From: Amycolatopsis sp. FDAARGOS 1241 | GTDB lineage: Bacteria; Actinomycetota; Actinomycetes; Mycobacteriales; Pseudonocardiaceae | Direction of reading: 5' to 3' | DNA: 64,000 nucleotides | NCBI RefSeq assembly: GCF_016889705.1 | Contig: NZ_CP069526.1 | Coordinates: 4,278,001-4,342,000 of the forward strand | Shown: positions 1 to 64,000 of the stretch, piece after piece | How positions within the stretch are numbered: position 1 is the first letter of the stretch | Layout: each line of letters begins with the position of its first letter | Program-made: the position numbers and the translations under genes | The notes under the pieces: model-generated | Told to the model about the DNA's origin: nothing | The model's input: only the letters and a program-made list of their open reading frames with translations | Database searches by the model: none

Positions 1-202
1 CGAGGTAGTAGGCCGCTTCCACTCCGGTGAGAGCCTGCTCGAGCGAGGCGCGGTCGTCGACGTCGCCGTACACGGCGGCCCCGGCGCCGCGGTAGCCGCC
101 CGGGTTGCGAGTCATGGCCCGCACGTCGTGCCCGGCACCGGTCAGCGACTCGGCCAGGCGGCTGCCCACGAAGCCGGACGCCCCGGTGACCAGTACGCGC
201 AC
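1..202 (-). CDS. NAD(P)-dependent epimerase / NmrA-like protein (N-terminal part)
   Basis: The minus-strand frame starts with GTG at 202 and runs off the window edge, so only about 67 residues are seen. It opens with a Rossmann dinucleotide-binding motif, [20 protein letters not shown], followed by an NmrA-like stretch with [14 protein letters not shown] purine-rich Shine-Dalgarno-like sequence (GAGGAGAGGGGAG) lies just upstream. Family knowledge: atypical or extended SDR proteins that bind NAD(P) as epimerases, reductases or redox sensors. The substrate cannot be told. It is divergent from the exonuclease gene. Confidence 0.8.
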
Positions 203-313
203 GCCGCTCCCCTCTCCTCGATTCCTGCCGCGGGGATACCCGAGACGGGCGGGCGGAAACCGGGCGGCGCGTCACGTGCCGTGCGCGGTGGCCGGACGTG
301 GCAGGCTGGGCCC

Positions 314-1258
314 GTGACCGGACCACTCGCCCTCCTCGACTCCGCGAGCCTGTACTTCCGCTCGTACTTCGCGCTGCCCGATTCGATGACCGCGCCCGAC
401 GGCACGCCGGTCAACGCAGTGCGCGGCTTCACCGACACGCTGGCGCGCATCCTCACCGACCGGCGCCCCTCGCGGCTGGTCGCGTGCCTGGACGCGGACT
501 GGCGCCCGAAGTTCCGCACCGACTTGTTGCCGAGCTACAAAGCGCACCGGGTCGCCGAGCCGGGTGACGGTTCGCCCGACGTGGAGGAGGTGCCGGACAC
601 CCTGACGCCGCAGGTGCCGGTGATCCTCGACGTGCTGGCCGCGTTCGGGTTCGCCACGGCCGAAGCCGCCGGCTACGAGGCCGACGACGTGATCGGCGCG
701 CTCGCGACGCGCGAGACCGCCGTGCCGGTCGAGGTCATCACGGGTGACCGCGACCTGTTCCAGCTGGTGCGCGCGACGCCGACCCCGGCCTCGGTCGTGT
801 ATGTGGGCAAGGGCTGGGCGAAGGCCGAGGTGCTGGGACAGCGGGAGATCGCCGAGCGCTACGCTGTGCCGGCCGAGAACGCGGGTCCGGCGTACGCGGA
901 CATGGCCGCGCTTCGCGGGGACCCCTCGGACGGACTGCCCGGGGTCGCCGGGATCGGCGAGAAGACGGCCGCGAAGCTGATCACGCAGTTCGGGTCGCTG
1001 GAGGACCTCGTCGCAGCCGCGGAGTCGGGCGATTCGCGGCTGCCGCTGAAGATGCGGCTGAAGCTGAAGGACGCGGCCGGCTACCTCGCCGTGGCGCCGA
1101 AGGTCGTGCGGGTGGCCGTCGACGCTGAGGTGGCGCAGTCCGGGCCGGACGCGGTGCCGGCGAGCCCCGCGGACCCGGACCGGGTCGTGGAGCTGGCCGA
1201 GCGGTGGAACCTGGGCAACTCCGTCAAGCGGCTGCTGGCGGCGCTGCCGAAGGAGTAG
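314..1258 (+). CDS. 5'-3' exonuclease (PolA-type exonuclease domain protein)
   Basis: A 314-residue stand-alone 5' nuclease. The PIN-like N-terminus begins PLALLDSASLYFRSYFALP, with a DADWRPKFR...YKAHR stretch at about 58-78. A helix-3-turn-helix follows at about 201-222 (GDPSDGLPGVAGIGEKTAAK), which in this family binds duplex DNA. Acidic residues in EADDVIGALA and ITGDRDLFQL are the expected metal ligands. The GTG at 314 is chosen because homology begins there; the open frame extends further upstream without family similarity. Family role: removal of 5' flaps or primers. It matches the Rv2090 position beside helY in M. tuberculosis. Confidence 0.9.
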   Translation: MTGPLALLDSASLYFRSYFALPDSMTAPDGTPVNAVRGFTDTLARILTDRRPSRLVACLDADWRPKFRTDLLPSYKAHRVAEPGDGSPDVEEVPDTLTPQVPVILDVLAAFGFATAEAAGYEADDVIGALATRETAVPVEVITGDRDLFQLVRATPTPASVVYVGKGWAKAEVLGQREIAERYAVPAENAGPAYADMAALRGDPSDGLPGVAGIGEKTAAKLITQFGSLEDLVAAAESGDSRLPLKMRLKLKDAAGYLAVAPKVVRVAVDAEVAQSGPDAVPASPADPDRVVELAERWNLGNSVKRLLAALPKE

Positions 1259-1263
1259 GCGGC

Positions 1264-2478
1264 TCAGAAGTAGGTGCCGCACCAGGGACGCAGCCCGGTG
1301 GTGAACAGCGTGTCGGCGCGAGTGAGCGCCGCCGGGTCCGCCGCGGTGATGCGCCCGGCGTGGGCCAGGGTCGTCGCGCGCCACTCGCCGAGGTAGAGCA
1401 TGGCGAGGGTGTCGACGTCCAGCTGGAAGTCCGTGGGGGCGTCGGTGCGTTCGGCGCCTTCGGGACCGACGCGGTAGCGGCCGGCGTTGGCCGGCAGCAG
1501 CCGGTCGGCAACGTCGAGGACCACCGGCTGCGCGGCGCCGTAGCTGCGGGCGGCCAGTGCGGCGGGCACGTCGACCAGCCGCACCCACAGGTCGTCTTCG
1601 AGGGCGGTGGTGCGGGCGCGCCGGTAGTCGGTGAGCAGGGCCGCGACGGGTTCGTCGGCCGGCCGGTAGCGGGCGCGCACCGTTGCGACGAGGTCGATCG
1701 TGAGCACGAACCCCCACAGCGCGGTGATCGCTTCGGGGTTCGCCCCGTGCAGGTCACGCACGTCGAGCAGCGCTCCGCGTTCGGGGTCGGCCGCGGTGGT
1801 CTGATCCAGGCTGGTGAACAGCGCGAAGCCGTCGTCGCCGTCGGGTCCGGTGTGGACGGCCACGCGGTAGCCGCCGTCTCGGGTGACGCGGCGGTTGTGC
1901 GCGATGGGCCACCACGGTGCGGGGCGGGCGATCATGCCCGGCCGGTGCAGCCCGATCCGGTGGTACAGCGCGGGAATCAGGTCGCGCGCCTCGTCCGGGT
2001 CGAGCAGGCGCACGGCCCCGCCGGACGCGGCGCCGTCGCGCAGATGCGCGGGGCGGGTGACTTCGACGGTCGCGCCCAGCGCGGCTGGGCCGTAGCCGAA
2101 CCGGCCGTAGATCACGGCTTCGCTGGCGTGCAGGCACGCGATGGTAGTGCCGCTCGCCGCGAGATCGGTCAGCTGCGCGGACATCAGCGCGGTGAGCACA
2201 CCGCGGCGGGTCCAGTCCGCGCGCACGCCGACCCCGTCGACCGCCGTCGCGGACACCGTTGCGCTGCCGGGAACGCCGATCCTGGTGGGGAACCCGCTGG
2301 CGATCCCGATCGGACGGTCGGCGGCGAAGGCGCCGAACTTCCCAGGCGCGGCCCAGGAATCTCCGAATTGCGCCCACGCATCGTCCGACGGCAGCGGCGA
2401 GTGCAGTGCCTGCAGCAGCAAGTCGAACGTGGGCCGGCGCTCGTCTTCGGTGATCGGCCGGACGGAGAAGTCGCTCAT
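1264..2478 (-). CDS. Eis-like GNAT N-acetyltransferase (copy A)
   Basis: A 404-residue protein of the Eis (enhanced intracellular survival) type: N-terminal GNAT domain, a second GNAT-like domain and an SCP2-like C-terminal domain. Visible are the acetyl-CoA loop region WTRRGVLTALM at about 88-98, the IYGRFGYG segment carrying the tyrosine that serves as general acid in Eis, and the C-terminus WCGTYF, whose terminal carboxylate is catalytic in Eis. ATG at 2478 is preferred over a TTG four codons upstream. Known Eis enzymes acetylate aminoglycosides or protein lysines; the substrate here is unknown. It is downstream of a DUF4333 lipoprotein and paralogous to 2958-4163. Confidence 0.85.
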   Translation of the reverse strand: MSDFSVRPITEDERRPTFDLLLQALHSPLPSDDAWAQFGDSWAAPGKFGAFAADRPIGIASGFPTRIGVPGSATVSATAVDGVGVRADWTRRGVLTALMSAQLTDLAASGTTIACLHASEAVIYGRFGYGPAALGATVEVTRPAHLRDGAASGGAVRLLDPDEARDLIPALYHRIGLHRPGMIARPAPWWPIAHNRRVTRDGGYRVAVHTGPDGDDGFALFTSLDQTTAADPERGALLDVRDLHGANPEAITALWGFVLTIDLVATVRARYRPADEPVAALLTDYRRARTTALEDDLWVRLVDVPAALAARSYGAAQPVVLDVADRLLPANAGRYRVGPEGAERTDAPTDFQLDVDTLAMLYLGEWRATTLAHAGRITAADPAALTRADTLFTTGLRPWCGTYF

Positions 2479-2517
2479 GCGGCGATCCAACCAAGCTCGC
2501 CGCGCCCGCGCACGCGG

Positions 2518-2907
2518 TTATCGCGGGGGGTCGACGCGGTAGTCACCGTCGGTGCCGGTGACCGTGATGGGCACGCTTTTGGGCTCCCCCGCGATCTCGA
2601 CCACGCAGTGGAACGTGGAGCCGTCGGTGACGGCTTGCCGGTCAGGGCAGCTGACCTCGCCGACGTCTCGCAGCTGGTAGGTGCCGGTGAGGATCTTCGC
2701 GACGGCGGCGTCCATCGCCTTCGCGTCGAACACCCGTCCCGGCCCCGTGGCCGACGGCGCGCTGCTGCCGGTGCTGCCCGGCGACGCGCCGGCGGGCGCG
2801 GTGACGGTCACGGTTTTCACGGGCGGCTCCGGTTCGGGGCTTGTCGAGCAGCTCGTGGTGAGCAGCAGCCCGAGGCCGCACAGACTCAGCACCGCCACGG
2901 CGCGCAT
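2518..2907 (-). CDS. DUF4333 lipoprotein
   Basis: A 129-residue predicted lipoprotein. A hydrophobic signal ends in TTSC, placing the lipidated cysteine at residue 20. A Pro/Ser/Thr-rich linker follows, then a DUF4333-like domain with two cysteines (EVSCPDRQAV and STFHCVVEI) that probably form a disulfide, ending VTGTDGDYRVDPP. ATG at 2907 follows a strong GGAGGAG site. The domain closely resembles the C-terminal part of 4215-5069. Function of the domain is unknown; export to the outer face of the membrane is inferred from the lipobox. Confidence 0.85.
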   Translation of the reverse strand: MRAVAVLSLCGLGLLLTTSCSTSPEPEPPVKTVTVTAPAGASPGSTGSSAPSATGPGRVFDAKAMDAAVAKILTGTYQLRDVGEVSCPDRQAVTDGSTFHCVVEIAGEPKSVPITVTGTDGDYRVDPPR

Positions 2908-2957
2908 GTCCCCGCTCCTCCGCCCCCCGTAGCCCGGTTCCGGGCGCTTGGTCAAGG

Positions 2958-4163
2958 TCAGAAGAAAGTACCGCACCACGAGGCGCGGCGCGTCCCGAAC
3001 AGCGTGTCCACGTGCGCCGGGGCGGCCGCGTCGAGGACCTCGATCCGGCCGGTGCCGGCGAGGTCGGACGCGCGCCACGCTCCGAAGTAGAGCATCGCCA
3101 GCGAAGCGGCGTCGAGGCGCAACGCGGGTTCGGAGTCGCTGCGTTCCGCGCCGTCGGCGCCCACGCGGTAGCAGCCGTCATTGGCGGGCAGGTGCGGGTC
3201 CCGCACCTCGAGCACCACCGGTTCGGCCGGGGCGTAGGTGCGGGCGGTGAGCGCGGCCGGGACGTCGACCACGCGCAGCCACAGCTCGTCCTCCACGCCG
3301 GTGACCTTGACCGCGCGCGGGTCGGTGAACAGCAGCTCGGCCGGTTCGTCGAGCGGGCGGGCGATCGCGGAGATCTCGTCGACGAGGTCGACCGACAGCA
3401 GGAACCGCCACAGCCCGGCGAACGCGGCCGGGTTGGTGTACTGGAGCTGCAGCACGGTCATCTTCTGGCGGCCCGCGTCGCGGTTCACGTGGTAGACGGC
3501 GAAGCCGTCCACGCCGTCCTGACCGCGGTGCACCGCGGTCTCGATCGGGCTCGACTCGCGGCGCAGGTAGTTCTCGTGCGGGGGCCAGTAGTACGGGGGC
3601 CGGGTCATCGTGCCGGCGCGGGTCGGGCTCGTGGCGGCGTAGAGGTCGGGCCACTGGATCGCGGCCTGCTCGAGGCCGAACACGTTGACCTCGCCGCCGG
3701 CCGGAACGTGTGCCCGCAGCCGGGCGCGGTGGCGGTCGACGGTGAGGTCGCGGCTGAGGGTCGCGACGCCGTAGCCGTAGCGCCCGTAGATGACGCCTTC
3801 ACTGGCGTGCAGGGTCGCGAGCGTGACACCGCGTTCGGCGAAGTCCTGCAGCTGCGCGGTCATCATCGAGCTGAGTACCCCGCGGCGGGTCCGGCCGGCC
3901 CGGACTCCGACGCCGGTGACGGCCGCGAGCGGCACGCGTGCACCGCCGGGCACGACCGTTTCTGCGTCGAACGCGTACACCGTGCCGATCAGCTCGGGGT
4001 CGTACGCGCCGAACCGGCGCGACCCCGGGGCCTGGAGCGCATCGGCGACGCGCTCCCATTCCTCGTCGCTGCCGGCTTTGACGTGCAGGGCCGAACGGAA
4101 CAGGTTCCAGGCCGCGCGGTGCTCGTCGGCGGTCTTCAGGAGCCGTACGGTGTGGTCGCTCAT
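2958..4163 (-). CDS. Eis-like GNAT N-acetyltransferase (copy B)
   Basis: A 401-residue paralogue of 1264-2478 with the same layout: acetyl-CoA loop TRRGVLSSMMTAQL near 92-105, IYGRYGYG with the family tyrosine, and C-terminus WCGTFF with the terminal Phe carboxylate. It starts with ATG at 4163. The two copies differ throughout, so the duplication is not recent. It lies between the two DUF4333 genes and is probably co-transcribed with them. Substrate unknown; an aminoglycoside or amine is plausible from the family only. Confidence 0.85.
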   Translation of the reverse strand: MSDHTVRLLKTADEHRAAWNLFRSALHVKAGSDEEWERVADALQAPGSRRFGAYDPELIGTVYAFDAETVVPGGARVPLAAVTGVGVRAGRTRRGVLSSMMTAQLQDFAERGVTLATLHASEGVIYGRYGYGVATLSRDLTVDRHRARLRAHVPAGGEVNVFGLEQAAIQWPDLYAATSPTRAGTMTRPPYYWPPHENYLRRESSPIETAVHRGQDGVDGFAVYHVNRDAGRQKMTVLQLQYTNPAAFAGLWRFLLSVDLVDEISAIARPLDEPAELLFTDPRAVKVTGVEDELWLRVVDVPAALTARTYAPAEPVVLEVRDPHLPANDGCYRVGADGAERSDSEPALRLDAASLAMLYFGAWRASDLAGTGRIEVLDAAAPAHVDTLFGTRRASWCGTFF

Positions 4164-4214
4164 GGCCGGATCATCCTGTGCCGCGCGCGGGGTGGTCCAC
4201 CGATTTACCGCGGG

Positions 4215-5069
4215 TCAGCCGGCGGCGGGTGGTGAGACCTCGTAGTTGCCGTCGGTGCCCTTGACGGTGATCTTCACCTGCTGCGGCTTGCCGTTGATGG
4301 TCGCGGTGCACTCGAACGTGGCGCCGTCGGCGACCTTCTGCTCGGCCGGGCAGGTGACGCCGCCGACGCCTTCGATCTTGTAGGTGTCGGTGAGCAGCTT
4401 CGCGACGTCGGTCTGCATCTGGGTGTTGTTGAAGACCTCGGTCTTGAAGAAGCCCGGCGCGACGAACCCGAGGATCGCGACCACCGCGACGACCACGACG
4501 AGCGCGCCGACGCCGATGAACAGGCCCTTCTTCGACTTCGGCTGCTCTCCGGAGCCTCCGGCGGTCTGGGCCACGGCGGTGGCCTGGCCGTAGTCGTACT
4601 GGCCGGGTGGCTGCTGGCCGTAGGCGGGCTGGGCGTGCGGGCCGCTCGGGGGCTGCTGGCCGTAGAGCGGCTGCTGCTGCGGCCCGCTCTGCGGGTAGCC
4701 ACCGCCGGGCTGCTGCCCGTATGGGGGCTGCTGCTGGCGGTTGGGGTCGTAGGGCTGCCCGTACGGCTGCGGGGGCGGCTGCTGGCCCCACTGCGGCTGC
4801 TGCGGTGGGGTGAAGCCGCCGGGCTGTTGCCCGTACTGCGGTTGCTGGCCGTACTGGGGCTGCTGCTGGGGTTGCTGGGGTTGAACCCACTGGGTGGGCT
4901 GCGAGTCGTAGGTCTGGGGCTGCTGCTGGCCGTACTGCTGCGGGTTGTAGGGCTGCTGCTGTTCCTGCGGCCCGCTCGGCGGGTAGGCGCCGCCCGGCTG
5001 TTGCCCGTACTGCGGCTGCTGCCCGTACTGGGGCTGCTGGGGGTCGTTGCCGCCATACGGCGTGCTCAT
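4215..5069 (-). CDS. DUF4333 membrane protein with Gln/Pro/Tyr-rich N-terminus
   Basis: A 284-residue protein. The first 165 or so residues are low complexity, built from PQYGQQP-like repeats. A single transmembrane segment follows at about 178-204 (GVGALVVVVAVVAILGF), then an extracytoplasmic DUF4333 domain with paired cysteines (GVTCPAEQKV, TFECTATI) ending VKGTDGNYEVSPPAAG. ATG at 5069 follows GGAGG. The likely topology is cytoplasmic repeats and an external domain. It is the membrane-anchored counterpart of the lipoprotein at 2518-2907. Function unknown. Confidence 0.85.
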   Translation of the reverse strand: MSTPYGGNDPQQPQYGQQPQYGQQPGGAYPPSGPQEQQQPYNPQQYGQQQPQTYDSQPTQWVQPQQPQQQPQYGQQPQYGQQPGGFTPPQQPQWGQQPPPQPYGQPYDPNRQQQPPYGQQPGGGYPQSGPQQQPLYGQQPPSGPHAQPAYGQQPPGQYDYGQATAVAQTAGGSGEQPKSKKGLFIGVGALVVVVAVVAILGFVAPGFFKTEVFNNTQMQTDVAKLLTDTYKIEGVGGVTCPAEQKVADGATFECTATINGKPQQVKITVKGTDGNYEVSPPAAG

Positions 5070-5247
5070 CGCTTGCCTCCGCCTTGTTCTCCTGCCGCAG
5101 CAGTTCCGCCCGGCCCGGGAGGGGCTGCTGCCCACGGTGTCGTGCGCGATCCAACCACAGGTCGGGGCCGAGCACACGCGTCCACGCACACCCTGTCCGA
5201 CCGGTGACCTTCGCGTGCCCGCGAGCGCCTTTCGGGTAACGCGGATT

Positions 5248-8013
5248 TCACGCGCCACCGGCCGCGACGACGCCGCGGCGCAGGGCGCGCACGGCGTCCG
5301 CGGCGGTGGCGCCGACGGGATCGGCCTTGCCGAGGACGTCGCGGATCTGGTCGAGCAGGTCGATCACCTGACGTGACCAGCGCACGAAATCACCGGCCGA
5401 GAGCTCCTGGCCGTTGGTCTCGGCGGCGGTGAGGACCTTTTCGAGCGATTCGCCGCGGGCCCAGCGGTAGACCGGCCAGGCGAAGCCGGCGTCGGGTTCG
5501 CGGGTGCGCTCGAGGTGGTGGCGGCGTTCGTCCTCGGTGAGGTCCACCCACAGCTTGGTGGTCTCCTCCCAGGCTTTGGGCACGGCGCCGCCGGGCAGCC
5601 GCGGCTCCCCCGCCGTGTCGCGGCGGGCTTCGAACACGAGCGTGGAGACCACGGCGGCGAGTTCGGCGGGGCCGAGGTTCTCCCACACGCCGTGGCGGAT
5701 GCATTCGGCGGCGAGCAGGTCGGACTCGCTGTAGAGGCGGGCGAGGCGGTGGCCGTGCTCGGTGACGCGGTCCTCACCGGTGCCGGGGCCGAGGTAGCCG
5801 CGTTCGCCGAGGAGGGCGAGGATGCGGTCGAACGCGCGGGCCAGTGAGTGCGTGGTGGCGGCGACCTTGCGTTCGAGCTGCTCGGTTTCGGCCTGCAGCC
5901 GCTGGTAGCGCTCGACCCAGCGCAGGTTGGCCTCGCGTTCGGCGAGGCCGTGGCAGGGGTGGGCGCGCAGGGCGCGGCGCAGCGAGTTCAGCTCGGCGTC
6001 GTCGCCCGCGCCGGGGCGGCGGCGCGGGCGGCCGGGCAGGGCGATGCCGGCGTTGCGCAGCGAGGACGCGATGTCGCGGCGGGTTTTGGGCGAGCGCAGC
6101 TCGATGTGCTTGGGCAGGCGGATGCGCCCGAGCGGCTCGACCGGCGACGGGAAGTCCGCCACCGACAGCGGGCCCGACCAGCGGTCTTCGGTGACGACCA
6201 CGGGCCGGGGTTCGCGGATCGGGTCCAGGCCCGGGTCGACGACCACGGCGAGGCCGGCGCGGCGGCCCGCGGGCACGGCGATCACGTCGCCTTTGCGCAG
6301 CTTCTCCAGCGACTCGGCGGTGCCGGCGCGGCGGGCGGCGGTGTTCTGGCGTGACAGCGCCTTCTCCCGCGCCGAGATCTTCGCGCGCAGCTCCACGTAT
6401 TCCAGCATCTCGTCGAACTCGCCGGTGACCGCGCCCGCGTAGCCCTTGAGGGCTTCCTTGTTGCGTTCGATGCGCCGGGCGGTGCCGACCACGGAGCGGT
6501 CGGCCTGGAACTGGGCGAAGGACTGCTCCAGCAGCTCGCGGGCGGCGTCGGCGCCGACCTGGGCGACGAGGTTGACGGCCATGTTGTAGCCGGGCCGGAA
6601 CGACGAGCGCAGCGGGTAGGTGCGGGTGGAGGCCAGGCCGGCGACCTGCTTGGGGTCCACGCCCGGCTGCCACGCGACCACAGCGTGGCCTTCGACGTCG
6701 ATGCCGCGGCGCCCGGCGCGGCCGGTGAGCTGGGTGTACTCGCCCGGGGTGAGGTCGACGTGAGCTTCGCCGTTGTACTTGACCAGCCTCTCGAGCACGA
6801 CGGTGCGGGCGGGCATGTTGATGCCGAGCGCGAGGGTCTCGGTGGCGAACACGACCTTGACCAGGCCGCGGACGAACAGTTCCTCCACGGTCTCCTTGAA
6901 CGCGGGCAGCAGCCCGGCGTGGTGGCCGGCGAAGCCGCGTTCGAGGGCTTCGCGCCACTCCCAGTAGCCCAGCACCCCGAGGTCGCCCTCGGGCAGGTCG
7001 GCGGTGCGTTCGTCGATGATCCGGCGGATTTCCTCGACCTGTTCGGGTCCGTTGAGCCGCAGGCCCGAGCGCACGCACTGGGCGACGGCGGCGTCGCAGC
7101 CGGCGCGGGAGAAGATGAACACGATCGCGGGCAGCAGCCCAGCCGCGTCGAGCCGTTCGGTGACGTCGACACGGGAGGGCGGGCGGAACCGCGGCGGGCG
7201 GGGTGCGCCGCGGCGGCCGCCGCGGTTGCCGCGCAGGGCCGCGGGCGCGAAGCGGCCGATCTCCTCGGTGCGGCGCAGGAGGCCGGGGTTGATCTTCAGC
7301 TCGGCGCCGGGGTCGGCTTCGTCCTGGCCGGCGAACAGGTCCAGCAGGCGGTTGCCGACGAGCATGTGCTGCCACAGCGGGACGGGCCGGTGCTCGTCGA
7401 CGACGACGGTGGTGTCGCCGCGGACTTCCACGAGCCACTCGCCGAACTCCTCGGCGTTGCTCACGGTGGCCGACAGCCCGACCACGCGGACGTGTTCGGG
7501 CAGGTGGAGGATCACTTCCTCCCACACGGCGCCGCGGAAGCGGTCGGCGAGGTAGTGGACCTCGTCCATCACGACGTAGCCGAGCTCCGGGATGCTGGAG
7601 CTGCCGGCGTAGAGCATGTTCCGCAGGACCTCGGTGGTCATCACGACCACCTGGGCGTTGCCGTTGATGGAGGTGTCGCCGGTCAGCAGGCCGACGGCGT
7701 CGGTGCCGTAGCGGCCGACGAGGTCGGCGTACTTCTGGTTCGACAGCGCCTTGATGGGGGTCGTGTAGAAGCACTTGCGGCCTTCGGCCAGCGCCAGGTG
7801 CACCGCGAACTCGCCGACGACGGTCTTGCCGGCGCCGGTGGGCGCGCACACGAGCACCCCGTGGCCGTCTTCGAGGGCTTCGCAGCCACGGACCTGGAAC
7901 TCGTCGAACTCGAAGGACACCTCGCCCGCGAAGCGCGTCAGCTCGGGGTACTTGCCGCGGCGGCGCGAGACCGCATAGGCCTCGGCCGGGGATGGTGAAG
8001 GGCTACTGGCCAC
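5248..8013 (-). CDS. helY: HelY-type DEVH-box helicase (Ski2/Mtr4-like)
   Basis: A 921-residue superfamily 2 helicase. Walker A APTGAGKT lies at about 56-63, the DEVH box (VVMDEVHYLAD) near 148, motif VI QLTGRAGRRG near 431, and a long DSHCT-type C-terminal region follows. The length matches actinobacterial HelY (about 900 residues). The GTG at 8013 is the most likely start; the frame is open further upstream and the ribosome site is weak. Expected activity is ATP-dependent unwinding of RNA or DNA. The helY-tatC-tatA-pafCB order is conserved with M. tuberculosis. Confidence 0.92.
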   Translation of the reverse strand: MASSPSPSPAEAYAVSRRRGKYPELTRFAGEVSFEFDEFQVRGCEALEDGHGVLVCAPTGAGKTVVGEFAVHLALAEGRKCFYTTPIKALSNQKYADLVGRYGTDAVGLLTGDTSINGNAQVVVMTTEVLRNMLYAGSSSIPELGYVVMDEVHYLADRFRGAVWEEVILHLPEHVRVVGLSATVSNAEEFGEWLVEVRGDTTVVVDEHRPVPLWQHMLVGNRLLDLFAGQDEADPGAELKINPGLLRRTEEIGRFAPAALRGNRGGRRGAPRPPRFRPPSRVDVTERLDAAGLLPAIVFIFSRAGCDAAVAQCVRSGLRLNGPEQVEEIRRIIDERTADLPEGDLGVLGYWEWREALERGFAGHHAGLLPAFKETVEELFVRGLVKVVFATETLALGINMPARTVVLERLVKYNGEAHVDLTPGEYTQLTGRAGRRGIDVEGHAVVAWQPGVDPKQVAGLASTRTYPLRSSFRPGYNMAVNLVAQVGADAARELLEQSFAQFQADRSVVGTARRIERNKEALKGYAGAVTGEFDEMLEYVELRAKISAREKALSRQNTAARRAGTAESLEKLRKGDVIAVPAGRRAGLAVVVDPGLDPIREPRPVVVTEDRWSGPLSVADFPSPVEPLGRIRLPKHIELRSPKTRRDIASSLRNAGIALPGRPRRRPGAGDDAELNSLRRALRAHPCHGLAEREANLRWVERYQRLQAETEQLERKVAATTHSLARAFDRILALLGERGYLGPGTGEDRVTEHGHRLARLYSESDLLAAECIRHGVWENLGPAELAAVVSTLVFEARRDTAGEPRLPGGAVPKAWEETTKLWVDLTEDERRHHLERTREPDAGFAWPVYRWARGESLEKVLTAAETNGQELSAGDFVRWSRQVIDLLDQIRDVLGKADPVGATAADAVRALRRGVVAAGGA

Positions 8014-8080
8014 CCACTCAGGGTTCCACACGGCACCGACAGTCCGCACGCGGCGTGCCGACCGTTCGGTGACCGGCCGG

Positions 8081-8989
8081 TTACGGGGTCGGTGCGACGA
8101 CGGTGAGCGCGCCGGGCACGCAGGTGGCGGTGACGGGGGTGCTGCCCTGCGATTCGCCGTCGGCGTAGGCGGGCCAGCCGGCGCTTTCGGGGGTTTGCGG
8201 GCCGTCGATGCTGAGGGTGCGGGTGCGCAGGGTGCGTACGGCGGGGTGGTCGAGGTGGGCGCCGGTGCGCAGGCCGGGCAGCAGGCGCAGCAGCTGCAGG
8301 CGGCCGGCTGCGCCGATGATCGTGACGTCGAACAGGCCGTCGTCGGGGGTGGCCCGGGGGCAGATGGGGACGCCGCCGCCGTAGTAGGGGGTGTTGCCGA
8401 CGGCGACGAGGGTGGCGTCGAGTTCGAGGGTCTCCTCGTCGGTGCGGAGGGTGACGGGGCGGGGCTTGAACGCGGCGAGCTCGGCGAGGATGGCGACGTC
8501 GTAGCGGAGCGGTCCGGCGGGCCAGCGGAGGCTGTTGGCACGGGCGTTGACCGCTGCGTCGAAGCCGGAGCACAGGACGGTGGCGAACCAGGCGGCGCCG
8601 GTGCGGCCGAGGTCGAGCCGGCGCCGGGTGCCGGCCCGCAGCGCGGCGGCAAGGGCGTCGGTGGCCCGGATTGTGTCGGGTGGGGTGCCGAGGGCGCGGG
8701 CGAAGTCGTTGCCGGTACCGGAGGGGATGAGGCCGAGGGCGACGTCGTGGTCGGCGCAGAACTGCACGCCCTGGTGGGCGGCGCCGTCGCCGCCGAGGAC
8801 GACGAGCACGTCGAGGCCCTCGGCGTGGGAGGAGCGCATGAGGGCGCGGGATTGCTCGACGCTGGTGGCGACGAGCACGTCGAGCCGGTCGACGGCGGGA
8901 CGCAGCCGATCGGCGACGGCGTCGGCGATCCGGGCCGCGGCTCCGTGGCCGGAGGCCGGGTGGACGGCCAGCGCTGCGTTCACGCCCAC
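8081..8989 (-). CDS. Diacylglycerol/sphingosine kinase-like lipid kinase
   Basis: A 302-residue DAGK-catalytic-domain protein. The nucleotide-binding motif reads VVLGGDGAAHQG at about 66-77, with Ala in place of the usual Thr of GGDGT. PSGTGNDFARALG follows at about 90-102. The GTG at 8989 lies 6 bp downstream of the tatC stop codon, so it is probably co-transcribed with tatC; a GTG two codons later is possible. The family phosphorylates lipid hydroxyls at the inner membrane face; the exact lipid is unknown. Confidence 0.85.
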   Translation of the reverse strand: MGVNAALAVHPASGHGAAARIADAVADRLRPAVDRLDVLVATSVEQSRALMRSSHAEGLDVLVVLGGDGAAHQGVQFCADHDVALGLIPSGTGNDFARALGTPPDTIRATDALAAALRAGTRRRLDLGRTGAAWFATVLCSGFDAAVNARANSLRWPAGPLRYDVAILAELAAFKPRPVTLRTDEETLELDATLVAVGNTPYYGGGVPICPRATPDDGLFDVTIIGAAGRLQLLRLLPGLRTGAHLDHPAVRTLRTRTLSIDGPQTPESAGWPAYADGESQGSTPVTATCVPGALTVVAPTP

Positions 8990-8995
8990 GGGCGG

Positions 8996-9982
8996 CTACG
9001 TGATGTCGTCGGTCGTGGTGGCGCGCGGCGAGGTCGCGGGCTCGTCGTCGATGGTGCTCGGGGTGTAGTTGAAGGGCGCCGCTTCGTCGTCGGCGAGCTT
9101 GTCCCAGCCCTCGTCTTCGCGGACCTTGTTGCGTTTGCGGTCGTGGATGCGCGCGATCTGGATGGCGATCTCGAACAGGATCGTGAGCGCGCCGGCGAGG
9201 CCGAGCATCGAGAACGGGTCGGAGCCCGGGGTGGCGAAGGCGGCGAACACGAACAGTGCGAACAGGATGCCGCGGCGCCACTTGCGCAGCTGCCGGTATT
9301 TGACGACGCCGACCATGTTGAGCATGACGATGATCAGCGGTAGCTCGAAGCTGACGCCGAAGATGACCAGCAGGGACAGGATGAACGAGATGTACTTGTC
9401 CGCGGTGAGCGCGGTGACGAACTGTTCCTGGCCGAATCCGGCGAGCAGGGCCAGCGCGTGGGGCACGAGCAGGTAGGCGAGCACGGCGCCGGCGATGAAC
9501 AGCACGGACGCGAAGCCGACGAAGGTGAGCGCGTACTTGCGTTCCTTCGAGTACAGGCCCGGGGCGATGAAGGCCCAGAACTGGTAGAGCCAGAAGGGGG
9601 AGAGCAGGACCGCGCCGGCGGCGATGCCGATCTTGAGGCGGATCGTGAACGCTTCGAACGGCACGGTCTGAAGGAGCCGGCAGCCGCCCTGGTCGCCGCC
9701 GAACCGCTGGGAGGGGGGGATGGCGCAGTAGGGCTGGGTGACGATGTTGCCCAGTGACGGGATCGGCCCGAGGTGCTGCTCGAACCAGATGAAGCCGAAG
9801 ATGCCGCCGATGACCACGAACAGCAGGGCGAAGCCCAGCCTGCGGCGGAACTCGTAGATGTGCTCGATGAGCGTCATCGTGCCGTCGGGGTTCTTCCGAC
9901 GGCTGCGCCTGGTCCGCTTGCTGCTGCGGCCGGCACCTGCGCCGTTGGCGGCTTCCGCCACTGGTCTTTCCGTTCTCGTCAT
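8996..9982 (-). CDS. tatC: Sec-independent protein translocase TatC
   Basis: A 328-residue TatC with six hydrophobic segments. A basic N-terminal extension (SKRTRRSRRKNPDGTMTLIE) leads into the conserved HIYEFRRRLGF cytoplasmic start. TatC recognises twin-arginine signal peptides and recruits TatA to export folded proteins. It ends with a charged C-terminal tail, longer than in E. coli, as is usual in actinobacteria. ATG at 9982. It lies downstream of tatA and just upstream of the lipid kinase gene. Confidence 0.96.
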   Translation of the reverse strand: MTRTERPVAEAANGAGAGRSSKRTRRSRRKNPDGTMTLIEHIYEFRRRLGFALLFVVIGGIFGFIWFEQHLGPIPSLGNIVTQPYCAIPPSQRFGGDQGGCRLLQTVPFEAFTIRLKIGIAAGAVLLSPFWLYQFWAFIAPGLYSKERKYALTFVGFASVLFIAGAVLAYLLVPHALALLAGFGQEQFVTALTADKYISFILSLLVIFGVSFELPLIIVMLNMVGVVKYRQLRKWRRGILFALFVFAAFATPGSDPFSMLGLAGALTILFEIAIQIARIHDRKRNKVREDEGWDKLADDEAAPFNYTPSTIDDEPATSPRATTTDDIT

Positions 9983-10048
9983 AGCCCGCCGGAGCGCACC
10001 GGGTTCAGCGCGCTCCGCGGACCGGGGACCGGGTGGTGCGGGTGGGGC

Positions 10049-10351
10049 TCAGCTGGCGTTCTTCTGCGGCTGGTCGGCCGACGAGGCCTGCTGCTTCTTC
10101 AGCTCGTCGAGCTGGCGCTGGAGGTCGGCGACCTGCTGGTCCTGTGCCGGGGCCGTCGACTGCGGGAGCTGGCGGGTCTCGGCCTCCTCGGCCTCGGCCT
10201 TCTGCTCGCCCGTGAGGTCCTTGGTCTCGGCCTTGAAGATCTTCATGGACTTGCCGATGGAGCGGGCGGCGTCCGGAAGCCTCTTGGCTCCGAAGAGCAG
10301 AACCACGACGAGCACCAGCAGGATGATGTGCCACGGCTGCAGCGCGTTCAT
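10049..10351 (-). CDS. tatA: Sec-independent protein translocase TatA
   Basis: A 100-residue TatA/E protein. One N-terminal membrane helix ([15 protein letters not shown]) is followed by the [20 protein letters not shown] hinge and amphipathic helix, then an acidic Gln-rich tail. TatA oligomers form the translocation pore with TatC. ATG at 10351 follows GGAGG. It is upstream of tatC on the same strand. Confidence 0.95.
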
Positions 10352-10384
10352 GGGTGGCCTCCTTGTTTCGAGTCGTTGCCGATG

Positions 10385-10597
10385 TTACTGGTTTTCCGGT
10401 GCCTCGCGGCGCTGCGCCACGGCCACGCGAAGTGCTGCCGACCGGGCCCGGATCAGTCCGGTCCGGTCCTGGGTGTCCTCAGCCACCATGCTCACCGTGC
10501 GGCGGAAGCCGCGCAAGACTCTGATCGTCCGCACCAGCAGGAGGATCAGGACGAGCAGGCCCGCCGCGAGCAGCACGTAGGTGGGCAAGTACGACAC
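10385..10597 (-). CDS. Small single-span membrane protein
   Basis: A 70-residue protein beginning VSYLPTYVLLAAGLLVLILL, one transmembrane helix followed by a basic amphipathic tail (RTIRVLRGFRRTVSMVAED). The GTG at 10597 has AAGGTAA about 7 bp upstream; longer in-frame starts run into pafC. It lies in the gap between pafC and tatA on the same strand. I do not recognise a characterised family. The position suggests co-transcription with pafBC and tat. Confidence 0.65.
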   Translation of the reverse strand: MSYLPTYVLLAAGLLVLILLLVRTIRVLRGFRRTVSMVAEDTQDRTGLIRARSAALRVAVAQRREAPENQ

Positions 10598-10607
10598 GTG
10601 GGTTACC

Positions 10608-11588
10608 TTAACGGCCGTAGGTTGACGGTAGGTGACGGGATCGGGCCACCGCGTCGGCCGCGCGCCGTCGAACGGCGTCCGCCAGTGTGACGGGGCTCTC
10701 CACCTGCGCATCTCCGCCGAGCCCGAGGACCAGGCGGACCATCCAGGACTCGTCCGCGTAGCGCATCCGGATCCGCAACCGGCCGCCGTCGAGCTCGTCG
10801 AGCTCTTCGCACGGGTAGTACTCGGCGACCCAGCGCGCGTCGGGGTCGAGCACGAGCTCGGCCTCCTGCTGGTCGGGCCGCACGGAGAACACGCCGTCGG
10901 ACAGGTCGGTGGGGCGGGCGTGCGCGGGCGGCGCGGCGGGTTCGTCGAGCACGGTCAGCTCATCGATGCGGTCCAGCCGGAACAGCCGCACCCCCTCGAC
11001 GCGGCGGCACCACGCTTCGAGGTAGCCGACGGCCTGCACGATCAGCAGCCGCATCGGGTCCACGGTGCGTTCGGTGACCTGGTCCTTGGACGCGGTGTAG
11101 TAGCGGATCCGCAGGGCGCGCCCGGCCTGCAGCGCGGCCGCGACCTGCTCGCGGGTCTTCGCGGCGCGTTTTCCCTCGCGCACGCCGCCGCCGACGACGA
11201 CACCAGCGGGCTGGGCCTGCCCGGCCGCGTCCTCGATCTTGGCGCTGGCGCGACGCACGGCGTCACCGTCGACCACGCCGGGGGTTTCGGCGAGCGCGCG
11301 CAACGCGACGAGCAGGGCGGTGGCCTCGCCGCCGGTGAGGCGCAGGGGCCGGCTCATGCCGGCGTCGTGGGTGACGACGATGGTGTCGCCTTCGAAGGAC
11401 AGGTCGATGAGGTCGCCGGGGCCGTAGCCGGGCAGACCGCACATCCACAGCAGCTCGAGGTCCTTGCGCAGCTGCCGGGGGGTGACGTCGAAGTCGTGGG
11501 CCGCCTCGTCGACGCGCACGCCGGGACGCGCGAGCAGGTAGGGCACGAGTGCGAGCAGGCGCGGCATGCGCTCTCCGGATCCACTCAC
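10608..11588 (-). CDS. pafC: PafC, WYL-domain transcriptional regulator
   Basis: A 326-residue protein with an N-terminal winged helix (FDVTPRQLRKDLELLWMCGL) and a WYL domain (ALRIRYYTASKDQVTERTVD, QAVGYLEAWCRR), then a WCX-like C-terminus. PafB and PafC form a heterodimer that activates LexA-independent DNA-damage promoters, with the WYL domain sensing a ligand. The GTG at 11588 overlaps the pafB TGA (GTGA, 4 bp), so translation is coupled. An ATG at 11567 with GGAG upstream is an alternative start. Confidence 0.93.
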   Translation of the reverse strand: MSGSGERMPRLLALVPYLLARPGVRVDEAAHDFDVTPRQLRKDLELLWMCGLPGYGPGDLIDLSFEGDTIVVTHDAGMSRPLRLTGGEATALLVALRALAETPGVVDGDAVRRASAKIEDAAGQAQPAGVVVGGGVREGKRAAKTREQVAAALQAGRALRIRYYTASKDQVTERTVDPMRLLIVQAVGYLEAWCRRVEGVRLFRLDRIDELTVLDEPAAPPAHARPTDLSDGVFSVRPDQQEAELVLDPDARWVAEYYPCEELDELDGGRLRIRMRYADESWMVRLVLGLGGDAQVESPVTLADAVRRRAADAVARSRHLPSTYGR

Positions 11589-12577
11589 CGGGCGCTCCCC
11601 TGCTCGGCGCGGGCGAGGACGGCCTCGAGCCGGTGCTGCACGGATTTGGCCAGCACGTCGGGTTCGAGCACGAGCACGTCGGGGCCTTGGGCGGCGATCC
11701 AGTCGGCGGCCGATTCGGGGAAGTACAGGCCGATCTCGACGACGTCGCCCTCTTCGCCGCCGATGGTTTCGCGGCCGACGACGGCGGCTCGGCGGCGGAC
11801 GCCCGCGGCGCGGCCGTCGGCGATCCAGAGCCGCGCGGTCGTGACGGGGTTCTGTTCGTCGCCGCTGTCGGTGACCGAGACGAGTTTGAGCAGGTTGACG
11901 CCCTCCGGCCGCGTCACGGCGCCGGGCGGGCCGATGGGCGTGACCGTGCCGGTGACCCGCGAGAGGCGGAAGCAGCGGGTGGCGCCGCGGTCGCGGTCGT
12001 GCCCGACGACGTACCAGCGGGCGCGCCACGACACGACGCCCCACGGTTCGAGCTCGCGCATCCGGCGCTCCGGGGAGCCACTGCGGCGGTATTCGAACCG
12101 CACGGCCTGGCCGTTCTGCACGGCGGCGAGCAGCGGTCCGAACGCCGGTTCGGCGCGCACGCGGGGTTCGATCACGGTGTTGGCCTGGTCGTCGACCTCG
12201 ACGCCGGCGGCGCGCAGCTTCACGAGAGCGCCCTGGGCCTGGCCGGTCAGCTCGGGCGAGTCCCACAGGCGCACCGCGAGGCCGACCGCGGCGGCTTCGT
12301 CGGGGGCCAGGTCGATCTCGCCCAGCTCGTAGTCGCGGCGGGCGATGCGGTAGCCCTCGATGGGGTCGAAGGCGGAGTTGCGGCCGGTCTCCAGCGGGAT
12401 GCCGAGCTCCCGCAGCTCGGTCTTGTCGCGTTCGAACGTGCGGAAGAAGGCCTCGTCGCTGGCCGCGTCGGCGTACCCGGGCACGATCCCGCGGATCCGC
12501 TCGGCGGTGAGGTACTGCCGGGTGGACAGGAGGGCGAGCACGAGGTTGACCAGCCGTTCGGCGCGTGCGGTGGACAC
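11585..12577 (-). CDS. pafB: PafB, WYL-domain transcriptional regulator
   Basis: A 330-residue regulator. The HTH at the N-terminus is followed by TFERDKTELRELGIPLE, typical of PafB, and by a WYL domain (AVRFEYRRSGSPERRMRELE, RWYVVGHDRDRGATR). It starts with GTG at 12577 and overlaps pafC by 4 bp. In M. tuberculosis pafA, pafB and pafC form one operon; here pafA is 2 kb away behind an SDR gene and a beta-propeller gene, so the pair must have its own promoter. It is divergent from the SDR gene. Confidence 0.93.
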   Translation of the reverse strand: MSTARAERLVNLVLALLSTRQYLTAERIRGIVPGYADAASDEAFFRTFERDKTELRELGIPLETGRNSAFDPIEGYRIARRDYELGEIDLAPDEAAAVGLAVRLWDSPELTGQAQGALVKLRAAGVEVDDQANTVIEPRVRAEPAFGPLLAAVQNGQAVRFEYRRSGSPERRMRELEPWGVVSWRARWYVVGHDRDRGATRCFRLSRVTGTVTPIGPPGAVTRPEGVNLLKLVSVTDSGDEQNPVTTARLWIADGRAAGVRRRAAVVGRETIGGEEGDVVEIGLYFPESAADWIAAQGPDVLVLEPDVLAKSVQHRLEAVLARAEQGSAR

Positions 12578-12686
12578 CCGTCAACCCTAGCTCTCCTCCC
12601 CGTTCTCTTTCGTGAGGTTCCCCGAACACGCCGTCGGCGTGCCTCGGCGGCTTTTTCGCCGGGTCTCGTTCGCGCGCGGGCGGCCC

Positions 12687-12692
12687 TAGCCT
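12687..12692 (+). promoter_or_regulatory. -10 element of a leaderless SDR transcript
   Basis: TAGCCT fits the actinobacterial TANNNT -10 element and ends 7 bp before the ATG at 12700. The transcript would then start at or next to the start codon. No Shine-Dalgarno sequence is visible upstream of that ATG, which agrees with a leaderless mRNA. Inference from sequence only. Confidence 0.5.
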
Positions 12693-12699
12693 GGGTGGC

Positions 12700-13398
12700 A
12701 TGACTGAACGTGTGCTTCTGGTGACCGGAGCGTCGCGGGGGATCGGTGCGGCGACGGCGAGACGGGCCGTCGCCGCCGGGTTCCGCGTGGGGCTCGTCGC
12801 GCGCAACGCCGGCTCGGTGGGACCGCTCGCGGCGGAGCTCGGCGAGGGGCAGGCGCTGCCGCTGGCCGCCGACGTGGCGGACTGGCCGAGCATCTCGGGT
12901 GCGGTGGAGGCGGTGCTGGCGCGCTTCGGCCGGCTCGACGCGGTGTTCGCCAACGCCGGCATCGGGATGGGGGTGTCGTTCTTCGGTGACGGCGGTGCGG
13001 AACCCGAACGGTGGCGGGAGCTGGTGCTGACCAACGTCTACGGTGCCGCGCTCACGGCGCGCGCGACGTTGCCGGCGCTGGCCGCGTCGGGCGGGCACCT
13101 GGTGCTCACGGGTTCGGTCGCGGGCCGATACCCGCGCAAGGGGAGCCTGTACTCGGCGACGAAGTGGGCGGTCAGCGGGATGGCCGCGGGGATCCGCGAA
13201 GAGGCGGTGGGCACCGGGGTGCGGGTGACGCTGGTGCAGCCGGGCATCACCGACACCGGCATCCTCACCGAGGAGCAGCGGCGCAAGCCCAAGCTCGAGG
13301 CCGACGACGTGGCCCGCGCCGTGCTCTACGCGCTGGAGCAGCCGCCGACGGTCGACGTCAACGAGATCATGGTCCGCCCGACCGGGCAGGTCCTCTAA
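12700..13398 (+). CDS. Short-chain dehydrogenase/reductase
   Basis: A 232-residue classical SDR. Cofactor motif TGASRGIG at about 8-15, NAG at about 85-87 (FANAGIG), catalytic Ser in VLTGSVAG and the YSATK active site near 150. It reduces or oxidises an alcohol or ketone with NAD(P); the substrate is unknown. Its stop codon overlaps by 4 bp the stop of the convergent beta-propeller gene. It sits between pafB and pafA, interrupting the order known from M. tuberculosis. Confidence 0.88.
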   Translation: MTERVLLVTGASRGIGAATARRAVAAGFRVGLVARNAGSVGPLAAELGEGQALPLAADVADWPSISGAVEAVLARFGRLDAVFANAGIGMGVSFFGDGGAEPERWRELVLTNVYGAALTARATLPALAASGGHLVLTGSVAGRYPRKGSLYSATKWAVSGMAAGIREEAVGTGVRVTLVQPGITDTGILTEEQRRKPKLEADDVARAVLYALEQPPTVDVNEIMVRPTGQVL

Positions 13399-14456
13399 CG
13401 CACCAGCCGGGCGACGCGGCCGCCGGTGCCACTGGCCCAGCAGCTGCCGAGCGGGGTGCAGTCGACGGTGTCGAAGCTGCCGGTGTCGAAGGGGCTCCAG
13501 TGGCGGCCGCCGTCGCGGCTGAGGTCGCTGCCCGGGACCGACGGCGATGACCGACCCGCCGAGCCACGCCGGCCCCGACCGGTAGCCCGCCGGGTACTGC
13601 GGCGGGGTGCGCCAGGTGCGGCCGCGGTCGCCCGAGAGCGCGACGGCCGGGCCGGGCGCGGTGGGGTCGGCGAAGTCGCCGCCGATGGCGACGCCCCGCC
13701 ACGGGGTGTGGAACGCGAGAGGGCGAACACCCCGGCCGAGGCGCTGCTGGGCAGCGGCGTGGCGGCGACGGTCCAGTGCTGGCCGGCGTCGCCGGTGTGC
13801 AGCACTCGGGCGGTGGTGGCGCCGCCGGTGGCGAGCCACCCGTCGGCCGGGCCTGAGGCGGTCAGGCACCGGCCGCTCGCTGCGAACCCGGCCTCCCCGG
13901 GCAGCGCGGGCGGGAACGCGGCCGCGGGCAGCTGCCGCCAGGTGCGGCCGCCGTCGGCGCTGGCCTGCGCGCGGAACTTCCCGTCGACGGGGTCGCTCAT
14001 GGCCAGCCCGCGCCGGGGGTCGAAGAACGCGACGCAGTCGAAGAACGCGACGCAGTCGAAGAACGCGGCCGGGTCGGGGTTGCGGAAGGTCTCGCGCCAG
14101 TGCCGGCCGGCGTCGTCGGTGCGGTAGATCCGGGAGTCGGTGCCGGGACCGATGGCGAGGACCACGGCGTGGTCGGCGTCGAAGGCCTCGATGTCGCGGA
14201 ATTCCAGGGTCCCCGTGCCCGGCGGGCCGACCGGCGTCCAGGTCCGCCCGCCGTCGGTGGTGCGCAGCACCGTCCCCTGGGTGCCGCTGACCCACGCCAC
14301 CCGGCCGCCGACCGCCGAAAGCCCGCGGAACTGCGCCGTGGTCCCGGTCGGCGTGAGTTGCCACGACGGGAGCCGTTGGGCCGCGGTCGCGACGCCACCG
14401 GCGGCGAGCGGGAGGACAGCACCGAGCAGGACCAGCAACGCACGCACGACACGCAT
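13395..14456 (-). CDS. Secreted BNR-repeat beta-propeller protein, with two internal compensating frameshifts
   Basis: The open frame gives 353 residues. It has a signal peptide (RALLVLLGAVLPLAAGGVA) and BNR/sialidase-type repeats (RTTDGGRTWTPVG, RTDDAGRHWRET, SADGGRTWRQL, LSRDGGRHWSPF). Between about 13720 and 13545 this frame gives low-complexity Arg/Pro/Ser sequence. The neighbouring frame there gives good propeller sequence (FHTPWRGVAIGGDF, LSGDRGRTWRTP). Two indels restoring the frame are therefore likely, either errors or real damage. An FFDCVA segment is also tandemly duplicated (14020-14067). ATG at 14456. Family role uncertain; such propellers are often annotated as oxidoreductase-like. 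Confidence 0.65.
   Translation of the reverse strand: MRVVRALLVLLGAVLPLAAGGVATAAQRLPSWQLTPTGTTAQFRGLSAVGGRVAWVSGTQGTVLRTTDGGRTWTPVGPPGTGTLEFRDIEAFDADHAVVLAIGPGTDSRIYRTDDAGRHWRETFRNPDPAAFFDCVAFFDCVAFFDPRRGLAMSDPVDGKFRAQASADGGRTWRQLPAAAFPPALPGEAGFAASGRCLTASGPADGWLATGGATTARVLHTGDAGQHWTVAATPLPSSASAGVFALSRSTPRGGASPSAATSPTPPRPARPSRSRATAAAPGAPRRSTRRATGRGRRGSAGRSSPSVPGSDLSRDGGRHWSPFDTGSFDTVDCTPLGSCWASGTGGRVARLVR
14020..14067 (-). repeat. 18-bp tandem repeat inside the beta-propeller gene
   Basis: The 18-bp unit tcgaagaacgcgacgcag occurs twice and continues for another 12 bp. It encodes FFDCVA-FFDCVA-FF. A single FFDCVAFFD segment would be expected in a propeller strand, so one unit looks like a recent in-frame duplication. 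Confidence 0.85.
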
Positions 14457-14500
14457 GCGCCGATCCTGCCGCACCCCGGCGGCGGCTTTCGTCAGGAACG

Positions 14501-14539
14501 CCGGAGGGGCCCTCCCCCAGCGCGGGAGGGCCCCTCCGG
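14501..14539. terminator. Hairpin terminator downstream of pafA
   Basis: A perfect 16-bp stem, CCGGAGGGGCCCTCCC paired with GGGAGGGCCCCTCCGG, with a 7-nt loop. It lies 12 bp past the pafA stop codon and just upstream of the beta-propeller ATG. It lacks a long U tract, as is common in actinobacterial terminators. Confidence 0.75.
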
Positions 14540-14551
14540 CGGCAGTACGGG

Positions 14552-15910
14552 TTACAGCGAGCTGATCAGGCGCTCCACCCGCTCGTCGACCGAGCGGAAC
14601 GGGTCCTTGCACAGCACGGTCCGCTGCGCCTGGTCGTTGAGCTTCAGGTGCACCCAGTCGACGGTGAAGTCGCGCCCGGCGGCCTGCGCGGCGGCGATGA
14701 AGTCGCCGCGCAGCTTCGCGCGGGTGGTCTGCGGCGGGGTGTCCTTGGCCGCCTCGATCTCGCCGTCGTCGGTGACGCGGCGGACCAGGCCCTTGCGCTG
14801 CAGCAGGTCGAAGATGCCCCGGCCGCGGCGGATGTCGTGGTAGGCCAGGTCGAGCTGCGCGACGCGCGGGCTGGACAGGTCCAGGTCGTGCTTGGCGCGG
14901 TAGCGCTCGACGAGGCGGTGCTTGATCGCCCAGTCGATCTCGGTGTCGATCTTGCTGAAGTCCTGCTGTTCCACCGCCTCCAGGGCGCGGCCCCACAGCT
15001 CGACGACCCGCTCGTTGGCCGGGGTGGAGCCGTTTTCCTTGAGGTGCTGCACGGCCCGGGCGTGGTACTCCCGCTGGATGTCCAGCGCCGACGCTTCGCG
15101 GCCGCCGGCGAGCCGGACCTGACGGCGGCCGGTGAGGTCGTGGCTGATCTCGCGGATCGCCCGGATCGGGTTGTCCAGCGTGAAGTCGCGGAACTGCACC
15201 CCCGCTTCGATCATCTCCAGCACGAGGTTCGCGGAGCCGATCTTGAGCATCGTGGTCGGCTCGGCCATGTTCGAGTCACCCACGATCACGTGCAGGCGCC
15301 GGTAGCGCTCGGCGTCGGCGTGGGGCTCGTCGCGGGTGTTGATGATGGGCCGCGACCGGGTGGTGGCGCTGGAGACGCCCTCCCAGATGTGCTCGGCGCG
15401 CTGCGACAGGCAGTACACGGCGCCACGCGGGGTCTGCAGGACCTTGCCCGCGCCGCAGATCAGCTGGCGGGTGACGAGGAACGGCAGCAACACGTCGGCG
15501 ATCCGGGAGAACTCGCCGGCGCGGGTCACGAGGTAGTTCTCGTGGCAGCCATAGGAGTTGCCCGCGGAGTCGGTGTTGTTCTTGAACAGGAAGATGTCGC
15601 CGCCGATGCCCTCGTCGGCCAGCCGCCGCTCGGCGTCGACGAGCAGGTCCTCGAGGATCCGCTCACCGGCCTTGTCGTGGGTGACCAGCTGGGTGAGGTC
15701 GTCGCACTCGGCCGTCGCGTACTCGGGGTGCGACCCGACGTCCAGGTAGAGCCGTGAGCCGTTGGACAGGAACACGTTCGACGAGCGTCCCCACGACACG
15801 ACCCGCCGGAAGAGATACCGCGCGACCTCGTCGGGTGAGAGCCTGCGCTGACCGTGGAAGGTGCACGTGACCCCGAACTCGGTCTCGATGCCAAAGATCC
15901 GCCGCTGCAT
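14552..15910 (-). CDS. pafA: Pup-protein ligase PafA
   Basis: A 452-residue carboxylate-amine ligase of the glutamine synthetase fold. It opens with [12 protein letters not shown], has the catalytic-base region [17 protein letters not shown] near 55-71, and [20 protein letters not shown] and [20 protein letters not shown] motifs shared with Dop. PafA uses ATP to join the C-terminal Glu of Pup to substrate lysines. The length matches the family. ATG at 15910. It stands alone on the minus strand with a terminator after it, and is divergent from the PAP2-kinase fusion gene. Confidence 0.97.
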
Positions 15911-16057
15911 CCCACCAGAGTAGGCGCTGCACCCCCACCTGAGGTGCGCCGATCGGGCGGCGACACGCGGTCGGTACGTTGCAACGCGAGAAACACCGCG
16001 CGAAACCGGCCTGAACCGGGCGCGGCGCCACCCCCGGCGAAGGAGAGGTCAGCGACG

Positions 16058-17557
16058 GTGTTCCACCAGCTCAGCCGCCCATTCCGGAAGGTCGGGCGCA
16101 CCGATCGGGCCCTCATCGCGCGCAGTGCCGCGCTGCCTCGAACACGCGGCGACGACGTCCTCGGCTGGCTTTCGAAATCCGCGAACAAATCCCGGTTGTG
16201 GTGGGCCGTGGCGGGTCTGCTGGCCACGCGCAAGGGGGCGACGCGGCGGGGTGCGCTGCGCGGGGTCGCGGCGATCGCCGGGGCGAGCGCGGCGGCGAAC
16301 CTGCTCGGCAAGCCCCTGTTCCCGCGGCGGCGCCCGGCCGAGGACGAGGTCCCCGAGCACCGGCGGCTGCGCAAGCGCCCGACGTCCTCGTCGTTCCCGT
16401 CTGGCCACGCCGCGTCCGCGGCCGCCTTCGCGACGGCCGTGGCGATGGAGTCGCCACGCGCCGGGCTCGCCGTCGCCCCGCTCGCCGGCGCGGTGGCGTA
16501 CTCGCGCGTGCACACCGGTGTGCACTGGCCCAGCGACGTCGGAGCCGGCGTGGTCATCGGTGTCACCGTCGCGACGCTGACACGGCACTGGTGGCCCCTG
16601 CACCCGGACGTGCCCGCCCGCACCGCCCACACCGCCGAGGCGCCCGAGATGCGCGACGGCGAGGACATGCTGGCCCTGGTCAACCCGCACTCCGGTGTCG
16701 ACGGCCAGGACCTCACCGAAGACGTGCGCTTCGCCTGGCCGAAGGCGACGCTGCTCTACCCCGACGCGCGCCGCGACTTGCGCGAACAGCTCAAGTCCGA
16801 GATCGACGCGCGGGGCGGGACCGTGCGCGCGCTCGGCGTCGCCGGAGGTGACGGCACGGTCGCCGCCGTCGCGTCCGTCGCCGCCGAACGGGGGCTGCCG
16901 CTCGCGCTCATCCCCGCCGGCACGCTCAACCACTTCGCCCGCGACGTCGGCGTGCGCTCCATGCCCGACGCCGACGCCGCCACCGAAGCGGGCAACGCGG
17001 TCGGCATCGACCTGGGTGAGGTCGAAGTCCACGGAGCAGGCGAGACCGAACACCGCTGGTTCGTCAACACCGCGAGCCTCGGCGGCTACCCCGAGATGGT
17101 GCGGCTGCGCGAAAAGCTGCAGGAGAAACACCCGAAGTGGCCCTCGGCCGCGCTTGCGCTCGCCCGCGTGCTGCGCCGCGCCAAGCCGCTGCCGGTCCTG
17201 CTCAACGGCGAACGCACCGAGGTCTGGCTGATCTTCGTCGGCAACGGCACCTACTCCCCCAAGGGGTTCGCACCCTCCCGGCGTCCCGCGCTGGACACCG
17301 GCGTGCTCGACGTGCGCTACCTGCGCGCCGACCTGCCCTACTCACGGGCCCGGTTCCTGCTGGCGATGATCACCAACAGCCTCAACGCCAGCCACGTCTA
17401 CCAGCAGCTCGACGTGTCCGAACTGCGCGTGGAACTGTTCGACGGCAACCGTCGCGTCGCCACCGACGGCGAAGTCGGGCCGCTGGGCAAGGAGTTCGTG
17501 TTCCGCGCCCGCCCCAGCGCGCTCACGATCTACCGCAACCCCGACGACCGGGATTGA
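16058..17557 (+). CDS. PAP2 phosphatase - diacylglycerol kinase fusion protein
   Basis: A 499-residue two-domain protein. The N-terminal PAP2/type 2 phosphatase has KRPTSSSFPSGHAAS at about 106-120 and SRVHTGVHWPSDVGAG near 149-164, the three conserved phosphatase motifs. From about 205 a DAGK catalytic domain follows (LVNPHSGV, GVAGGDGTVAAV, PAGTLNHFARD). The GTG at 16058 follows AAGGAGAGG. Such fusions could dephosphorylate and rephosphorylate lipids at the membrane. Substrate unknown. It is inserted between pafA and prcA relative to M. tuberculosis. Confidence 0.88.
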   Translation: MFHQLSRPFRKVGRTDRALIARSAALPRTRGDDVLGWLSKSANKSRLWWAVAGLLATRKGATRRGALRGVAAIAGASAAANLLGKPLFPRRRPAEDEVPEHRRLRKRPTSSSFPSGHAASAAAFATAVAMESPRAGLAVAPLAGAVAYSRVHTGVHWPSDVGAGVVIGVTVATLTRHWWPLHPDVPARTAHTAEAPEMRDGEDMLALVNPHSGVDGQDLTEDVRFAWPKATLLYPDARRDLREQLKSEIDARGGTVRALGVAGGDGTVAAVASVAAERGLPLALIPAGTLNHFARDVGVRSMPDADAATEAGNAVGIDLGEVEVHGAGETEHRWFVNTASLGGYPEMVRLREKLQEKHPKWPSAALALARVLRRAKPLPVLLNGERTEVWLIFVGNGTYSPKGFAPSRRPALDTGVLDVRYLRADLPYSRARFLLAMITNSLNASHVYQQLDVSELRVELFDGNRRVATDGEVGPLGKEFVFRARPSALTIYRNPDDRD

Positions 17558-17716
17558 CCAGCGCTTTACCCGCTCTCAACGAATCCACAGCGCCGCGCCC
17601 GTACGTTGATCTTGCCAGCTGCGGGCGAACCCTGCCCGCTCCCGTACCCGGCAGGGACCCCACGTGCGTTTCCCCTCCCGCGGCGCCGCGCGCCGCCCCC
17701 GCCCCGCGGCGCCGCG

Positions 17717-18907
17717 ATGACCCCGCACGCCGCCGCCTCCGATCCCGTGCTGCCGCCCGACATCACCGCCCACGCGCGCGACCTCGGGCCACTCGAATCG
17801 CCACTGATCTGGCTCACCGCCGCCGGTGCGGCGGTCGCCGTGCTCGCCGTGACCATCGCCCTGGCCCACCACCGCCGCGCCCGCCGCTGGGGCACCGCGG
17901 GCGCGGTGACCCTCTTCCTCGTCGCCGCCGTCACGGCCGTCAACGGCTACGTCGGCTACGTCCGCACGCCCGACGACCTGCGCCGGCTGTTCGAACGCGG
18001 CTCCGGAGCGGCCGACGCCGTGGGCATGCTCCTCGACGACGGCATCGACGAACCCGACGCCGCCCCAGACAGCGCCGCGGCTCCCCATCCGGGCCCGGCG
18101 AGCAGCAGCGACCACATCGACGTGCTGAGCCTGCCCGACCCCGCCCACGCCGTGCCCTCCGGCGAGAACTACGTGATCCTCCCGCCCGGCTACACCGACC
18201 CGGCCAACGCCGCCCGCCGCTACCCGGTCGTCTACCTCATCCACGGCTACCCCTACGGCGGCCCCCTCGACTGGCTCACCTCCGGCGCCGCCCCCGACAC
18301 GCTGCGCAGCCTCGAAACCGAGCACGTGATCGCCCCGATGATCACCGTCAGCGTCGACCTCACCGCCGGTACGCCCAGCAAGGACTGGGAAGGCGTCGAC
18401 GTACCCGGCGGCCCCCAGCTCGAGACCTACCTGGCGAAAACGGTCGTCCCAGCGGTCGACCACCGCTACCGCACCATCCCCGACCGCCGCCACCGCGCCC
18501 TCGGCGGCATGTCCGGCGGCGGCTTCGCCGCCCTCAACACCGGCCTCCACCACCTCGATGAGTTCGCCACCCTCGTCATCGCCCTGCCCTACGACGACCT
18601 CAACAACTCCATCGGCATCCTCGACGGCCACGCAGGCGCCATCGCCACCAATACCCCGCGCCGCTACCTGCCGACCATGGCCTTCCCCCAGCCCATCGCC
18701 GTCATGCTCGCCGTCGGCACCGGCGCCCCCACCGACGTCGCCACCGCCCGCCGCATCGCCGACGCCCTCCACCGCCGCGGCCAGGAAGCCGTCGTCCACA
18801 GCGAACACGGCTTCAACCACACCTGGCACACCGCCCGCGCGACCCTGCCCTACCTGCTCGCCTTTGCCGACGAACACTTCCGCCCCACCAACATCCCCGC
18901 ATCCTGA
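17717..18907 (+). CDS. Membrane-anchored esterase (esterase D / mycolyltransferase-like alpha/beta hydrolase)
   Basis: A 396-residue protein with two N-terminal membrane helices at about 25-48 and 54-72. The hydrolase domain follows: YPVVYLIHGYPYGG, the nucleophile elbow GGMSGGGFAAL with Ser near 264, and a C-terminal His in SEHGFNHTWH. The fold resembles the antigen 85 and esterase D family, which act outside the membrane. ATG at 17717 is chosen; the frame is open upstream but is low complexity there. Substrate unknown. It may be co-transcribed with the upstream fusion gene, 159 bp away. Confidence 0.82.
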   Translation: MTPHAAASDPVLPPDITAHARDLGPLESPLIWLTAAGAAVAVLAVTIALAHHRRARRWGTAGAVTLFLVAAVTAVNGYVGYVRTPDDLRRLFERGSGAADAVGMLLDDGIDEPDAAPDSAAAPHPGPASSSDHIDVLSLPDPAHAVPSGENYVILPPGYTDPANAARRYPVVYLIHGYPYGGPLDWLTSGAAPDTLRSLETEHVIAPMITVSVDLTAGTPSKDWEGVDVPGGPQLETYLAKTVVPAVDHRYRTIPDRRHRALGGMSGGGFAALNTGLHHLDEFATLVIALPYDDLNNSIGILDGHAGAIATNTPRRYLPTMAFPQPIAVMLAVGTGAPTDVATARRIADALHRRGQEAVVHSEHGFNHTWHTARATLPYLLAFADEHFRPTNIPAS

Positions 18908-18924
18908 CCAACCCCGAAACGCCA

Positions 18925-18956
18925 GGTGGGCCGCCCGGAAACCCGGACGGCCCACC
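18925..18956. terminator. Bidirectional terminator between esterase and prcA
   Basis: GGTGGGCCG pairs with CGGCCCACC, with a short inner CCGG helix and an AAAC loop. It lies between two convergent stop codons (18907 and 18974), so it can serve both strands. Confidence 0.7.
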
Positions 18957-18973
18957 CGACACACTTCGCAGCA

Positions 18974-19765
18974 TCACTCCTTCGCGGAGCCACCCTCATC
19001 CGACGACCCCGACGACCCCGACGACTCAGCCGGCTTGTCACCCTCGTCCTTCACCGGCGGCTCCGGCAGCAACGCGTCCAACGCCGCACCCGTCAACCGG
19101 CGGAACGCACGCCGCGGCCGCGCCCGATCCAGCACCGCCACCTCGAGCTTGATCTGATCCGGCTCCGACCCGCCGTTGTTGCCGTTCGACGACGACGCGC
19201 TCGCCCGCAACCCCTCGATCGCCGTCGCCAGCGCCGTACGCAGATCGTTCTCCGGATCCACCGTGTCCTTCAGCTTCGACCCGATCGGCTCCGTCTGCCC
19301 ACCCATCACCACGAACGGCGACTCGTCGAAGATCGACCCGTCGTAGGTCAGCCGGTACAGCTGATCCTCCGCCTGGCTCGCCCCGACCTCCGCTACGCAC
19401 ACCTCCACTTCGAACGGCTTCAGCTGCTCGGTGAAGATGCTGCCCAACGTCGCCGCATAAGCGTTCGCCAGCGCCCGCGCACTCACATCACGCCGGTCGT
19501 ACTGGTAACCCTTCAGATCCGCGTGCCGGATCCCCGCCACCCGCAAGTTCTCGAACTCCGAATACCGGCCCACCGCGGCGAACCCGATCCGGTCGTAGAT
19601 CTCCGACACCTTGTGCAACGTCGCCGACGGGTTCTCCGCCACGAACAGCACTCCACCGGAGTACTTCAAGACCACCACGCTCCGCCCCCGCGCAATACCC
19701 TTGCGCGCCAGCTCGGAACGCTCCCGCATCAACTGCTCGGGAGAGGCATACAACGGCATCGTCAC
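18974..19765 (-). CDS. prcA: Proteasome alpha subunit PrcA
   Basis: A 263-residue alpha-type subunit. The N-terminus [20 protein letters not shown] is the typical gating and ring-assembly segment, followed by [19 protein letters not shown]. It lacks the catalytic Thr, as expected. The C-terminus is an acidic, Ser-rich tail that ends SDEGGSAKE. PrcA rings cap the PrcB rings and bind the Mpa C-terminus. The GTG at 19765 aligns with the start of other PrcA proteins; an ATG two codons later is possible. It is 67 bp downstream of prcB. Confidence 0.96.
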
Positions 19766-19832
19766 GGTGTCGGCTCCACGTTCTCCGGTGTACCGGCGGT
19801 CGAAGGTTCAGCGTTCGGGAAAGTCACGGCAC

Positions 19833-20699
19833 TCAGCTCTGCCGGTGGTGGTTGCGCTCGGCCCGGCCCGCGACCACGGCCTCCGCGACAGCACCCGTCT
19901 GCTCCGCGGGCAGCTGCACCGCACCCTGCTCCGCGGTGATCGTGATGACGCTCGGGAAGATCCGCCGCACCAGGTCCGGCCCACCACTCGCGGTGTCGTC
20001 GTCCGCGGCGTCGTACAACGCCTCCACCGCGGTCCGCACCGCCGCCTCGACGTCCGCATCCGGGTCGTACAGCTTCTTCAGCGCCGACTTCGCGAACAAC
20101 GAACCCGAACCCACCCCCGCGTAACCGGCCTTCTCCTCGTACCGGCCACCGGCCGCGTCGTACGACACGATCCGGCCCGCGTGCTTCGCGTCCTCGGCCT
20201 CGAGGTCGTACCCCACGAACAGCGGCACCACGGCCAGCCCCGCCATCGCCATCTCCAGGTTGGACTTCACCATCCCGGCCAGCTTGTTCGTCTTGCCGTC
20301 CAGCGACAGCGACACACCCTCGATCTTCTCGTAGTGCGCCAGCTCCACCGCATACAAGCGCACCATCTCCACGGCCAGGCCCGCGGTCCCCGCGATCCCC
20401 ACCGCCGAGTACTCGTCCGTGACGTGCACCTTCTCGATGTCCCGGCTCGCGATCAGGTTCCCCGACGTCGCCCGCCGGTCACCCGCGATCAGCACACCCC
20501 CGGCGAACGTCAGCGCCACGATCGTCGTCCCGTGCGGCACCCCGAGCTCACCCGCGCCCTGCGACGGCACCCGCCGCGCCGGCAACAGCTCAGGCGCCTG
20601 CTCCCGCACGAAGTCCGCGAACGACGACGACGCCGGCGAGAAATACGACGCAGGCAGGCCCGGGCCCGAAAAACCCGCCCGAGGGGAGGTGTTGTCCAT
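19833..20699 (-). CDS. prcB: Proteasome beta subunit PrcB
   Basis: A 288-residue catalytic subunit. A 57-residue propeptide ends in GVPHG and is followed by [20 protein letters not shown], so Thr58 becomes the N-terminal nucleophile after self-cleavage. The catalytic Lys and Asp regions ([20 protein letters not shown]) and [16 protein letters not shown] are present. It forms the central double ring that degrades pupylated proteins. ATG at 20699 has only a weak ribosome site. It is downstream of pup with a hairpin in the gap. Confidence 0.97.
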
Positions 20700-20813
20700 A
20701 CGTGCTCTTGGTTCCCATCTGTGCTGTGCACCCGTCCTGTGAACACCCGGGCGCGCTGTGCCGACACCGTGCCACGACACCGCCACGAACCCGCAGCGGC
20801 ACGCCGACCGGCG

Positions 20814-20838
20814 CCGTCCCCGGCACACCCGGGGACGG
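20814..20838 (-). terminator. Hairpin between pup and prcB, probable attenuator
   Basis: CCGTCCCCGG pairs perfectly with CCGGGGACGG across a 5-nt loop (cacac). It lies 17 bp past the pup stop codon and 114 bp before the prcB ATG. It may end part of the pup transcripts, giving more pup than prcBA mRNA. No U tract is seen, so its strength is uncertain. Confidence 0.55.
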
Positions 20839-20855
20839 TCACCGGCCGCGAACGA

Positions 20856-21050
20856 CTACTCGCCGCCCTTCTGCACGTAGGCGCGAACGAAGTCCTCGGC
20901 GTTCTCCTCCAGCACGTCGTCGATCTCGTCGAGGATCGTGTCGACGTCCTCGCCCATCTTCTCGCGCCGCTCCTGGCCCGCCGCTCCGGTGGCCTCGAAC
21001 TCCTCGTCGGAGTCGCCGCCGCCGTGTTTCTCGATCTTCTCCTGCGCCAT
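20856..21050 (-). CDS. pup: Prokaryotic ubiquitin-like protein Pup
   Basis: A 64-residue, acidic, mostly disordered protein. The central segment REKMGEDVDTILDEIDDVLE forms the helix that binds the Mpa coiled coil. It ends VQKGGE. The C-terminal Glu is encoded directly, so deamidation by Dop is not needed before PafA attaches it to lysines. ATG at 21050 follows GGGAGG. It lies between dop and prcB on the same strand. Confidence 0.97.
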   Translation of the reverse strand: MAQEKIEKHGGGDSDEEFEATGAAGQERREKMGEDVDTILDEIDDVLEENAEDFVRAYVQKGGE

Positions 21051-21079
21051 CTCGCCTCCCGGTGTGGCCGATGATTCCT

Positions 21080-21085
21080 AGCCTA
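21080..21085 (-). promoter_or_regulatory. Possible -10 element for pup
   Basis: On the minus strand TAGGCT fits TANNNT and lies 29 bp upstream of the pup ATG, giving a short leader that includes the ribosome site. No clear -35 is seen. The 89-bp gap after dop makes a separate pup promoter plausible. Confidence 0.4.
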
Positions 21086-21139
21086 CCCAGCGGCCCCGAC
21101 ATTCGGGGCAACACCGCGGTCCCGATCCACCACCCCGGC

Positions 21140-22642
21140 CTAGTCCGAACCGGTGATGGCCTCGACCAGCTCCTCCGCCGTCGCCGCCGCGTCCAGCAGC
21201 TTCCCTACGTGCGCCTTCGTCCCCCGCAACGGCTCCAGCGTCGGAATCCGCACCAGCGACTCCTTGCCCACGTCGAAGATCACCGAATCCCACGACGCGG
21301 CCGCGATCGACGTCGCGTACTTCTCCAGAGCCCGGCCCCGGAAATACGCCCGCGTGTCCGACGGCGGCGTCGTGATCGCCGCCTGGACCTCCTCCTCCGT
21401 GACCAGCCGCTTCATCGAACCCCGCGTCACCAGCCGGTTGTACAGGCCCTTCGCCAGCCGCACGTCCGAGTACTGCAGGTCCACCAGCCGCAACCGCGGC
21501 GCACCCCACGCCAGCTGATCCCGCTCCCGGTACCCCTCCAGCAACCGCAGCTTCGCCGGCCAGTCCAGCCGGTCCGCGCACTCCTGCGGATCCCGCGCCA
21601 GCGCGTCCAGCACCTCGCCCCAGACCCGCAGAACCTCCTTCGAAGCCTCGTCCGCGCCCGTGCGCTCCAAATTCGCCGCCGCGATCTCGTGGTAGGCGAA
21701 CTGCAGGTCCAGCCCCGTGAACTTCTTCCCGTTCGCCAGCTCGACCTTCGTCTTCAACGTCGGATCGTGGCTGATCTTGTGCACCGCCCGCACCGGCTCG
21801 TCCAGCTTCAGCTCGTCGAACCGGATCCCCGACTCGATGAGGTCCAGCACCAGCGCCGTCGTCCCCACCTTCAGGTACGTCGAGTACTCCGCCAGGTTCG
21901 CGTCACCGACGATCACGTGCAGCCGCCGGTACTTGTCCGCGTCCGCGTGCGGCTCGTCGCGCGTGTTGATGATCCCGCGCTTGAGCGTCGTCTCCAAACC
22001 GACCTCGACCTCGATGTAGTCCGCGCGCTGCGAGAGCTGGAACCCGGCCTCCTCGCTCTGCTGCCCGATCCCCACCCGGCCCGAACCGCACATGACCTGC
22101 CGCGACACGAAGAACGGCGTCAACCCGGCGATCACCGCCGTGAACGGCGTCGACCGCGCCATCAGGTAGTTCTCGTGCGTGCCGTAGCTCGCACCCTTGC
22201 CGTCCACGTTGTTCTTGTACAGCTGCAAAGCCGGCTGCCCGGGCACGGTCGCCGCCTTCACGGCGGCCTCCTCCATCACCCGTTCCCCGGCCTTGTCCCA
22301 GATCACCGCGTCCCGCGCGTTCGTGACCTCCGGCGCCGAGTACTCCGGGTGCGCGTGGTCCACGTACAGGCGCGCACCGTTCGTCAGGATGACGTTCGCG
22401 GCCCCCAGGTCCTCCACGTCCGGGTCGTGTCCCGGCCCGCCCGGCCCCGTCAGGTCGAACCCGCGCGCGTCGCGCAACGGCGACTCCACCTCGTAGTCCC
22501 ACCGGGCCCGCCGGGCCCGCGGAATGTCAGCAGCCGCCGCGTAGGCGAGCACGACCTGCGTCGAGGTGAGCACCGGGTTCGCCGTGGCGTCCCCGGGCAC
22601 GGCGATCCCGTACTCGACTTCGGTTCCCATGATCCGACGCAT
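21140..22642 (-). CDS. dop: Depupylase / Pup deamidase Dop
   Basis: A 500-residue homologue of PafA. It begins [16 protein letters not shown], has the Dop-specific loop region ([20 protein letters not shown]) absent from PafA, and [14 protein letters not shown] with the nucleophilic Asp near 95. It removes Pup from substrates. Since Pup here ends in Glu, depupylation should be its main role. ATG at 22642 is preferred over a GTG two codons upstream because AGGGTG lies at a good distance. It is divergent from the NUDIX gene. Confidence 0.96.
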
Positions 22643-22682
22643 ACCCACACCCTACGGGGTGCGCGCGTGCGACGATGCCCCC

Positions 22683-23195
22683 ATGCCAGGCAGTGACGAA
22701 CTCGTTGCCCTCTATGACCGGACCGGCCACGCCGTCGGGCACGCACTGCGCTCCCGCGTGCGCGCCGAAGGACTCTGGCACGCCGCCGGCGTCGTGCTCG
22801 TCCGTTCGAGCGACGGGAAGTCCGTCTACGTCCACTTGCGCACCGCGGACAAGGACATCTTCCCGTCCACCTGGGACTGCTGGGCCGGCGGCGTCGTCGC
22901 CGCGGGCGAAACCCCCGCCGAGTGCGCCCGCCGCGAACTCGCCGAAGAACTCGGCGTCCACGGAGTGGAACCGGAACCATTGTTCACCAAGATCTACGAC
23001 GAAGGCACCGTCCACTGCCACAACTTCGCCTTCGAAGTCCGCTGGGACGGTCCCATCCGCCACCAGCCCGAAGAGATCGCCGAAGGCCGCTGGATGCCAC
23101 TCGCCGACCTCCGCGCCTGGGTCTTCGACCCTGCCAGCCCGTTCATCCCCGACGGCCGCGCCGGCGTGCAGGAGTGGTTCCACCGCTACGGCTGA
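22683..23195 (+). CDS. NUDIX hydrolase
   Basis: A 170-residue NUDIX protein with a complete Nudix box (GX5EX7REUXEEXGU) at about 69-91, containing GETPAECARRELAEELGV. The sequence resembles YfcD-like and isopentenyl-diphosphate-isomerase-like NUDIX enzymes (WDCWAGGVVAAGE; HCHNFAFEVRWDGP). The substrate, a nucleoside-diphosphate compound, is unknown. ATG at 22683; upstream frame is antisense to dop. Its last 10 bp overlap the convergent lipoprotein gene. Confidence 0.87.
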   Translation: MPGSDELVALYDRTGHAVGHALRSRVRAEGLWHAAGVVLVRSSDGKSVYVHLRTADKDIFPSTWDCWAGGVVAAGETPAECARRELAEELGVHGVEPEPLFTKIYDEGTVHCHNFAFEVRWDGPIRHQPEEIAEGRWMPLADLRAWVFDPASPFIPDGRAGVQEWFHRYG

Positions 23196-23800
23196 GCCGC
23201 CAGCTTCGCCACGACCCGCGGGAGCAACCGCTTCGCCGCGTCCGCCGCCCGCGCCGGCGTGCTCGCCACCACGCTCAACGCCGACACCAGCTCACCCTTC
23301 GCCGCCAGCACCGTGCACGTCGAACCGTCGCACCACGCCCGCAACCCCGTCACACCCGGCTGCGCCGGCACCGACAGCACCTGACCCGCACACTCCGTCG
23401 CCGCGACCACCTCGGCACCCGACCGGCCCGGGTACGCCGTGACCTCGTGCGTCAACCCCGAGCCACTCGGGTACACCCAGCTCGCCGACCGCCGCTCCCC
23501 CGGCGCCAGCCCCGACAGGCATCCGGACGCCTTCCCCGGACCCGGCGCGACCCCTTCGTCCGCAACGTCCTCATCGGACAGCAGCGCCGCCGACGCCGCG
23601 GCACGCGGATCCGGCACGGACGGACTGGGCGGCGCAGGGTGTTCTGCCGGCGGCGGAACGACCGGCGCGGCCGAGGCCGCGTCGCCCGCCGGCGCCGGAT
23701 CGTCGTAGTACGTCTCGAGGTTGTTGGGCCGGTGGCCGCACCCTGCCGTGAGCCCCACGAGAGCCACCGCCGCCACCGCGAGCACCTGCCGATGACGCAC
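23186..23800 (-). CDS. Predicted lipoprotein
   Basis: A 204-residue protein with a signal peptide and lipobox LTAGC (Cys21), then a Pro-rich linker. The C-terminal domain has five cysteines (SGCLSG, ATECAGQ, AWCDGSTCTV among them) that may form disulfides outside the membrane. The GTG at 23800 has GGAGGGG upstream. No characterised family recognised. It is convergent with the NUDIX gene. Confidence 0.75.
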   Translation of the reverse strand: MRHRQVLAVAAVALVGLTAGCGHRPNNLETYYDDPAPAGDAASAAPVVPPPAEHPAPPSPSVPDPRAAASAALLSDEDVADEGVAPGPGKASGCLSGLAPGERRSASWVYPSGSGLTHEVTAYPGRSGAEVVAATECAGQVLSVPAQPGVTGLRAWCDGSTCTVLAAKGELVSALSVVASTPARAADAAKRLLPRVVAKLAAQP

Positions 23801-23869
23801 CTGCCGCCCCTCCGGAAGATCCGCGGCCCACCGGTCGGAGCCGCGATGCAGCGAGGGTAGTGCAGCCCT

Positions 23870-24793
23870 TCAGTCCCACCCGAGGTGGGACCGGTGCCGC
23901 CAGTACTCCTCCGGCGGCTCGGCCAGCCCCGCCAGTTCGGCGATCTCCTCCGCCGTCAGCGAAACCCGCGCGGCGTCCAGGTTCGACGCCAGCTGGTGCG
24001 TGCTCGAAGGCCCCACGATCGCCGTCGACACCCAGCCGTTCGCGAGCACCGCTGCCACGGCTACCGCGTCCGGCCCCACACCGCGCGCCGCGGCGATGCG
24101 CGCCACCGGCTCCGGCGCCTCCACCACCAGCCGCCCGTTCGCGACCGTCTCCTTGACCAGCACCCGTTTTCCCGCCGAGCGCGACTCCGCCAGCGCCGCG
24201 CCCACCGACGGTTCGAGCACGTTCCAAGTGGACTGCACGGACGAAAACACCGGCCGCCCGGCCACCTCCAGCTCGAACGCGCGCCGCACGGCGTCGGCCT
24301 GGGCCGGGCCGGACGTCGAGAACCCCACCTCCACACCCTCCTCCGCCAGTGCCGCCAGCCCGTCGATCAGCGCTTCGTCTGAGAACAATGGACTGTCCAC
24401 AGTGAGCGAATGCACCTGGTACAGCCGCACGCGCTCCCCCAGCAGCGCCCGGGTTTCCGCCCATTGCTCGGCGAACCGCGCGGCCGAGTGCTCCTTCACC
24501 TCGTGCACCGGCGCGTCCAGGCGCCACTCGCCGACGTAGCGGTAACCCCACTTGCTCGACACGGTCACGTCGATGTGCCCGGTCTCCGCGAACCAGCTCG
24601 CCAGGAAGTCCTCGGCCAGCCCGTACGACCGCGCGACGTCGACCCAGCGAACACCGCCGGCGTAGGCGGCGTCGAGCACCTCGTGGGTCGCCGCACGCAT
24701 CGCCGGCACATCGCGCGTGCCCGGTAGTTCCCGGCCGAGGTTGATGTAGGCGGGCCGGCCGAGTGCAGCGAGCCCGACCGCGATGCGCTCCAT
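23870..24793 (-). CDS. Aldo/keto reductase
   Basis: A 307-residue AKR with a visible catalytic tetrad: Asp52 and Tyr57 (WVDVARSYG), Lys81 (SSKWGYR) and His128 (YQVHS). The C-terminal NADPH-binding region (VSTAIVGPSSTHQLASNLDA) is present. It reduces carbonyls with NADPH; the substrate is unknown. ATG at 24793. A 22-bp palindrome at 24873-24894 lies about 80 bp upstream, in its promoter, overlapping the end of the small HTH gene, so regulation by that protein is likely. Confidence 0.87.
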   Translation of the reverse strand: MERIAVGLAALGRPAYINLGRELPGTRDVPAMRAATHEVLDAAYAGGVRWVDVARSYGLAEDFLASWFAETGHIDVTVSSKWGYRYVGEWRLDAPVHEVKEHSAARFAEQWAETRALLGERVRLYQVHSLTVDSPLFSDEALIDGLAALAEEGVEVGFSTSGPAQADAVRRAFELEVAGRPVFSSVQSTWNVLEPSVGAALAESRSAGKRVLVKETVANGRLVVEAPEPVARIAAARGVGPDAVAVAAVLANGWVSTAIVGPSSTHQLASNLDAARVSLTAEEIAELAGLAEPPEEYWRHRSHLGWD

Positions 24794-24872
24794 GGTGAGG
24801 TTCCTCGTCTGTGCTGAGTTTGAGTGGTGACGCGAACGCGTTATCAGGCGGCGGTTTTGTTGACGATGGCCC

Positions 24873-24894
24873 AATGTATAGGTCGTTATACATT
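24873..24894. promoter_or_regulatory. Palindromic operator upstream of the aldo/keto reductase gene
   Basis: AATGTATA-GGTCGT-TATACATT has perfect 8-bp arms around a 6-bp spacer. On the minus strand TATACATT could also serve as -10. It overlaps the stop codon of the HTH gene. The same core (GTATA-N6-TATAC with spacer GGYCGT) recurs at 25237-25252 and 45225-45250 and was not seen elsewhere in the window. Confidence 0.75.
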
Positions 24895-25227
24895 TTGTTT
24901 GTGCCTGAGGATCGCGAGCCATTGGCCCGAGTTCTGGGCCTGGCGGTGGAGTTTTTCGAGGCGGGCGGCCGGGGCGCGGACGTAGCCCTTGCCGAAGACG
25001 GGGGCGATCTGGCGGAGGCTGGCGCCCTCTTCGCGGGCGGCCAGCAAGGCCCAGTCGGAGGCGTCGGCGCAGGCAGCGGAGGCGCGGCGCAGCTCCCCCA
25101 GGAGGTCGATGAGGTCGTTGGCGTTGAGCTCCCCCGCCTGGACGGCGGCTGCGGCCGTCTCGAGCCAGGCCAGGACGTCGGCTTCGGTGATCGGGGCGCG
25201 CGGGCGCGGGGCGTCGTCGATGCTCAC
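24886..25227 (-). CDS. Small helix-turn-helix regulator
   Basis: A 113-residue protein beginning VSIDDAPRPRAPITEADVLA. A C-terminal HTH-like segment reads REEGASLRQIAPVFGKGYV near residues 72-90, like the small sigma-factor-type HTH proteins of actinobacteria. The GTG at 25227 is chosen because a -10-like TATACT lies 8 bp upstream, allowing leaderless translation; a GTG inside the palindrome at 25254 is the alternative. It has palindromes at both ends and lies between the genes for an EamA transporter and an aldo/keto reductase. Autoregulation is inferred. Confidence 0.65.
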   Translation of the reverse strand: MSIDDAPRPRAPITEADVLAWLETAAAAVQAGELNANDLIDLLGELRRASAACADASDWALLAAREEGASLRQIAPVFGKGYVRAPAARLEKLHRQAQNSGQWLAILRHKQNV

Positions 25228-25235
25228 AGCCAGAA

Positions 25236-25252
25236 AGTATAGGTCGTTATAC
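25236..25252. promoter_or_regulatory. Palindromic operator and promoter of the HTH gene / EamA intergenic region
   Basis: GTATA-GGTCGT-TATAC, 5-bp arms. Read on the minus strand it contains a -10 element TATACT (25241 to 25236) placed 8 bp before the GTG of the HTH gene. The EamA gene lies 94 bp away on the other strand. A regulator bound here would cover the divergent promoter region. Confidence 0.7.
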
Positions 25253-25345
25253 ACCAGCGTCGAGTGACGTGACCGAAAACCGCTGGCCGTACGGCGTGGC
25301 GGGTCCGTTGACTGGCCGGTGTCCGACGCGAGCGAGTGGAGGGTC

Positions 25346-26287
25346 ATGGCCGGCAGGTTCGGCATCGCCGCGCGGTTCGTCGCGCTGGCGGTGGTGTGGG
25401 GTTCGAGTTTCCTGTCCATCAAGGTCGGCTTGCAGGGCCTCTCCCCGGCCCAGGTCGCGCTGGCCCGCGTCGCGTTCGGGGCCCTCGCGCTCGCCGTCGT
25501 CCTGGCGGCCCGGCGCCGGCCACTCCCCCGCGACCCGGCACTGTGGGGCCACCTCGCGGTGGTGTCCGTGCTGTTGTGCGCCGCGCCGTTCCTGCTGTTC
25601 TCGTGGGCCGAACAGTACGTCTCGTCCGGCCTGGCCAGCATCTTCAACGCGACCACTCCGCTGCTGACGGTGGTGTTCGCCGCCGCGGCCCTGCCCGCGG
25701 AACGGCTCACCGCGCCACGGGTCGCGGGGCTGCTGCTGGGCTTCGCAGGCGTGCTGACCCTCGTGGGCGTGTGGCAGGGCGTGGACCTGTCCCACCAGCT
25801 CACGGCGCAATTGGCATGCCTGGGCGCCACGACGTGTTACGGCGCGGCTTTCGTGTACCTGCGCCGGTTCGTGTCACCGCGGGGCGCGGATCCCGTCGTG
25901 GTGGCCTTCGGGCAGACGGCGTCGGCGACCGTGCTGCTCGCCCTGCCGGCATCGGCGATCGCGGTCCAGCCGATGCACCTCACCGCCGCCGTCGTGCTCA
26001 GTGTGCTGGCCCTGGGCGTGCTCGGCACCGGCCTCGCGTACGTGTGGAACACGGCCGTCGTGTCCTCCTGGGGCGCCGCGCACGCGTCGTCGGTGACGTA
26101 CCTCACACCCGTCGTGGGTGTCGTGCTCGGCGTCCTCGTGCTGCACGAACCCGTGCACTGGAACGAACCCGCCGGCGCGGTACTCGTCGTGCTCGGAATC
26201 CTGGCCTCACACGGAAAACTCGCCCCCGGCGCCGCAAGCTCCAGCCGGAGCTCACCGCTTCGAGGTGACGGGCCCGCACGAGGGTGA
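25346..26287 (+). CDS. EamA (DMT superfamily) transporter
   Basis: A 313-residue permease with about ten hydrophobic helices in two EamA repeats; the first opens FVALAVVWGSSFLSIKVGL, the second near SHQLTAQLACLGATTCYGAA. The family exports small metabolites or amino acids. ATG at 25346 follows GGAGGGTC; a GTG nine codons upstream is less likely. It is divergent from the HTH regulator across a palindromic operator, so it is probably the regulator's target. Confidence 0.87.
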   Translation: MAGRFGIAARFVALAVVWGSSFLSIKVGLQGLSPAQVALARVAFGALALAVVLAARRRPLPRDPALWGHLAVVSVLLCAAPFLLFSWAEQYVSSGLASIFNATTPLLTVVFAAAALPAERLTAPRVAGLLLGFAGVLTLVGVWQGVDLSHQLTAQLACLGATTCYGAAFVYLRRFVSPRGADPVVVAFGQTASATVLLALPASAIAVQPMHLTAAVVLSVLALGVLGTGLAYVWNTAVVSSWGAAHASSVTYLTPVVGVVLGVLVLHEPVHWNEPAGAVLVVLGILASHGKLAPGAASSSRSSPLRGDGPARG

Positions 26288-26302
26288 TCACCACCCGGGG
26301 GG

Positions 26303-26401
26303 CCGGGGGCTCGCCCCCGGGCGGGGTTTGGGGGTTGCCCCCCAAAGACACGGCGGGTGAGGTTCGGCTTGCGCTCTCCGCAAGCCGGACCTCACCCGCC
26401 G
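26303..26401. terminator. Stacked hairpins between eamA and mpa
   Basis: Three inverted repeats follow each other: CCGGGGG/CCCCCGG, TTTGGGGG/CCCCCAAA and, at 26352-26400, GGCGGGTGAGGT-t-CGGCTTGCG paired with CGCAAGCCG-g-ACCTCACCCGCC around a 5-nt loop. The last is a 21-bp stem with one mismatch. The eamA and mpa genes converge here, so it is a strong bidirectional terminator. Confidence 0.8.
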
Positions 26402-26412
26402 CAGCCGACTTA

Positions 26413-28215
26413 CTACAGGTACTGACCCGTGTTGGTGGCGGTGTCGATCGCCCGCCCCGAGTCCTGGTTCTTGCCGGTGACGAGGGTGCGGATGTACACG
26501 ATCCGCTCCCCCTTCTTGCCGGAGATCCGGGCCCAGTCGTCCGGGTTCGTGGTGTTCGGCAGGTCCTCGTTCTCCGCGAACTCGTCGACTATCGCGTCCA
26601 GCAAGTGCTGCACGCGCAGGCCGGGCTGCTTCGTCTCCAGCACCGACTTGATCGCCGACTTCTTGGCCCGGTCCACGATGTTCTGGATCATGGCGCCCGA
26701 GTTGAAGTCGCGGAAGTACAGGACTTCCTTGTCCCCGTTGGCGTAGGTGACCTCCAGGAACCGGTTCTCGTCGCTCTCCTCGTACATGCGCTCGACGGTG
26801 TGCTGGATCATCGCGTCGAACGTGGCCTTCTGGTCCCCGCCGAACTCCGCCAGGTCGTCGGAGTGGATCGGCAGGCCCTCGGCCAGGTACTTCGAGAAGA
26901 TGTCCTTCGCGCCTTCGGCGTCCGGACGCTCGATCTTGATCTTCACGTCGAGCCGTCCCGGTCGCAGGATCGCCGGGTCGATCATGTCTTCGCGGTTGGA
27001 GGCGCCGATGACGATGACGTTCTCCAGGCCCTCGACACCGTCGATCTCCGACAGCAGCTGCGGCACGATCGTGGTCTCCACGTCGGAGGACACGCCCGAG
27101 CCACGGGTGCGGAAGATCGAGTCCATCTCGTCGAAGAACACGATGACCGGCGTGCCCTCGGAGGCCTTTTCCCGCGCCCGCTGGAAGATCAGCCGGATCG
27201 ACCGCTCGGTCTCACCGACGAACTTGTTCAGCAGCTCGGGACCCTTGATGTTGAGGAAGTAGGACTTGCCGTCCGCCTTCTCACCGCGGGCCTCGGCGAC
27301 CTTCTTGGCCAGGGAGTTGGCCACCGCCTTGGCGATGAGCGTCTTCCCGCAGCCGGGAGGCCCGTACAGCAGCACGCCCTTGGGCGGGCGCAGCTGGTAC
27401 TGCTGGTAGAGGTCCGCGTGCAGGAACGGCAGCTCCACGGCGTCGCGGATCTGCTCGATCTGCCGGGCCAGGCCACCGATGTCCTCGTAGCGGACGTCCG
27501 GCACCTCTTCCAGCACGAGGTCCTCGACCTCGGCCTTCGGCACGCGCTCGTACGCGTACCCGACCTTCGAGTCGACCAGCAGCGAGTCGCCTGGCTTGAG
27601 CGGCTGCTCGGTCAGCGGATCGGCGAGCAGGACCACCCGCTCCTCGTCCGCGTGCCCGACGACCAGTGCACGGGGGAGACCACCCTCGTCCTCGGGCGCC
27701 AGCACTTCGCGCAACGCGCACACCTCGCCGGTGCGCTCGAAGTCGCCGCCTTCGACGACCGTGAGCGCCTCGTTGAGGCGCAGGGCCTGACCTCGGCGCA
27801 GCGACGAGATCTCCACAGCCGGCGACACCGAGACCCGCATCTTGCGGCCCGCGGTGTAGACGTCCACCGTGTTGTCCTCGTACGAGGCGACGAAAACCCC
27901 GTACCCGCTCGGCGGCTGGGCCAGGCGGTCGACCTCCTCGCGGAGGGCGAGCAACTGGCCCCGCGCCTCGCGCAGGGTCTCGACCAGTTTCGTGTTGCGT
28001 TCGGTGAGCTGGCTCACCCGTTCGGTCGCCTCGGCGAGGCGCTGTTCCAGAACTCTGTTCTGGCGCGGTGAATCGGTGAGTTTGCGACGCAAGAGCGCCA
28101 CTTCTTCCTCGAGAAAGCGGATCTGCCGGGCTTGCTGCTCAGGCGTCTGCCCAGCTCCGCTCGTTGCTGAAGGGTCGGCCTCCTCGCGCCGACCTCCGGG
28201 AAGGTCATGATGCAT
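26413..28215 (-). CDS. mpa: Proteasome-activating AAA+ ATPase Mpa (ARC)
   Basis: A 600-residue AAA+ unfoldase. An N-terminal coiled coil at about 20-85 ([20 protein letters not shown] onwards) binds Pup. OB domains follow, then the AAA module: Walker A GPPGCGKT near 290, Walker [10 protein letters not shown], and the arginine-finger region [13 protein letters not shown]. It ends TNTGQYL, the motif that docks into PrcA. ATG at 28215 is chosen because GAGGAGG sits 6 bp upstream; an in-frame ATG at 28242 has no such site. A PafBC-type promoter lies just upstream. Confidence 0.97.
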
Positions 28216-28245
28216 CGGGCACCTCCTCGGAGTGCTTTTCATTCC

Positions 28246-28268
28246 ACGGTACCGGCGATCACCGACAA
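28246..28268 (-). promoter_or_regulatory. PafBC-type (RecA-NDp) promoter of mpa
   Basis: On the minus strand TTGTCGGTG (28268-28260), 8 bp ATCGCCGG, then TACCGT (28251-28246). This fits the published LexA-independent DNA-damage promoter consensus TTGTCRGTG-N8-TAN3T, which PafBC activates. Transcription would start near 28239, about 24 nt before the mpa ATG, leaving room for the GAGGAGG site. A scan by eye found no other match in the window. Confidence 0.75.
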
Positions 28269-28546
28269 GAAAAGGCCTTTCCGCATCACAAGATCGGCGC
28301 GTCGCGATTTCCGCACCCGCTCAGCACGGTCGGCGCCGCAGCGCAAGCGGCCGAATCGGTGCCCGGACACCGAGGGCCGTCACGCCCGGTTCCACCAGGC
28401 GAAAGCGAGCACGCTCGAAGTACCCCGGCACCGGTGCCGCCAACCGTCCCCGGCGCCGGATTCCGGCCTGAGCGCACGGATCCCGGCTGCCCTGGCTAGC
28501 ATCCGGGACCAGGTCGTACTCCGAAGAACGTCAGGGGGCTCCACAC
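28269..28546. other. Intergenic region between mpa and the Gln-rich membrane protein gene
   Basis: No convincing gene. On the plus strand TAGCAT at 28497-28502 fits a -10 element for the gene starting at 28547, with about 40 nt of leader and an AGGGGG ribosome site. The rest shows nothing I can name. Confidence 0.5.
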
Positions 28547-29566
28547 ATGACCTACCCGCCGCAGCAGCCCGGTGGTCACGGCCAGCAGGGCGGTGGCTAC
28601 GGAGGTTACGGCCAGCAGCCGAATCCCTACGGACAGTCCCAGCCCGGCGGTGGTCAGCCCCAGTCCGGCCCGCAGCAGCAGCCCGGTTACCCCGGCGGGC
28701 AGCCGCAGCAGGGCCAGCAGCCGTACCAGCCACAGCAGGGCGGGTGGGGACAGCAGGGCGGCTACCCACAGAGCGGGCTGCAGCAGCAGCCCGGGTACCC
28801 CCAGCAGCAGCAACCGCCCCAGTACGGGCAGCAGGATCCGTACCAGCAGGGCGGAACGCAGCAGTTCGGACGGCCCGAGCCCTACCAGCAGCCCGGTGGG
28901 ACGCAGCAGTACGGACAGCCGGAATCGGTCCAGCAGGGCGGGTTCGGCGACCAGTACGGCCAACCGGGTGGTTACCACGAATGGGGCGGTTACGGCGAGG
29001 AACCGCCCAAGAAAAAGAAAACCGGCCTGATCATCGGGATCGTCGTGGGCGTCGTCGTGGTGGTCGGCGCCGCCGTCGGGCTCATCATCGGGCTGTCCGG
29101 TGGCGACAAGGGCAAAACGGACACCGCAGCCCCGTCGGCCGCGCCCGCGCCGACCAGCGCGCCGAACAGCGGCGCGCCTACGCTCCCCAGCGCGAGCGCC
29201 GGGTCGAACCCCTCCACGGGGTCGACCGGTTCGACGGGCTCGACCGGTTCGTCCGGTGGTCCCGCCGCACCCGCGCCCGGCGGCAAGCCGAGCGCGCAGG
29301 AGCTGTTCCAGGCCGCCGCGGCCGACTTCAGCGCCGGCGACGGCGCAGCGCTCGCGAACCTCGCGTGCCGCAGCCTCTACGACGGCGGCGCGGTGCAGAT
29401 CCAGACGATCCAGGTCCAGCTCACCGGTACCGCACAGGAGAACGGTGACAAGGCGTCCGTGCGGTACCGGGCGACCCAGGGCACCAAGCAGGCGAACGGG
29501 ACGATGACCTCCAAGCGTGAGGCCGGTGTCTGGTGCCTCGTCGACGCCCAGGCGGACAAGCAGTGA
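28547..29566 (+). CDS. Gln/Gly/Tyr-rich single-span membrane protein with external domain
   Basis: A 339-residue protein. Residues 1-160 are Gln/Gly/Pro/Tyr-rich repeats. A basic KKKKTG precedes a transmembrane helix at about 163-185 ([20 protein letters not shown]). A Ser/Thr/Pro linker with GST repeats leads to an external domain from about 245 ([20 protein letters not shown]) resembling DUF4878-like folds, with two Cys (LACRS, VWCLV). The layout parallels 4215-5069. Function unknown. It is 10 bp upstream of a related smaller gene. Confidence 0.8.
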
Positions 29567-29576
29567 GACCCCGGCG

Positions 29577-30038
29577 GTGAGTCGCCGACTCACCGCCGGG
29601 CTCGTCGTGCTCGGCGCACTCGTGGCCGGGGCGGCGCTCGGCCTGGTGCTCGTCGCACCGGCCGGGCCGTCCGCACCATCGCCCTCGCCACCGGTTTCCC
29701 CGCCGGTTCCGCCGGCGCACAGCACGACTGCGACTTCCGCGAGTGACGCCGACGTCTCCGCGACGAACGTCCTCGCGAACGCCATCGCCGACGCCATCCG
29801 GCACGCCGACGCCAAGGAGTTCGGCCGCCTCACCTGCCGAGCGCAGACCTCGCAGGCCCTTGCCGACCTCCAGGCGAAGTGGGACGCCGCGGGACCGCTT
29901 ACCGTGAGCCTGGCCGGGCCGCCCGTCGTCGGCGGGGATTCGGCCGGGGTGACCGTGCACGTGGAAGGCCCGGGCGGGCGCAAGGACACGCCGTTCCCGA
30001 TGCACCGTGAGAACGGGCGGTGGTGCGTCCCGGGTTAG
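29577..30038 (+). CDS. Exported protein with DUF4878-like domain
   Basis: A 153-residue protein beginning VSRRLTAGLVVLGALVAGAA, an uncleaved signal or anchor, then a Pro/Ser linker and a domain with KEFGRLTCRAQTSQALADLQ and a final RWCVPG. The two cysteines correspond to those in the upstream protein. The GTG at 29577 is 10 bp past the upstream stop, so the two are co-transcribed. Function unknown. It converges on trmI with 1 bp between the stop codons. Confidence 0.72.
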   Translation: MSRRLTAGLVVLGALVAGAALGLVLVAPAGPSAPSPSPPVSPPVPPAHSTTATSASDADVSATNVLANAIADAIRHADAKEFGRLTCRAQTSQALADLQAKWDAAGPLTVSLAGPPVVGGDSAGVTVHVEGPGGRKDTPFPMHRENGRWCVPG

Positions 30039-30039
30039 C

Positions 30040-30885
<846 letters not shown>

Positions 30886-30952
30886 TCACACGCGAAACGC
30901 TGGCGTCAGATCCTCGCAGGTCGTCCGCGCGGGTCCCCGGTCGGGTGCACTC

Positions 30953-32110
30953 TCAGTAAGCGCGGCGGCCCCGGACGAGGGCCGCGCGCAGATCTTCCCG
31001 CCGCAGCACACCCGCCGGCCTGCCTTCGTCGTCGACCACGAGGAACTGCCAGGCGGGCGTTTCGCGCACGCGCTCGGCGATCTCCTCCCCCGGTTCGGAG
31101 GCCAGGAGCACCGTCTCGGCGCGGATGGGTTCGGCGGCCAGTTCCGCCGGTGCGTGCGGGTGGGTGCCGGCGAGCTGCTCGGCCGCCTGCTCGTCGAGCA
31201 GTCCCGCGGCGACGCCGTCGGCGCGCACGAGCACCACCCCGCGCCCGGCCGAGGCGGCGAGCGCGTCCGACACCGGGCTCTCCGCGGGCAGCTGCAGGAC
31301 GGGGCGGACGAGTTCGGTCAGCTCGAGGCCATCGGGCCAGCTGCGCCGCGCCTCGGCCGCGAGTTCCGAGCGGGCGCCGAGGATCACGAACCACGCCGTG
31401 ACCAGGCACACGCCCAGCCGCAGCCAGCGGTCTTCGCTGGCCGTCGCGAGGCCCCACAGCGCCCACACGATCAGGCCGGTCGCGACGAGCGCGCCCCCGG
31501 CCACCGCGGCGCGCGTGCCCTTGGCCCGCAGGCCCGTCGCGGCCCAGACGCCGGCGCGCACGAGCCGCCCGCCGTCGAGCGGCAGGCCGGGGAGCAGGTT
31601 GAACACGCCCACCGCGAGGTTCGCGACAGCGCACTCGGCCACGAGCAGCCACACCGCGCCCGCAGGCGGCACCGCGAACATCAGCAGCGCGCAGAACCCG
31701 CCCAGCACCAAGGAGACCGCCGGCCCGGCAGCCGCGACGAGCCCTTCCTGGCCCGGTCGCCGCGGCGTGCGCGCGACCTCGGACAACCCGCCGAGCAGGA
31801 AGAGCCTCAGCCGGCGCACGGGGATCCCGAGCCGCAGCGCGACGAGGCAGTGCCCGAGCTCGTGCGCCAGCACGGAAAGGCCCAGCAGCACCGCGAACGC
31901 GGCCGCCAGCAGCCAGGAGGTCGGCGTCGACGCCTCCGGCAGCAGGCGGCCCACCAGCGGTGCGTAGAGGACGACGATGATCAGCGACCCGATCCACCAC
32001 GAGGGCGACAGCAGCACCGGCACCCCGGCGACGCGGAACAGCAGCAGCCCGCCGTCGCCGGGCGAGGCGCGCCGGGACGGCCCGGCACCGTGCTGTCGGG
32101 TCGCGGCCAT
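30953..32110 (-). CDS. Site-2-type M50 metalloprotease with C-terminal CBS-like domain (Rip3-like)
   Basis: A 385-residue integral membrane protease. The zinc motif HELGH is at about 83-87, and the third ligand lies in NLLPGLPLDGGR near 168-179. About six hydrophobic helices are followed by a cytoplasmic CBS-like domain (PAWQFLVVDDEGRPAGVLRR). The family cleaves membrane-embedded anti-sigma factors or similar substrates. ATG at 32110. The gene lies beside trmI and faces away from the repeat array. Confidence 0.9.
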   Translation of the reverse strand: MAATRQHGAGPSRRASPGDGGLLLFRVAGVPVLLSPSWWIGSLIIVVLYAPLVGRLLPEASTPTSWLLAAAFAVLLGLSVLAHELGHCLVALRLGIPVRRLRLFLLGGLSEVARTPRRPGQEGLVAAAGPAVSLVLGGFCALLMFAVPPAGAVWLLVAECAVANLAVGVFNLLPGLPLDGGRLVRAGVWAATGLRAKGTRAAVAGGALVATGLIVWALWGLATASEDRWLRLGVCLVTAWFVILGARSELAAEARRSWPDGLELTELVRPVLQLPAESPVSDALAASAGRGVVLVRADGVAAGLLDEQAAEQLAGTHPHAPAELAAEPIRAETVLLASEPGEEIAERVRETPAWQFLVVDDEGRPAGVLRREDLRAALVRGRRAY

Positions 32111-32149
32111 GCGGGAAGCGTAGAGGGCCGCGTGTGGGAAGCGGGTGAT

Positions 32150-32795
32150 CCGGGCTTCCCGGACGAGTGGTGTCGGTCATCCGCCGCCGGCTTCTCGCTA
32201 CCCCTGGGCCCGCAGCACCCCGCCACGAGATCACTCCCGCACCGCAGGCCCGGCAACCCGACCACGCTCTCGGCGCCGGCTTCGTCCCTGCCCCGCGGGC
32301 GCCACAACCCGACCTCGAGATCCCCCGGCCCCGTCCCACGCGACGGACCCCGCGCAACCCCACCCGCGAGATCACGACGGCTTCGCCCCTCCCCAGGGCG
32401 CGCAGCCAACCCCACCCCGGGAACGCCCGGGCCTCGTCCTACGTCACGAGGTCGCCGCAACCCGACCCGTGGGCCGCCGACTTCCCCCCCCCAAGGCCCG
32501 CAGCAAACCCCACCCCGAGATCGCCGCACCTCAGGTCTGCAGCGACCTGCTGCGGGAACGCGCTGCCCTTTCCTCGCCACGGGATCGCGGCCACCCCACC
32601 GCCGGATCGCGCCGCCCGTTTCATCCCCGCGGGGCCGCACGACCACGGGATCGCGCCGACTTCGTCCCCCACCACGCGCTCTCAGCAGCCCCACCTCGCC
32701 GACGGCCTCGTCCCACGCCACGGACCCCACTCGCGGGATCGCGCCGCTTTGCCGAAGGCGAAGCAATCGAACACAGCGAGGCAATCAGATCCTGT
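32150..32795. repeat. Degenerate tandem array of about 45-55-bp units
   Basis: This 710-bp gap has no credible gene. Read on the minus strand it holds about 12 diverged units beginning with a GCGATCTCG-like core, then GGGTGGGGTT, GCTGCGGGCC and GACGAAGCCG. Spacing varies and some units are partial. The core and its right flank match the right end of the dispersed hairpin repeat at 35523-35680 (GCGATCTCGCGGTGGGTTTG). Near 32745 a TTCGCCTTCGGC hairpin resembles the terminal hairpin of that family. Long open frames here are by-products of the repeats. Confidence 0.7.
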
Positions 32796-32808
32796 CGGTG
32801 GGCGGCGT

Positions 32809-32814
32809 TACCCT
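32809..32814 (+). promoter_or_regulatory. -10 element of a leaderless RecB-like nuclease transcript
   Basis: TACCCT fits TANNNT and is followed by 6 bp (ctggcc) and the ATG at 32821. No ribosome site is present. Leaderless initiation is inferred. Confidence 0.55.
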
Positions 32815-32820
32815 CTGGCC

Positions 32821-33717
32821 ATGCCCGACACCGCTACAGTCACCACCCCACCGGAAACCGGTGACGAGCCCGTCCGGAGACGTCCGGCGCTGTCGCCTTC
32901 GCGTGCGAGCGACTTCAAGCAGTGCCCGTTGCTCTACCGCTTCCGTGCGGTCGACCGGTTGCCCGAGGTTCCCACGAAGGCGCAGGTGCGGGGCACACTC
33001 GTGCACGCCGTGCTGGAGCGGCTGTTCTCGCTGCCCGCGGGCGAGCGGGTGGCACCGCGGGCGAAGGACCTGCTGGGGCCCACGTGGGAAGAGCTGTCGG
33101 CGGCGAGTCCGGAGTGGACCGACCAGCTGTTCGCCGGTGAGGACGCCGAGGAGACCGGCAAGTGGCTGGCGTCGGCGGAGAAGCTGCTGGACGCGTACTT
33201 CGAGCTGGAGGACCCGCGTCGGCTGGAGCCGGAGGCGTGTGAGCTGCACGTGGAGATCGAGCTGGGCTCCGGTGTGCTGTTGCGGGGCTACATCGATCGC
33301 GTCGACGTCGCGCCCACCGGCGAGATCCGGGTGGTGGACTACAAGACCGGGGCCGCGCCGCGCGAGATCGGCGAGGCCAAGGCGATGTTCCAGATGAAGT
33401 TCTACGCCGTGGTGCTGTGGCGGTTGCGCGGCGTCGTGCCGCGCCAGCTGAAGCTGATGTACCTCACCGACGGCCAGTCGCTCGCCTACACACCCGACGA
33501 GGCGGAGCTGGTGCGGTTCGAGCACACGCTCGAGGCGATCTGGCAGGCGATCCTCAAGGCGGGCAAGACGGGTGACTTCAGGCCCAATCCCGGCAAGCTC
33601 TGTTCGTGGTGCGACCACCAGGCGCACTGCCCGGAGTTCGGTGGCACGCCCCCGGAGTACCCCGGCTGGCCGGAGCCGGATGGCGGCGAAGAGTCCGCGC
33701 TGGACCGGGCCGACTGA
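32821..33717 (+). CDS. RecB-like PD-(D/E)XK nuclease with probable Fe-S cluster
   Basis: A 298-residue PDDEXK_1 nuclease. Active-site residues lie in GYIDRVDV near 157-164 and RVVDYKTG near 170-177. A cysteine in SDFKQCPLLYR near 38 and three in LCSWCDHQAHC near 260-270 match the four-cysteine Fe-S pattern of AddB and Cas4 nucleases. The family processes DNA ends. It corresponds to Rv2119 by position. Its TGA overlaps the ATG of the thioesterase gene by one base. Confidence 0.88.
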   Translation: MPDTATVTTPPETGDEPVRRRPALSPSRASDFKQCPLLYRFRAVDRLPEVPTKAQVRGTLVHAVLERLFSLPAGERVAPRAKDLLGPTWEELSAASPEWTDQLFAGEDAEETGKWLASAEKLLDAYFELEDPRRLEPEACELHVEIELGSGVLLRGYIDRVDVAPTGEIRVVDYKTGAAPREIGEAKAMFQMKFYAVVLWRLRGVVPRQLKLMYLTDGQSLAYTPDEAELVRFEHTLEAIWQAILKAGKTGDFRPNPGKLCSWCDHQAHCPEFGGTPPEYPGWPEPDGGEESALDRAD

Positions 33718-34508
33718 TGGCCGACGCGTTCTACGTCCCCCTCGGTGACGAGCGCTACGCCGCCACGGAGCACACCAGCGGGCCCTGGGCGCCGGGTGCG
33801 CAGCACTTCGGGCCGCCGTCCGCACTGCTCGTGCGCGGGCTGGAGCGGCTCGAGGCGCCGCACCCTTCGCTCATCGCGCGGGTGACCGTCGACATCCTCG
33901 GTCCGGCGCCCGTCGCCGAGCTCGCCCAGCGCTCGTGGGTCGAGCGGCCTGGCCGCTCCGTCGAGCTGCTCCGGTCGGAGCTGTCGGCCGGCGGGAAGCT
34001 CGTCGCGCGGGCGACCGCGTGGCGCATCGCCACCTCGGACACCTCGGCGGTCGCCACCGACGCGGGGCCGCTGCTGCCGAGCGCCGATGCCGGCACCGAA
34101 ACGGCGTTCCCGGAAGACTGGACCGGCGGCTACCTGAACGCGGTCGAGTGGCGCGCCGTGCGGGGCGGGATCTCCGCGCCGGGGCCGGCCGCGGTGTGGG
34201 GCAGGCAGCGTGTGCCGCTCGTCGACGGCGAGGAACCGACCGGGCTGCAGCGGCTGTTCGCGATCGCGGACTCCGGCAACGGCGTGTCGCACTTCCTGCC
34301 CGGTCGTGAGTGGTTGTTCATCAACTCGGAGCTCACGGTCCACCTGCGCCGCGTGCCCGAGGGCGAGTGGATCGGCCTCGACGCGGTCTCGCTGGTCGGG
34401 CCACACGGCGTCGGCACCGCTACGAGTACCCTGCACGACGATTCCGGTCCGGTCGGCACCGGCGCGCAGGCTCTGCTCATCCGGCCGCGACAGGCCGAAG
34501 GCGGATAA
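33717..34508 (+). CDS. Acyl-CoA thioesterase family protein (double hotdog)
   Basis: A 263-residue protein. The N-terminal hotdog has QHFGPPSALLVRGLERL and a mid segment RPGRSVELLRSELSAGGKLVARAT. The C-terminal hotdog shows FINSELTVHLRRVPEGEWIG and DAVSLVGPHGVGTATSTLHD, typical of TesB-like 4HBT_3 enzymes. It hydrolyses acyl-CoA esters; chain preference unknown. TGATG coupling with the nuclease gene suggests one operon. Confidence 0.85.
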   Translation: MADAFYVPLGDERYAATEHTSGPWAPGAQHFGPPSALLVRGLERLEAPHPSLIARVTVDILGPAPVAELAQRSWVERPGRSVELLRSELSAGGKLVARATAWRIATSDTSAVATDAGPLLPSADAGTETAFPEDWTGGYLNAVEWRAVRGGISAPGPAAVWGRQRVPLVDGEEPTGLQRLFAIADSGNGVSHFLPGREWLFINSELTVHLRRVPEGEWIGLDAVSLVGPHGVGTATSTLHDDSGPVGTGAQALLIRPRQAEGG

Positions 34509-34571
34509 CCGCGCACCCGCGCCCCGGATCCAATAGCCTTCGCGGAACGATCGACAAGGGAGCGCTCCGGC

Positions 34572-35504
34572 ATGCAGATCACCTCGGTGGTCAACCAGAA
34601 GGGCGGGGTCGGCAAGACCTCACTGAGCGTGGGCGCGGCGGCGGCGCTGGCCGAGCGCGGCCGGCGCGTGCTGCTGATCGACCTCGACCCGCAGGGCCAC
34701 GCCACCACTGAAATGCTCGGCCTGGCCGAGGTGCCCGACGACGCACCCAGCCTCGCGAAGGCGCTCACGAAGCTGTGGAAGGGCCCGATCGAGGAACTCG
34801 CGGTGCCGCACCCGCGCAGCAACCTCGGCCGCGGCGGCGCGTTCGACGTGGTCCCGACGTCGCCGGGCATGTTCGACCTGATCCGCCGCCTGGACCAGTT
34901 CCGCGTGCCGGGCTGGCAGCTCGCCCGTGTGATCCAGTTCGCGAACTACGACCACGTGGTGATCGACTGCCCGCCGGCGCTCGACGTACTCACCAACAAC
35001 GCGCTCGCGGCGTCGCACGGCATCCTGGTGCCCGTGCAGCCGGACAAGACGAGCATCCGCGCACTGCGGCTGCTGTCGGAGCAGGTTCGGTACGTGGAAC
35101 AAACCACGGGCCGCTCGCCGATCGCGTGGTTCGGGATCGTGCCGGGCCTCTACCGCCGGCCGATTTCGCACTACGCGTCGGCGGCGCTGCAGGAGATGAC
35201 CGAGTTCGGCGTGCCCCTGCTCTCGCACGTGCCGCTCGGGGTGGTCATGAACGAGGCGGCCGCGAACGGCGTGCCAGTGACCACGTACGCACCCGAGACG
35301 TTGCAGGCGCTGTCGTTCCGCGAGATCGCCGAGACGCTCGACAGCTACCTCGGCCAGAACCTCGGCCCCACCGAGGTGCCCGCCGACGACGAGTTCGTCT
35401 TCGAGGACTTCATCTCCGAGGTCGCGATGACCCGCAACGCCAACGACAACGGCGCGCGCAAGAAGCTCTACGACCTCATGCCGAAACGGCCGCGGCCTCG
35501 CTGA
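34572..35504 (+). CDS. ParA/MinD-family ATPase
   Basis: A 310-residue deviant Walker ATPase: NQKGGVGKTS near 8-17, LLIDLDPQGHATTEML near 34-49 and VVIDCPPALD near 126-135. These are hallmarks of ParA-type partition or positioning ATPases. No ParB, parS-like repeat or replication gene lies nearby, so it is an orphan ParA-like protein. The C-terminal extension (DEFVFEDFISEVAMTRN onwards) is acidic, then basic. ATG at 34572; TAGCCT at 34533 may be its -10. Confidence 0.87.
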   Translation: MQITSVVNQKGGVGKTSLSVGAAAALAERGRRVLLIDLDPQGHATTEMLGLAEVPDDAPSLAKALTKLWKGPIEELAVPHPRSNLGRGGAFDVVPTSPGMFDLIRRLDQFRVPGWQLARVIQFANYDHVVIDCPPALDVLTNNALAASHGILVPVQPDKTSIRALRLLSEQVRYVEQTTGRSPIAWFGIVPGLYRRPISHYASAALQEMTEFGVPLLSHVPLGVVMNEAAANGVPVTTYAPETLQALSFREIAETLDSYLGQNLGPTEVPADDEFVFEDFISEVAMTRNANDNGARKKLYDLMPKRPRPR

Positions 35505-35522
35505 TGTCGCTGTGTTTGCTGT

Positions 35523-35635
35523 CTCGGCTTCGCCGAGACGGCGAGATCGCTTTTGAGCCGGTTTCTGGATGGCGACGGTCGGATCGGCCGGGGGCCGATC
35601 GCAACACCCCCATCCAGAAACCGGCGCGATCTCGC
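35523..35635. repeat. Dispersed hairpin repeat, copy 1 (R1)
   Basis: A nested inverted repeat after the ParA gene. A small hairpin CTCGGC-TTC-GCCGAG leads. Outer arms are GCGAGATCGC (35541-35550) and GCGATCTCGC (35626-35635). Inner arms CCGGTTTCTGGATG (35558-35571) and CATCCAGAAACCGG (35611-35624) are perfect, and GATCGGCC/GGCCGATC forms the tip. Copies with the same plan lie at 46551-46663 and 48041-48086. The flank to about 35680 resembles the unit of the 32.15-kb array. Confidence 0.85.
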
Positions 35636-35731
35636 GGTGGGTTTGCTTCCGGCCTACGGCACTCGGACGAGGCTGGCGCTGGGGCGTAGTGGCGGTGGTC
35701 TGGCAGTCCGCTGTGGACTGGTCCACTGTGG

Positions 35732-35780
35732 ATCGACAGAAAGGGCGCTTCCCAGGTGGGGAAGCGCCCTTTCTGTCGAT
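35732..35780. terminator. Long hairpin terminator downstream of hisG
   Basis: A perfect 22-bp stem: the left arm at 35732-35753 and the right arm at 35759-35780 with a 5-nt loop. It lies 3 bp past the hisG stop codon on the minus strand, and can also stop plus-strand reads from the ParA gene. Confidence 0.85.
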
Positions 35781-35783
35781 TGG

Positions 35784-36629
35784 TTACAGCCGGCAGGAGC
35801 GGATGTCGGAGGCCAGGACGGCCTTGGCGCCGGTCTCGGCGAGCTCGTCCATGATGCGGTTGACCTCCTTGCGCGGCACCATCGCCCGCACCGCCACCCA
35901 GTCGTCTTCCGCGAGCGGCGCGACGGTGGGCGATTCCAGGCCGGGTGTGATCGCGATGGCCTGCTCCAGCAGCGACCGCGGGCAGTCGTAGTCGAGCATC
36001 ATGTACTGCTGCGCGAACACCACGCCGCGCAACCGGGCCGCGAGCTGGGTCTTCGCCTTCGCCGCGTCGCTGCCCGCACGCTGCAGCAGCACCGCCTCGG
36101 ACACGCAGATCGGGTCGCCGAAGGCCACCAGGTTGTGCTGGCGCAGCGACCGGCCGGACTCGACCACGTCGGCGATCGCGTCGGCCACACCGAGCTGGAT
36201 CGAGATCTCGACGGCTCCGTCGAGCCGGATCACCTCGGCCTCCACGCCGTGGCGCTTGAGGTCTTCACGGACCAGGCGCGGGTACGAGGTGGCCAGCCGC
36301 TTGCCCTGCAGGTCGGCGGGCTTCCAGTCCTTGCCCGCCGGGGCGGCGTACCGGAACGTCGAGCCGCCGAACCCGAGCGCGAGCACCTCTTCGACCGGCG
36401 CGCCCGAGTCGAGCGCGAGGTCGCGGCCGGTGATGCCGAGGTCCAGCTCGCCGGAGCCGACGTAGATCGCGATGTCCTTGGGTCGCAGGAAGAAGAACTC
36501 GACCTCGTTGACCGGGTCGAGCACCGTCAGGTCACGCCCGTCATGTCGCTTGCGGTAGCCCGCCTCGGAAAGCATCTCGGCCGCCGCCGCGGCGAGGGCT
36601 CCCTTGTTCGGCACGGCAACACGCAGCAT
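35784..36629 (-). CDS. hisG: ATP phosphoribosyltransferase HisG (long form)
   Basis: A 281-residue long-form HisG. It begins [16 protein letters not shown]; the PRPP-binding loop region is [20 protein letters not shown] near 145-164. The C-terminal regulatory domain ([20 protein letters not shown]) is present, so feedback inhibition by histidine is expected. It joins ATP and PRPP in the first step of histidine synthesis. ATG at 36629 follows GAGGAGAG. It is 35 bp downstream of hisE. Confidence 0.96.
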
Positions 36630-36664
36630 TTCGCTCTCTCCTCGATCTCCGGTGCGCGAGCGCG

Positions 36665-36946
36665 TCACAGGTAGCGGTACACGTCCTCGGTCGAGATCCC
36701 CCGGCCGAGCATAAGCACCTGGACCCGGTACAGCAGTTGCGAGATCTCCTCGGCGAGGCGATCGTCGGACTCGTGCTCCGCAGCGATCCACACCTCGCCG
36801 GCTTCCTCGAGCACCTTCTTGCCCTGCGCGTGCACCCCGGCGTCGAGGGCGACGACGGTGCCGGACCCGTCGGGACGGGTGCGGGCGCGCTCGGCAAGCT
36901 CCGCGAACAGCTCATCGAAGGTCTTCACGGCTGCCGATCCTTCCAT
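36665..36946 (-). CDS. hisE: Phosphoribosyl-ATP pyrophosphatase HisE
   Basis: A 93-residue all-alpha MazG-like enzyme with [18 protein letters not shown] and [18 protein letters not shown], which supply the metal-binding Glu and Asp residues. It converts PR-ATP to PR-AMP, the second histidine step. ATG at 36946 aligns with the start of M. tuberculosis HisE. It is upstream of hisG and 46 bp downstream of the phosphatase gene, as one likely operon. Confidence 0.96.
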
Positions 36947-36992
36947 CCCGCGCGCGCGGGCGCCGCCCCGGGTGACCCGGATGCCGCCGGAG

Positions 36993-37679
36993 TCACATTC
37001 CGGACAGCAACCCGGCGAGCACCGGCACGTCGACGCCGACGAGCGAGCCGCGGAACACGCGCCGTTCCCCCTCCGGGACCTCGACGTCGTTCGGGATCAC
37101 GAGCACGGCGCAGCCCGCGCGGGCGGCCGACTCCGCGCCTGGTGGCGAGTCCTCCACGGCGACGCAGCGGTGCGCCGGCACGCCGAGCAACTCGGCGGCC
37201 TTGAGGTAGGGCCGCGGGTGAGGCTTGTTGAGGCCGTCGACCTCGTCGCCGCACACCGTGACGTCGAAGAACTCGCGCCCGATCGTGTTCAGCGCCAGCT
37301 CCGTGAGCGCGCGTTCCGTGGACGTGACCAGCGCGGACCGCAGGCCGGCCGCTTTGACCGCGGCCAGCGCCTCGCGAGCGCCGGGGCGCCAGGGCAGCGC
37401 GTCGTCGAACAGGCCCGCGGTGCGGCCGCGGATCCACGCGCCGGTCTCGGCGACGGATTCCGGGGTGACGTCCCGGCCGGTCACCTCGAGCAGGAAGGTG
37501 GCGGTGGCGTCCATGTTGGACCCGACGAGCGTCATCCGCTGCTCTTGCGACAGCGTCCCCCCGAGCGCTTCCGCGCATTCGTAGAGCGCGACGTCCCAGA
37601 GCTTTTCTGAATCGACGAGCGTGCCGTCCATGTCCCACAGGACGGCCGCCAATCCGTCCGAAGAGGACGGTGCAGTCAC
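36993..37679 (-). CDS. HAD-superfamily phosphatase (beta-phosphoglucomutase-like)
   Basis: A 228-residue HAD hydrolase. Motif [11 protein letters not shown] near 17-26, motif II VTSTE, motif III Lys in [10 protein letters not shown] and motif [11 protein letters not shown] are all present. The cap type resembles phosphoglycolate or sugar phosphate phosphatases. The GTG at 37679 is chosen because AAGGAG lies 5 bp upstream; the open frame upstream is low complexity. It heads the hisE-hisG operon. Substrate unknown. Confidence 0.9.
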
Positions 37680-38014
37680 GGTTTCTCCTTGCCGGTGCGT
37701 CGGTCGGTGCTGCGTGCGGAAAAGCCCCGGACGGCGCGCGGCGGCCGGCGCGACCCGCGAAACGCCCCGAAAGTGTGGCGTTTGCGCCGTGCCGGCACCG
37801 GCCCCGGCGAACGGACCGGGGGAACCGGGCACGGCGACGGGCCGGATCTTCTCCAGTATCCCATCGCCCGCCGGACCCGCCGACGGCCGTCCACGGGGTC
37901 GTGAGCTGCGGTGGCGGTGAGCGTCCCGGTCACCGGAACCCGCGCCGCCGTGCGGCCGGGCCGAGGTGGCGCCGCGCCGCCGGACACGCTGCGCACGGAA
38001 GGGGCCGATGGTCG
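37680..38014. other. Intergenic region between HAD phosphatase and PAC2 genes
   Basis: About 335 bp with no supported gene. M. tuberculosis has metH near this position; no trace of it is seen here. The right edge carries the PAC2 promoter (see 38015). Confidence 0.5.
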
Positions 38015-38020
38015 TAGGCT
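38015..38020 (+). promoter_or_regulatory. -10 element of a leaderless PAC2 transcript
   Basis: TAGGCT fits TANNNT and is followed by ggccaa and the GTG at 38027. The 6-bp spacing puts the transcript start at the start codon. No ribosome site is visible. Confidence 0.55.
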
Positions 38021-38026
38021 GGCCAA

Positions 38027-38941
38027 GTGAGTGAGCCAGTCGACGAGACCCAGCGACCCGCTGACCCGGATCGCGCCCGCCCGGAAACGAACCGCCCCCT
38101 GATGGTGGTGGCCTTCGAAGGCTGGAACGACGCTGGTGACGCGGCCAGCCGCGCGATCGAGCACCTGCAGCTGAACTGGGACGCCACCCCGCTGGCCGAG
38201 CTGGAGCCGGACGACTACTACGACTTCCAGGTCAGCCGCCCGACGATCCGCATGGTCGACGGCGTGACCCGGCAGGTGGACTGGCCGACCACGCGGCTGT
38301 CGATCTGCCGGCCGGAGGGCCTGGACCGCGACGTGGTGCTGGTCCAGGGCCCGGAGCCGAACATGCGGTGGCGGGCGTTCTGCGCGGAGCTGCTCGAGCA
38401 CATCATGCAGCTCGACGTCGACACGGTGGTCGCGCTCGGCGCGCTGCTGGCCGACACCGCCCACACGCGCCCCGTTCCGGTCACCGGCACCGCCTACGAC
38501 AAGGACACGGCCGGGCGGTTCCGCCTCGAGCTGAACAACTACCAGGGCCCGACCGGCATCGTCGGCGTGCTGCAGGACTACTGCGTGCAGGCCGGCATCC
38601 CCGCCGTGTCGATCTGGGCGGCGGTGCCGCACTACGTGTCGCACCCGCCGTCGCCGAAGGCGACCCTGGCGCTGCTGCACAAGCTCGAGGACGTGCTCGA
38701 CGTCGAGATCCCGCTGGGCGCCCTGCCCGAGCAGGCCGAGGAGTGGCAGCGGACCGTCAGCGAAATGGCCGACGAGGACGAGGAGATCAGCGAGTACGTT
38801 CGCAGCCTCGAGGAACGCGGCGACGCCGAAACCGATTTCACCATGGAGGAGGTCTCCGGCGACAAGATCGCGGCCGAGTTCGAGCGGTACCTGCGCCGGC
38901 GCCGCCCGGGCCAGGAAGGCGGCGGCTTCGGCCTCCGCTGA
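38027..38941 (+). CDS. PAC2-family protein (proteasome assembly chaperone-like)
   Basis: A 304-residue PAC2 protein. The conserved start is LMVVAFEGWNDAGDAASRAI near 26-45; QGPEPNMRWRAF and ALGALLADTAHTRPVPVTG follow, typical of the actinobacterial branch (Rv2125-like). The acidic C-terminus precedes a basic end. PAC2 proteins are related to eukaryotic proteasome assembly chaperones; a role with the PrcAB proteasome is suggested by family and neighbourhood but is unproven. GTG at 38027. Confidence 0.88.
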   Translation: MSEPVDETQRPADPDRARPETNRPLMVVAFEGWNDAGDAASRAIEHLQLNWDATPLAELEPDDYYDFQVSRPTIRMVDGVTRQVDWPTTRLSICRPEGLDRDVVLVQGPEPNMRWRAFCAELLEHIMQLDVDTVVALGALLADTAHTRPVPVTGTAYDKDTAGRFRLELNNYQGPTGIVGVLQDYCVQAGIPAVSIWAAVPHYVSHPPSPKATLALLHKLEDVLDVEIPLGALPEQAEEWQRTVSEMADEDEEISEYVRSLEERGDAETDFTMEEVSGDKIAAEFERYLRRRRPGQEGGGFGLR

Positions 38942-38950
38942 ACGCGGGAC

Positions 38951-38993
38951 CGGACCAGGCCCCTGCCGCACTCCGCGGCGGGGGCCTGGTCCG
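38951..38993 (+). terminator. Terminator downstream of PAC2
   Basis: CGGACCAGGCCCC pairs with GGGGCCTGGTCCG, with an inner GCCGC/GCGGC helix and an ACTCC loop, followed by TTTCCCC. It begins 10 bp past the PAC2 stop codon. Confidence 0.85.
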
Positions 38994-39208
38994 TTTCCCC
39001 TGGTCAGCTCCACGGCCACACCATTCGGTCCAGCCGAGAGGCGCGCGCCGGGCGCGAGCGAGCCTCGCTGCCACCGGCGGCAGCGCTCGGCTGAGCCCGT
39101 GTGCAGCCGAGACAGCGACAGCGTCCACCGTCGGTGCCGTGGTCACTGAGGTGAAACGCGACCCCGAACCCTGGGCGCCCAGCGTCGGGTCTTGACGGCT
39201 CGCCTTGG

Positions 39209-40156
39209 TCAGCGCCGCCAACGGGCGGCGAAGGCGCGTGCCGGGTTGCGGTGGAGCATCGATTCCACCGCGTCGGCGCCGAGCGCGCGGGTGAGGCGGG
39301 GCCGCAGGGTCGTGAGCAGGTACGGGATGCCCGGACCGCCGCCGGAGGAGAAGCGGGCCGCGGCGGTGGTGGTGTCGCCGCCGAGCAGGAGCTGGGCGGT
39401 GTGGCCCGCGGTGACGAGCTCGTAGAGCAGGTCGGTCAGGCGCCAGTCGGTGGCGTGGTTCGCGCGGGACGGACCGTCGAAGCCCAGGTAGACGCCGGTG
39501 GCGGCGACCTCGCGCAGCACGCGCGGGTCGGGGTTGCGGTTGAGGTGACCGAGGATCACGCGCGAAGGCGGCACGGCCAGCTCGCCGCACAGCAGGTCGG
39601 CGACCTCCCGCGCCGCGGTGCCCAGTTCGAGGTGCACGGCGATGGGCGCGCCCGTCTCGTGGTGGGCCTGCGCGGCGGCGACCATGGTCCAGCGCGCGTG
39701 CCGGTCGACGACGTGGAAGGCGCCCGCCACCTTGATCAGCCCGGCGCGCGGGCCGGTGCGCTCGGCGTCCGGTTCGTCACCGGCGGGCGTGCCCTCGAAC
39801 AGATCCGACACGAACAGCTCCGCGAGCCGGTCCGCGACGCGGTCGACCAGGGCCGGCGGGTAGTGCTCGGCCCGGTGGAAGCCGGTCGCTGCCACCACGT
39901 GCACGCCCGTGACCGCCGACAGCGCGACGAGGTCCGCCGTGCGCCGGTTGAGGCCGAACGGCGTCCACTGCACGACGGCGCGCCCGCCGGCCGCGGCGAA
40001 GGCGCGCAGTTCGGCCTCGGCCGCCGCGACGTCGTCGAGCTCCTGGCCCGGGAGCAGCCGGGACGCGAAGAACAGGTGGTCGTGGGAGTCGCACACCTCG
40101 AGCTCGGCGGGTTCGACGTCGCCGAGCACGGTGCGGACGCGGGGATCGCCGGGCAC
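39209..40156 (-). CDS. Phosphotriesterase-family amidohydrolase
   Basis: A 315-residue TIM-barrel metal-dependent hydrolase. Metal ligands are visible in CDSHDHLFFA (HxH near 25-27), a bridging Lys in LIKVAG, His in VHLELG and GHLNRNPDP, and Asp in LLLGGDTTTA. The phosphotriesterase family includes lactonases and esterases; the substrate is unknown. The GTG at 40156 lies 2 bp after the stop of the metallophosphoesterase gene, so the two are co-transcribed. An upstream in-frame start would overlap that gene. Confidence 0.85.
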   Translation of the reverse strand: MPGDPRVRTVLGDVEPAELEVCDSHDHLFFASRLLPGQELDDVAAAEAELRAFAAAGGRAVVQWTPFGLNRRTADLVALSAVTGVHVVAATGFHRAEHYPPALVDRVADRLAELFVSDLFEGTPAGDEPDAERTGPRAGLIKVAGAFHVVDRHARWTMVAAAQAHHETGAPIAVHLELGTAAREVADLLCGELAVPPSRVILGHLNRNPDPRVLREVAATGVYLGFDGPSRANHATDWRLTDLLYELVTAGHTAQLLLGGDTTTAAARFSSGGGPGIPYLLTTLRPRLTRALGADAVESMLHRNPARAFAARWRR

Positions 40157-40158
40157 CG

Positions 40159-40992
40159 TCAGCCCGCCGTCAGCAGCTTGCGGATCGGCACGGCTCCGCG
40201 AGCGCGGCGGCTCCACTCACGCGGGTAACCGAGCGACACCTCCTCGAAGCGGACGCCGTCGGCCGACGTGGTGCGCGGGATGTGCAGATGCCCGTACACG
40301 GCGAGTTCGGCGCGGTAGCGCAGGTGCCAGTCCTCGGTCTCGCTGCTGCCGCACCAGAGCGCGAAATCGGGGTAGTGCAGCGGTGCGGTCGGGTGCCGGT
40401 GCAGCGGCCAGTGCGACATGAGGATCGTGCCGTGCTCGGCCGGGATCGCGTCGAGCCGTTCAGTGCTGATCTTGAGCCGCTCGGCGCACCAGGCCTGCCG
40501 GCTCGGGAACGGGTCGGGGTGCAGGAAGTACTCGTCCGTGCACACCACGCCGTTCTCGCGGGCGATCGCGAGCGCCTCGTCGATGGACTTGCCCTCGGCC
40601 CCCGGCGTGCGCCAGCTGTAGTCGTAGAGCACGAACAGCGGCGCGATCGTGAGCGGCTTCGGCCCGTGCTCCCACACCGGGAACTCGTCCTCGGGGGTCA
40701 GCACGCCGAGCTCGCGGCACTGCTCCACCAGGAACTCGTAGCGTGCCTGCCCGCCCAGCTGCGACTCGTCCTTCGGGGTGGTCCACAGCTCGTGGTTGCC
40801 GGGCACCCACACGACCTTCGCGAACCGCTCGCGCAGGGTGGCGAGCGTGGCGCGGATGACCGACGAGCGTTCAGCGACGTCACCCGCCACGAGCAGCCAG
40901 TCTTCCGGCGAGTCGGGCACGACCCGGTCGAGCATCGGGCCGTTGCCCTCGTGGGTCACGTGGAGGTCGCTGGTGGCGAAGAGAGACGGCAC
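40159..40992 (-). CDS. Calcineurin-like metallophosphoesterase
   Basis: A 277-residue phosphoesterase with the full motif set: TSDLHVTHEG near 7-16, VAGDVAE, VWVPGNHELW near 61-70, MSHWPLHRHP and VYGHLHIPR. It hydrolyses phosphomonoesters or diesters with two metal ions; the substrate is unknown. The GTG at 40992 lies inside the 3' end of the MFS gene (37-bp overlap), so the ribosome site is unclear, but homology begins here. Confidence 0.88.
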   Translation of the reverse strand: MPSLFATSDLHVTHEGNGPMLDRVVPDSPEDWLLVAGDVAERSSVIRATLATLRERFAKVVWVPGNHELWTTPKDESQLGGQARYEFLVEQCRELGVLTPEDEFPVWEHGPKPLTIAPLFVLYDYSWRTPGAEGKSIDEALAIARENGVVCTDEYFLHPDPFPSRQAWCAERLKISTERLDAIPAEHGTILMSHWPLHRHPTAPLHYPDFALWCGSSETEDWHLRYRAELAVYGHLHIPRTTSADGVRFEEVSLGYPREWSRRARGAVPIRKLLTAG

Positions 40993-42227
40993 TCCTCCAC
41001 CGTAGCCAGTCCGGGACCGGCAGATCCCCCGAACCGGCCCTTACCCCGCCCCAGCAGCACCAGCGCAGCCAGCACGTAGACGCTCGCCTGCACGTCGAGC
41101 AGCAGCGCAGGCCCGGTCACGGCGACCAGCGCGCCCGCGAGCAGCGAACCGGCCGCCTGACCCGCCGCCATGACAGCGAACACCGTGCTCAGCACCCGGC
41201 CGGCCCGCGCGGGCGCGGCGACGCTCTGCACGTGAGCCAGCAGCCCAGCGCCGGTGACCACCGCGGGCCCGCCCGCCACCGCGAACAGGCCCACGTACAC
41301 GCCGAGCGTGGTCGTGACCGCCGCCAGGTTCCAGATCAGCGCCGAGATGAGTCCGACCGCCAGCGCGCCCCACGCGAGCAACTGCGCGCCCGGTACGCGC
41401 CGGGCGAGCGAGGCGAGCGCGACGCCGGCGGCGAGCCCGCCGATCGCTTGCACTCCGCGCAGCAACCCCGCATCGGCCTCGCTGCCGCCGAGAACCTCGA
41501 GCACGAAGACCACGAACAGCACCAGGAACATGCCCTGCGCCACGGAGGTGAGCACCGTCGCGACACCCGTGGCCCGCAGGCGCCGGTCACGCGTGAGGTC
41601 CCGCAGGCCGGCGAACCAGCCGCCGGAAACCGGCTCCCGGCGCGCGGCCCCACGGGGGACCGCCCTGCCGGGGAACGGCCGAGCGAGCAACACCGCGGCG
41701 ATCGCCAGCGCCGCGAGGTAACCGAGCACCACCCGGCCGAGCCCGCCCCAGCCCAGCAGCGCGCCGCCGGCCCAGCCGCCTGCCAGCCGCGCGACGCTGC
41801 CGATCACGCTCATCAGGCCGTTGGCACCGGTCACCTCCGCGACCCCGACGAGCTGCGGCACCAGCGCGTTGCGCGCGGGCTCGAACACCGACGCCAGCGC
41901 GGCCTGCGCGGCCATCACGACGTACACCACGGCGACCGGCACGCCCGAGCCGGCGAGCAGCGGCAGCGCCACGACCGCCTGGCCGGCACACACGACGGCC
42001 AGCACCGCCCGCCGGTTCCAGCGATCCGCGACGACACCGGCGACGGGACTCAGCAGCACCGCCGGCAGCAGGCCCAGCACCACGCTCAGCGCCGTCGTCG
42101 CGGCCGAACCGGTCGTCGCGAACAGGAACACCGGCAGCGCGACCTGCAGCATCCACTCGGCCGATTCGCTGAAGAACGCCGCGACCCACAGCCGGACGAA
42201 CGACGGCATCCCCAGCAGCGCTCTCAC
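40956..42227 (-). CDS. MFS efflux transporter
   Basis: A 423-residue permease with about 12 hydrophobic helices and a GVVADRWNRRAV loop between helices 2 and 3, as in MFS_3 drug or macrolide efflux proteins. The GTG at 42227 overlaps the arsR-like stop codon by 4 bp (GTGA), so the two are translated together. The regulator upstream probably controls it. The cargo is unknown. Confidence 0.88.
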   Translation of the reverse strand: MRALLGMPSFVRLWVAAFFSESAEWMLQVALPVFLFATTGSAATTALSVVLGLLPAVLLSPVAGVVADRWNRRAVLAVVCAGQAVVALPLLAGSGVPVAVVYVVMAAQAALASVFEPARNALVPQLVGVAEVTGANGLMSVIGSVARLAGGWAGGALLGWGGLGRVVLGYLAALAIAAVLLARPFPGRAVPRGAARREPVSGGWFAGLRDLTRDRRLRATGVATVLTSVAQGMFLVLFVVFVLEVLGGSEADAGLLRGVQAIGGLAAGVALASLARRVPGAQLLAWGALAVGLISALIWNLAAVTTTLGVYVGLFAVAGGPAVVTGAGLLAHVQSVAAPARAGRVLSTVFAVMAAGQAAGSLLAGALVAVTGPALLLDVQASVYVLAALVLLGRGKGRFGGSAGPGLATVEECRLSSPPATST

Positions 42228-42811
42228 GACACCGGCTCCCCGTCCGGCCCCAGCCGCGGGAACGCCCGCAGTCCCAGGTGGACCGGCAGCGCGCCAGCCG
42301 GGGCGTCTTCACGGATCGCCCCGACGTATGGGCGCACGAGCGCGTCGATCGCGTGCACCAGGCGCTCGAGTTCGGCCGGCGTCACGCGCAACGAGTAGGA
42401 GTTCAGCCCGCCCGCGACACGCCAGTCCGGGTCCAGCCCGTCGAGGCCGTCGAGGTATCGGCGGGTCAGCTCCTGCTCCTGCGCCAGCTGCGTACCCACC
42501 ACGGCGAGCTGCGCCCGGCTCAGCACCGGGTCCTCCCCCGGTTCGCCGAAGTCGAGCCCGACCTGCAGCGCCCGCCACGGCCGTTCGCGGCCGTCGGTTG
42601 CCTCGGCGCGTTCGACGAGCCCGTGCTGCGCCAGGCGGCGCAGGTGCCAGCTGCAGTTGGACGCGGTCGAGCCCACGGCCTCGGCGCACTCGCTCGCCGT
42701 GCGCGGCCCGACGGCCATCAGGTGGTGCAGCAGCGCCGAGCGCAGCGGATGGGCCAGGGCTCGCAGCAGCTCGGCGTCGTCGACGCGCTTGCGTGGAGGC
42801 AGCTCGGCCAT
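42224..42811 (-). CDS. ArsR-type winged-helix regulator
   Basis: A 195-residue regulator. The HTH is near 12-75 (LLRALAHPLRSALLHHLMAV, TASNCSWHLRRLAQHGLVER). The rest resembles C-terminal regions of MFS-linked ArsR proteins. No metal-binding cysteine pair is evident. ATG at 42811 is used; a TTG four codons upstream is possible. A 10-bp-arm palindrome lies directly upstream (42821-42862), the probable operator. It is co-transcribed with the MFS gene. Confidence 0.87.
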   Translation of the reverse strand: MAELPPRKRVDDAELLRALAHPLRSALLHHLMAVGPRTASECAEAVGSTASNCSWHLRRLAQHGLVERAEATDGRERPWRALQVGLDFGEPGEDPVLSRAQLAVVGTQLAQEQELTRRYLDGLDGLDPDWRVAGGLNSYSLRVTPAELERLVHAIDALVRPYVGAIREDAPAGALPVHLGLRAFPRLGPDGEPVS

Positions 42812-42820
42812 GGGACGCCC

Positions 42821-42862
42821 CAATTCTGAAGGACTTCTTTCGAAACTTCTCTTTCAGAATTG
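42821..42862. promoter_or_regulatory. Palindromic operator of the ArsR-MFS operon
   Basis: CAATTCTGAA (42821-42830) and TTCAGAATTG (42853-42862) are perfect inverted arms separated by 22 bp, with TTTCGAAA at the centre (42838-42845). It is unusually A+T-rich for this window. It lies 10 bp upstream of the ArsR ATG and upstream of the divergent MarR gene. Confidence 0.8.
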
Positions 42863-42968
42863 CAGGCGCTTGACCTGCAGTCAACCGGCTCCGCTACCAT
42901 CACGCACAGTTACTGCTCGCTGCAGTCGTTGTGCCCGCCAGCCACCTGTCACCCCAGGGACGGTCCGC

Positions 42969-43454
42969 TTGCCCCATCAGCGAGAACTCGCGACCGCCGC
43001 CGCGCTCGCCCTGCCCCGGTTCGTCAGCGCCACCGTCCGCTTCCACACGGCGGTGGCCGACCGGCTCGGCGTGACACCGGCCGAGCTGCACTGCCTGCAG
43101 CTCGTGCACAGCGGCACCACCGACTCCCCCACGGAGCTGGCGCGGCTGCTCGGCATGACGACCGGCGCGTTCACCCGCATGCTCGACCGCATGGAGCGGG
43201 CCCGGCTCGTGGAGCGCGCGCCCGACCCGGCCGACCGGCGCCGGCTGCGCGTGCGCGCACTGCCCGATCGCATGGGCGAGCTCACCGAGCTCTACGCCCC
43301 ACTCGCCCAGCGTTTCGGCGCGCGCCTCGCGGGTTTCGACCGGCGCCAGCTGACCGCGCTCGTCGCGTTCCTCACCGACGGCGAACACGCCGCCGACCTG
43401 GCCACGGCTCAGGTCACCGACCCCACGCAGCCGCCGCGCGAAATTCGTGGTTGA
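42969..43454 (+). CDS. MarR-family transcriptional regulator
   Basis: A 161-residue winged-helix regulator: TPAELHCLQLVHSG, the recognition helix region TELARLLGMTTGAFTRMLDR near 57-76 and the wing RAPDPADRRRLRVRALP. The start is uncertain; TTG at 42969 with AGGGACGG upstream is used because no ATG or GTG gives a better fit. It lies directly upstream of the ABC-F gene, whose promoter -35 overlaps its stop codon. Confidence 0.8.
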   Translation: MPHQRELATAAALALPRFVSATVRFHTAVADRLGVTPAELHCLQLVHSGTTDSPTELARLLGMTTGAFTRMLDRMERARLVERAPDPADRRRLRVRALPDRMGELTELYAPLAQRFGARLAGFDRRQLTALVAFLTDGEHAADLATAQVTDPTQPPREIRG

Positions 43455-43609
43455 CTAACCCTACTGGCGTTGCATTAAACTGCACGCATCATGGACAACT
43501 GAGCCCAGCCCCTCCCCGCACCGAGGCGGCTCCCGGTCGAGCCCTGCTCCCGCGAGCCGCGAGTCCCGTCGGGGAACCCGTTGCATACACCCAGGGCCGG
43601 TGATCCCCC
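43451..43609 (+). promoter_or_regulatory. Promoter and leader of the ABC-F gene with a three-codon upstream ORF
   Basis: TTGACT (43451-43456) and TAAACT (43476-43481) form a -35/-10 pair with a 19-bp spacer. Transcription would start near 43488. ATG-GAC-AAC-TGA at 43491-43502 is a possible leaderless mini-ORF. The next 107 nt can pair in alternative ways (CGGCTC with GAGCCG, and others). Many ABC-F genes are controlled by ribosome-dependent leader attenuation, so this is a candidate. Confidence 0.5.
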
Positions 43610-45235
43610 ATGTCTCTTTCCCTGCAAGCCACCGACATCGTCTTCGGCTACGGCGCCACGACCGTGCTCGACGGCGTCTCCCTCACCGCGTCGGCCGGAC
43701 GCCGGCTCGGCCTCGTCGGCGAGAACGGCTCGGGCAAGTCCACGCTGCTGCGGCTGCTCGCCGGGCTCGAGCAACCGCGTTCAGGCGACATCGTCCGCGG
43801 GGACGACCTCGGATTCCTCCTGCAGGAGCTGCCGTTCCCGGCGTCCGCGTCCGTTGGCGACGTCATCGACCACGCCCTGACCGAGATCCGCGCGGCCGCC
43901 GCCCGGCTCGACGAACTCACCGCGTGGATGGCCGACCGGCCCGACGACCCGGCGGTGCTCGACGAGTACGGGAAGCTCCTGGAGTGGGCCCAGGTCCACG
44001 ACCTCTGGGACGCCGACCGGCGCGCCGAACTGGTGTGCGAGGGACTCGGGCTCGGCGCCGTCGCGCGTGACCGGCAGCTGGGCGCGATGTCGGGCGGGCA
44101 GCGGTCGCGGCTGGGGCTGGCGGCCCTGCTGATCCGGCGACCGGCCACGCTGCTGCTCGACGAGCCGACGAACCACCTCGACGACACCGCCATGGAGTTC
44201 CTCGAACACCACCTCGCGGAGCTGTCCGGCATCGTCGTGCTGTCCTCGCACGACCGCGTGTTCCTCGACGCGGTGTGCACCGACATCGTCGACCTCGACC
44301 CGGCACCGGCCGACCGGCTCGTGGGCGGCGCGACCCGCTACGGCGGCACCTACAGCGACTACCTCGACCAGAAACGCGCCGAACGCGCACGCTGGGAACA
44401 GCGTTACGCCGAAGAGCAGGACGAGCTGAAGGAGCTGCGGGAGTCCGTTGCGGTCACCGCGCGACGGGTGGCGCACAACCGCGCGCAGTCCGACGGGGAC
44501 AAGAACCTCTACCGCTTCAAGGGCGGCCGCGTGCAGAAGCAGGTCTCCCGCCGCGTCCGCAACGCCCAGCTGCGCCTCGAAGAGCTCGAACGCGACCAGG
44601 TACGCAAACCGCCTGCGCCGCTTCGGTTCCGCGCGTCGCTCACGGCGGCACCGGCAGGTGACGGGCCGGCGATCTCGGTGCGGGACGTCGACGTGCCGGG
44701 CCGGCTGGCGCTGGCTCAGCTCGACGTCGGCGGTACGGGCCGGCTGCTCGTGACCGGCGGCAACGGCGCCGGCAAGTCCACGCTGCTCTCGGTGCTGGCG
44801 GGACTTCTCACGCCCGCGACGGGCACCGTCCACTTCGGCCCCGGAGTGCGAGTGGGACTGCTTGAGCAGGACGTGGTGTTCGCCGACCCGGCGAAGCTCG
44901 CCCACGAGGTGTACCGCGCTGCGCTCGGAGCGGACGCACCGCCGTTGTCGCGGCTCGGCCTGCTGTCCCCGCGGGATCTCCGGCGGCCCGCCGGCGAGCT
45001 GTCGGTGGGCCAGCGGCGCCGGCTCGCGCTCGCGGTGCTGCTGGCCGACCCGCCGGACGTGCTCCTGCTCGACGAACCGACCAACCACCTGTCACTGACG
45101 CTGGCCGAGGAACTGTTCGCGGAACTCGACGACACGCCGGGCGCCGTCGTCATCGCGTCTCACGATCGATGGCTGCGCCGGAGCTGGCGGGGTGACCGGC
45201 TCGAGCTGACGACGGCCGAACCCGCTACTGTATAG
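43610..45235 (+). CDS. ABC-F ATPase (ribosome-protection type)
   Basis: A 541-residue protein with two ATPase cassettes and no membrane helices. First cassette: GENGSGKST near 37-45, SGGQRSR near 161, LLLDEPTNHLDD near 181. The interdomain linker spans about 240-335 with basic RFKGGRVQKQVSRRV. Second cassette: GGNGAGKST near 383, LSVGQRRR, LLLDEPTNHLS. ABC-F proteins bind the ribosomal E site and can displace antibiotics. Specificity cannot be told. ATG at 43610. Confidence 0.9.
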   Translation: MSLSLQATDIVFGYGATTVLDGVSLTASAGRRLGLVGENGSGKSTLLRLLAGLEQPRSGDIVRGDDLGFLLQELPFPASASVGDVIDHALTEIRAAAARLDELTAWMADRPDDPAVLDEYGKLLEWAQVHDLWDADRRAELVCEGLGLGAVARDRQLGAMSGGQRSRLGLAALLIRRPATLLLDEPTNHLDDTAMEFLEHHLAELSGIVVLSSHDRVFLDAVCTDIVDLDPAPADRLVGGATRYGGTYSDYLDQKRAERARWEQRYAEEQDELKELRESVAVTARRVAHNRAQSDGDKNLYRFKGGRVQKQVSRRVRNAQLRLEELERDQVRKPPAPLRFRASLTAAPAGDGPAISVRDVDVPGRLALAQLDVGGTGRLLVTGGNGAGKSTLLSVLAGLLTPATGTVHFGPGVRVGLLEQDVVFADPAKLAHEVYRAALGADAPPLSRLGLLSPRDLRRPAGELSVGQRRRLALAVLLADPPDVLLLDEPTNHLSLTLAEELFAELDDTPGAVVIASHDRWLRRSWRGDRLELTTAEPATV

Positions 45236-45250
45236 GCCGTTATACAGTAG
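45225..45250. promoter_or_regulatory. Palindrome related to the HTH-gene operators
   Basis: CTACTGTATA-GGCCGT-TATACAGTAG, perfect 10-bp arms. The core GTATA-GGYCGT-TATAC is shared with 24873-24894 and 25236-25252. It overlaps the ABC-F stop codon and lies between two convergent genes, so a promoter role is not obvious. It may be a regulator site or part of a terminator. Confidence 0.65.
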
Positions 45251-45284
45251 TCGCCGGCCCGCGGAGGCACGGGCCGGCGACTAC
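45247..45284. terminator. Hairpin terminator between ABC-F and mshC
   Basis: GTAGTCGCCGGCCCG pairs perfectly with CGGGCCGGCGACTAC (15 bp) around an 8-nt loop. It shares GTAG with the palindrome at 45225-45250, so only one of the two can be fully folded at a time. The flanking genes converge. Confidence 0.8.
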
Positions 45285-45292
45285 CGGCGACC

Positions 45293-46531
45293 TCAGAGGG
45301 CGATGCCCAGCAGGGCGTCGGCCGCGATGCGGATGAGGCCGGACGCCGTGGTGTCGGTGCCATCCCGGCGCAGCGCGGCGGTGACCCAGGCGTCGATCGC
45401 TTCGAGTGCCTTGGGGGTATCGAGGTCGTCGGAGAGGTGATCGCGCACGCGGGCGAGGGTCTCGGTCGCGTCGGGGCCCGCGGGCAGGGCCACGGCCTCG
45501 CGCCAGCGGCCCAGGCGCTCCTGCGCCTCGGCGAGCAGCGTGTCGGTCCACGGCCGGTCTTCGCGGTAGTGGCCGGCGAACAGCGCCAGGCGGATGGCGG
45601 CGGTGTCGACGCCGTCAGCGCGCAGCCGCGAGACGAACACCAGGTTCCCACGCGACTTCGACATCTTCTCGCCGTCGAGGCCGATCATCCCGGCGTGCAC
45701 GTAGTGGCGGGCGAACGGGTGGTCACCGGCGGCCGCCTCCGCGTGGGCCGCGCTGAACTCGTGGTGCGGAAACCGGAGGTCCGAACCACCGCCCTGCACG
45801 TCGAACCCGAAGCCCAGCCGGTTCACCGAGATCGCGCTGCACTCGATGTGCCAGCCCGGGCGCCCGGCCCCCAGCTCCGACTCCCAGGACGGCTCGCCGT
45901 CACGGGCGACGCGCCACAGCAACGCGTCGAGCGGGTGGCGCTTGCCCGGGCGGTCCGGGTCTCCCCCGCGCTCGGCGAAGAACTTCGCCATCGTCGGCTC
46001 GTCGTAGTTCGACTCGTAGCCGAACCGGCCGGTCGCGGAGTGGTCGAAGTACACGTCGGGGTGCTGCGCGTCGTCCACTCGATACGCACTGCCGTTGGCG
46101 ACCAGCTTCGCGATGACCTCCACGATCTCGGGGATCGCCGCCACGACGCTCACGAACTGCCGCGGCGGCAGGACGCGCAGCGCCTCCATGTCCTCGCGGA
46201 ACAGCGCCGTCTCGCGCATGCCGAGCACGACCCAGTCGTCGGAGTCGCGTTCGGCACGCTCCAGCAGCGGGTCGTCGATGTCGGTGACGTTCTGCACGTA
46301 GTGGACCTCGTGCCCGTTGTCCCGCCACACGCGGTTCACCAGGTCGAACGCCAGGTAGGTGGCCGCGTGGCCGAGGTGCGTGGCGTCGTAGGGGGTGATG
46401 CCGCAGACGTACATCCGGGCGGTGGCGCCGGGTGCCGTCGGGCGGATCTGCCCGGTCGACGAGTCGTGGAGCCGGAGCGGGCGAGGCGTGCCCGGCAACC
46501 GGGGCACGTCGACGGAGGACCAAGTCTGCAT
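45293..46531 (-). CDS. mshC: Cysteine:GlcN-Ins ligase MshC
   Basis: A 412-residue class I tRNA-synthetase-like ligase close to CysS. The zinc site begins at Cys in [16 protein letters not shown] near 41-56, which also holds the HxGH motif. HIECSAI supplies further zinc ligands, and KMSKSRGNL is near 289. It joins cysteine to GlcN-inositol in mycothiol synthesis. The length matches MshC. ATG at 46531; the promoter suggests a leaderless mRNA. Confidence 0.95.
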
Positions 46532-46537
46532 AGTCCG

Positions 46538-46543
46538 ACTGTA
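46538..46543 (-). promoter_or_regulatory. -10 element of leaderless mshC
   Basis: On the minus strand TACAGT is followed by CGGACT and the mshC ATG. The 6-bp spacing fits leaderless initiation. Repeat R2 begins 8 bp further upstream, where the -35 would lie. Confidence 0.55.
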
Positions 46544-46550
46544 TCTTTGG

Positions 46551-46663
46551 CCGCGGCTTCGCCGCGGCGGGCGAGATCGCTGTTGAGCCGGGTTCCGGAG
46601 TGAGCGATCGGATCGGCCGGGGGCCGATCGCATCACTCATTCCGGAACCCGGCGCGATCTCGC
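46551..46663. repeat. Dispersed hairpin repeat, copy 2 (R2)
   Basis: Same plan as R1: CCGCGGC-TTC-GCCGCGG hairpin, then outer arms GCGAGATCGC (46571-46580) and GCGATCTCGC (46654-46663), inner arms CCGGGTTCCGGAGTGAG and CTCATTCCGGAACCCGG with one mismatch, and tip GATCGGCC/GGCCGATC. The inner-arm sequence differs from R1 but pairing is kept. It sits between divergent mshC and the P450 gene, inside both promoter regions. Confidence 0.85.
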
Positions 46664-46723
46664 AGCGTGGTCAGCTGACGGCGTGGTGGACAAGGCAGGT
46701 TACGCGCGAGTAGGAACGTCCGT

Positions 46724-48076
46724 GTGGGTCTGCCTACTGTGATGAGAACCTCGTCCCCGCTCCCGCCCGGTCCGCACCTGCCTGTGTTCGCGCAGACGGT
46801 GCTGTTCGGTGCGTTCCGGCACAAGTTTCTCCCCCTGCTGCGCCGCCGCTACGGCGACCTCGTGCGGCTGCGGATCTACCCCGAACGCAACGTGGTGCTG
46901 GTCGGCGATGTCGAGCTGATCCGCGAGGTCTTCTCCGGGCCCGTGGAGACCTTCCACGCCGGTGAGGGCAACGTGGTGCTCAAGCCGATCATGGGTGAGC
47001 ACTCGGTGCTGCTGACCGACGAGCAGGAGCACCTGCGCACCCGCAAGCTGCTGATGCCCGCGTTCCACGGCGCCGCGCTGCGCGGCTACCGGGCCATGGT
47101 CACGGACCTGACCAGGGCCGAGCTGGACAGCTGGCAAGCCGACCGGCCGTTCCGCGTGCACGAGCGCATGCAGGCGCTGACGCTGGAGATCATCTTGCGC
47201 GTGGTATTCGGCGTCGGCGAGGGACCCCGTCTGGAGGAGCTGCGCAAGCTGCTGGGCCACGTCATCGACGTGGGTGCGCTGGACATCTTCGGCTGGCACA
47301 GCCCGGTGCTGCAGAAGCTCGGACCGTGGCGGCGCAACCGCGAGATCGCCGTGCGGGTCGACGAGCTGATCCACGCCGAGATCGCCGACCGCCGGACGGC
47401 GCCCGACCTCGAGAACCGCACGGACGTGTTGTCGCGGCTGCTCACCGTGCCCGGTGACGACCCGCTGACCGACACGGAGCTGCGCGATCAGCTCGTGACG
47501 CTCCTGCTCGCCGGCCACGAGACCACCGCGACGGCACTTGCGTGGTCGCTGCACGAGCTGGCGCGCAACCCCGTTGCCGCCGCGGCCACCACGAAGGCGG
47601 CTGACGAGGGCGACGAGCGCTACCTCGAAGCCGTCGCGAAGGAGGCGATGCGGTTGCACCCGATCATCTCCGAGGTCGCGCGCCGGCTGACCAAGGACAT
47701 CGAGTTCGGCGGCTACCGGATCCCGGCGGGGCACACCGTGCTGCCGTCGATCTCGATGGTCCACGCCGACCCGGCGCACCACCCCTCCCCCGAGGTGTTC
47801 GACCCGGCGAGGTTCCTCGGCGGCGGCCCCGCCACCGGCACGTGGTTCCCGTTCGGCGGCGGCGTCCGCCGGTGCTTGGGCGCCGGCTTTTCGTTGCTGG
47901 AGGCCACGATCGTGCTCGAGGAGCTGTTCCGCCGCTACCGCTTGACGCCCGCCGCACGCAAGCCCGAACGCACCAAGACCCGCCACATCACCCTCGTCCC
48001 CGGCGACGGCGCACGCATTGTTGTCCACAATCGTGAACTGCCTCGGCTTCGCCGAGGCGTGCGAGATCGCCTTTGA
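46724..48076 (+). CDS. Cytochrome P450 (CYP110/CYP135-like)
   Basis: A 450-residue P450. The I-helix motif AGHETTA is near 262, the ExxR motif EAMR near 306 and the haem loop FPFGGGVRRCLGAGF near 373-387 with the Cys ligand. The N-terminus (LPPGPHLP) is soluble-type. The GTG at 46724 has AGGA 8 bp upstream; ATG at 46742 is an alternative. The last 12 or so codons (LPRLRRGVRDRL) and the stop lie inside repeat R3, so the native C-terminus was replaced. Substrate unknown. Confidence 0.9.
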   Translation: MGLPTVMRTSSPLPPGPHLPVFAQTVLFGAFRHKFLPLLRRRYGDLVRLRIYPERNVVLVGDVELIREVFSGPVETFHAGEGNVVLKPIMGEHSVLLTDEQEHLRTRKLLMPAFHGAALRGYRAMVTDLTRAELDSWQADRPFRVHERMQALTLEIILRVVFGVGEGPRLEELRKLLGHVIDVGALDIFGWHSPVLQKLGPWRRNREIAVRVDELIHAEIADRRTAPDLENRTDVLSRLLTVPGDDPLTDTELRDQLVTLLLAGHETTATALAWSLHELARNPVAAAATTKAADEGDERYLEAVAKEAMRLHPIISEVARRLTKDIEFGGYRIPAGHTVLPSISMVHADPAHHPSPEVFDPARFLGGGPATGTWFPFGGGVRRCLGAGFSLLEATIVLEELFRRYRLTPAARKPERTKTRHITLVPGDGARIVVHNRELPRLRRGVRDRL

Positions 48077-48086
48077 GCGATCTCGC
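48041..48086. repeat. Dispersed hairpin repeat, short copy 3 (R3)
   Basis: CCTCGGC-TTC-GCCGAGG hairpin followed by GCGAGATCGC-CTTTGA-GCGATCTCGC. The outer arms are identical to R1 and R2 but the whole middle is missing, giving a minimal element. The flank CTGTGGTCAG resembles that of R2. It contains the stop codon of the P450 gene. Confidence 0.85.
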
Positions 48087-48154
48087 GCTGTGGTCAGGTT
48101 AGAGGAAAGGCCGGGAGGGAACCGTACGATGCGATTTCGCGGGGCGCCGGAAAA

Positions 48155-50113
48155 TCAACTCCGCCGCTTGCGGAGGTAGTCGCCGACGACGGCGGCGCCC
48201 AGGCCGTCGAGGTCGGGTGCCACCACGCGCCCGCCGGAGCGGCGGGCGATGGTGTCCACGAACGCCTCCAGCCGCGGGTCGTCCCCGAGCCGGAACACCG
48301 TGACGGACGCGCCCATCTTCGCGATCCGGTCCACTTCGGACAGTGTCTTGTAGATGGTCCGCGGGTCCGGCGGGTAGTCGAACACCGCCTCGCCGTCGGG
48401 TTCCAGATGCGCCGTCGGCTCGCCGTCGGTCACCATCAGGACCACCGGCTGCGCGTCGGGGTGGCGGCGCAGGTGCTGACCGGCCAGCAGCAGCGCGTGG
48501 TGGGCGTTCGTGCCCTGCTCCCACGTGCCCTCCAGGCCCACCAGCTCCGGCAGGTCCACCTTCGTCGCGTAGCGGCCGAAGGTGATCAGCTGCAACGCGT
48601 CGTTGCGGAACCGCGTGGAGATCAGCTGGTGCAGCGCGAGCGCCGTGCGCTTCATCGGCAGCCAGCGGCCCTCCTGGATCATCGACCACGACGTGTCCAC
48701 CAGCAGCGCCACCGCCGCGCGGGAGCGGTGCTCGGTCTCGACGACCTCCACGTCCTGGACGTCGAGCGTCACCGCCCGCGAGCCGACCGAGGTCGAGCGC
48801 AGCACGGCGTTGCGGACCGTCCGCGGCACATCCCAGGGCTGCATGTCCCCGAACCGCCACGGCCGGCTCGACCCCGTGGGTTCACCCGCGGCGCCCGCCG
48901 ACTCGGTCTCTCGCTCGCCCGTCTTTCCGCGCAGCGAGTTCACCACATCGGACAGCGCCGTCTCACCCAGACGCCGCAACGCCTTGGGCGACAACCGGAG
49001 TGAGCCGTCGGCCGCGCGTTCGAACAGGCCCTGGCGGCGCAGCTCCCGCTCCAATTCGGACAGCCGCTGTGCGTCGACGCCGGCGTCGGGTCCGAGCTGG
49101 CGCTGCAGCGCCTCCAGGTCGATGTCCTCCAGCCGGGCGCCCGGATAGGACTGGCCCAGCTGCTCCGCCAGGTTGTCCAGTTCCGCGAGGTCCTGCATCG
49201 CCTGCGCGCCTTCGCCCATGCCGAGCGGGTCCTGGCCTCGGAAGCGCTCCGACGATGTCCAGTCCTCCCCTGGCCGCAGCGCCTGCAGCTGGGCGTCCAA
49301 AGCGGACAGCTGCTGGGCGATGCGGGGGTCGCCGAACGCCTGTTGCGTCAGTTCCATCAGCTCGGCGCGCTGCTCGGCGGACATCGAGTTCATCATCCGC
49401 TGCGCGGCCGCCGACCGGGCGGCGAGCGCGTCGATCAACTCGTCCACGTTCTGCGGGTTCTCCGGAAAGAACTCGCCGTGCCGGCGCATGAACTCGGAGA
49501 AGCGCTCGTCGATGTCCTCCGCGCCCTGCGCGTGCGCCTGCAGGAGCGCGTTGAGGTCCGAGAGCATCTGGTTGACGCGTTCGACGTCCTCGGGCCCGGC
49601 GTTCTGCAGCGCCTCCTTCATGCCCTGGAACCTTGCGTCGAGCGCCTCCCGGCCGAGCAGTTCGCGGATCTGCTCGTACTTGTCCCGGCCCTCCGAGGAG
49701 CGCCAGTCGTAGTCGCTCAGCTCGCGCACGGCCGCGGCGGTGCCCGGCGGCAGGGCGTCGAGCTGCGCCTCACGGAAGCGCGCCTCGTCGTCCGGGTCCG
49801 GGAACAGCTCGCGGCGCTCGGCGTCCAGCGCCTCGCGCAGCAGCTGCTGCACCTCCTGCAGCGTGCCGTCGAGACGGTGCCGGCGCTGGATCTCCGAGCG
49901 GCGCTGCCACAGCCGCCGCGTCAGCTCGTCCAGGCCCGCCGTGCGTTCGGTGCCTCGGCGCAGCAGCTCTTCCAGCGCCGAGCGCGGTGACGCACCGCCC
50001 ATCACGTCGCGGCCGATCTCGTCGAGCGCGTCGCGCAGGTCCGCGGGCGGCGCCAGCGGGTCCGGCCCGTCGTGCCACGGGCCGTAGGAGTACCCCTCCG
50101 GAAGCAGCGGCAT
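48155..50113 (-). CDS. VWA-domain protein partnered with a MoxR-type ATPase
   Basis: A 652-residue protein. A long helical, charged N-terminal region (about 1-440) precedes a VWA domain with an intact MIDAS: DTSWSM near 474, Thr in EQGTNAHHALLL and Asp in VTDGEPTAH. No signal peptide is seen, so it acts in the cytoplasm. MoxR-VWA pairs act as chaperones or metal-insertion machines; the client is unknown. ATG at 50113 overlaps the stop of the ATPase gene by one base (TAATG). Confidence 0.87.
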   Translation of the reverse strand: MPLLPEGYSYGPWHDGPDPLAPPADLRDALDEIGRDVMGGASPRSALEELLRRGTERTAGLDELTRRLWQRRSEIQRRHRLDGTLQEVQQLLREALDAERRELFPDPDDEARFREAQLDALPPGTAAAVRELSDYDWRSSEGRDKYEQIRELLGREALDARFQGMKEALQNAGPEDVERVNQMLSDLNALLQAHAQGAEDIDERFSEFMRRHGEFFPENPQNVDELIDALAARSAAAQRMMNSMSAEQRAELMELTQQAFGDPRIAQQLSALDAQLQALRPGEDWTSSERFRGQDPLGMGEGAQAMQDLAELDNLAEQLGQSYPGARLEDIDLEALQRQLGPDAGVDAQRLSELERELRRQGLFERAADGSLRLSPKALRRLGETALSDVVNSLRGKTGERETESAGAAGEPTGSSRPWRFGDMQPWDVPRTVRNAVLRSTSVGSRAVTLDVQDVEVVETEHRSRAAVALLVDTSWSMIQEGRWLPMKRTALALHQLISTRFRNDALQLITFGRYATKVDLPELVGLEGTWEQGTNAHHALLLAGQHLRRHPDAQPVVLMVTDGEPTAHLEPDGEAVFDYPPDPRTIYKTLSEVDRIAKMGASVTVFRLGDDPRLEAFVDTIARRSGGRVVAPDLDGLGAAVVGDYLRKRRS

Positions 50114-51510
50114 TACTGCCCGTACACCGTGGTGTGGTCGTCGGAGTCCTTCGCCAGCCGGCGGGCCAGGTACAGCGACTCCAGCGCGAGTTCCACCGCG
50201 GCCGCGATGCGGCCGGCCGGCTCGTCGGAGGACACCCCGGCACGCTGGGCGACCTCGTGGAGCACCGGCAGCTCCGGCAGCGCGGCCAGCACGTCCCTGC
50301 CCGGCACCCGCTCGCCGGTGGCCACGAGGTGGCCGTCGGCGACGGCGTCGGACAGCGGACGCAGGTCCAGCCCGGCGAAGCGCTCCCGCGCGGTTTCGGC
50401 GATGGCCCGGCGCAGCAGGTGCACGAGGTGCTCGACCTCCCGGCCCTCCTCGCCCGGCTCGAACTCGATCTTGCCGCGCAGCACGGCGGGCACCGCGTCG
50501 AGGTCGACCGGCCGGGCCACGGCCGGCTCCTCCCCGGTGAGCGCCGCCCGGCGCAGCGCCGCCGCCGCGACGGTTTCGGCCGCGGCCACGGCGAACCGGG
50601 CGGACACACCCGAACGCTGGTCGATCACCGGCGATTCGCGCAGGTTGCGCACGAACCGGGCCAGCACCTCCAGCAGCGGCTCGCCCACCTCGGCCACGAG
50701 GTGCGCTTCCTGGCGCACCACGGCGACTTCGGCGTCGACGTCGAGCGGGTAGTGGGTGCGGATCTCCGCGCCGAAGCGGTCCTTCAGCGGCGTGATGATG
50801 CGCCCGCGGTTGGTGTAGTCCTCCGGGTTGGCGGTGGCGACGAGCAGCACGTCCAGCGGCAGCCGCAGCGTGTAGCCACGGACCTGGATGTCGCGCTCCT
50901 CCATCACGTTGAGCAGCGCGACCTGGATGCGCTCGGCCAGGTCGGGCAGCTCGTTGATCGCCACGATGCCGCGGTGCGCGCGGGGGACGAGCCCGAAGTG
51001 GATCGTCTCGGGATCACCGAGGCTGCGGCCTTCGGCCACCTTCACCGGGTCGACGTCGCCGATGAGGTCGCCGACGGACGTGTCCGGTGTCGCGAGCTTC
51101 TCGGTGTAGCGCTCGCTGCGGTGGCGCCAGGCCACCGGCAGGTCGTCGCCCTGCTCCGCCGCGCGGCGGAGGGACGCGGGGGTGATCGGGGCGAGGGGGT
51201 GCTCGCCGAGCTCGGAGCCCTCGATCACGGGGGTCCACTCGTCGAGCAGGCCGGCGAGGGTGCGCAGCAGGCGGGTCTTGCCCTGGCCTCGTTCTCCGAG
51301 CAGGACGACGTCGTGGCCGGCGAGCAGCGCGCGCTCGAGCTGCGGCAGCACAGTGCGGGAGAAGCCGACGATGCCGGGCCACGCATCGCGGCCCTCCTTC
51401 AGCGCCGTGAGCAGGTTGTCGTGGATCTCCTGCGCGATGGGACGCGGGGTGTACCCGGCGGCGCGGAGCTCGCCCGCGGTACGGGGAAGTGAGTCTGGAA
51501 CAGCGGTCAC
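50113..51510 (-). CDS. MoxR / magnesium-chelatase-I-like AAA+ ATPase
   Basis: A 465-residue AAA+ protein: Walker A GERGQGKT near 69-76, Walker B region GIVAINELPDL near 178-188, sensor 1 VLLVATANPEDYT and arginine-finger region PLKDRFGAEIRTHYPL. The sequence is closest to BchI/ChlI-type subunits. It is upstream of the VWA gene with TAATG overlap, so the pair is made together. GTG at 51510 has a weak ribosome site. No porphyrin-chelatase H subunit is nearby. Confidence 0.88.
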   Translation of the reverse strand: MTAVPDSLPRTAGELRAAGYTPRPIAQEIHDNLLTALKEGRDAWPGIVGFSRTVLPQLERALLAGHDVVLLGERGQGKTRLLRTLAGLLDEWTPVIEGSELGEHPLAPITPASLRRAAEQGDDLPVAWRHRSERYTEKLATPDTSVGDLIGDVDPVKVAEGRSLGDPETIHFGLVPRAHRGIVAINELPDLAERIQVALLNVMEERDIQVRGYTLRLPLDVLLVATANPEDYTNRGRIITPLKDRFGAEIRTHYPLDVDAEVAVVRQEAHLVAEVGEPLLEVLARFVRNLRESPVIDQRSGVSARFAVAAAETVAAAALRRAALTGEEPAVARPVDLDAVPAVLRGKIEFEPGEEGREVEHLVHLLRRAIAETARERFAGLDLRPLSDAVADGHLVATGERVPGRDVLAALPELPVLHEVAQRAGVSSDEPAGRIAAAVELALESLYLARRLAKDSDDHTTVYGQ

Positions 51511-51596
51511 CCCGACGACGCTACTTACCGTTCCGCCATACGTCGACGTGGAGCGACTCCAGCGTGGGCGATCGTCCACGAAGTGTCGAGTACCGG

Positions 51597-51602
51597 TAAA
51601 AT
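51597..51602 (+). promoter_or_regulatory. -10 element of a leaderless transcript
   Basis: TAAAAT fits TANNNT and is the strongest such box in the window. It is followed by 8 bp and the GTG at 51611. No ribosome site is present. Confidence 0.6.
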
Positions 51603-51610
51603 AGAGCGTC

Positions 51611-52408
51611 GTGTGCCGTCCCAGTGCGACCCTCGCCGTCTGGTCCTCCGCGTGGCTGAACGGAGCCGCCGCTTCCGACGATGTGCTCGACGCCCTCGCT
51701 GCCTGGGGCGAAGCCCACGACGTCGTCGCGGCCGACGCCCCCGCGGCCGAGGCCTTCGACCTGCCGCTCGCGTTCAACCGCGCGGCCACCCCCGTCCAGC
51801 TCCTCGTGGCGCTGCGCGCGCAGGGGGCCAAGAGCGCCCAGCTCGTGCTCCCCGTGCCCGGTGACGTCCGGGGCCTCGGCGGGGGCGGCCCGTTCGCCGA
51901 AGCGGCTCTGCGCTGTGGTGACGCGACGGTGCTGACCGAGCTCGGGTTCGGCCTCGTGCCCGAACCGATCGCGGAAGGCCTGGTGCGCTGGACCGTGTAC
52001 TCGCTGGCCTCGGCGATCCCGCTGGAGTACCAGCCGCTCGCCGACGCCGAGCACGGGCTCACCGACGCCATCCGCGCGAGCGCCGGCGCGCTGCAAACGC
52101 TCGACGTGGCCAGCGACCGCCCCGGCGTGCGCGCGGAGCTGTCGGCGCACCTGAGGTCGCGCCCGCAGGTCGAATGGCCGGCCGGCACGCCCGCCCGGGC
52201 GCTGCGCGTGCTGCAGCGCGCGGAAGAGATCTCGGCGATCCTGGCCATCGCGCAGACCGACGACCCGGGCGGCGCCCTGTCCGCTTCGGCCGCGACCCGT
52301 CGCGCGGAAGCGTTGCGGCCGCTGTCGGACGCCGTCCGCACGGCCCGGACCGCGGCGGTCAACGAAGCGGTGCGGGTGTTCGCGGAGCAGGCCGACCGCC
52401 AGCCGTGA
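51611..52408 (+). CDS. Conserved-looking hypothetical protein
   Basis: A 265-residue, Ala-rich soluble protein beginning MCRPSATLAVWSSAWLNGAA. It contains GLVPEPIAEGLVRWTVYSLA and a helical C-terminal half. I recognise no domain. It is divergent from the MoxR-VWA operon, 100 bp away, and its leaderless promoter points to regulated or housekeeping expression. Linked function with MoxR-VWA is only a guess. Confidence 0.72.
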   Translation: MCRPSATLAVWSSAWLNGAAASDDVLDALAAWGEAHDVVAADAPAAEAFDLPLAFNRAATPVQLLVALRAQGAKSAQLVLPVPGDVRGLGGGGPFAEAALRCGDATVLTELGFGLVPEPIAEGLVRWTVYSLASAIPLEYQPLADAEHGLTDAIRASAGALQTLDVASDRPGVRAELSAHLRSRPQVEWPAGTPARALRVLQRAEEISAILAIAQTDDPGGALSASAATRRAEALRPLSDAVRTARTAAVNEAVRVFAEQADRQP

Positions 52409-52465
52409 GCGGTTCAGCTCACCGCGAACAGCCGTCGGCTCAGCTGTGAGCGAACGCCGAGTGCG

Positions 52466-53317
52466 TCAGTCGCGCTGGCTGCGGGAGGCCGGGCTGTCGC
52501 GGACTTCGCCGGGCGCGCTGAGCATCGCGAGCAGCTGCAGCCGTTCTTCGGTCTCCGAACCGGGCTCGGCGTGGTAGGTGATCAGCGTCTGTTCGCTGCC
52601 GGGCACCACGAGCTTCTCGTAGTGCAGCTGCAACGGGCCGGCCTGCGGGTGGTTGAACCGCGTGGCCCCGGTGCTCTTGCGCTTCACGTCCTGGCGCGCC
52701 CACAGCGTGCTGAACCGTTCGCTGCGCAGCGTCAGCTGGCCGAGGAGCTCGACCAGTCTGGGGTCCTCGGTGTCCGCGCCGTCGATCGCGCGCAGGTACG
52801 GGACCACCCGCGCGGTCATGTCCTCCCAGTCTTCGTACAGCTCCCGCATCTCCGGTTCGAGGAACGCCGCCAGGATGCTGTTGTACCCCGGTGCGTTGAA
52901 CGGCGACAGGGCCACGGCGAGCCGGTTGGCCGCGAGCACGTCGAGGTAGCGGCCGTGCACGTAGGCCAGGGTGAGCGGCCAGCTGTCGATGAGGGTGCGG
53001 ATGCCCTCGCTCGCCTGCTCAGGCCGGGGCGCGCGACGGCGGTGCGCGGGCGGGTTCGCCAGCTGGAGCAGGTACCGGGTGGCGTCTTCGTCCAGGCGTA
53101 GCAGCCGTGCGATGCCCAGCAGGACCTGTTCGGACGGGTGCCGGTCGCGGCCCTGTTCCAGGCGGACGTAGTAGTCGCCGCTCACACCGGCGAGGAACGC
53201 GACCTCTTCCCGCCGCAGCCCCGGCACGCGGCGGTGGCCGTGACCGGGCAGGCCGGCTTCCGCCGGGGTGAGGCGCTCCCGCCGGGTCCGGAGGTAGTCA
53301 CCGAGCGCGTTCGTCAC
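52466..53317 (-). CDS. XRE-family regulator with MmyB-like ligand-binding domain
   Basis: A 283-residue regulator. The HTH (RRVPGLRREEVAFLAGVSGD, then YYVRLEQGRDRHPSEQVL) lies at about 28-70. The C-terminal MmyB-like domain (SWPLTLAYVHGRYLDVLAAN onwards) may bind a fatty or aromatic ligand. GTG at 53317. It is divergent from an SDR gene, a common regulator-target arrangement. Confidence 0.9.
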   Translation of the reverse strand: MTNALGDYLRTRRERLTPAEAGLPGHGHRRVPGLRREEVAFLAGVSGDYYVRLEQGRDRHPSEQVLLGIARLLRLDEDATRYLLQLANPPAHRRRAPRPEQASEGIRTLIDSWPLTLAYVHGRYLDVLAANRLAVALSPFNAPGYNSILAAFLEPEMRELYEDWEDMTARVVPYLRAIDGADTEDPRLVELLGQLTLRSERFSTLWARQDVKRKSTGATRFNHPQAGPLQLHYEKLVVPGSEQTLITYHAEPGSETEERLQLLAMLSAPGEVRDSPASRSQRD

Positions 53318-53418
53318 CCCGCGAGTCTAGGTGCGCTGCGCCGGATGTGGGTGGCCCTGCCGGTCCTGGTGTCAGGCGATCCTGCCTGGTCGCCGCGGTC
53401 GTGCGCACGCTGGAGGGC

Positions 53419-54342
53419 ATGAGTGGACTTCTGAAGACGCCGTTCGGCCGCACGACGACCGCGACCGACGTCACCGACGGTGTCGACCTCGGCGGCCGGC
53501 GGGCGGTGGTGACCGGGGCCGGTTCGGGACTCGGGATCGAAACGGCTCGGGCGCTGGCGGCCGCCGGCGCCGAGGTGACGCTCGCGGTGCGTCGGCCCGA
53601 CGCCGGGCAGCCGATCGCGGCCGAGCTGCGGAGCAAAACGGGCAACGACGCGATCCACGTCGCCCGGCTGGACCTCGCCGCCCTGGACTCCGTGAACGCG
53701 TTCACCGGCGGCTGGCGCGGGCCGCTGCACATCCTCGTCGGCAACGCCGGGATCATGGCGCTGCCCGAACTCGAGCGCGGTACGCACGGGCAGGAACAGC
53801 AGTTCGCGACCAACTACCTCGGCCACTTCGCGCTCGCCCTCGGCTTGCACGACGCGCTCGCGCGAGCCGGGTCCGCCCGCGTGGTCTCGGTGTCGTCGGC
53901 CGGTCACCTGTTCTCCCCCGTGGTGTTCGACGATCTCGCGTTCCGCTTCCGGCCCTACGACCCGCTCACCGCCTACGGCCAGTCGAAGACGGCGCAGGTG
54001 CTCTTCGCCGTCGAAGCGGACTGCCGGTGGGCGGCCGAGGGGATCCGGGTGAACGCACTGCACCCCGGTGCCATCGCGACCAACCTGCAGAAGCACACGG
54101 GCGGGCTGAAAACGCCCGAGCCGTACCGGAAAACGGTGGAACAGGGTGACGCGACGGCGGTGTTCCTCGCCGCGTCACCGCTCGCGGACGGCGTGGGCGG
54201 CCGGTACTTCGAAGACGTGGCCGAGGCCCCCGTGGTGACCGAACGGCCTGCGGAGTTCGGCGTGCCGGGGGTCGCGACCTACGCCCTGGATCCGGACAAC
54301 GCGGCGCGGCTCTGGGCCGTGGCCACGGATCTGGTGCGCTGA
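53419..54342 (+). CDS. Short-chain dehydrogenase/reductase
   Basis: A 307-residue SDR: TGAGSGLGIETARAL near 31-45, NAGIM near 111, catalytic Ser in VSVSSAGH and YGQSK near 189. The size and sequence match the oxidoreductases often controlled by an adjacent XRE-MmyB regulator. ATG at 53419 follows GGAGG. Substrate unknown. Confidence 0.88.
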   Translation: MSGLLKTPFGRTTTATDVTDGVDLGGRRAVVTGAGSGLGIETARALAAAGAEVTLAVRRPDAGQPIAAELRSKTGNDAIHVARLDLAALDSVNAFTGGWRGPLHILVGNAGIMALPELERGTHGQEQQFATNYLGHFALALGLHDALARAGSARVVSVSSAGHLFSPVVFDDLAFRFRPYDPLTAYGQSKTAQVLFAVEADCRWAAEGIRVNALHPGAIATNLQKHTGGLKTPEPYRKTVEQGDATAVFLAASPLADGVGGRYFEDVAEAPVVTERPAEFGVPGVATYALDPDNAARLWAVATDLVR

Positions 54343-54363
54343 GCTCGCAGCGGACCCGTGGCG

Positions 54364-55407
54364 TCAGCGAGCCGGGCGCGTCGCCGGTTCGCAGCAGCCG
54401 GGAGCACAGGGCGCGCCGTTGACCGTGCACCCGGCGGCCGGGAATGGCGAAAGCTTGCGCGCCGGCGCGCCGGACACGTGCTCACGCACCAGTTCGACCA
54501 CCAGTTCCGCGAAGCGCGGGTCCACGTCCGGCGTCGCTGCGCGGGCGAAGGCCATCCCGTGCTCGGCGGCGCGCTCGGCAGCTTCGTTGTCGAGGTCCCA
54601 GATCACCTCGAGGTGGTCGGACACGAACCCGATGGGGCTCACCACCACCGACTTCACCCCGGCCTCGTGCAGCGCGTCGAGGTGGTCGACGATGTCCGGC
54701 TCGAGCCACGGCACCTGTGGCGGCCCGGACCGCGACTGCCACACCACGTCGTACTCCGTGAGGCCCGCCTCGGCGGCCACGAGCCGGGCGGCTTCGGCGA
54801 TCTGGCGGGAGTAACGGTGGCCCCCTTCGTCCGGCGGGCCGGCGGCCACGTCGGCGCTCACGGGTACCGAGTGCGCGGTGAACACGGTGCGCGTGTCCGG
54901 CCGGTCGCCGAGGCGGGCGTGGGCGGCGCGCACGGCGTCGGCGACCGCGGAGATGAACAGCGGGTGGTCGAAGAACTGGCGCAGCTTCACGATCTCCGGC
55001 GCACCGGCCCCGACAGCGGCACGGGCGCGCTCGATGTCCTCGTCGTACTGCCGGCACGCGGAGTAACCGCCGTACGCACTGGTGGGGAACGCGAGCACGC
55101 GCTGCACGCCGTCGGCCTTCATCCGCGCGACCGTGTCCTCGACCATGGGCTGCCAGTTGCGGTTGCCGAAGTACACTGGCAGGTCGAGCCCTTCGGCCAC
55201 CAACTGCTTCTCGACCGCCGCGATGGCCGCCCGGTTGAGCCGGTTGATCGGCGACACCCCGCCGAAGTGCTGGTAGTGCTCGGCGACCTCGAGCAGCCGC
55301 TCTCGCGGCACCCCCCGGCCCCGGGTGACGTTCTCCAGGAACGGCATCACCTCGTCGGGCCCTTCCGGACCGCCGAACGAAAGCCATAACAACGCGTCGT
55401 AACCCAC
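54364..55407 (-). CDS. cpfC: Coproporphyrin III ferrochelatase (CpfC/HemH)
   Basis: A 347-residue ferrochelatase. Conserved segments are [32 protein letters not shown] near 109-120, FTAHSVP with the catalytic His near 180-186, and [20 protein letters not shown] near 252-271. The C-terminus has four cysteines ([16 protein letters not shown]), suiting a [2Fe-2S] cluster as in other actinobacterial enzymes. It inserts iron into coproporphyrin III for haem. GTG at 55407. It is divergent from tetR. Confidence 0.94.
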
Positions 55408-55456
55408 GGTGCCATCTTGCTCCTGTGGCGGCGCGCACGACGGGCCGGGCTTATTG

Positions 55457-55472
55457 TGTACTGCTCTATCCA
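55457..55472. promoter_or_regulatory. TetR operator, copy 1
   Basis: TGTACTGCTCTATCCA within ATTGTGTACTGCTCTATCCAAAA-type sequence lies 20 bp upstream of the tetR ATG. It matches copy 2 at 56121-56136 at 14 of 16 positions, and the flanks ATTG and AA are also shared. Confidence 0.75.
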
Positions 55473-55492
55473 AAACCTGGTACGGTGGCGGC

Positions 55493-56077
55493 ATGCCCAG
55501 GCCACGCGAGTTCGACGAGACCCAAGCCCTGGAAGGCGCCATGAACGCCTTCTGGGCCCGCGGTTACGAGGCCACCTCGACCCAGGACCTGTGCGCCGCG
55601 ACCGGGCTGGGCCGCAGCAGCGTGTACAACACCTTCACCAGCAAGGAAATCCTGTTCCGGCGCGCGCTCGAGCACTACATCGAGCGCGGCGTCCAAGGGC
55701 GCGCGGCAGTGGTGGCACAAGCCGAGGACGGTCTCGACGGGATCCGCCGGCTGCTCGCGTCCGTGATCGACGACGAACTCACGAACGGGCGCCGCGGCTG
55801 CCTGATCGTGAACACCGTCGCCGAGTTCGGCACCGCCGACGCCGAAATCCGCGCAAGGGTCGACGCCGACACCGAAGCACACCTGGCGTCGCTCACCGAG
55901 TGCGCCCGCCTCGGCCAGGCCGACGGCAGTGTCACCCGCGACCGGAATCCGCGCGACATCGCGGAATTCGTGCACAGCACTGTGAGCGGGCTGCGGCTGA
56001 TGTCCCGCCGCGGCGCACTGCGCCCGGCGATGACGGCGGTGGCCGACATCGCCGTCGCCGCACTCGCCCGCCGCTGA
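55493..56077 (+). CDS. TetR-family regulator
   Basis: A 194-residue regulator. N-terminal [23 protein letters not shown] and [20 protein letters not shown] (about 10-50). The C-terminal domain has [18 protein letters not shown], as in the AcrR/NemR-like TetR_C group. ATG at 55493. A shared operator lies upstream of this gene and of the following MFS gene, so it probably represses both. Confidence 0.9.
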
Positions 56078-56120
56078 CCGACCCACCCGCCATCACCGTC
56101 GATGCTTCACGGGCTCATTG

Positions 56121-56136
56121 TGTACTGATCAATCCA
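56121..56136. promoter_or_regulatory. TetR operator, copy 2
   Basis: TGTACTGATCAATCCA, an imperfect palindrome around TGATCA, lies 16 bp upstream of the MFS start codon. The surrounding ATTG...AAAAG is shared with copy 1, arguing that one protein binds both. Confidence 0.78.
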
Positions 56137-56152
56137 AAAGGAGTGACTAACC

Positions 56153-57361
56153 GTGCCGCTGGCCGTATTCGTGCTCGGGCTCAGCATCTTCGCCCTCGGC
56201 ACCTCGGAGTTCATGATCACCGGCCTGCTGCCCGGGATGGCGGCCGATCTCGGGGTCAGCATTCCCGACGCCGGCCTGCTCATCTCGGCGTTCGCCATCG
56301 GCATGGTCGTCGGCGCGCCGCTGCTGGCCGTCGGCACCCTGAAACTCCCGCGCCGGGCGACCCTGCTCGCGCTCCTCGCGGTGTTCGCCGGCGCGCACGT
56401 CGCCGGGGCACTGGCCCCCGGCTACGGCCTGCTGTTCGCGACGCGCGTCGTGAGCGCGCTCGCCTGCGCCGGGTTCTGGGCCGTCGCGGCGGCGACCACC
56501 GTCTCGCTGGTGCCCGCCGCGCGCCGCGGGCGCGCGCTCGCCGTGCTGGTCGGCGGGCTGACCGTGGCGAACATCGCCGGCGTCCCCGCCGGCACGTTCC
56601 TCGGTCAGCACGCGGGCTGGCGCACGGCGTTCTGGGCGGTGGCCGCGCTGACCGTGATCGCGGTGGCCGGGGTACTCGCGTTCGTGCCGCGCACCATCGC
56701 GGATTCGTCGGCTCTGCGCGTGCGGACCGAACTGCGGGTGTTCCGCAGGGGCCGGTTCTGGCTGGCGCTCGGGGTGATCGCGCTCGCGCAGGCCATGGTG
56801 TTCGCGGCGTTCAGCTACCTCGCCCCGCTGCTCACGATGACCGACGGCGTGGGCTCGTCGTGGGTTCCGCTCGTACTGGTGCTCTTCGGCGCCGGTGCGC
56901 TGATCGGCATCCTCGCGGGCGGCAAGCTCGCCGACGCCCACCCGTTCGCGACGCTGTACGGCAGCCTCGGCCTCGCCGTCGCCGCCCTCGTCACCCTGGC
57001 CCTCGCCTCGCACGCGACGGTGGCCGTGATCGCGGTCCTCGTGCTGGGCGCCGCCGCGTTCGCCGCGAACCCGGCGCTGAACGTCCGCGCGTACACCGTC
57101 GCCGGTGGGTCTTCCCCGCTGGTCGGCGCCAGCACGACCTCGGGCTTCAACGTCGGCAACACCGCGGGACCGTGGCTGGGCGGGGTCGCGCTCAACGCGG
57201 GCCTCGGGTTCCCGAGCGTCGCCTGGGTGGGCGCGGTGCTCGGCGGGCTGGCGCTCGCCGCCGTCACCTTCGCCCTGCGCCTGCAGCGGTCCGACGACGC
57301 CCGCACCGATTCCGTCGCCCGCGGTTCGGCGCGCTCCCCCGAGGCGGCCGCGGCGCGCTAG
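56153..57361 (+). CDS. MFS drug efflux transporter (Cmx/chloramphenicol-type)
   Basis: A 402-residue permease with 12 predicted helices. The start PLAVFVLGLSIFALGTSEFM matches the Cmx/CmlR chloramphenicol exporters and the AraJ-like sugar efflux group. GTG at 56153 follows AAAGGAG at good distance. It is under the TetR operator. True substrates are unknown. Confidence 0.88.
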   Translation: MPLAVFVLGLSIFALGTSEFMITGLLPGMAADLGVSIPDAGLLISAFAIGMVVGAPLLAVGTLKLPRRATLLALLAVFAGAHVAGALAPGYGLLFATRVVSALACAGFWAVAAATTVSLVPAARRGRALAVLVGGLTVANIAGVPAGTFLGQHAGWRTAFWAVAALTVIAVAGVLAFVPRTIADSSALRVRTELRVFRRGRFWLALGVIALAQAMVFAAFSYLAPLLTMTDGVGSSWVPLVLVLFGAGALIGILAGGKLADAHPFATLYGSLGLAVAALVTLALASHATVAVIAVLVLGAAAFAANPALNVRAYTVAGGSSPLVGASTTSGFNVGNTAGPWLGGVALNAGLGFPSVAWVGAVLGGLALAAVTFALRLQRSDDARTDSVARGSARSPEAAAAR

Positions 57362-57406
57362 GTGTTGTGCCCATGGACGTGGTTGAGGGGTGAGCGGCGC
57401 GACGGG

Positions 57407-57905
57407 GTGACCCTGCACGGCCGACGGTTGCTGGTCGAGCGCGTTCACGCGCGACATCCGGTGGCCCACGTCGCCGCCGAACCGGCATCTCACGCACGAC
57501 CGGGCACAAGTGGGTCCGCCGGTACCGCGACGAAGGCGAGGCCGGTCTGCTCGATCGCGGCAGCAGGCCACACCCCTGCCACGCTCCTGTCCCCGACCGG
57601 ACCGAGCAGCGGATCGATCATCCGGCCGCGACGCACCCGGCGCCTGGTCCCCGCCTCGACGGGATCCTCGGCCTCCACGCCTCTACGGTGCACGGGTCCT
57701 GACGCGCCGCCACATAGCGGAGCCGGCCTGACCGGACCGCCCGACCGGACAACCACTCCGCCGCTACGAGGGCGACCGCTGGCAACCACACGGACGCGAC
57801 AGCCTCCAACGACGCCACGCCCGCCCGGGAACCGGGTCGGCTACGACTATGTCCACTGCGCCATCGACGACCAGACCCGCATCGCCTACGCCGAAATCCA
57901 CCCTG
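57407..57905 (+). pseudogene. IS481-family transposase remnant
   Basis: The start VTLHGRRLLVERV...HPVAHVAAE is typical of IS481 transposases. Reading then moves to another frame near 57479 (GISRTTGHKWVRRYRDEGEA, LLDRGSRPH) and later resumes with RVGYDYVHCAIDDQTRIAYA and EIHP, the start of the catalytic core. Several frames, a stop and an early end show it is dead. Its right end fuses to a truncated FAD oxidoreductase gene at about 57905. No terminal inverted repeats were found. Confidence 0.85.
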
Positions 57906-58160
57906 CCGAGCCCGTGCCGGTGCAGTTCCTCGCCGAGCGCCGCGTAAGCGCCGCCGGAAACGAACAACGGGTGCCACGAGGAGAACGTGTCGTGGACGTA
58001 ACCCGGCAGCGTGCGGTCCTCGCTGGCGATGAACCCGCCGAGCCGGTCGTTGCGCTCCACGAGCGTCACCGACCACCCGGCGCCGGCCAGCTCGGCCGCG
58101 GCGACGAGGCCGTTGACCCCGCTGCCGATCACGATCGCGTCCCCGCGCGCTCCTGTCCCG
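57895..58160 (-). pseudogene. FAD-dependent oxidoreductase, N-terminal fragment
   Basis: The minus-strand frame gives DAIVIGSGVNGLVAAAELAG, a dinucleotide-binding motif, then VERNDRLGGFIASEDRTLPG, VHDTFSSWHPLFVSGGAYAA and LGEELHRHGL. This is the first 85 or so residues of a phytoene-dehydrogenase-like oxidoreductase of about 500 residues. Homology stops where the IS481 remnant begins. The start codon is unclear; it follows the 94-residue gene directly. Confidence 0.8.
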
Positions 58161-58164
58161 TGTC

Positions 58165-58449
58165 TCAGACGATGTGGGCGCGCACGGTCTTGTGCTCGGC
58201 GTCCGCCCAGCCCTTCGAGGCGGCGTAGTGGATCATCTTCGCGAACCCGGCGGGCCATTCGGCGTCGCCGGCCGGGCCGCGGGCGCGCAGCCACGCGATG
58301 GACAGCCACGCGTGCTCGTCCGCGGCGCTGCCGGCGCCGGCCGCGCGCAGCACCGCGTCGACGTCCGCCTCGCCGCGACGTTCGACCGACAGCGAGGTCA
58401 AGTCGGCCGCCTCCACCAGCTCCGCGTCCGTGCCGACGACAACCTTCAC
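58165..58449 (-). CDS. Small hypothetical protein
   Basis: A 94-residue protein starting VKVVVGTDAELVEAADLTSL and ending ADAEHKTVRAHIV. The GTG at 58449 has an excellent GGAGGAGG site and overlaps the flavin reductase stop by 4 bp, so it belongs to that operon. I do not recognise the family. It is intact in an otherwise damaged cluster. Confidence 0.7.
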   Translation of the reverse strand: MKVVVGTDAELVEAADLTSLSVERRGEADVDAVLRAAGAGSAADEHAWLSIAWLRARGPAGDAEWPAGFAKMIHYAASKGWADAEHKTVRAHIV

Positions 58450-58949
58450 GAGCGTGCCTCCTCCGGGAGATGGGTTCCGAACGCCCGATTGTGGTACGTC
58501 AGCGGTTCGGCCGGCCGCGGCGCCGCCGACGTGACGGGCGCGAACGTGACGACATGATCGCCGACCGGCACCAGGTCCGCAACGGTGCAGGCCAGCCAGC
58601 CGGCCCGGGCAGCCGTGGGAGCCCGTCGTCGAGGATCCAGTCGACGTCCGCGAACTTGTCCGCCGCCTTGCTCGCGAAGCTCAGCGCGAGGCCCGAGTGC
58701 TCCCGCGTCAGCACGTTGACCCCCGATCCGCCCGGTGGCGTGGACCCGGGCGAGCAGCCGCGATCCGGAGTCCGGCGCGACGCTCACCAGCGGCCGATCG
58801 GCCGACAGCGCCGCGAACGCGCTGACCGTCGTCCCGTGCGGACGGCCTTCGTGCAACGTCGTCACGACGGACACCGGCGCGCACACGCCCGCCATCGCTT
58901 CGCGGAACAGCTCCCCGTCAACTCCGGCAGGCCCCGTGGTGACGGTCAT
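58446..58949 (-). pseudogene. Flavin reductase (HpaC-like), frameshifted twice
   Basis: The start FREAMAGVCAPVSVVTTLHE and HGTTVSAFAALSADRPLVSV is a flavin-reductase domain. Near 58722 a C5 run shifts the frame. The neighbouring frame continues VNVLTREHSGLALSFASKAA and DKFADVDWILDDG. Near 58612 it returns, giving GWLACTVADLVPVGDHVV. Both shifts are at homopolymer runs. Such enzymes supply reduced flavin to monooxygenases like those nearby. ATG at 58949 after GAGGAG. Confidence 0.8.
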
Positions 58950-58982
58950 GGCACTCCTCTTCGGACATCCCCGATGTCTGCC

Positions 58983-59737
58983 TCACTTTCCCGCCGAGAG
59001 CGCTGTGGGACCGACGATCGTGGTGAACGCCTCTTGCCGCAGTACATGGCGGATTCGGGGCAGACCGCCGCGAGGGCGAGCCGTCCGCCGCAGCCCGTGG
59101 GTTCGAGCGCGACCGAGCAGCACCACAGTCCGTTGTGGACCTCCCGCCGCTCGAAGTGCAGGCCGCCCTTGAGCCCGGCCTTGATGACGCTGTTGATCCC
59201 CGCCGGGTCGAGCGGGGTCGCGTCGGTCAGCCGGGGCGCGGGCTCGCGCGGCAGCAACCGGCGCCATTGGCGGACGGCAAGCTGCCCAGCAGCGCCCGGC
59301 CACTCGCGGTCGCCCACAGCGGGTACAGGCTGAGCACCACGGCGCCGATGCCTTCCCGCCGCCGCGGCTAGTGCCACAGCAGCGGGATCTGCCCGTCGCC
59401 CAGCCGCTGGCTGACCACCACGATCTCGCCGGTCTGGTCCGCAACCCGGATCGCCGGGCCCAGCGCCGCGTCGCGCAGCCGGCGCAGCCAGTTCGTGGCC
59501 GGCGGCAGGGACCGGACGCCGACCGTGTAGCGCGGTCGGGAGTCCGGGCGGCGTAGGCTCCCTCGCCCAGCATCGTGAGCACGCGCGACGCGGTTGCCGG
59601 GCTGGCCTCGAGGTGCCGGGCCAGTCGGCGACGCGCACCGCTCGCGGTGCCGACGCGACCAGCACGTCGAGCGCGGCGAACGCCCGTCGCACCGACTGCA
59701 GGTCGGGTTCGCCGATCCGGCCCGGCGCCTCGGGCAC
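58983..59737 (-). pseudogene. IclR-family regulator, multiply frameshifted
   Basis: Pieces in three frames join into one IclR protein: LQSVRRAFAALDVLVASAPR, then HLEASPATASRVLTMLGEGA, then RYTVGVRSLPPATNWLRRLR and VADQTGEIVVVSQRLGDGQI, a stop, then DPAGINSVIKAGLKGGLHFE, CPESAMYCGK and EAFTTIVGPTALSAGK. At least four shifts are needed. GTG at 59737. The reading direction matches the flavin reductase gene 33 bp downstream. Confidence 0.75.
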
Positions 59738-59744
59738 CCCACGC

Positions 59745-60500
59745 CACCGGGACGGGCTGGATCACGTGTTCGCCGAACAAGCCGATGGTGTCCGGCCTGC
59801 GCCGGTGCTCCACCGCGCCGGCGCAGGCGATGAACACGAGGTACTCCAGCCCGAACTCGTCCTGGAGCCGCTGCACCTGCTCACCGACGTCGTCGGGGGT
59901 GCCGACCAGCAGCATCCCGGCTTCGACGAGCTGTTCGAGCGTGCGGGGCACCGGCTCTTCCTGCCCGAGCAGGCGCCAGGTCTCGAAGAAGCCGAACGCG
60001 CCGAGCCAGTCGCCTATGGATGCGAGGCTCTGACGCGCGCTCCGAGGCCTCCTCGTGCATCTCGGCGACCGCGACGAGCCGGCACAGCGCGACGCCTTCA
60101 GGCCGGCACTCGCCGGGCCGGGCCGTACGGCCGTGCTTCGCCGCCGCGTCGGCGTAGGTCCGTGACGATGGAGCTGCCCACCTTCGCCGCCCATTCGATG
60201 CTCGCGGCGCTCTTGGTGACGTCGTGAACACCGGCGGATGCGGCAGCTGCAGCGGCTTCGGGACGGTGGCGAGCTGCGCTACCCGACCGTCGGCGACCCC
60301 GGCGCCGAGCCGGGTCGAGATCCTGTGCGCCCACCGCAGCCCCGCGGGCGGCACCTGGATGAACTCGTCCTCGCCGACCACAGGTCCTCGGTTCACGAGC
60401 GCTGCATGACGTCGAACCACTCTTCGAACCCGCGCCGGTTGCGCGCGTCCGTGGCTTCGGCGCCCGCCGAGGACGCGCCGACGTGCTGCGCGAGGACCCC
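59745..60500 (-). pseudogene. Luciferase-like monooxygenase (LLM), truncated and frameshifted
   Basis: Fragments in several frames: RNRRGFEEWFDVMQRS with a stop after it, EDEFIQVPPAGLRWAHRIST, PKPLQLPHPPVFTT, SAASIEWAAKVGSSIVTDL, YADAAAKHGRT and finally IGDWLGAFGFFETWRLLGQE and GTPDDVGEQVQRLQDEFGLE. These are the middle and C-terminal parts of a flavin-dependent LLM oxidoreductase; about the first 100 residues are missing. It lies upstream of the IclR gene on the same strand. Confidence 0.75.
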
Positions 60501-60559
60501 GACCGACCGTGCATGGTAACCGTGCGGCCTGCCGTCGCCGAGGAAACACCTGCGGGAGT

Positions 60560-60730
60560 TCCGCCTGCGCCGGCCCACGACGAACTGATCGCGAAGGGCC
60601 CGGAGGACACGACCGTGACGGCCGTGGCGCTGCAGTGGGGATTCAGCAACGCCCACCGCTTCACCGCGCTGCACCGGGAGCACTACGGCACGTCACCCGG
60701 CCAGGCGCTGGCCGGCCCTCAGGACGCCGG
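60560..60730 (+). pseudogene. AraC-family regulator, C-terminal HTH fragment
   Basis: The plus-strand frame gives TVTAVALQWGFSNAHRFTAL and REHYGTSPGQAL, the second HTH of an AraC activator. No first HTH or sensor domain precedes it. It abuts the 5' end of the truncated LLM gene, so a deletion may have removed parts of both. Confidence 0.7.
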
Positions 60731-61099
60731 CGCCCGGCGCAGCCCCGCCACGATCTCGTCCGCGGCGCGTTCGTCGGCCGCCGTGGGCTCGAACGTCGAC
60801 GATGCCTTCGTGTACGCCCGTTTCAGCTCGAGGACCTCGATCGTGTAGTCCTCGAGGATTTCACGGTGTCCCAGGGTTTCCACGGCGCGGTGCTCGGGAT
60901 CGTCGTACCAGGCGCGCATCTGCTCTTCGGTCTCGAAGTACGCGACAGCCAGCTCACGACCGTCGGGCACGTCGAGCTTGTGCAGCGCGACGAACCCCGG
61001 CATCGCCGAGGCGCGCTCGAACATGCGCCCGCCGATCGCCGCGTAGTCGTCGTTCTGCCACTCCGGCCTGACTTTGCCCCAGAAAAGCGCGACGTACAT
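60719..61099 (-). CDS. Antibiotic biosynthesis monooxygenase (ABM) domain protein
   Basis: A 126-residue ABM-fold protein starting MYVALFWGKVRPEWQNDDYA, with FVALHKLDVPDGRELAVAYF and a helical C-terminal extension. ABM proteins are small cofactor-free monooxygenases or quinol-type enzymes. ATG at 61099 follows GGAGG. It appears intact. Its 3' end overlaps the AraC fragment by a few bases. Confidence 0.8.
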   Translation of the reverse strand: MYVALFWGKVRPEWQNDDYAAIGGRMFERASAMPGFVALHKLDVPDGRELAVAYFETEEQMRAWYDDPEHRAVETLGHREILEDYTIEVLELKRAYTKASSTFEPTAADERAADEIVAGLRRAPAS

Positions 61100-61270
61100 C
61101 CCGACCTCCGTAACCGGTCCGCTCTGACCCGCGAGCAGCGTAGAGCATCTGTGCCGACCGTCACAAGAACGCAATGCCCATCGCGCACCCTTTGCTCAGG
61201 AAGTGCTGCCGCGCCCCGAGGGCCGCGGGATCCGGGCCCCGCCGGCTGAGGACGGCGAAGTGAACCGCCA

Positions 61271-62262
61271 GTGACCGCGACGACGGGGTTCACGCGACGC
61301 TGCGCCCAGACGACGCTGCCGGGGCCGTCCCTGCGGTCCACCCGGCTGACCGACCTGCGCGAACGGGTCCTTGCCGCGACGATCGTCCACGGAATCGGGG
61401 TCCGGCACGGCCGGCCGGACGGCACGGTCGCCGTGGCGGGGCTTGGTGAGCTGAACCTGGTCGTCGTGCGCTACGGCGCCGAGGGCACGGTCGACGCGTT
61501 CCCCACGCGCAACCGTTTCGCGCTCACCGTGCCACTCGGACCGATGCGGCTGCTCGCCCCCGAGGTCACCAGCGAGCTGCTGACCTCGGGTTTCGCACTC
61601 GCCGGCGACGCCCACACCGTGATGCGCCCGGACCAGCACGCGGGCGCGCTGGTGATCTCCACGAAGATGACCCGCGTCGAGGAGCACCTCGGCACGCTGC
61701 TGGGCCGACCGCAGCGGACCGCGCTGTGGTCGCTGCCGCCGAGCGCCCCGTCCGCCGCCCCGGTCGCTGTGCTCGACACCGCCTGGGGCAGTGCGTGCCT
61801 CGCCCTCGCCGGCGCACAACCCCGCTCGAGCCGACCGTCCTGCGGGCGCTGGAAGACCAGCGGCTGACCGCGGTGCCGCTCGGCCCGCCGCACACGTCGA
61901 GCACCGAACTGATCGCGGGCCGCACGGAACAACCCGCGGACGTCGTCGAGCAGGCGCGGCGGTGGCTCGAAGACCACACCGAACCGGTGACCGTCGCCGA
62001 CGTCGCCCGCGCGGCCGGGGTCGGTCTCCGGCAGCTGCGGGCGCAGTTCCGGCGCAAGCTCGACACCACGCCGACCGCGCTGCTGCGTGACATCCGGCTC
62101 GGCCGCGCTCACCGGGCGCTGCTCGTGACCGGCGGCGGCGAAACCGCCGCGGAGATCGCGTACTCGTGCGGGTTCACGCACCTGAGCCGGTTCGCGCAGG
62201 AGTACCGCCCGCGCTTCTGCGAGTTGCCGTCGGAGACGGTTCACCGGCACCGCCCTCGGTGA
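61271..62262 (+). pseudogene. AraC-family regulator with one frameshift
   Basis: The first frame from GTG 61271 gives an AraC-binding-like domain (LTDLRERVLAATIVHGIGVR, FALTVPLGPMRLL, GALVISTKMTRVEEHLGTLL). Near 61820, at an AACCCC run, the sequence moves to the next frame, which continues LEPTVLRALEDQRLTAVPLG and a complete HTH (VTVADVARAAGVGLRQLRAQ, IAYSCGFTHLSRFAQEY). One added C restores a full-length protein of about 330 residues. Sequencing error or real mutation cannot be told apart. Confidence 0.8.
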
Positions 62263-62422
62263 ACCGCCGCGGTAGAGCAGCGACCCCGTCGGGCAGCGCG
62301 CCCGCACGTGCTCGATGCGCAGCCGGAAGTCGGAACCGGTGTCCACGTCGGCAGTCCGGTCGAGCCCGACGGCGGGCGCGACCAAAGTGGACAGTGGCGG
62401 CGTCGGCCGCTCCCCGCGACGG

Positions 62423-63421
62423 TCAGTCGGCGGCGACGTGAGACCGGCCGGCCGCGCCTATGCGCTGCGCGAGCCGCCTGTCCGCTGTCGCGATCGCGGC
62501 CGGGAGTTCGCAGGAACGGCGTCGGTCGGCGTGGTCGAACACCGGAGTGGTCACCTTGAGCTCGGCCACGCCGGTGCGGTCGAGCAGGTCTCGCCGACGC
62601 GCGCACCGTATCGGGGGAGCTGACGACCAAGTGGGCCCAGCGGGCCGCGAGTTCGGCTCGATCGTCCGCTGTGCGCGGGTAGCCGGCCGCGGTTTCCGGG
62701 TCGGGCGGGAGGATCCGCCGTCCGTGCAGCCGGCTGAGGACCTTGAGCCGGGCCGGTCCCCCGAGCCACCCCAGCCCGCTCGTCGGTGTCGGCGACGATC
62801 ACCAGCGCAGCACTGGCGTTCCGGTACGTGCCGAGCGCTTCTTCGGCGCTTCCGGCGTTGAGGTGGTGCGCGAACGCGTACGGGAGGTTCCACTCGCGAG
62901 CCACCTGGGCGGTGCTCGTCCCGGAGCCGAGCAGCCACACCTGGGCCGGTGGCCGAGTGCCGGCACAGCCCGGATCCTTCCGTCTCCGTCTGCGAAGTAC
63001 CCGATGAGCTCGTCGACCTGTCCCGGAAAGTCTTCACCGCCGCGGCGCACTGCTTCCGCAACATACGCCGGCCCGCCGAGCGCTCGGCCCAGCGAGAGGT
63101 CGATCCGTCCCGGGAAGAAGGCTTCCAGCGTGCCGAACTGTTCCGCCACCACGATCGGCGCGTGGTCGGGCAGCAGCACTCCCCCGGCACCCACGCGGAT
63201 CCGGCGGGTCACCACCGCGAGCCGGCCCGCCCACGACCGCGGGCGCGAAGCTCGCGACACCGCGCAGCGAGTGGTGTTCGATCACCCAGTACCGGTGGAA
63301 CCCCAGGCGGTCCGCGAGCACGGCGAGGTCCACCGTCCGCTCCAGCGCTTCCCGCGCCGTGACACCCCCGGACGATCGGGGACGTGTCGAGCACCCAGAG
63401 CGCACCCGCGCTCTCCACCAC
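62423..63421 (-). pseudogene. Luciferase-like monooxygenase (MsnO8-type), frameshifted
   Basis: Fragments in three frames assemble in order: VLDTSPIVRG, TAREALERTVDLAVLADRLG, FHRYWVIEHHSLRGVASFAP, VTRRIRVGAGGVLLPDHAPI, DLSLGRALGGPAYVAEAVRR, WLLGSGTSTAQVAREWNLPY, AFAHHLNAGSAEEALGTYRN and DRTGVAELKVTTPVFDHADR. This covers nearly a full MsnO8-type LLM of about 330 residues with at least four shifts, several at C or G runs. Stop at 62423. Confidence 0.78.
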
Positions 63422-63464
63422 GGACGACTGCGCGCGGCCCGCTAACCCGCACCAGCTCCGCGAA

Positions 63465-63500
63465 AACGGCGGTGCACCCCGTGCGGGGCACACCGCCGTT
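63465..63500 (-). terminator. Terminator downstream of the second ABM gene
   Basis: AACGGCGGTG pairs with CACCGCCGTT (10 bp), with an inner CCCC/GGGG helix around GTGC. It begins 19 bp past the stop of the gene at 63520-63843. Confidence 0.8.
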
Positions 63501-63519
63501 GTCCCGGCCCGGGCCTACT

Positions 63520-63843
63520 TCACTTCCCGACCTTCATCTCGCCCAGCTCCGACCAGGAGTCCTGGTCGAGGGTGGTGTTGATGATGTCGGGGGTCTTCTG
63601 CAGGTACTGCGGGAAGTCGGCCTGGGCCTTCTTGAAGTGGTCGGCCGTGACGTGCGCTTCCGCGGCGTCGTCCTCGAAGGCCTCCACGAGCACGTACTCG
63701 TTCGGGTCCTCCAGGCTACGGGACCAGTCGAACCACTTGTTGCCCGGCTCCGCGCGCGTGGCCTCGGTGAACGCCCGCGAGAGCTCCGGCCACTGGTCCG
63801 CGTACTCCGGCTTGATCTGCCACTTCACGGTGATGAAGATCAT
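63520..63843 (-). CDS. ABM-domain monooxygenase (quinol monooxygenase-like)
   Basis: A 107-residue ABM-fold protein: MIFITVKWQIKPEYADQWPE, NKWFDWSRSLEDPNEYVLVE and a C-terminal helix with ADHFKKAQADFPQYLQKTPD. YgiN-like family; likely a small dimeric oxygenase or stress protein. ATG at 63843 follows GGAGGAG. Intact, with its own terminator. Confidence 0.85.
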   Translation of the reverse strand: MIFITVKWQIKPEYADQWPELSRAFTEATRAEPGNKWFDWSRSLEDPNEYVLVEAFEDDAAEAHVTADHFKKAQADFPQYLQKTPDIINTTLDQDSWSELGEMKVGK

Positions 63844-63913
63844 CTGCTCCTCCTCCTTCGTGCCGTCAGCAGCCTATCGCCGCCGCGGGTGCGTCCGCTG
63901 TGGACGCACCCCC

Positions 63914-64000
63914 TCACGGGACCAGGATCGCCCGGCCGCGGATCCGGCCGGCGTCGAGGTCGTCGAGCGCCTGCTGGAAATCGGCCAGCGCGTACTTCGA
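63914..64000 (-). CDS. Zinc-type alcohol dehydrogenase / quinone reductase, C-terminal end
   Basis: Only the last 28 residues are in the window: SKYALADFQQALDDLDAGRI followed by RGRAILVP and a stop at 63914. This is the typical end of medium-chain NADPH:quinone reductases. The rest lies beyond the edge. Confidence 0.7.
   Translation of the reverse strand, partial: SKYALADFQQALDDLDAGRIRGRAILVP

Follow-up and report, generated by a model that had tools for sequence, protein, structure and literature searches.

In 2017, the reason for pafBC being located among the proteasome genes was described as elusive, and the same paper went no further than speculating about a direct transcriptional tie between PafBC and the proteasome (PMC5656591). 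A 2021 review explains the location by post-translational clearance of regulon proteins, RecA and other members of the regulon being pupylated and cleared by the proteasome in M. smegmatis (PMC8223512). The locus described here raises the question of whether the tie also exists at the level of transcription, through a PafBC-dependent promoter in front of mpa, which encodes the proteasome ATPase. A search of openly licensed literature returned no published PafBC promoter at mpa or pup, which is weak evidence of absence.

The predicted promoter element upstream of mpa

The window (the whole 64-kb stretch of DNA that was analyzed) encodes mpa at 26413..28215 on the minus strand (TIGR03689, E 2e-254), with its ATG at 28215-28213. 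Direct reading of the sequence revealed TTGTCGGTG-ATCGCCGG-TACCGT on the minus strand (28268-28246), 30 bases before this ATG, confirming the site that a sequence-only reading had placed at 28246..28268. The published consensus of PafBC-dependent (RecA-NDp) promoters is tTGTCRgtg, 8 nt and TannnT (PMC5656591), and all 12 of its specified bases are matched at mpa. The element consists of a PafBC-type upstream (-26) box, TTGTCGGTG (28260..28268, -), which was recognized from sequence and conservation, an unusually conserved 8-nt spacer, ATCGCCGG (28252..28259, -), which we assign to an older mpa core promoter, and a -10 element of the TANNNT kind, TACCGT (28246..28251, -). Transcription is predicted to start around 28239-28240 (-), 6-7 nt past TACCGT. 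A ribosome-binding site, GAGGAGG, can be read directly at 28222..28228 (-).

The site does not have the layout of a sigma-A housekeeping promoter (TTGACA-N17-TATAAT, 16-18 nt): it has a -10 of the TANNNT type but no -35, as candidate hexamers 16, 17 and 18 nt from the -10 match TTGACA at 3, 1 and 0 of 6 bases. The lack of a good sigma-A -35 at this distance is a feature expected of PafBC promoters. Promoter prediction returned no sigma-70-type promoter in 28180-28560, a weak result given that shuffled sequences gave none either, and no known RNA family reached the gathering threshold in the mpa leader (27900-28800). We also considered a palindromic operator and rejected it, since CGGTACCG is palindromic in the family but its mycobacterial equivalent, CGGTAGCG, is not.

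Both subunits of the regulator are encoded on the same strand as mpa. The pafB gene (11585..12577, -) encodes WYL and WCX domains, and pafC (10608..11567, -) encodes HTH_PafC, WYL and WCX domains; the latter was read from an internal ATG, its true start lying perhaps some codons upstream. The distance of 14 kb to mpa given by the sequence-only reading holds, with 13.8 kb between the pafB start and the mpa stop. PafB and PafC align over almost their full length with the respective M. smegmatis chains of the solved complexes 7p5x and 9fnd (E 2.9e-88 and 1.2e-80). Single-stranded DNA serves as the activator of PafBC: with PafB in contact with the -26 motif and PafC with domain 4 of sigma-A, the complex directs the housekeeping polymerase to PafBC-dependent promoters (PMC11804915).

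One of the refuting conditions given with the sequence-only reading, lack of conservation of the motif upstream of mpa in close relatives, did not apply: the motif was conserved both in the genus and in most genera of the family. The comparison covered 80 genomes of the genus, judged to be Amycolatopsis from its named relatives, all of which encode mpa. The mpa 23-mer occurred with at most one mismatch in 75 of them, in a single copy each, at 27-32 nt from the mpa match in 73 genomes and at 125-134 nt in two genomes whose match starts late. The remaining five carried it at mpa with two mismatches, so that 80/80 genomes lie within two mismatches of the 23 bases.

At the level of the family, sites were scored by their matches to the 12 specified bases of the consensus and called at 10/12 or more. 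An mpa match was present in 109 of 110 genomes (all except G183), and 107 loci were anchored on the -10; the two others were L211, at a contig end, and L200, which scores 12/12 with TATCGT. The threshold was reached at mpa in 83 of the 107 anchored genomes, representing 36 of 45 alignable genera, and in 35 of these genera by every genome. Dinucleotide shuffles of 102 mpa regions (five of the 107 loci were dropped for want of a usable mpa start) yielded a mean of 0.62 and a maximum of 3 regions at 10/12, compared with the 83 observed. The nine genera in which no genome reached it were g3, g5, g6, g23, g36, g37, g39, g42 and g43; by matching of named loci, g5 is Pseudonocardia-like, g42 is Actinomycetospora-like and g3 is a MAG lineage. 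The box is likewise absent at mpa in five of six named Pseudonocardia.

Sites of the same class at repair genes, pup and elsewhere

The motif occurs in excess in this genome. Exact matches to the consensus numbered 19 in 9.8 Mb versus 0 for a reversed control, and 88 versus 11 when one mismatch was allowed. Ten of the 19 exact matches are members of one dispersed intergenic repeat. Among the nine others, repair-type genes found downstream encode a beta sliding clamp paralogue, a DinB polymerase and a 3'-5' exonuclease with a GIY-YIG domain, and a further match precedes a 183-residue open frame with part of an NAD-dependent DNA ligase domain. The rest precede mpa itself, a TfoX-like protein (below the Pfam cut-off), an OpuAC substrate-binding protein, a beta-lactamase-fold protein and a small protein without a Pfam match. 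Repair genes of this genome are thus among those marked by the motif, though other genes carry it as well.

The dispersed repeat starts with TTGTCGGTGGTGGCCGATAGAATGGA, a PafBC-like promoter, and occurs in at least 26 genome copies with up to three mismatches, versus 0 for the reversed control. Ten copies were read: most run on into a GC-rich inverted repeat, and the downstream gene is not consistent among them. None of the 26 copies lies inside the window. These elements possibly represent short damage-driven transcripts or a mobile remnant.

Within the window, six matches with at most two mismatches were found, while 1.38 were expected from shuffles. The sequence-only reading had seen no second match in 64 kb; this stands for exact matches, but near matches before pup and before a RecB-type nuclease gene had been missed. 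Besides these, two-mismatch matches lie at 4378, 8020 and 11865. The nuclease, a RecB-type PD-(D/E)XK protein (32821..33717, +), is preceded by CTGTCGGTG-N8-TACCCT (32792..32814, +), which scores 11/12 with one mismatch and ends 6 nt before the ATG. From the gene order we take it to be the counterpart of Rv2119. In recA-deleted M. tuberculosis, rv2119, a recB-like exonuclease gene, is overexpressed under mitomycin (PMC8151990). With the -10 ending so close to the ATG, the nuclease gene looks leaderless (window 32792-32821, +), a layout that recurs in this genome at the boxed genes for the clamp, DinB, the ligase-like frame and the exonuclease. Across the family, sites scoring 10/12 or more precede the exonuclease gene at 25 of 30 loci and the RecB nuclease gene at 21 of 30, both being plain counts without a shuffle control.

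The second near match, ATGTCGGGG-N8-TAGGCT (21080..21102, -), lies between dop and pup and scores 10/12 with two mismatches. The pup gene itself (20856..21050, -) encodes 64 residues ending in GGE. A site of 10/12 or more was present before pup in 25 of 50 family regions, against a mean of 0.125 and a maximum of 2 in 200 shuffles, while 18 of the 50 scored 8 or less. In other families of the order, the threshold was reached in 4 of 22 regions (24 loci, two of which yielded no pup) versus 0.015 expected. A box before pup in half of the family regions would make the predicted loop wider than the sequence-only reading had proposed.

Upstream of dop, none of 30 family loci displayed a site of 10/12 or more, and candidate boxes before dop, pafA and pafB in the window were rejected, the best of them scoring 7/12. 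Across the family, dop often carries CCGTAGGCT a few bases before its ATG (window 22648; loci L339-L368), a leaderless-looking promoter with no PafBC box. A hairpin of 19 GC-rich pairs is predicted between pup and prcB (window 20700-20860, -), although the whole stretch folds only 1.7 SD better than shuffles. This hairpin may mean that induction of pup does not reach the core proteasome genes prcBA.

Conservation of the box and of the core next to it

Column by column, the conserved block at mpa runs from the edge of the box to the -10. Among the 45 genera, identity is 38-42/45 at box positions G3-G9 and 25-42/45 over the whole box, compared with 13-27/45 in the columns upstream, with one exception at 38; the 43 upstream columns average 0.43. 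When seven clearly boxless genera are excluded, G3-G7 average 0.96 over the remaining 38. Position T2 is kept in 32 of 45 genera at mpa (variants include TCGTCGGTG, TAGTCGGTG and others) versus 24 of 25 exonuclease sites that score 10 or more. The spacer and -10 stand above the box, with columns -8 to -1 at 37-45/45.

This is where the mpa site departs from its class. Pairwise identity of the spacer is 0.94 at mpa, compared with 0.41 at the exonuclease gene, 0.43 at the RecB nuclease gene and 0.64 at pup, and the same picture is obtained on matched genera (0.94 vs 0.41, 0.96 vs 0.43 and 0.92 vs 0.64, respectively). Identity of the -10 triplet is 1.0 at mpa, 0.51-0.52 at the exonuclease and RecB genes and 0.54 at pup. 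An unconstrained spacer, which is usual at the other PafBC-type sites of this family and lies outside the published definition, is therefore not a property of the mpa site.

The core also outlives the box. The spacer persists at mpa in genera g23, g6 and g43, where the box is gone or weak. Meanwhile, the box is absent from the mpa position in all 13 named Mycobacteriaceae loci, one of which has a 10/12 match elsewhere in its upstream region. Eight of these 13 loci carry ATCGCCGG-TA[CG]CGT at mpa, and all 13 carry CCGGTAGC[GT]T. The mycobacterial core (ATCGCCGG-TAGCGT) thus resembles the window's in its spacer, in the kind of -10 and in its place at mpa, and differs from it in lacking the TTGTCGGTG box. 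Over-conservation of the spacer and -10, together with their survival in g23, g6 and g43, where a good box is lacking, indicates that something besides PafBC constrains the element. As the core is kept without the box, mpa is probably also transcribed without PafBC. The boxless mycobacterial mpa fits the report that levels of Dop, Mpa, PrcA and PrcB are unchanged in an unstressed pafBC mutant of M. smegmatis (PMC5656591).

Elsewhere in the order and phylum, the box was sought at mpa and rejected, the best score being 9/12 among the 29 loci scored besides the window's own (mpa was present in 69 of 149 genomes). According to an initial search described in one paper, the M. smegmatis motif is apparently not conserved in Streptomyces venezuelae (PMC9380542).

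On a tree of Mpa, the named rows nearest to the window are Amycolatopsis circi, A. rifamycinica, A. orientalis and A. thailandensis. One clade of 77 rows has the box in 72, while 5 of the 46 rows outside it reach 10. These five (Rhodococcus spelaei, Nocardia fusca, Mycolicibacterium peregrinum, Pseudonocardia oceani and Blastococcus litoris) were not counted as support, and they illustrate that a score of 10 alone is no proof. The tree needs 10 changes of the box, 8 of which are forced by well-supported branches. The simplest reading, with modest support, is one gain, a few losses and scattered borderline scores outside the clade; as the tree was built by a quick method that leaves 38 of 116 inner branches open, a single gain is favored and not proven. 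PafC was found in 27 of 27 family genomes tested, those lacking the box included. Absence of the box can therefore not be traced to absence of the regulator, and covariation of the two was useless as a test.

Readings of the mpa site and a predicted damage loop

For the mpa site, its sequence, its position, its conservation, its company of repair genes and the presence of PafBC are established. The explanation that we consider probable as a whole is a predicted PafBC-dependent promoter of mpa in the core Pseudonocardiaceae, with the box added to an older core. The likeness to mycobacterial PafBC-dependent (RecA-NDp) promoters, such as recA P1, lies in the consensus and its spacing, in the repair genes that share the motif here and in the orthologues of PafB and PafC; the mpa site differs in having a proteasome gene as its target and in a spacer and -10 triplet that are almost invariant across the family. 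Several findings weigh against this explanation: the over-conserved spacer and -10 triplet, the weaker keeping of T2 at mpa, the presence of PafC in box-lacking genomes, the nine genera with no 10/12 site, the 18 of 50 pup regions at 8 or less, and the unchanged Dop, Mpa, PrcA and PrcB levels of the unstressed M. smegmatis mutant. The PafBC-type promoter proposed by the sequence-only reading is thus upheld by the conserved box, the encoded regulator and the repair genes, and falls short in that spacer and TACCGT are conserved for some further reason, as shown by their being kept in boxless genera and, as ATCGCCGG-TAGCGT, in mycobacteria.

This over-conservation could instead indicate that the element is chiefly a constitutive or otherwise regulated core promoter with another reader, resembling the box only at its upstream end, and that mpa is not induced by damage. 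The higher conservation of spacer and -10 (columns -8 to -1 at 37-45/45) than of the box (25-42/45), the spacer identity of 0.94 against 0.41-0.43 at the exonuclease and RecB sites, and the boxless core seen at 8 of 13 named mycobacterial loci and in genera g23, g6 and g43 all speak for it. Nevertheless, conservation starts at the box edge, with G3-G7 averaging 0.96 over 38 genera, sites of 10/12 or more occur in 83 of 102 regions versus 0.62 in shuffles, and repair genes of the same genomes have the same box; we regard this alternative as unlikely.

It is more improbable still that the reader of the motif is ClgR or a WYL-type activator other than PafBC. In M. smegmatis, ClgR has been reported to recognize the region of the recA P1 promoter, and in M. 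tuberculosis its expression induces prcB and prcA (PMC5656591); another WYL activator answers genotoxic stress in mycobacteria (PMC10693628). However, it is PafB that contacts the -26 motif (PMC11804915), and the PafB encoded here aligns nearly full length with the M. smegmatis chain (E 2.9e-88). A chance match, or debris of the dispersed repeat with its box-like start and at least 26 copies, might be suspected from the 10 of 19 exact matches that belong to that repeat. This idea is already contradicted, and its probability is negligible: the spacer at mpa differs from that of the repeat, and across 80 genus genomes and 36 genera the site keeps its position in front of mpa.

Returning to the predicted PafBC-dependent promoter, its likeliest history, judged from the sequence comparisons, is that a PafBC box was added onto an older mpa core promoter. 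In this respect, the mpa site is, on sequence grounds, more than a PafBC promoter, and the over-conserved core marks a possible unknown input into mpa. A bolder and less likely extension is a double-purpose promoter. Here, an ancient core, ATCGCCGG-TASCGT, predating the split of Mycobacteriaceae and Pseudonocardiaceae, would be read by an as yet undescribed regulator or through an unusual kind of polymerase recognition, and PafBC would have been spliced on later and would act at pup too. The tag-and-unfold step would then have joined the DNA-damage regulon of one family and would set the duration of that regulon.

From the predicted PafBC-dependent promoter, we infer the following use, induction and feedback. 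DNA damage would generate single-stranded DNA and thereby activate PafBC, which would bind TTGTCGGTG and let transcription by the housekeeping RNA polymerase begin some 6-7 nt past TACCGT. The resulting mRNA, with its short leader and good ribosome site, would yield more Mpa, and the weaker and more variable box at pup would probably act likewise on the tag, in roughly half of the genomes compared. Damage would thus raise the tag and the unfoldase along with repair enzymes whose later clearance goes through pupylation, amounting to a built-in off-switch; a joint rise of Mpa and Pup under one activator would speed the removal of regulon proteins. The box would have been added, most simply once in an ancestor, to the ATCGCCGG-TASCGT core that mycobacteria use without it, and basal transcription of mpa independent of PafBC would be expected as well.

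Such a loop would share with the link described in M. smegmatis a damage response tied to the Pup-proteasome system and a predicted need for clearance after damage. It would differ in that the M. smegmatis link is post-translational, with proteasome proteins unchanged without PafBC in unstressed cells, whereas the tie considered here would be transcriptional. At mpa it would be specific to this lineage, the box being absent there from all 13 named Mycobacteriaceae loci. Collectively, the conserved box at mpa and the looser one at pup would add a direct transcriptional tie between PafBC and the proteasome in one actinobacterial family. They suggest that damaged cells raise their capacity to clear proteins, and raise the question of whether damage boosts the machinery that feeds the proteasome and, in doing so, brings the damage response to an end.
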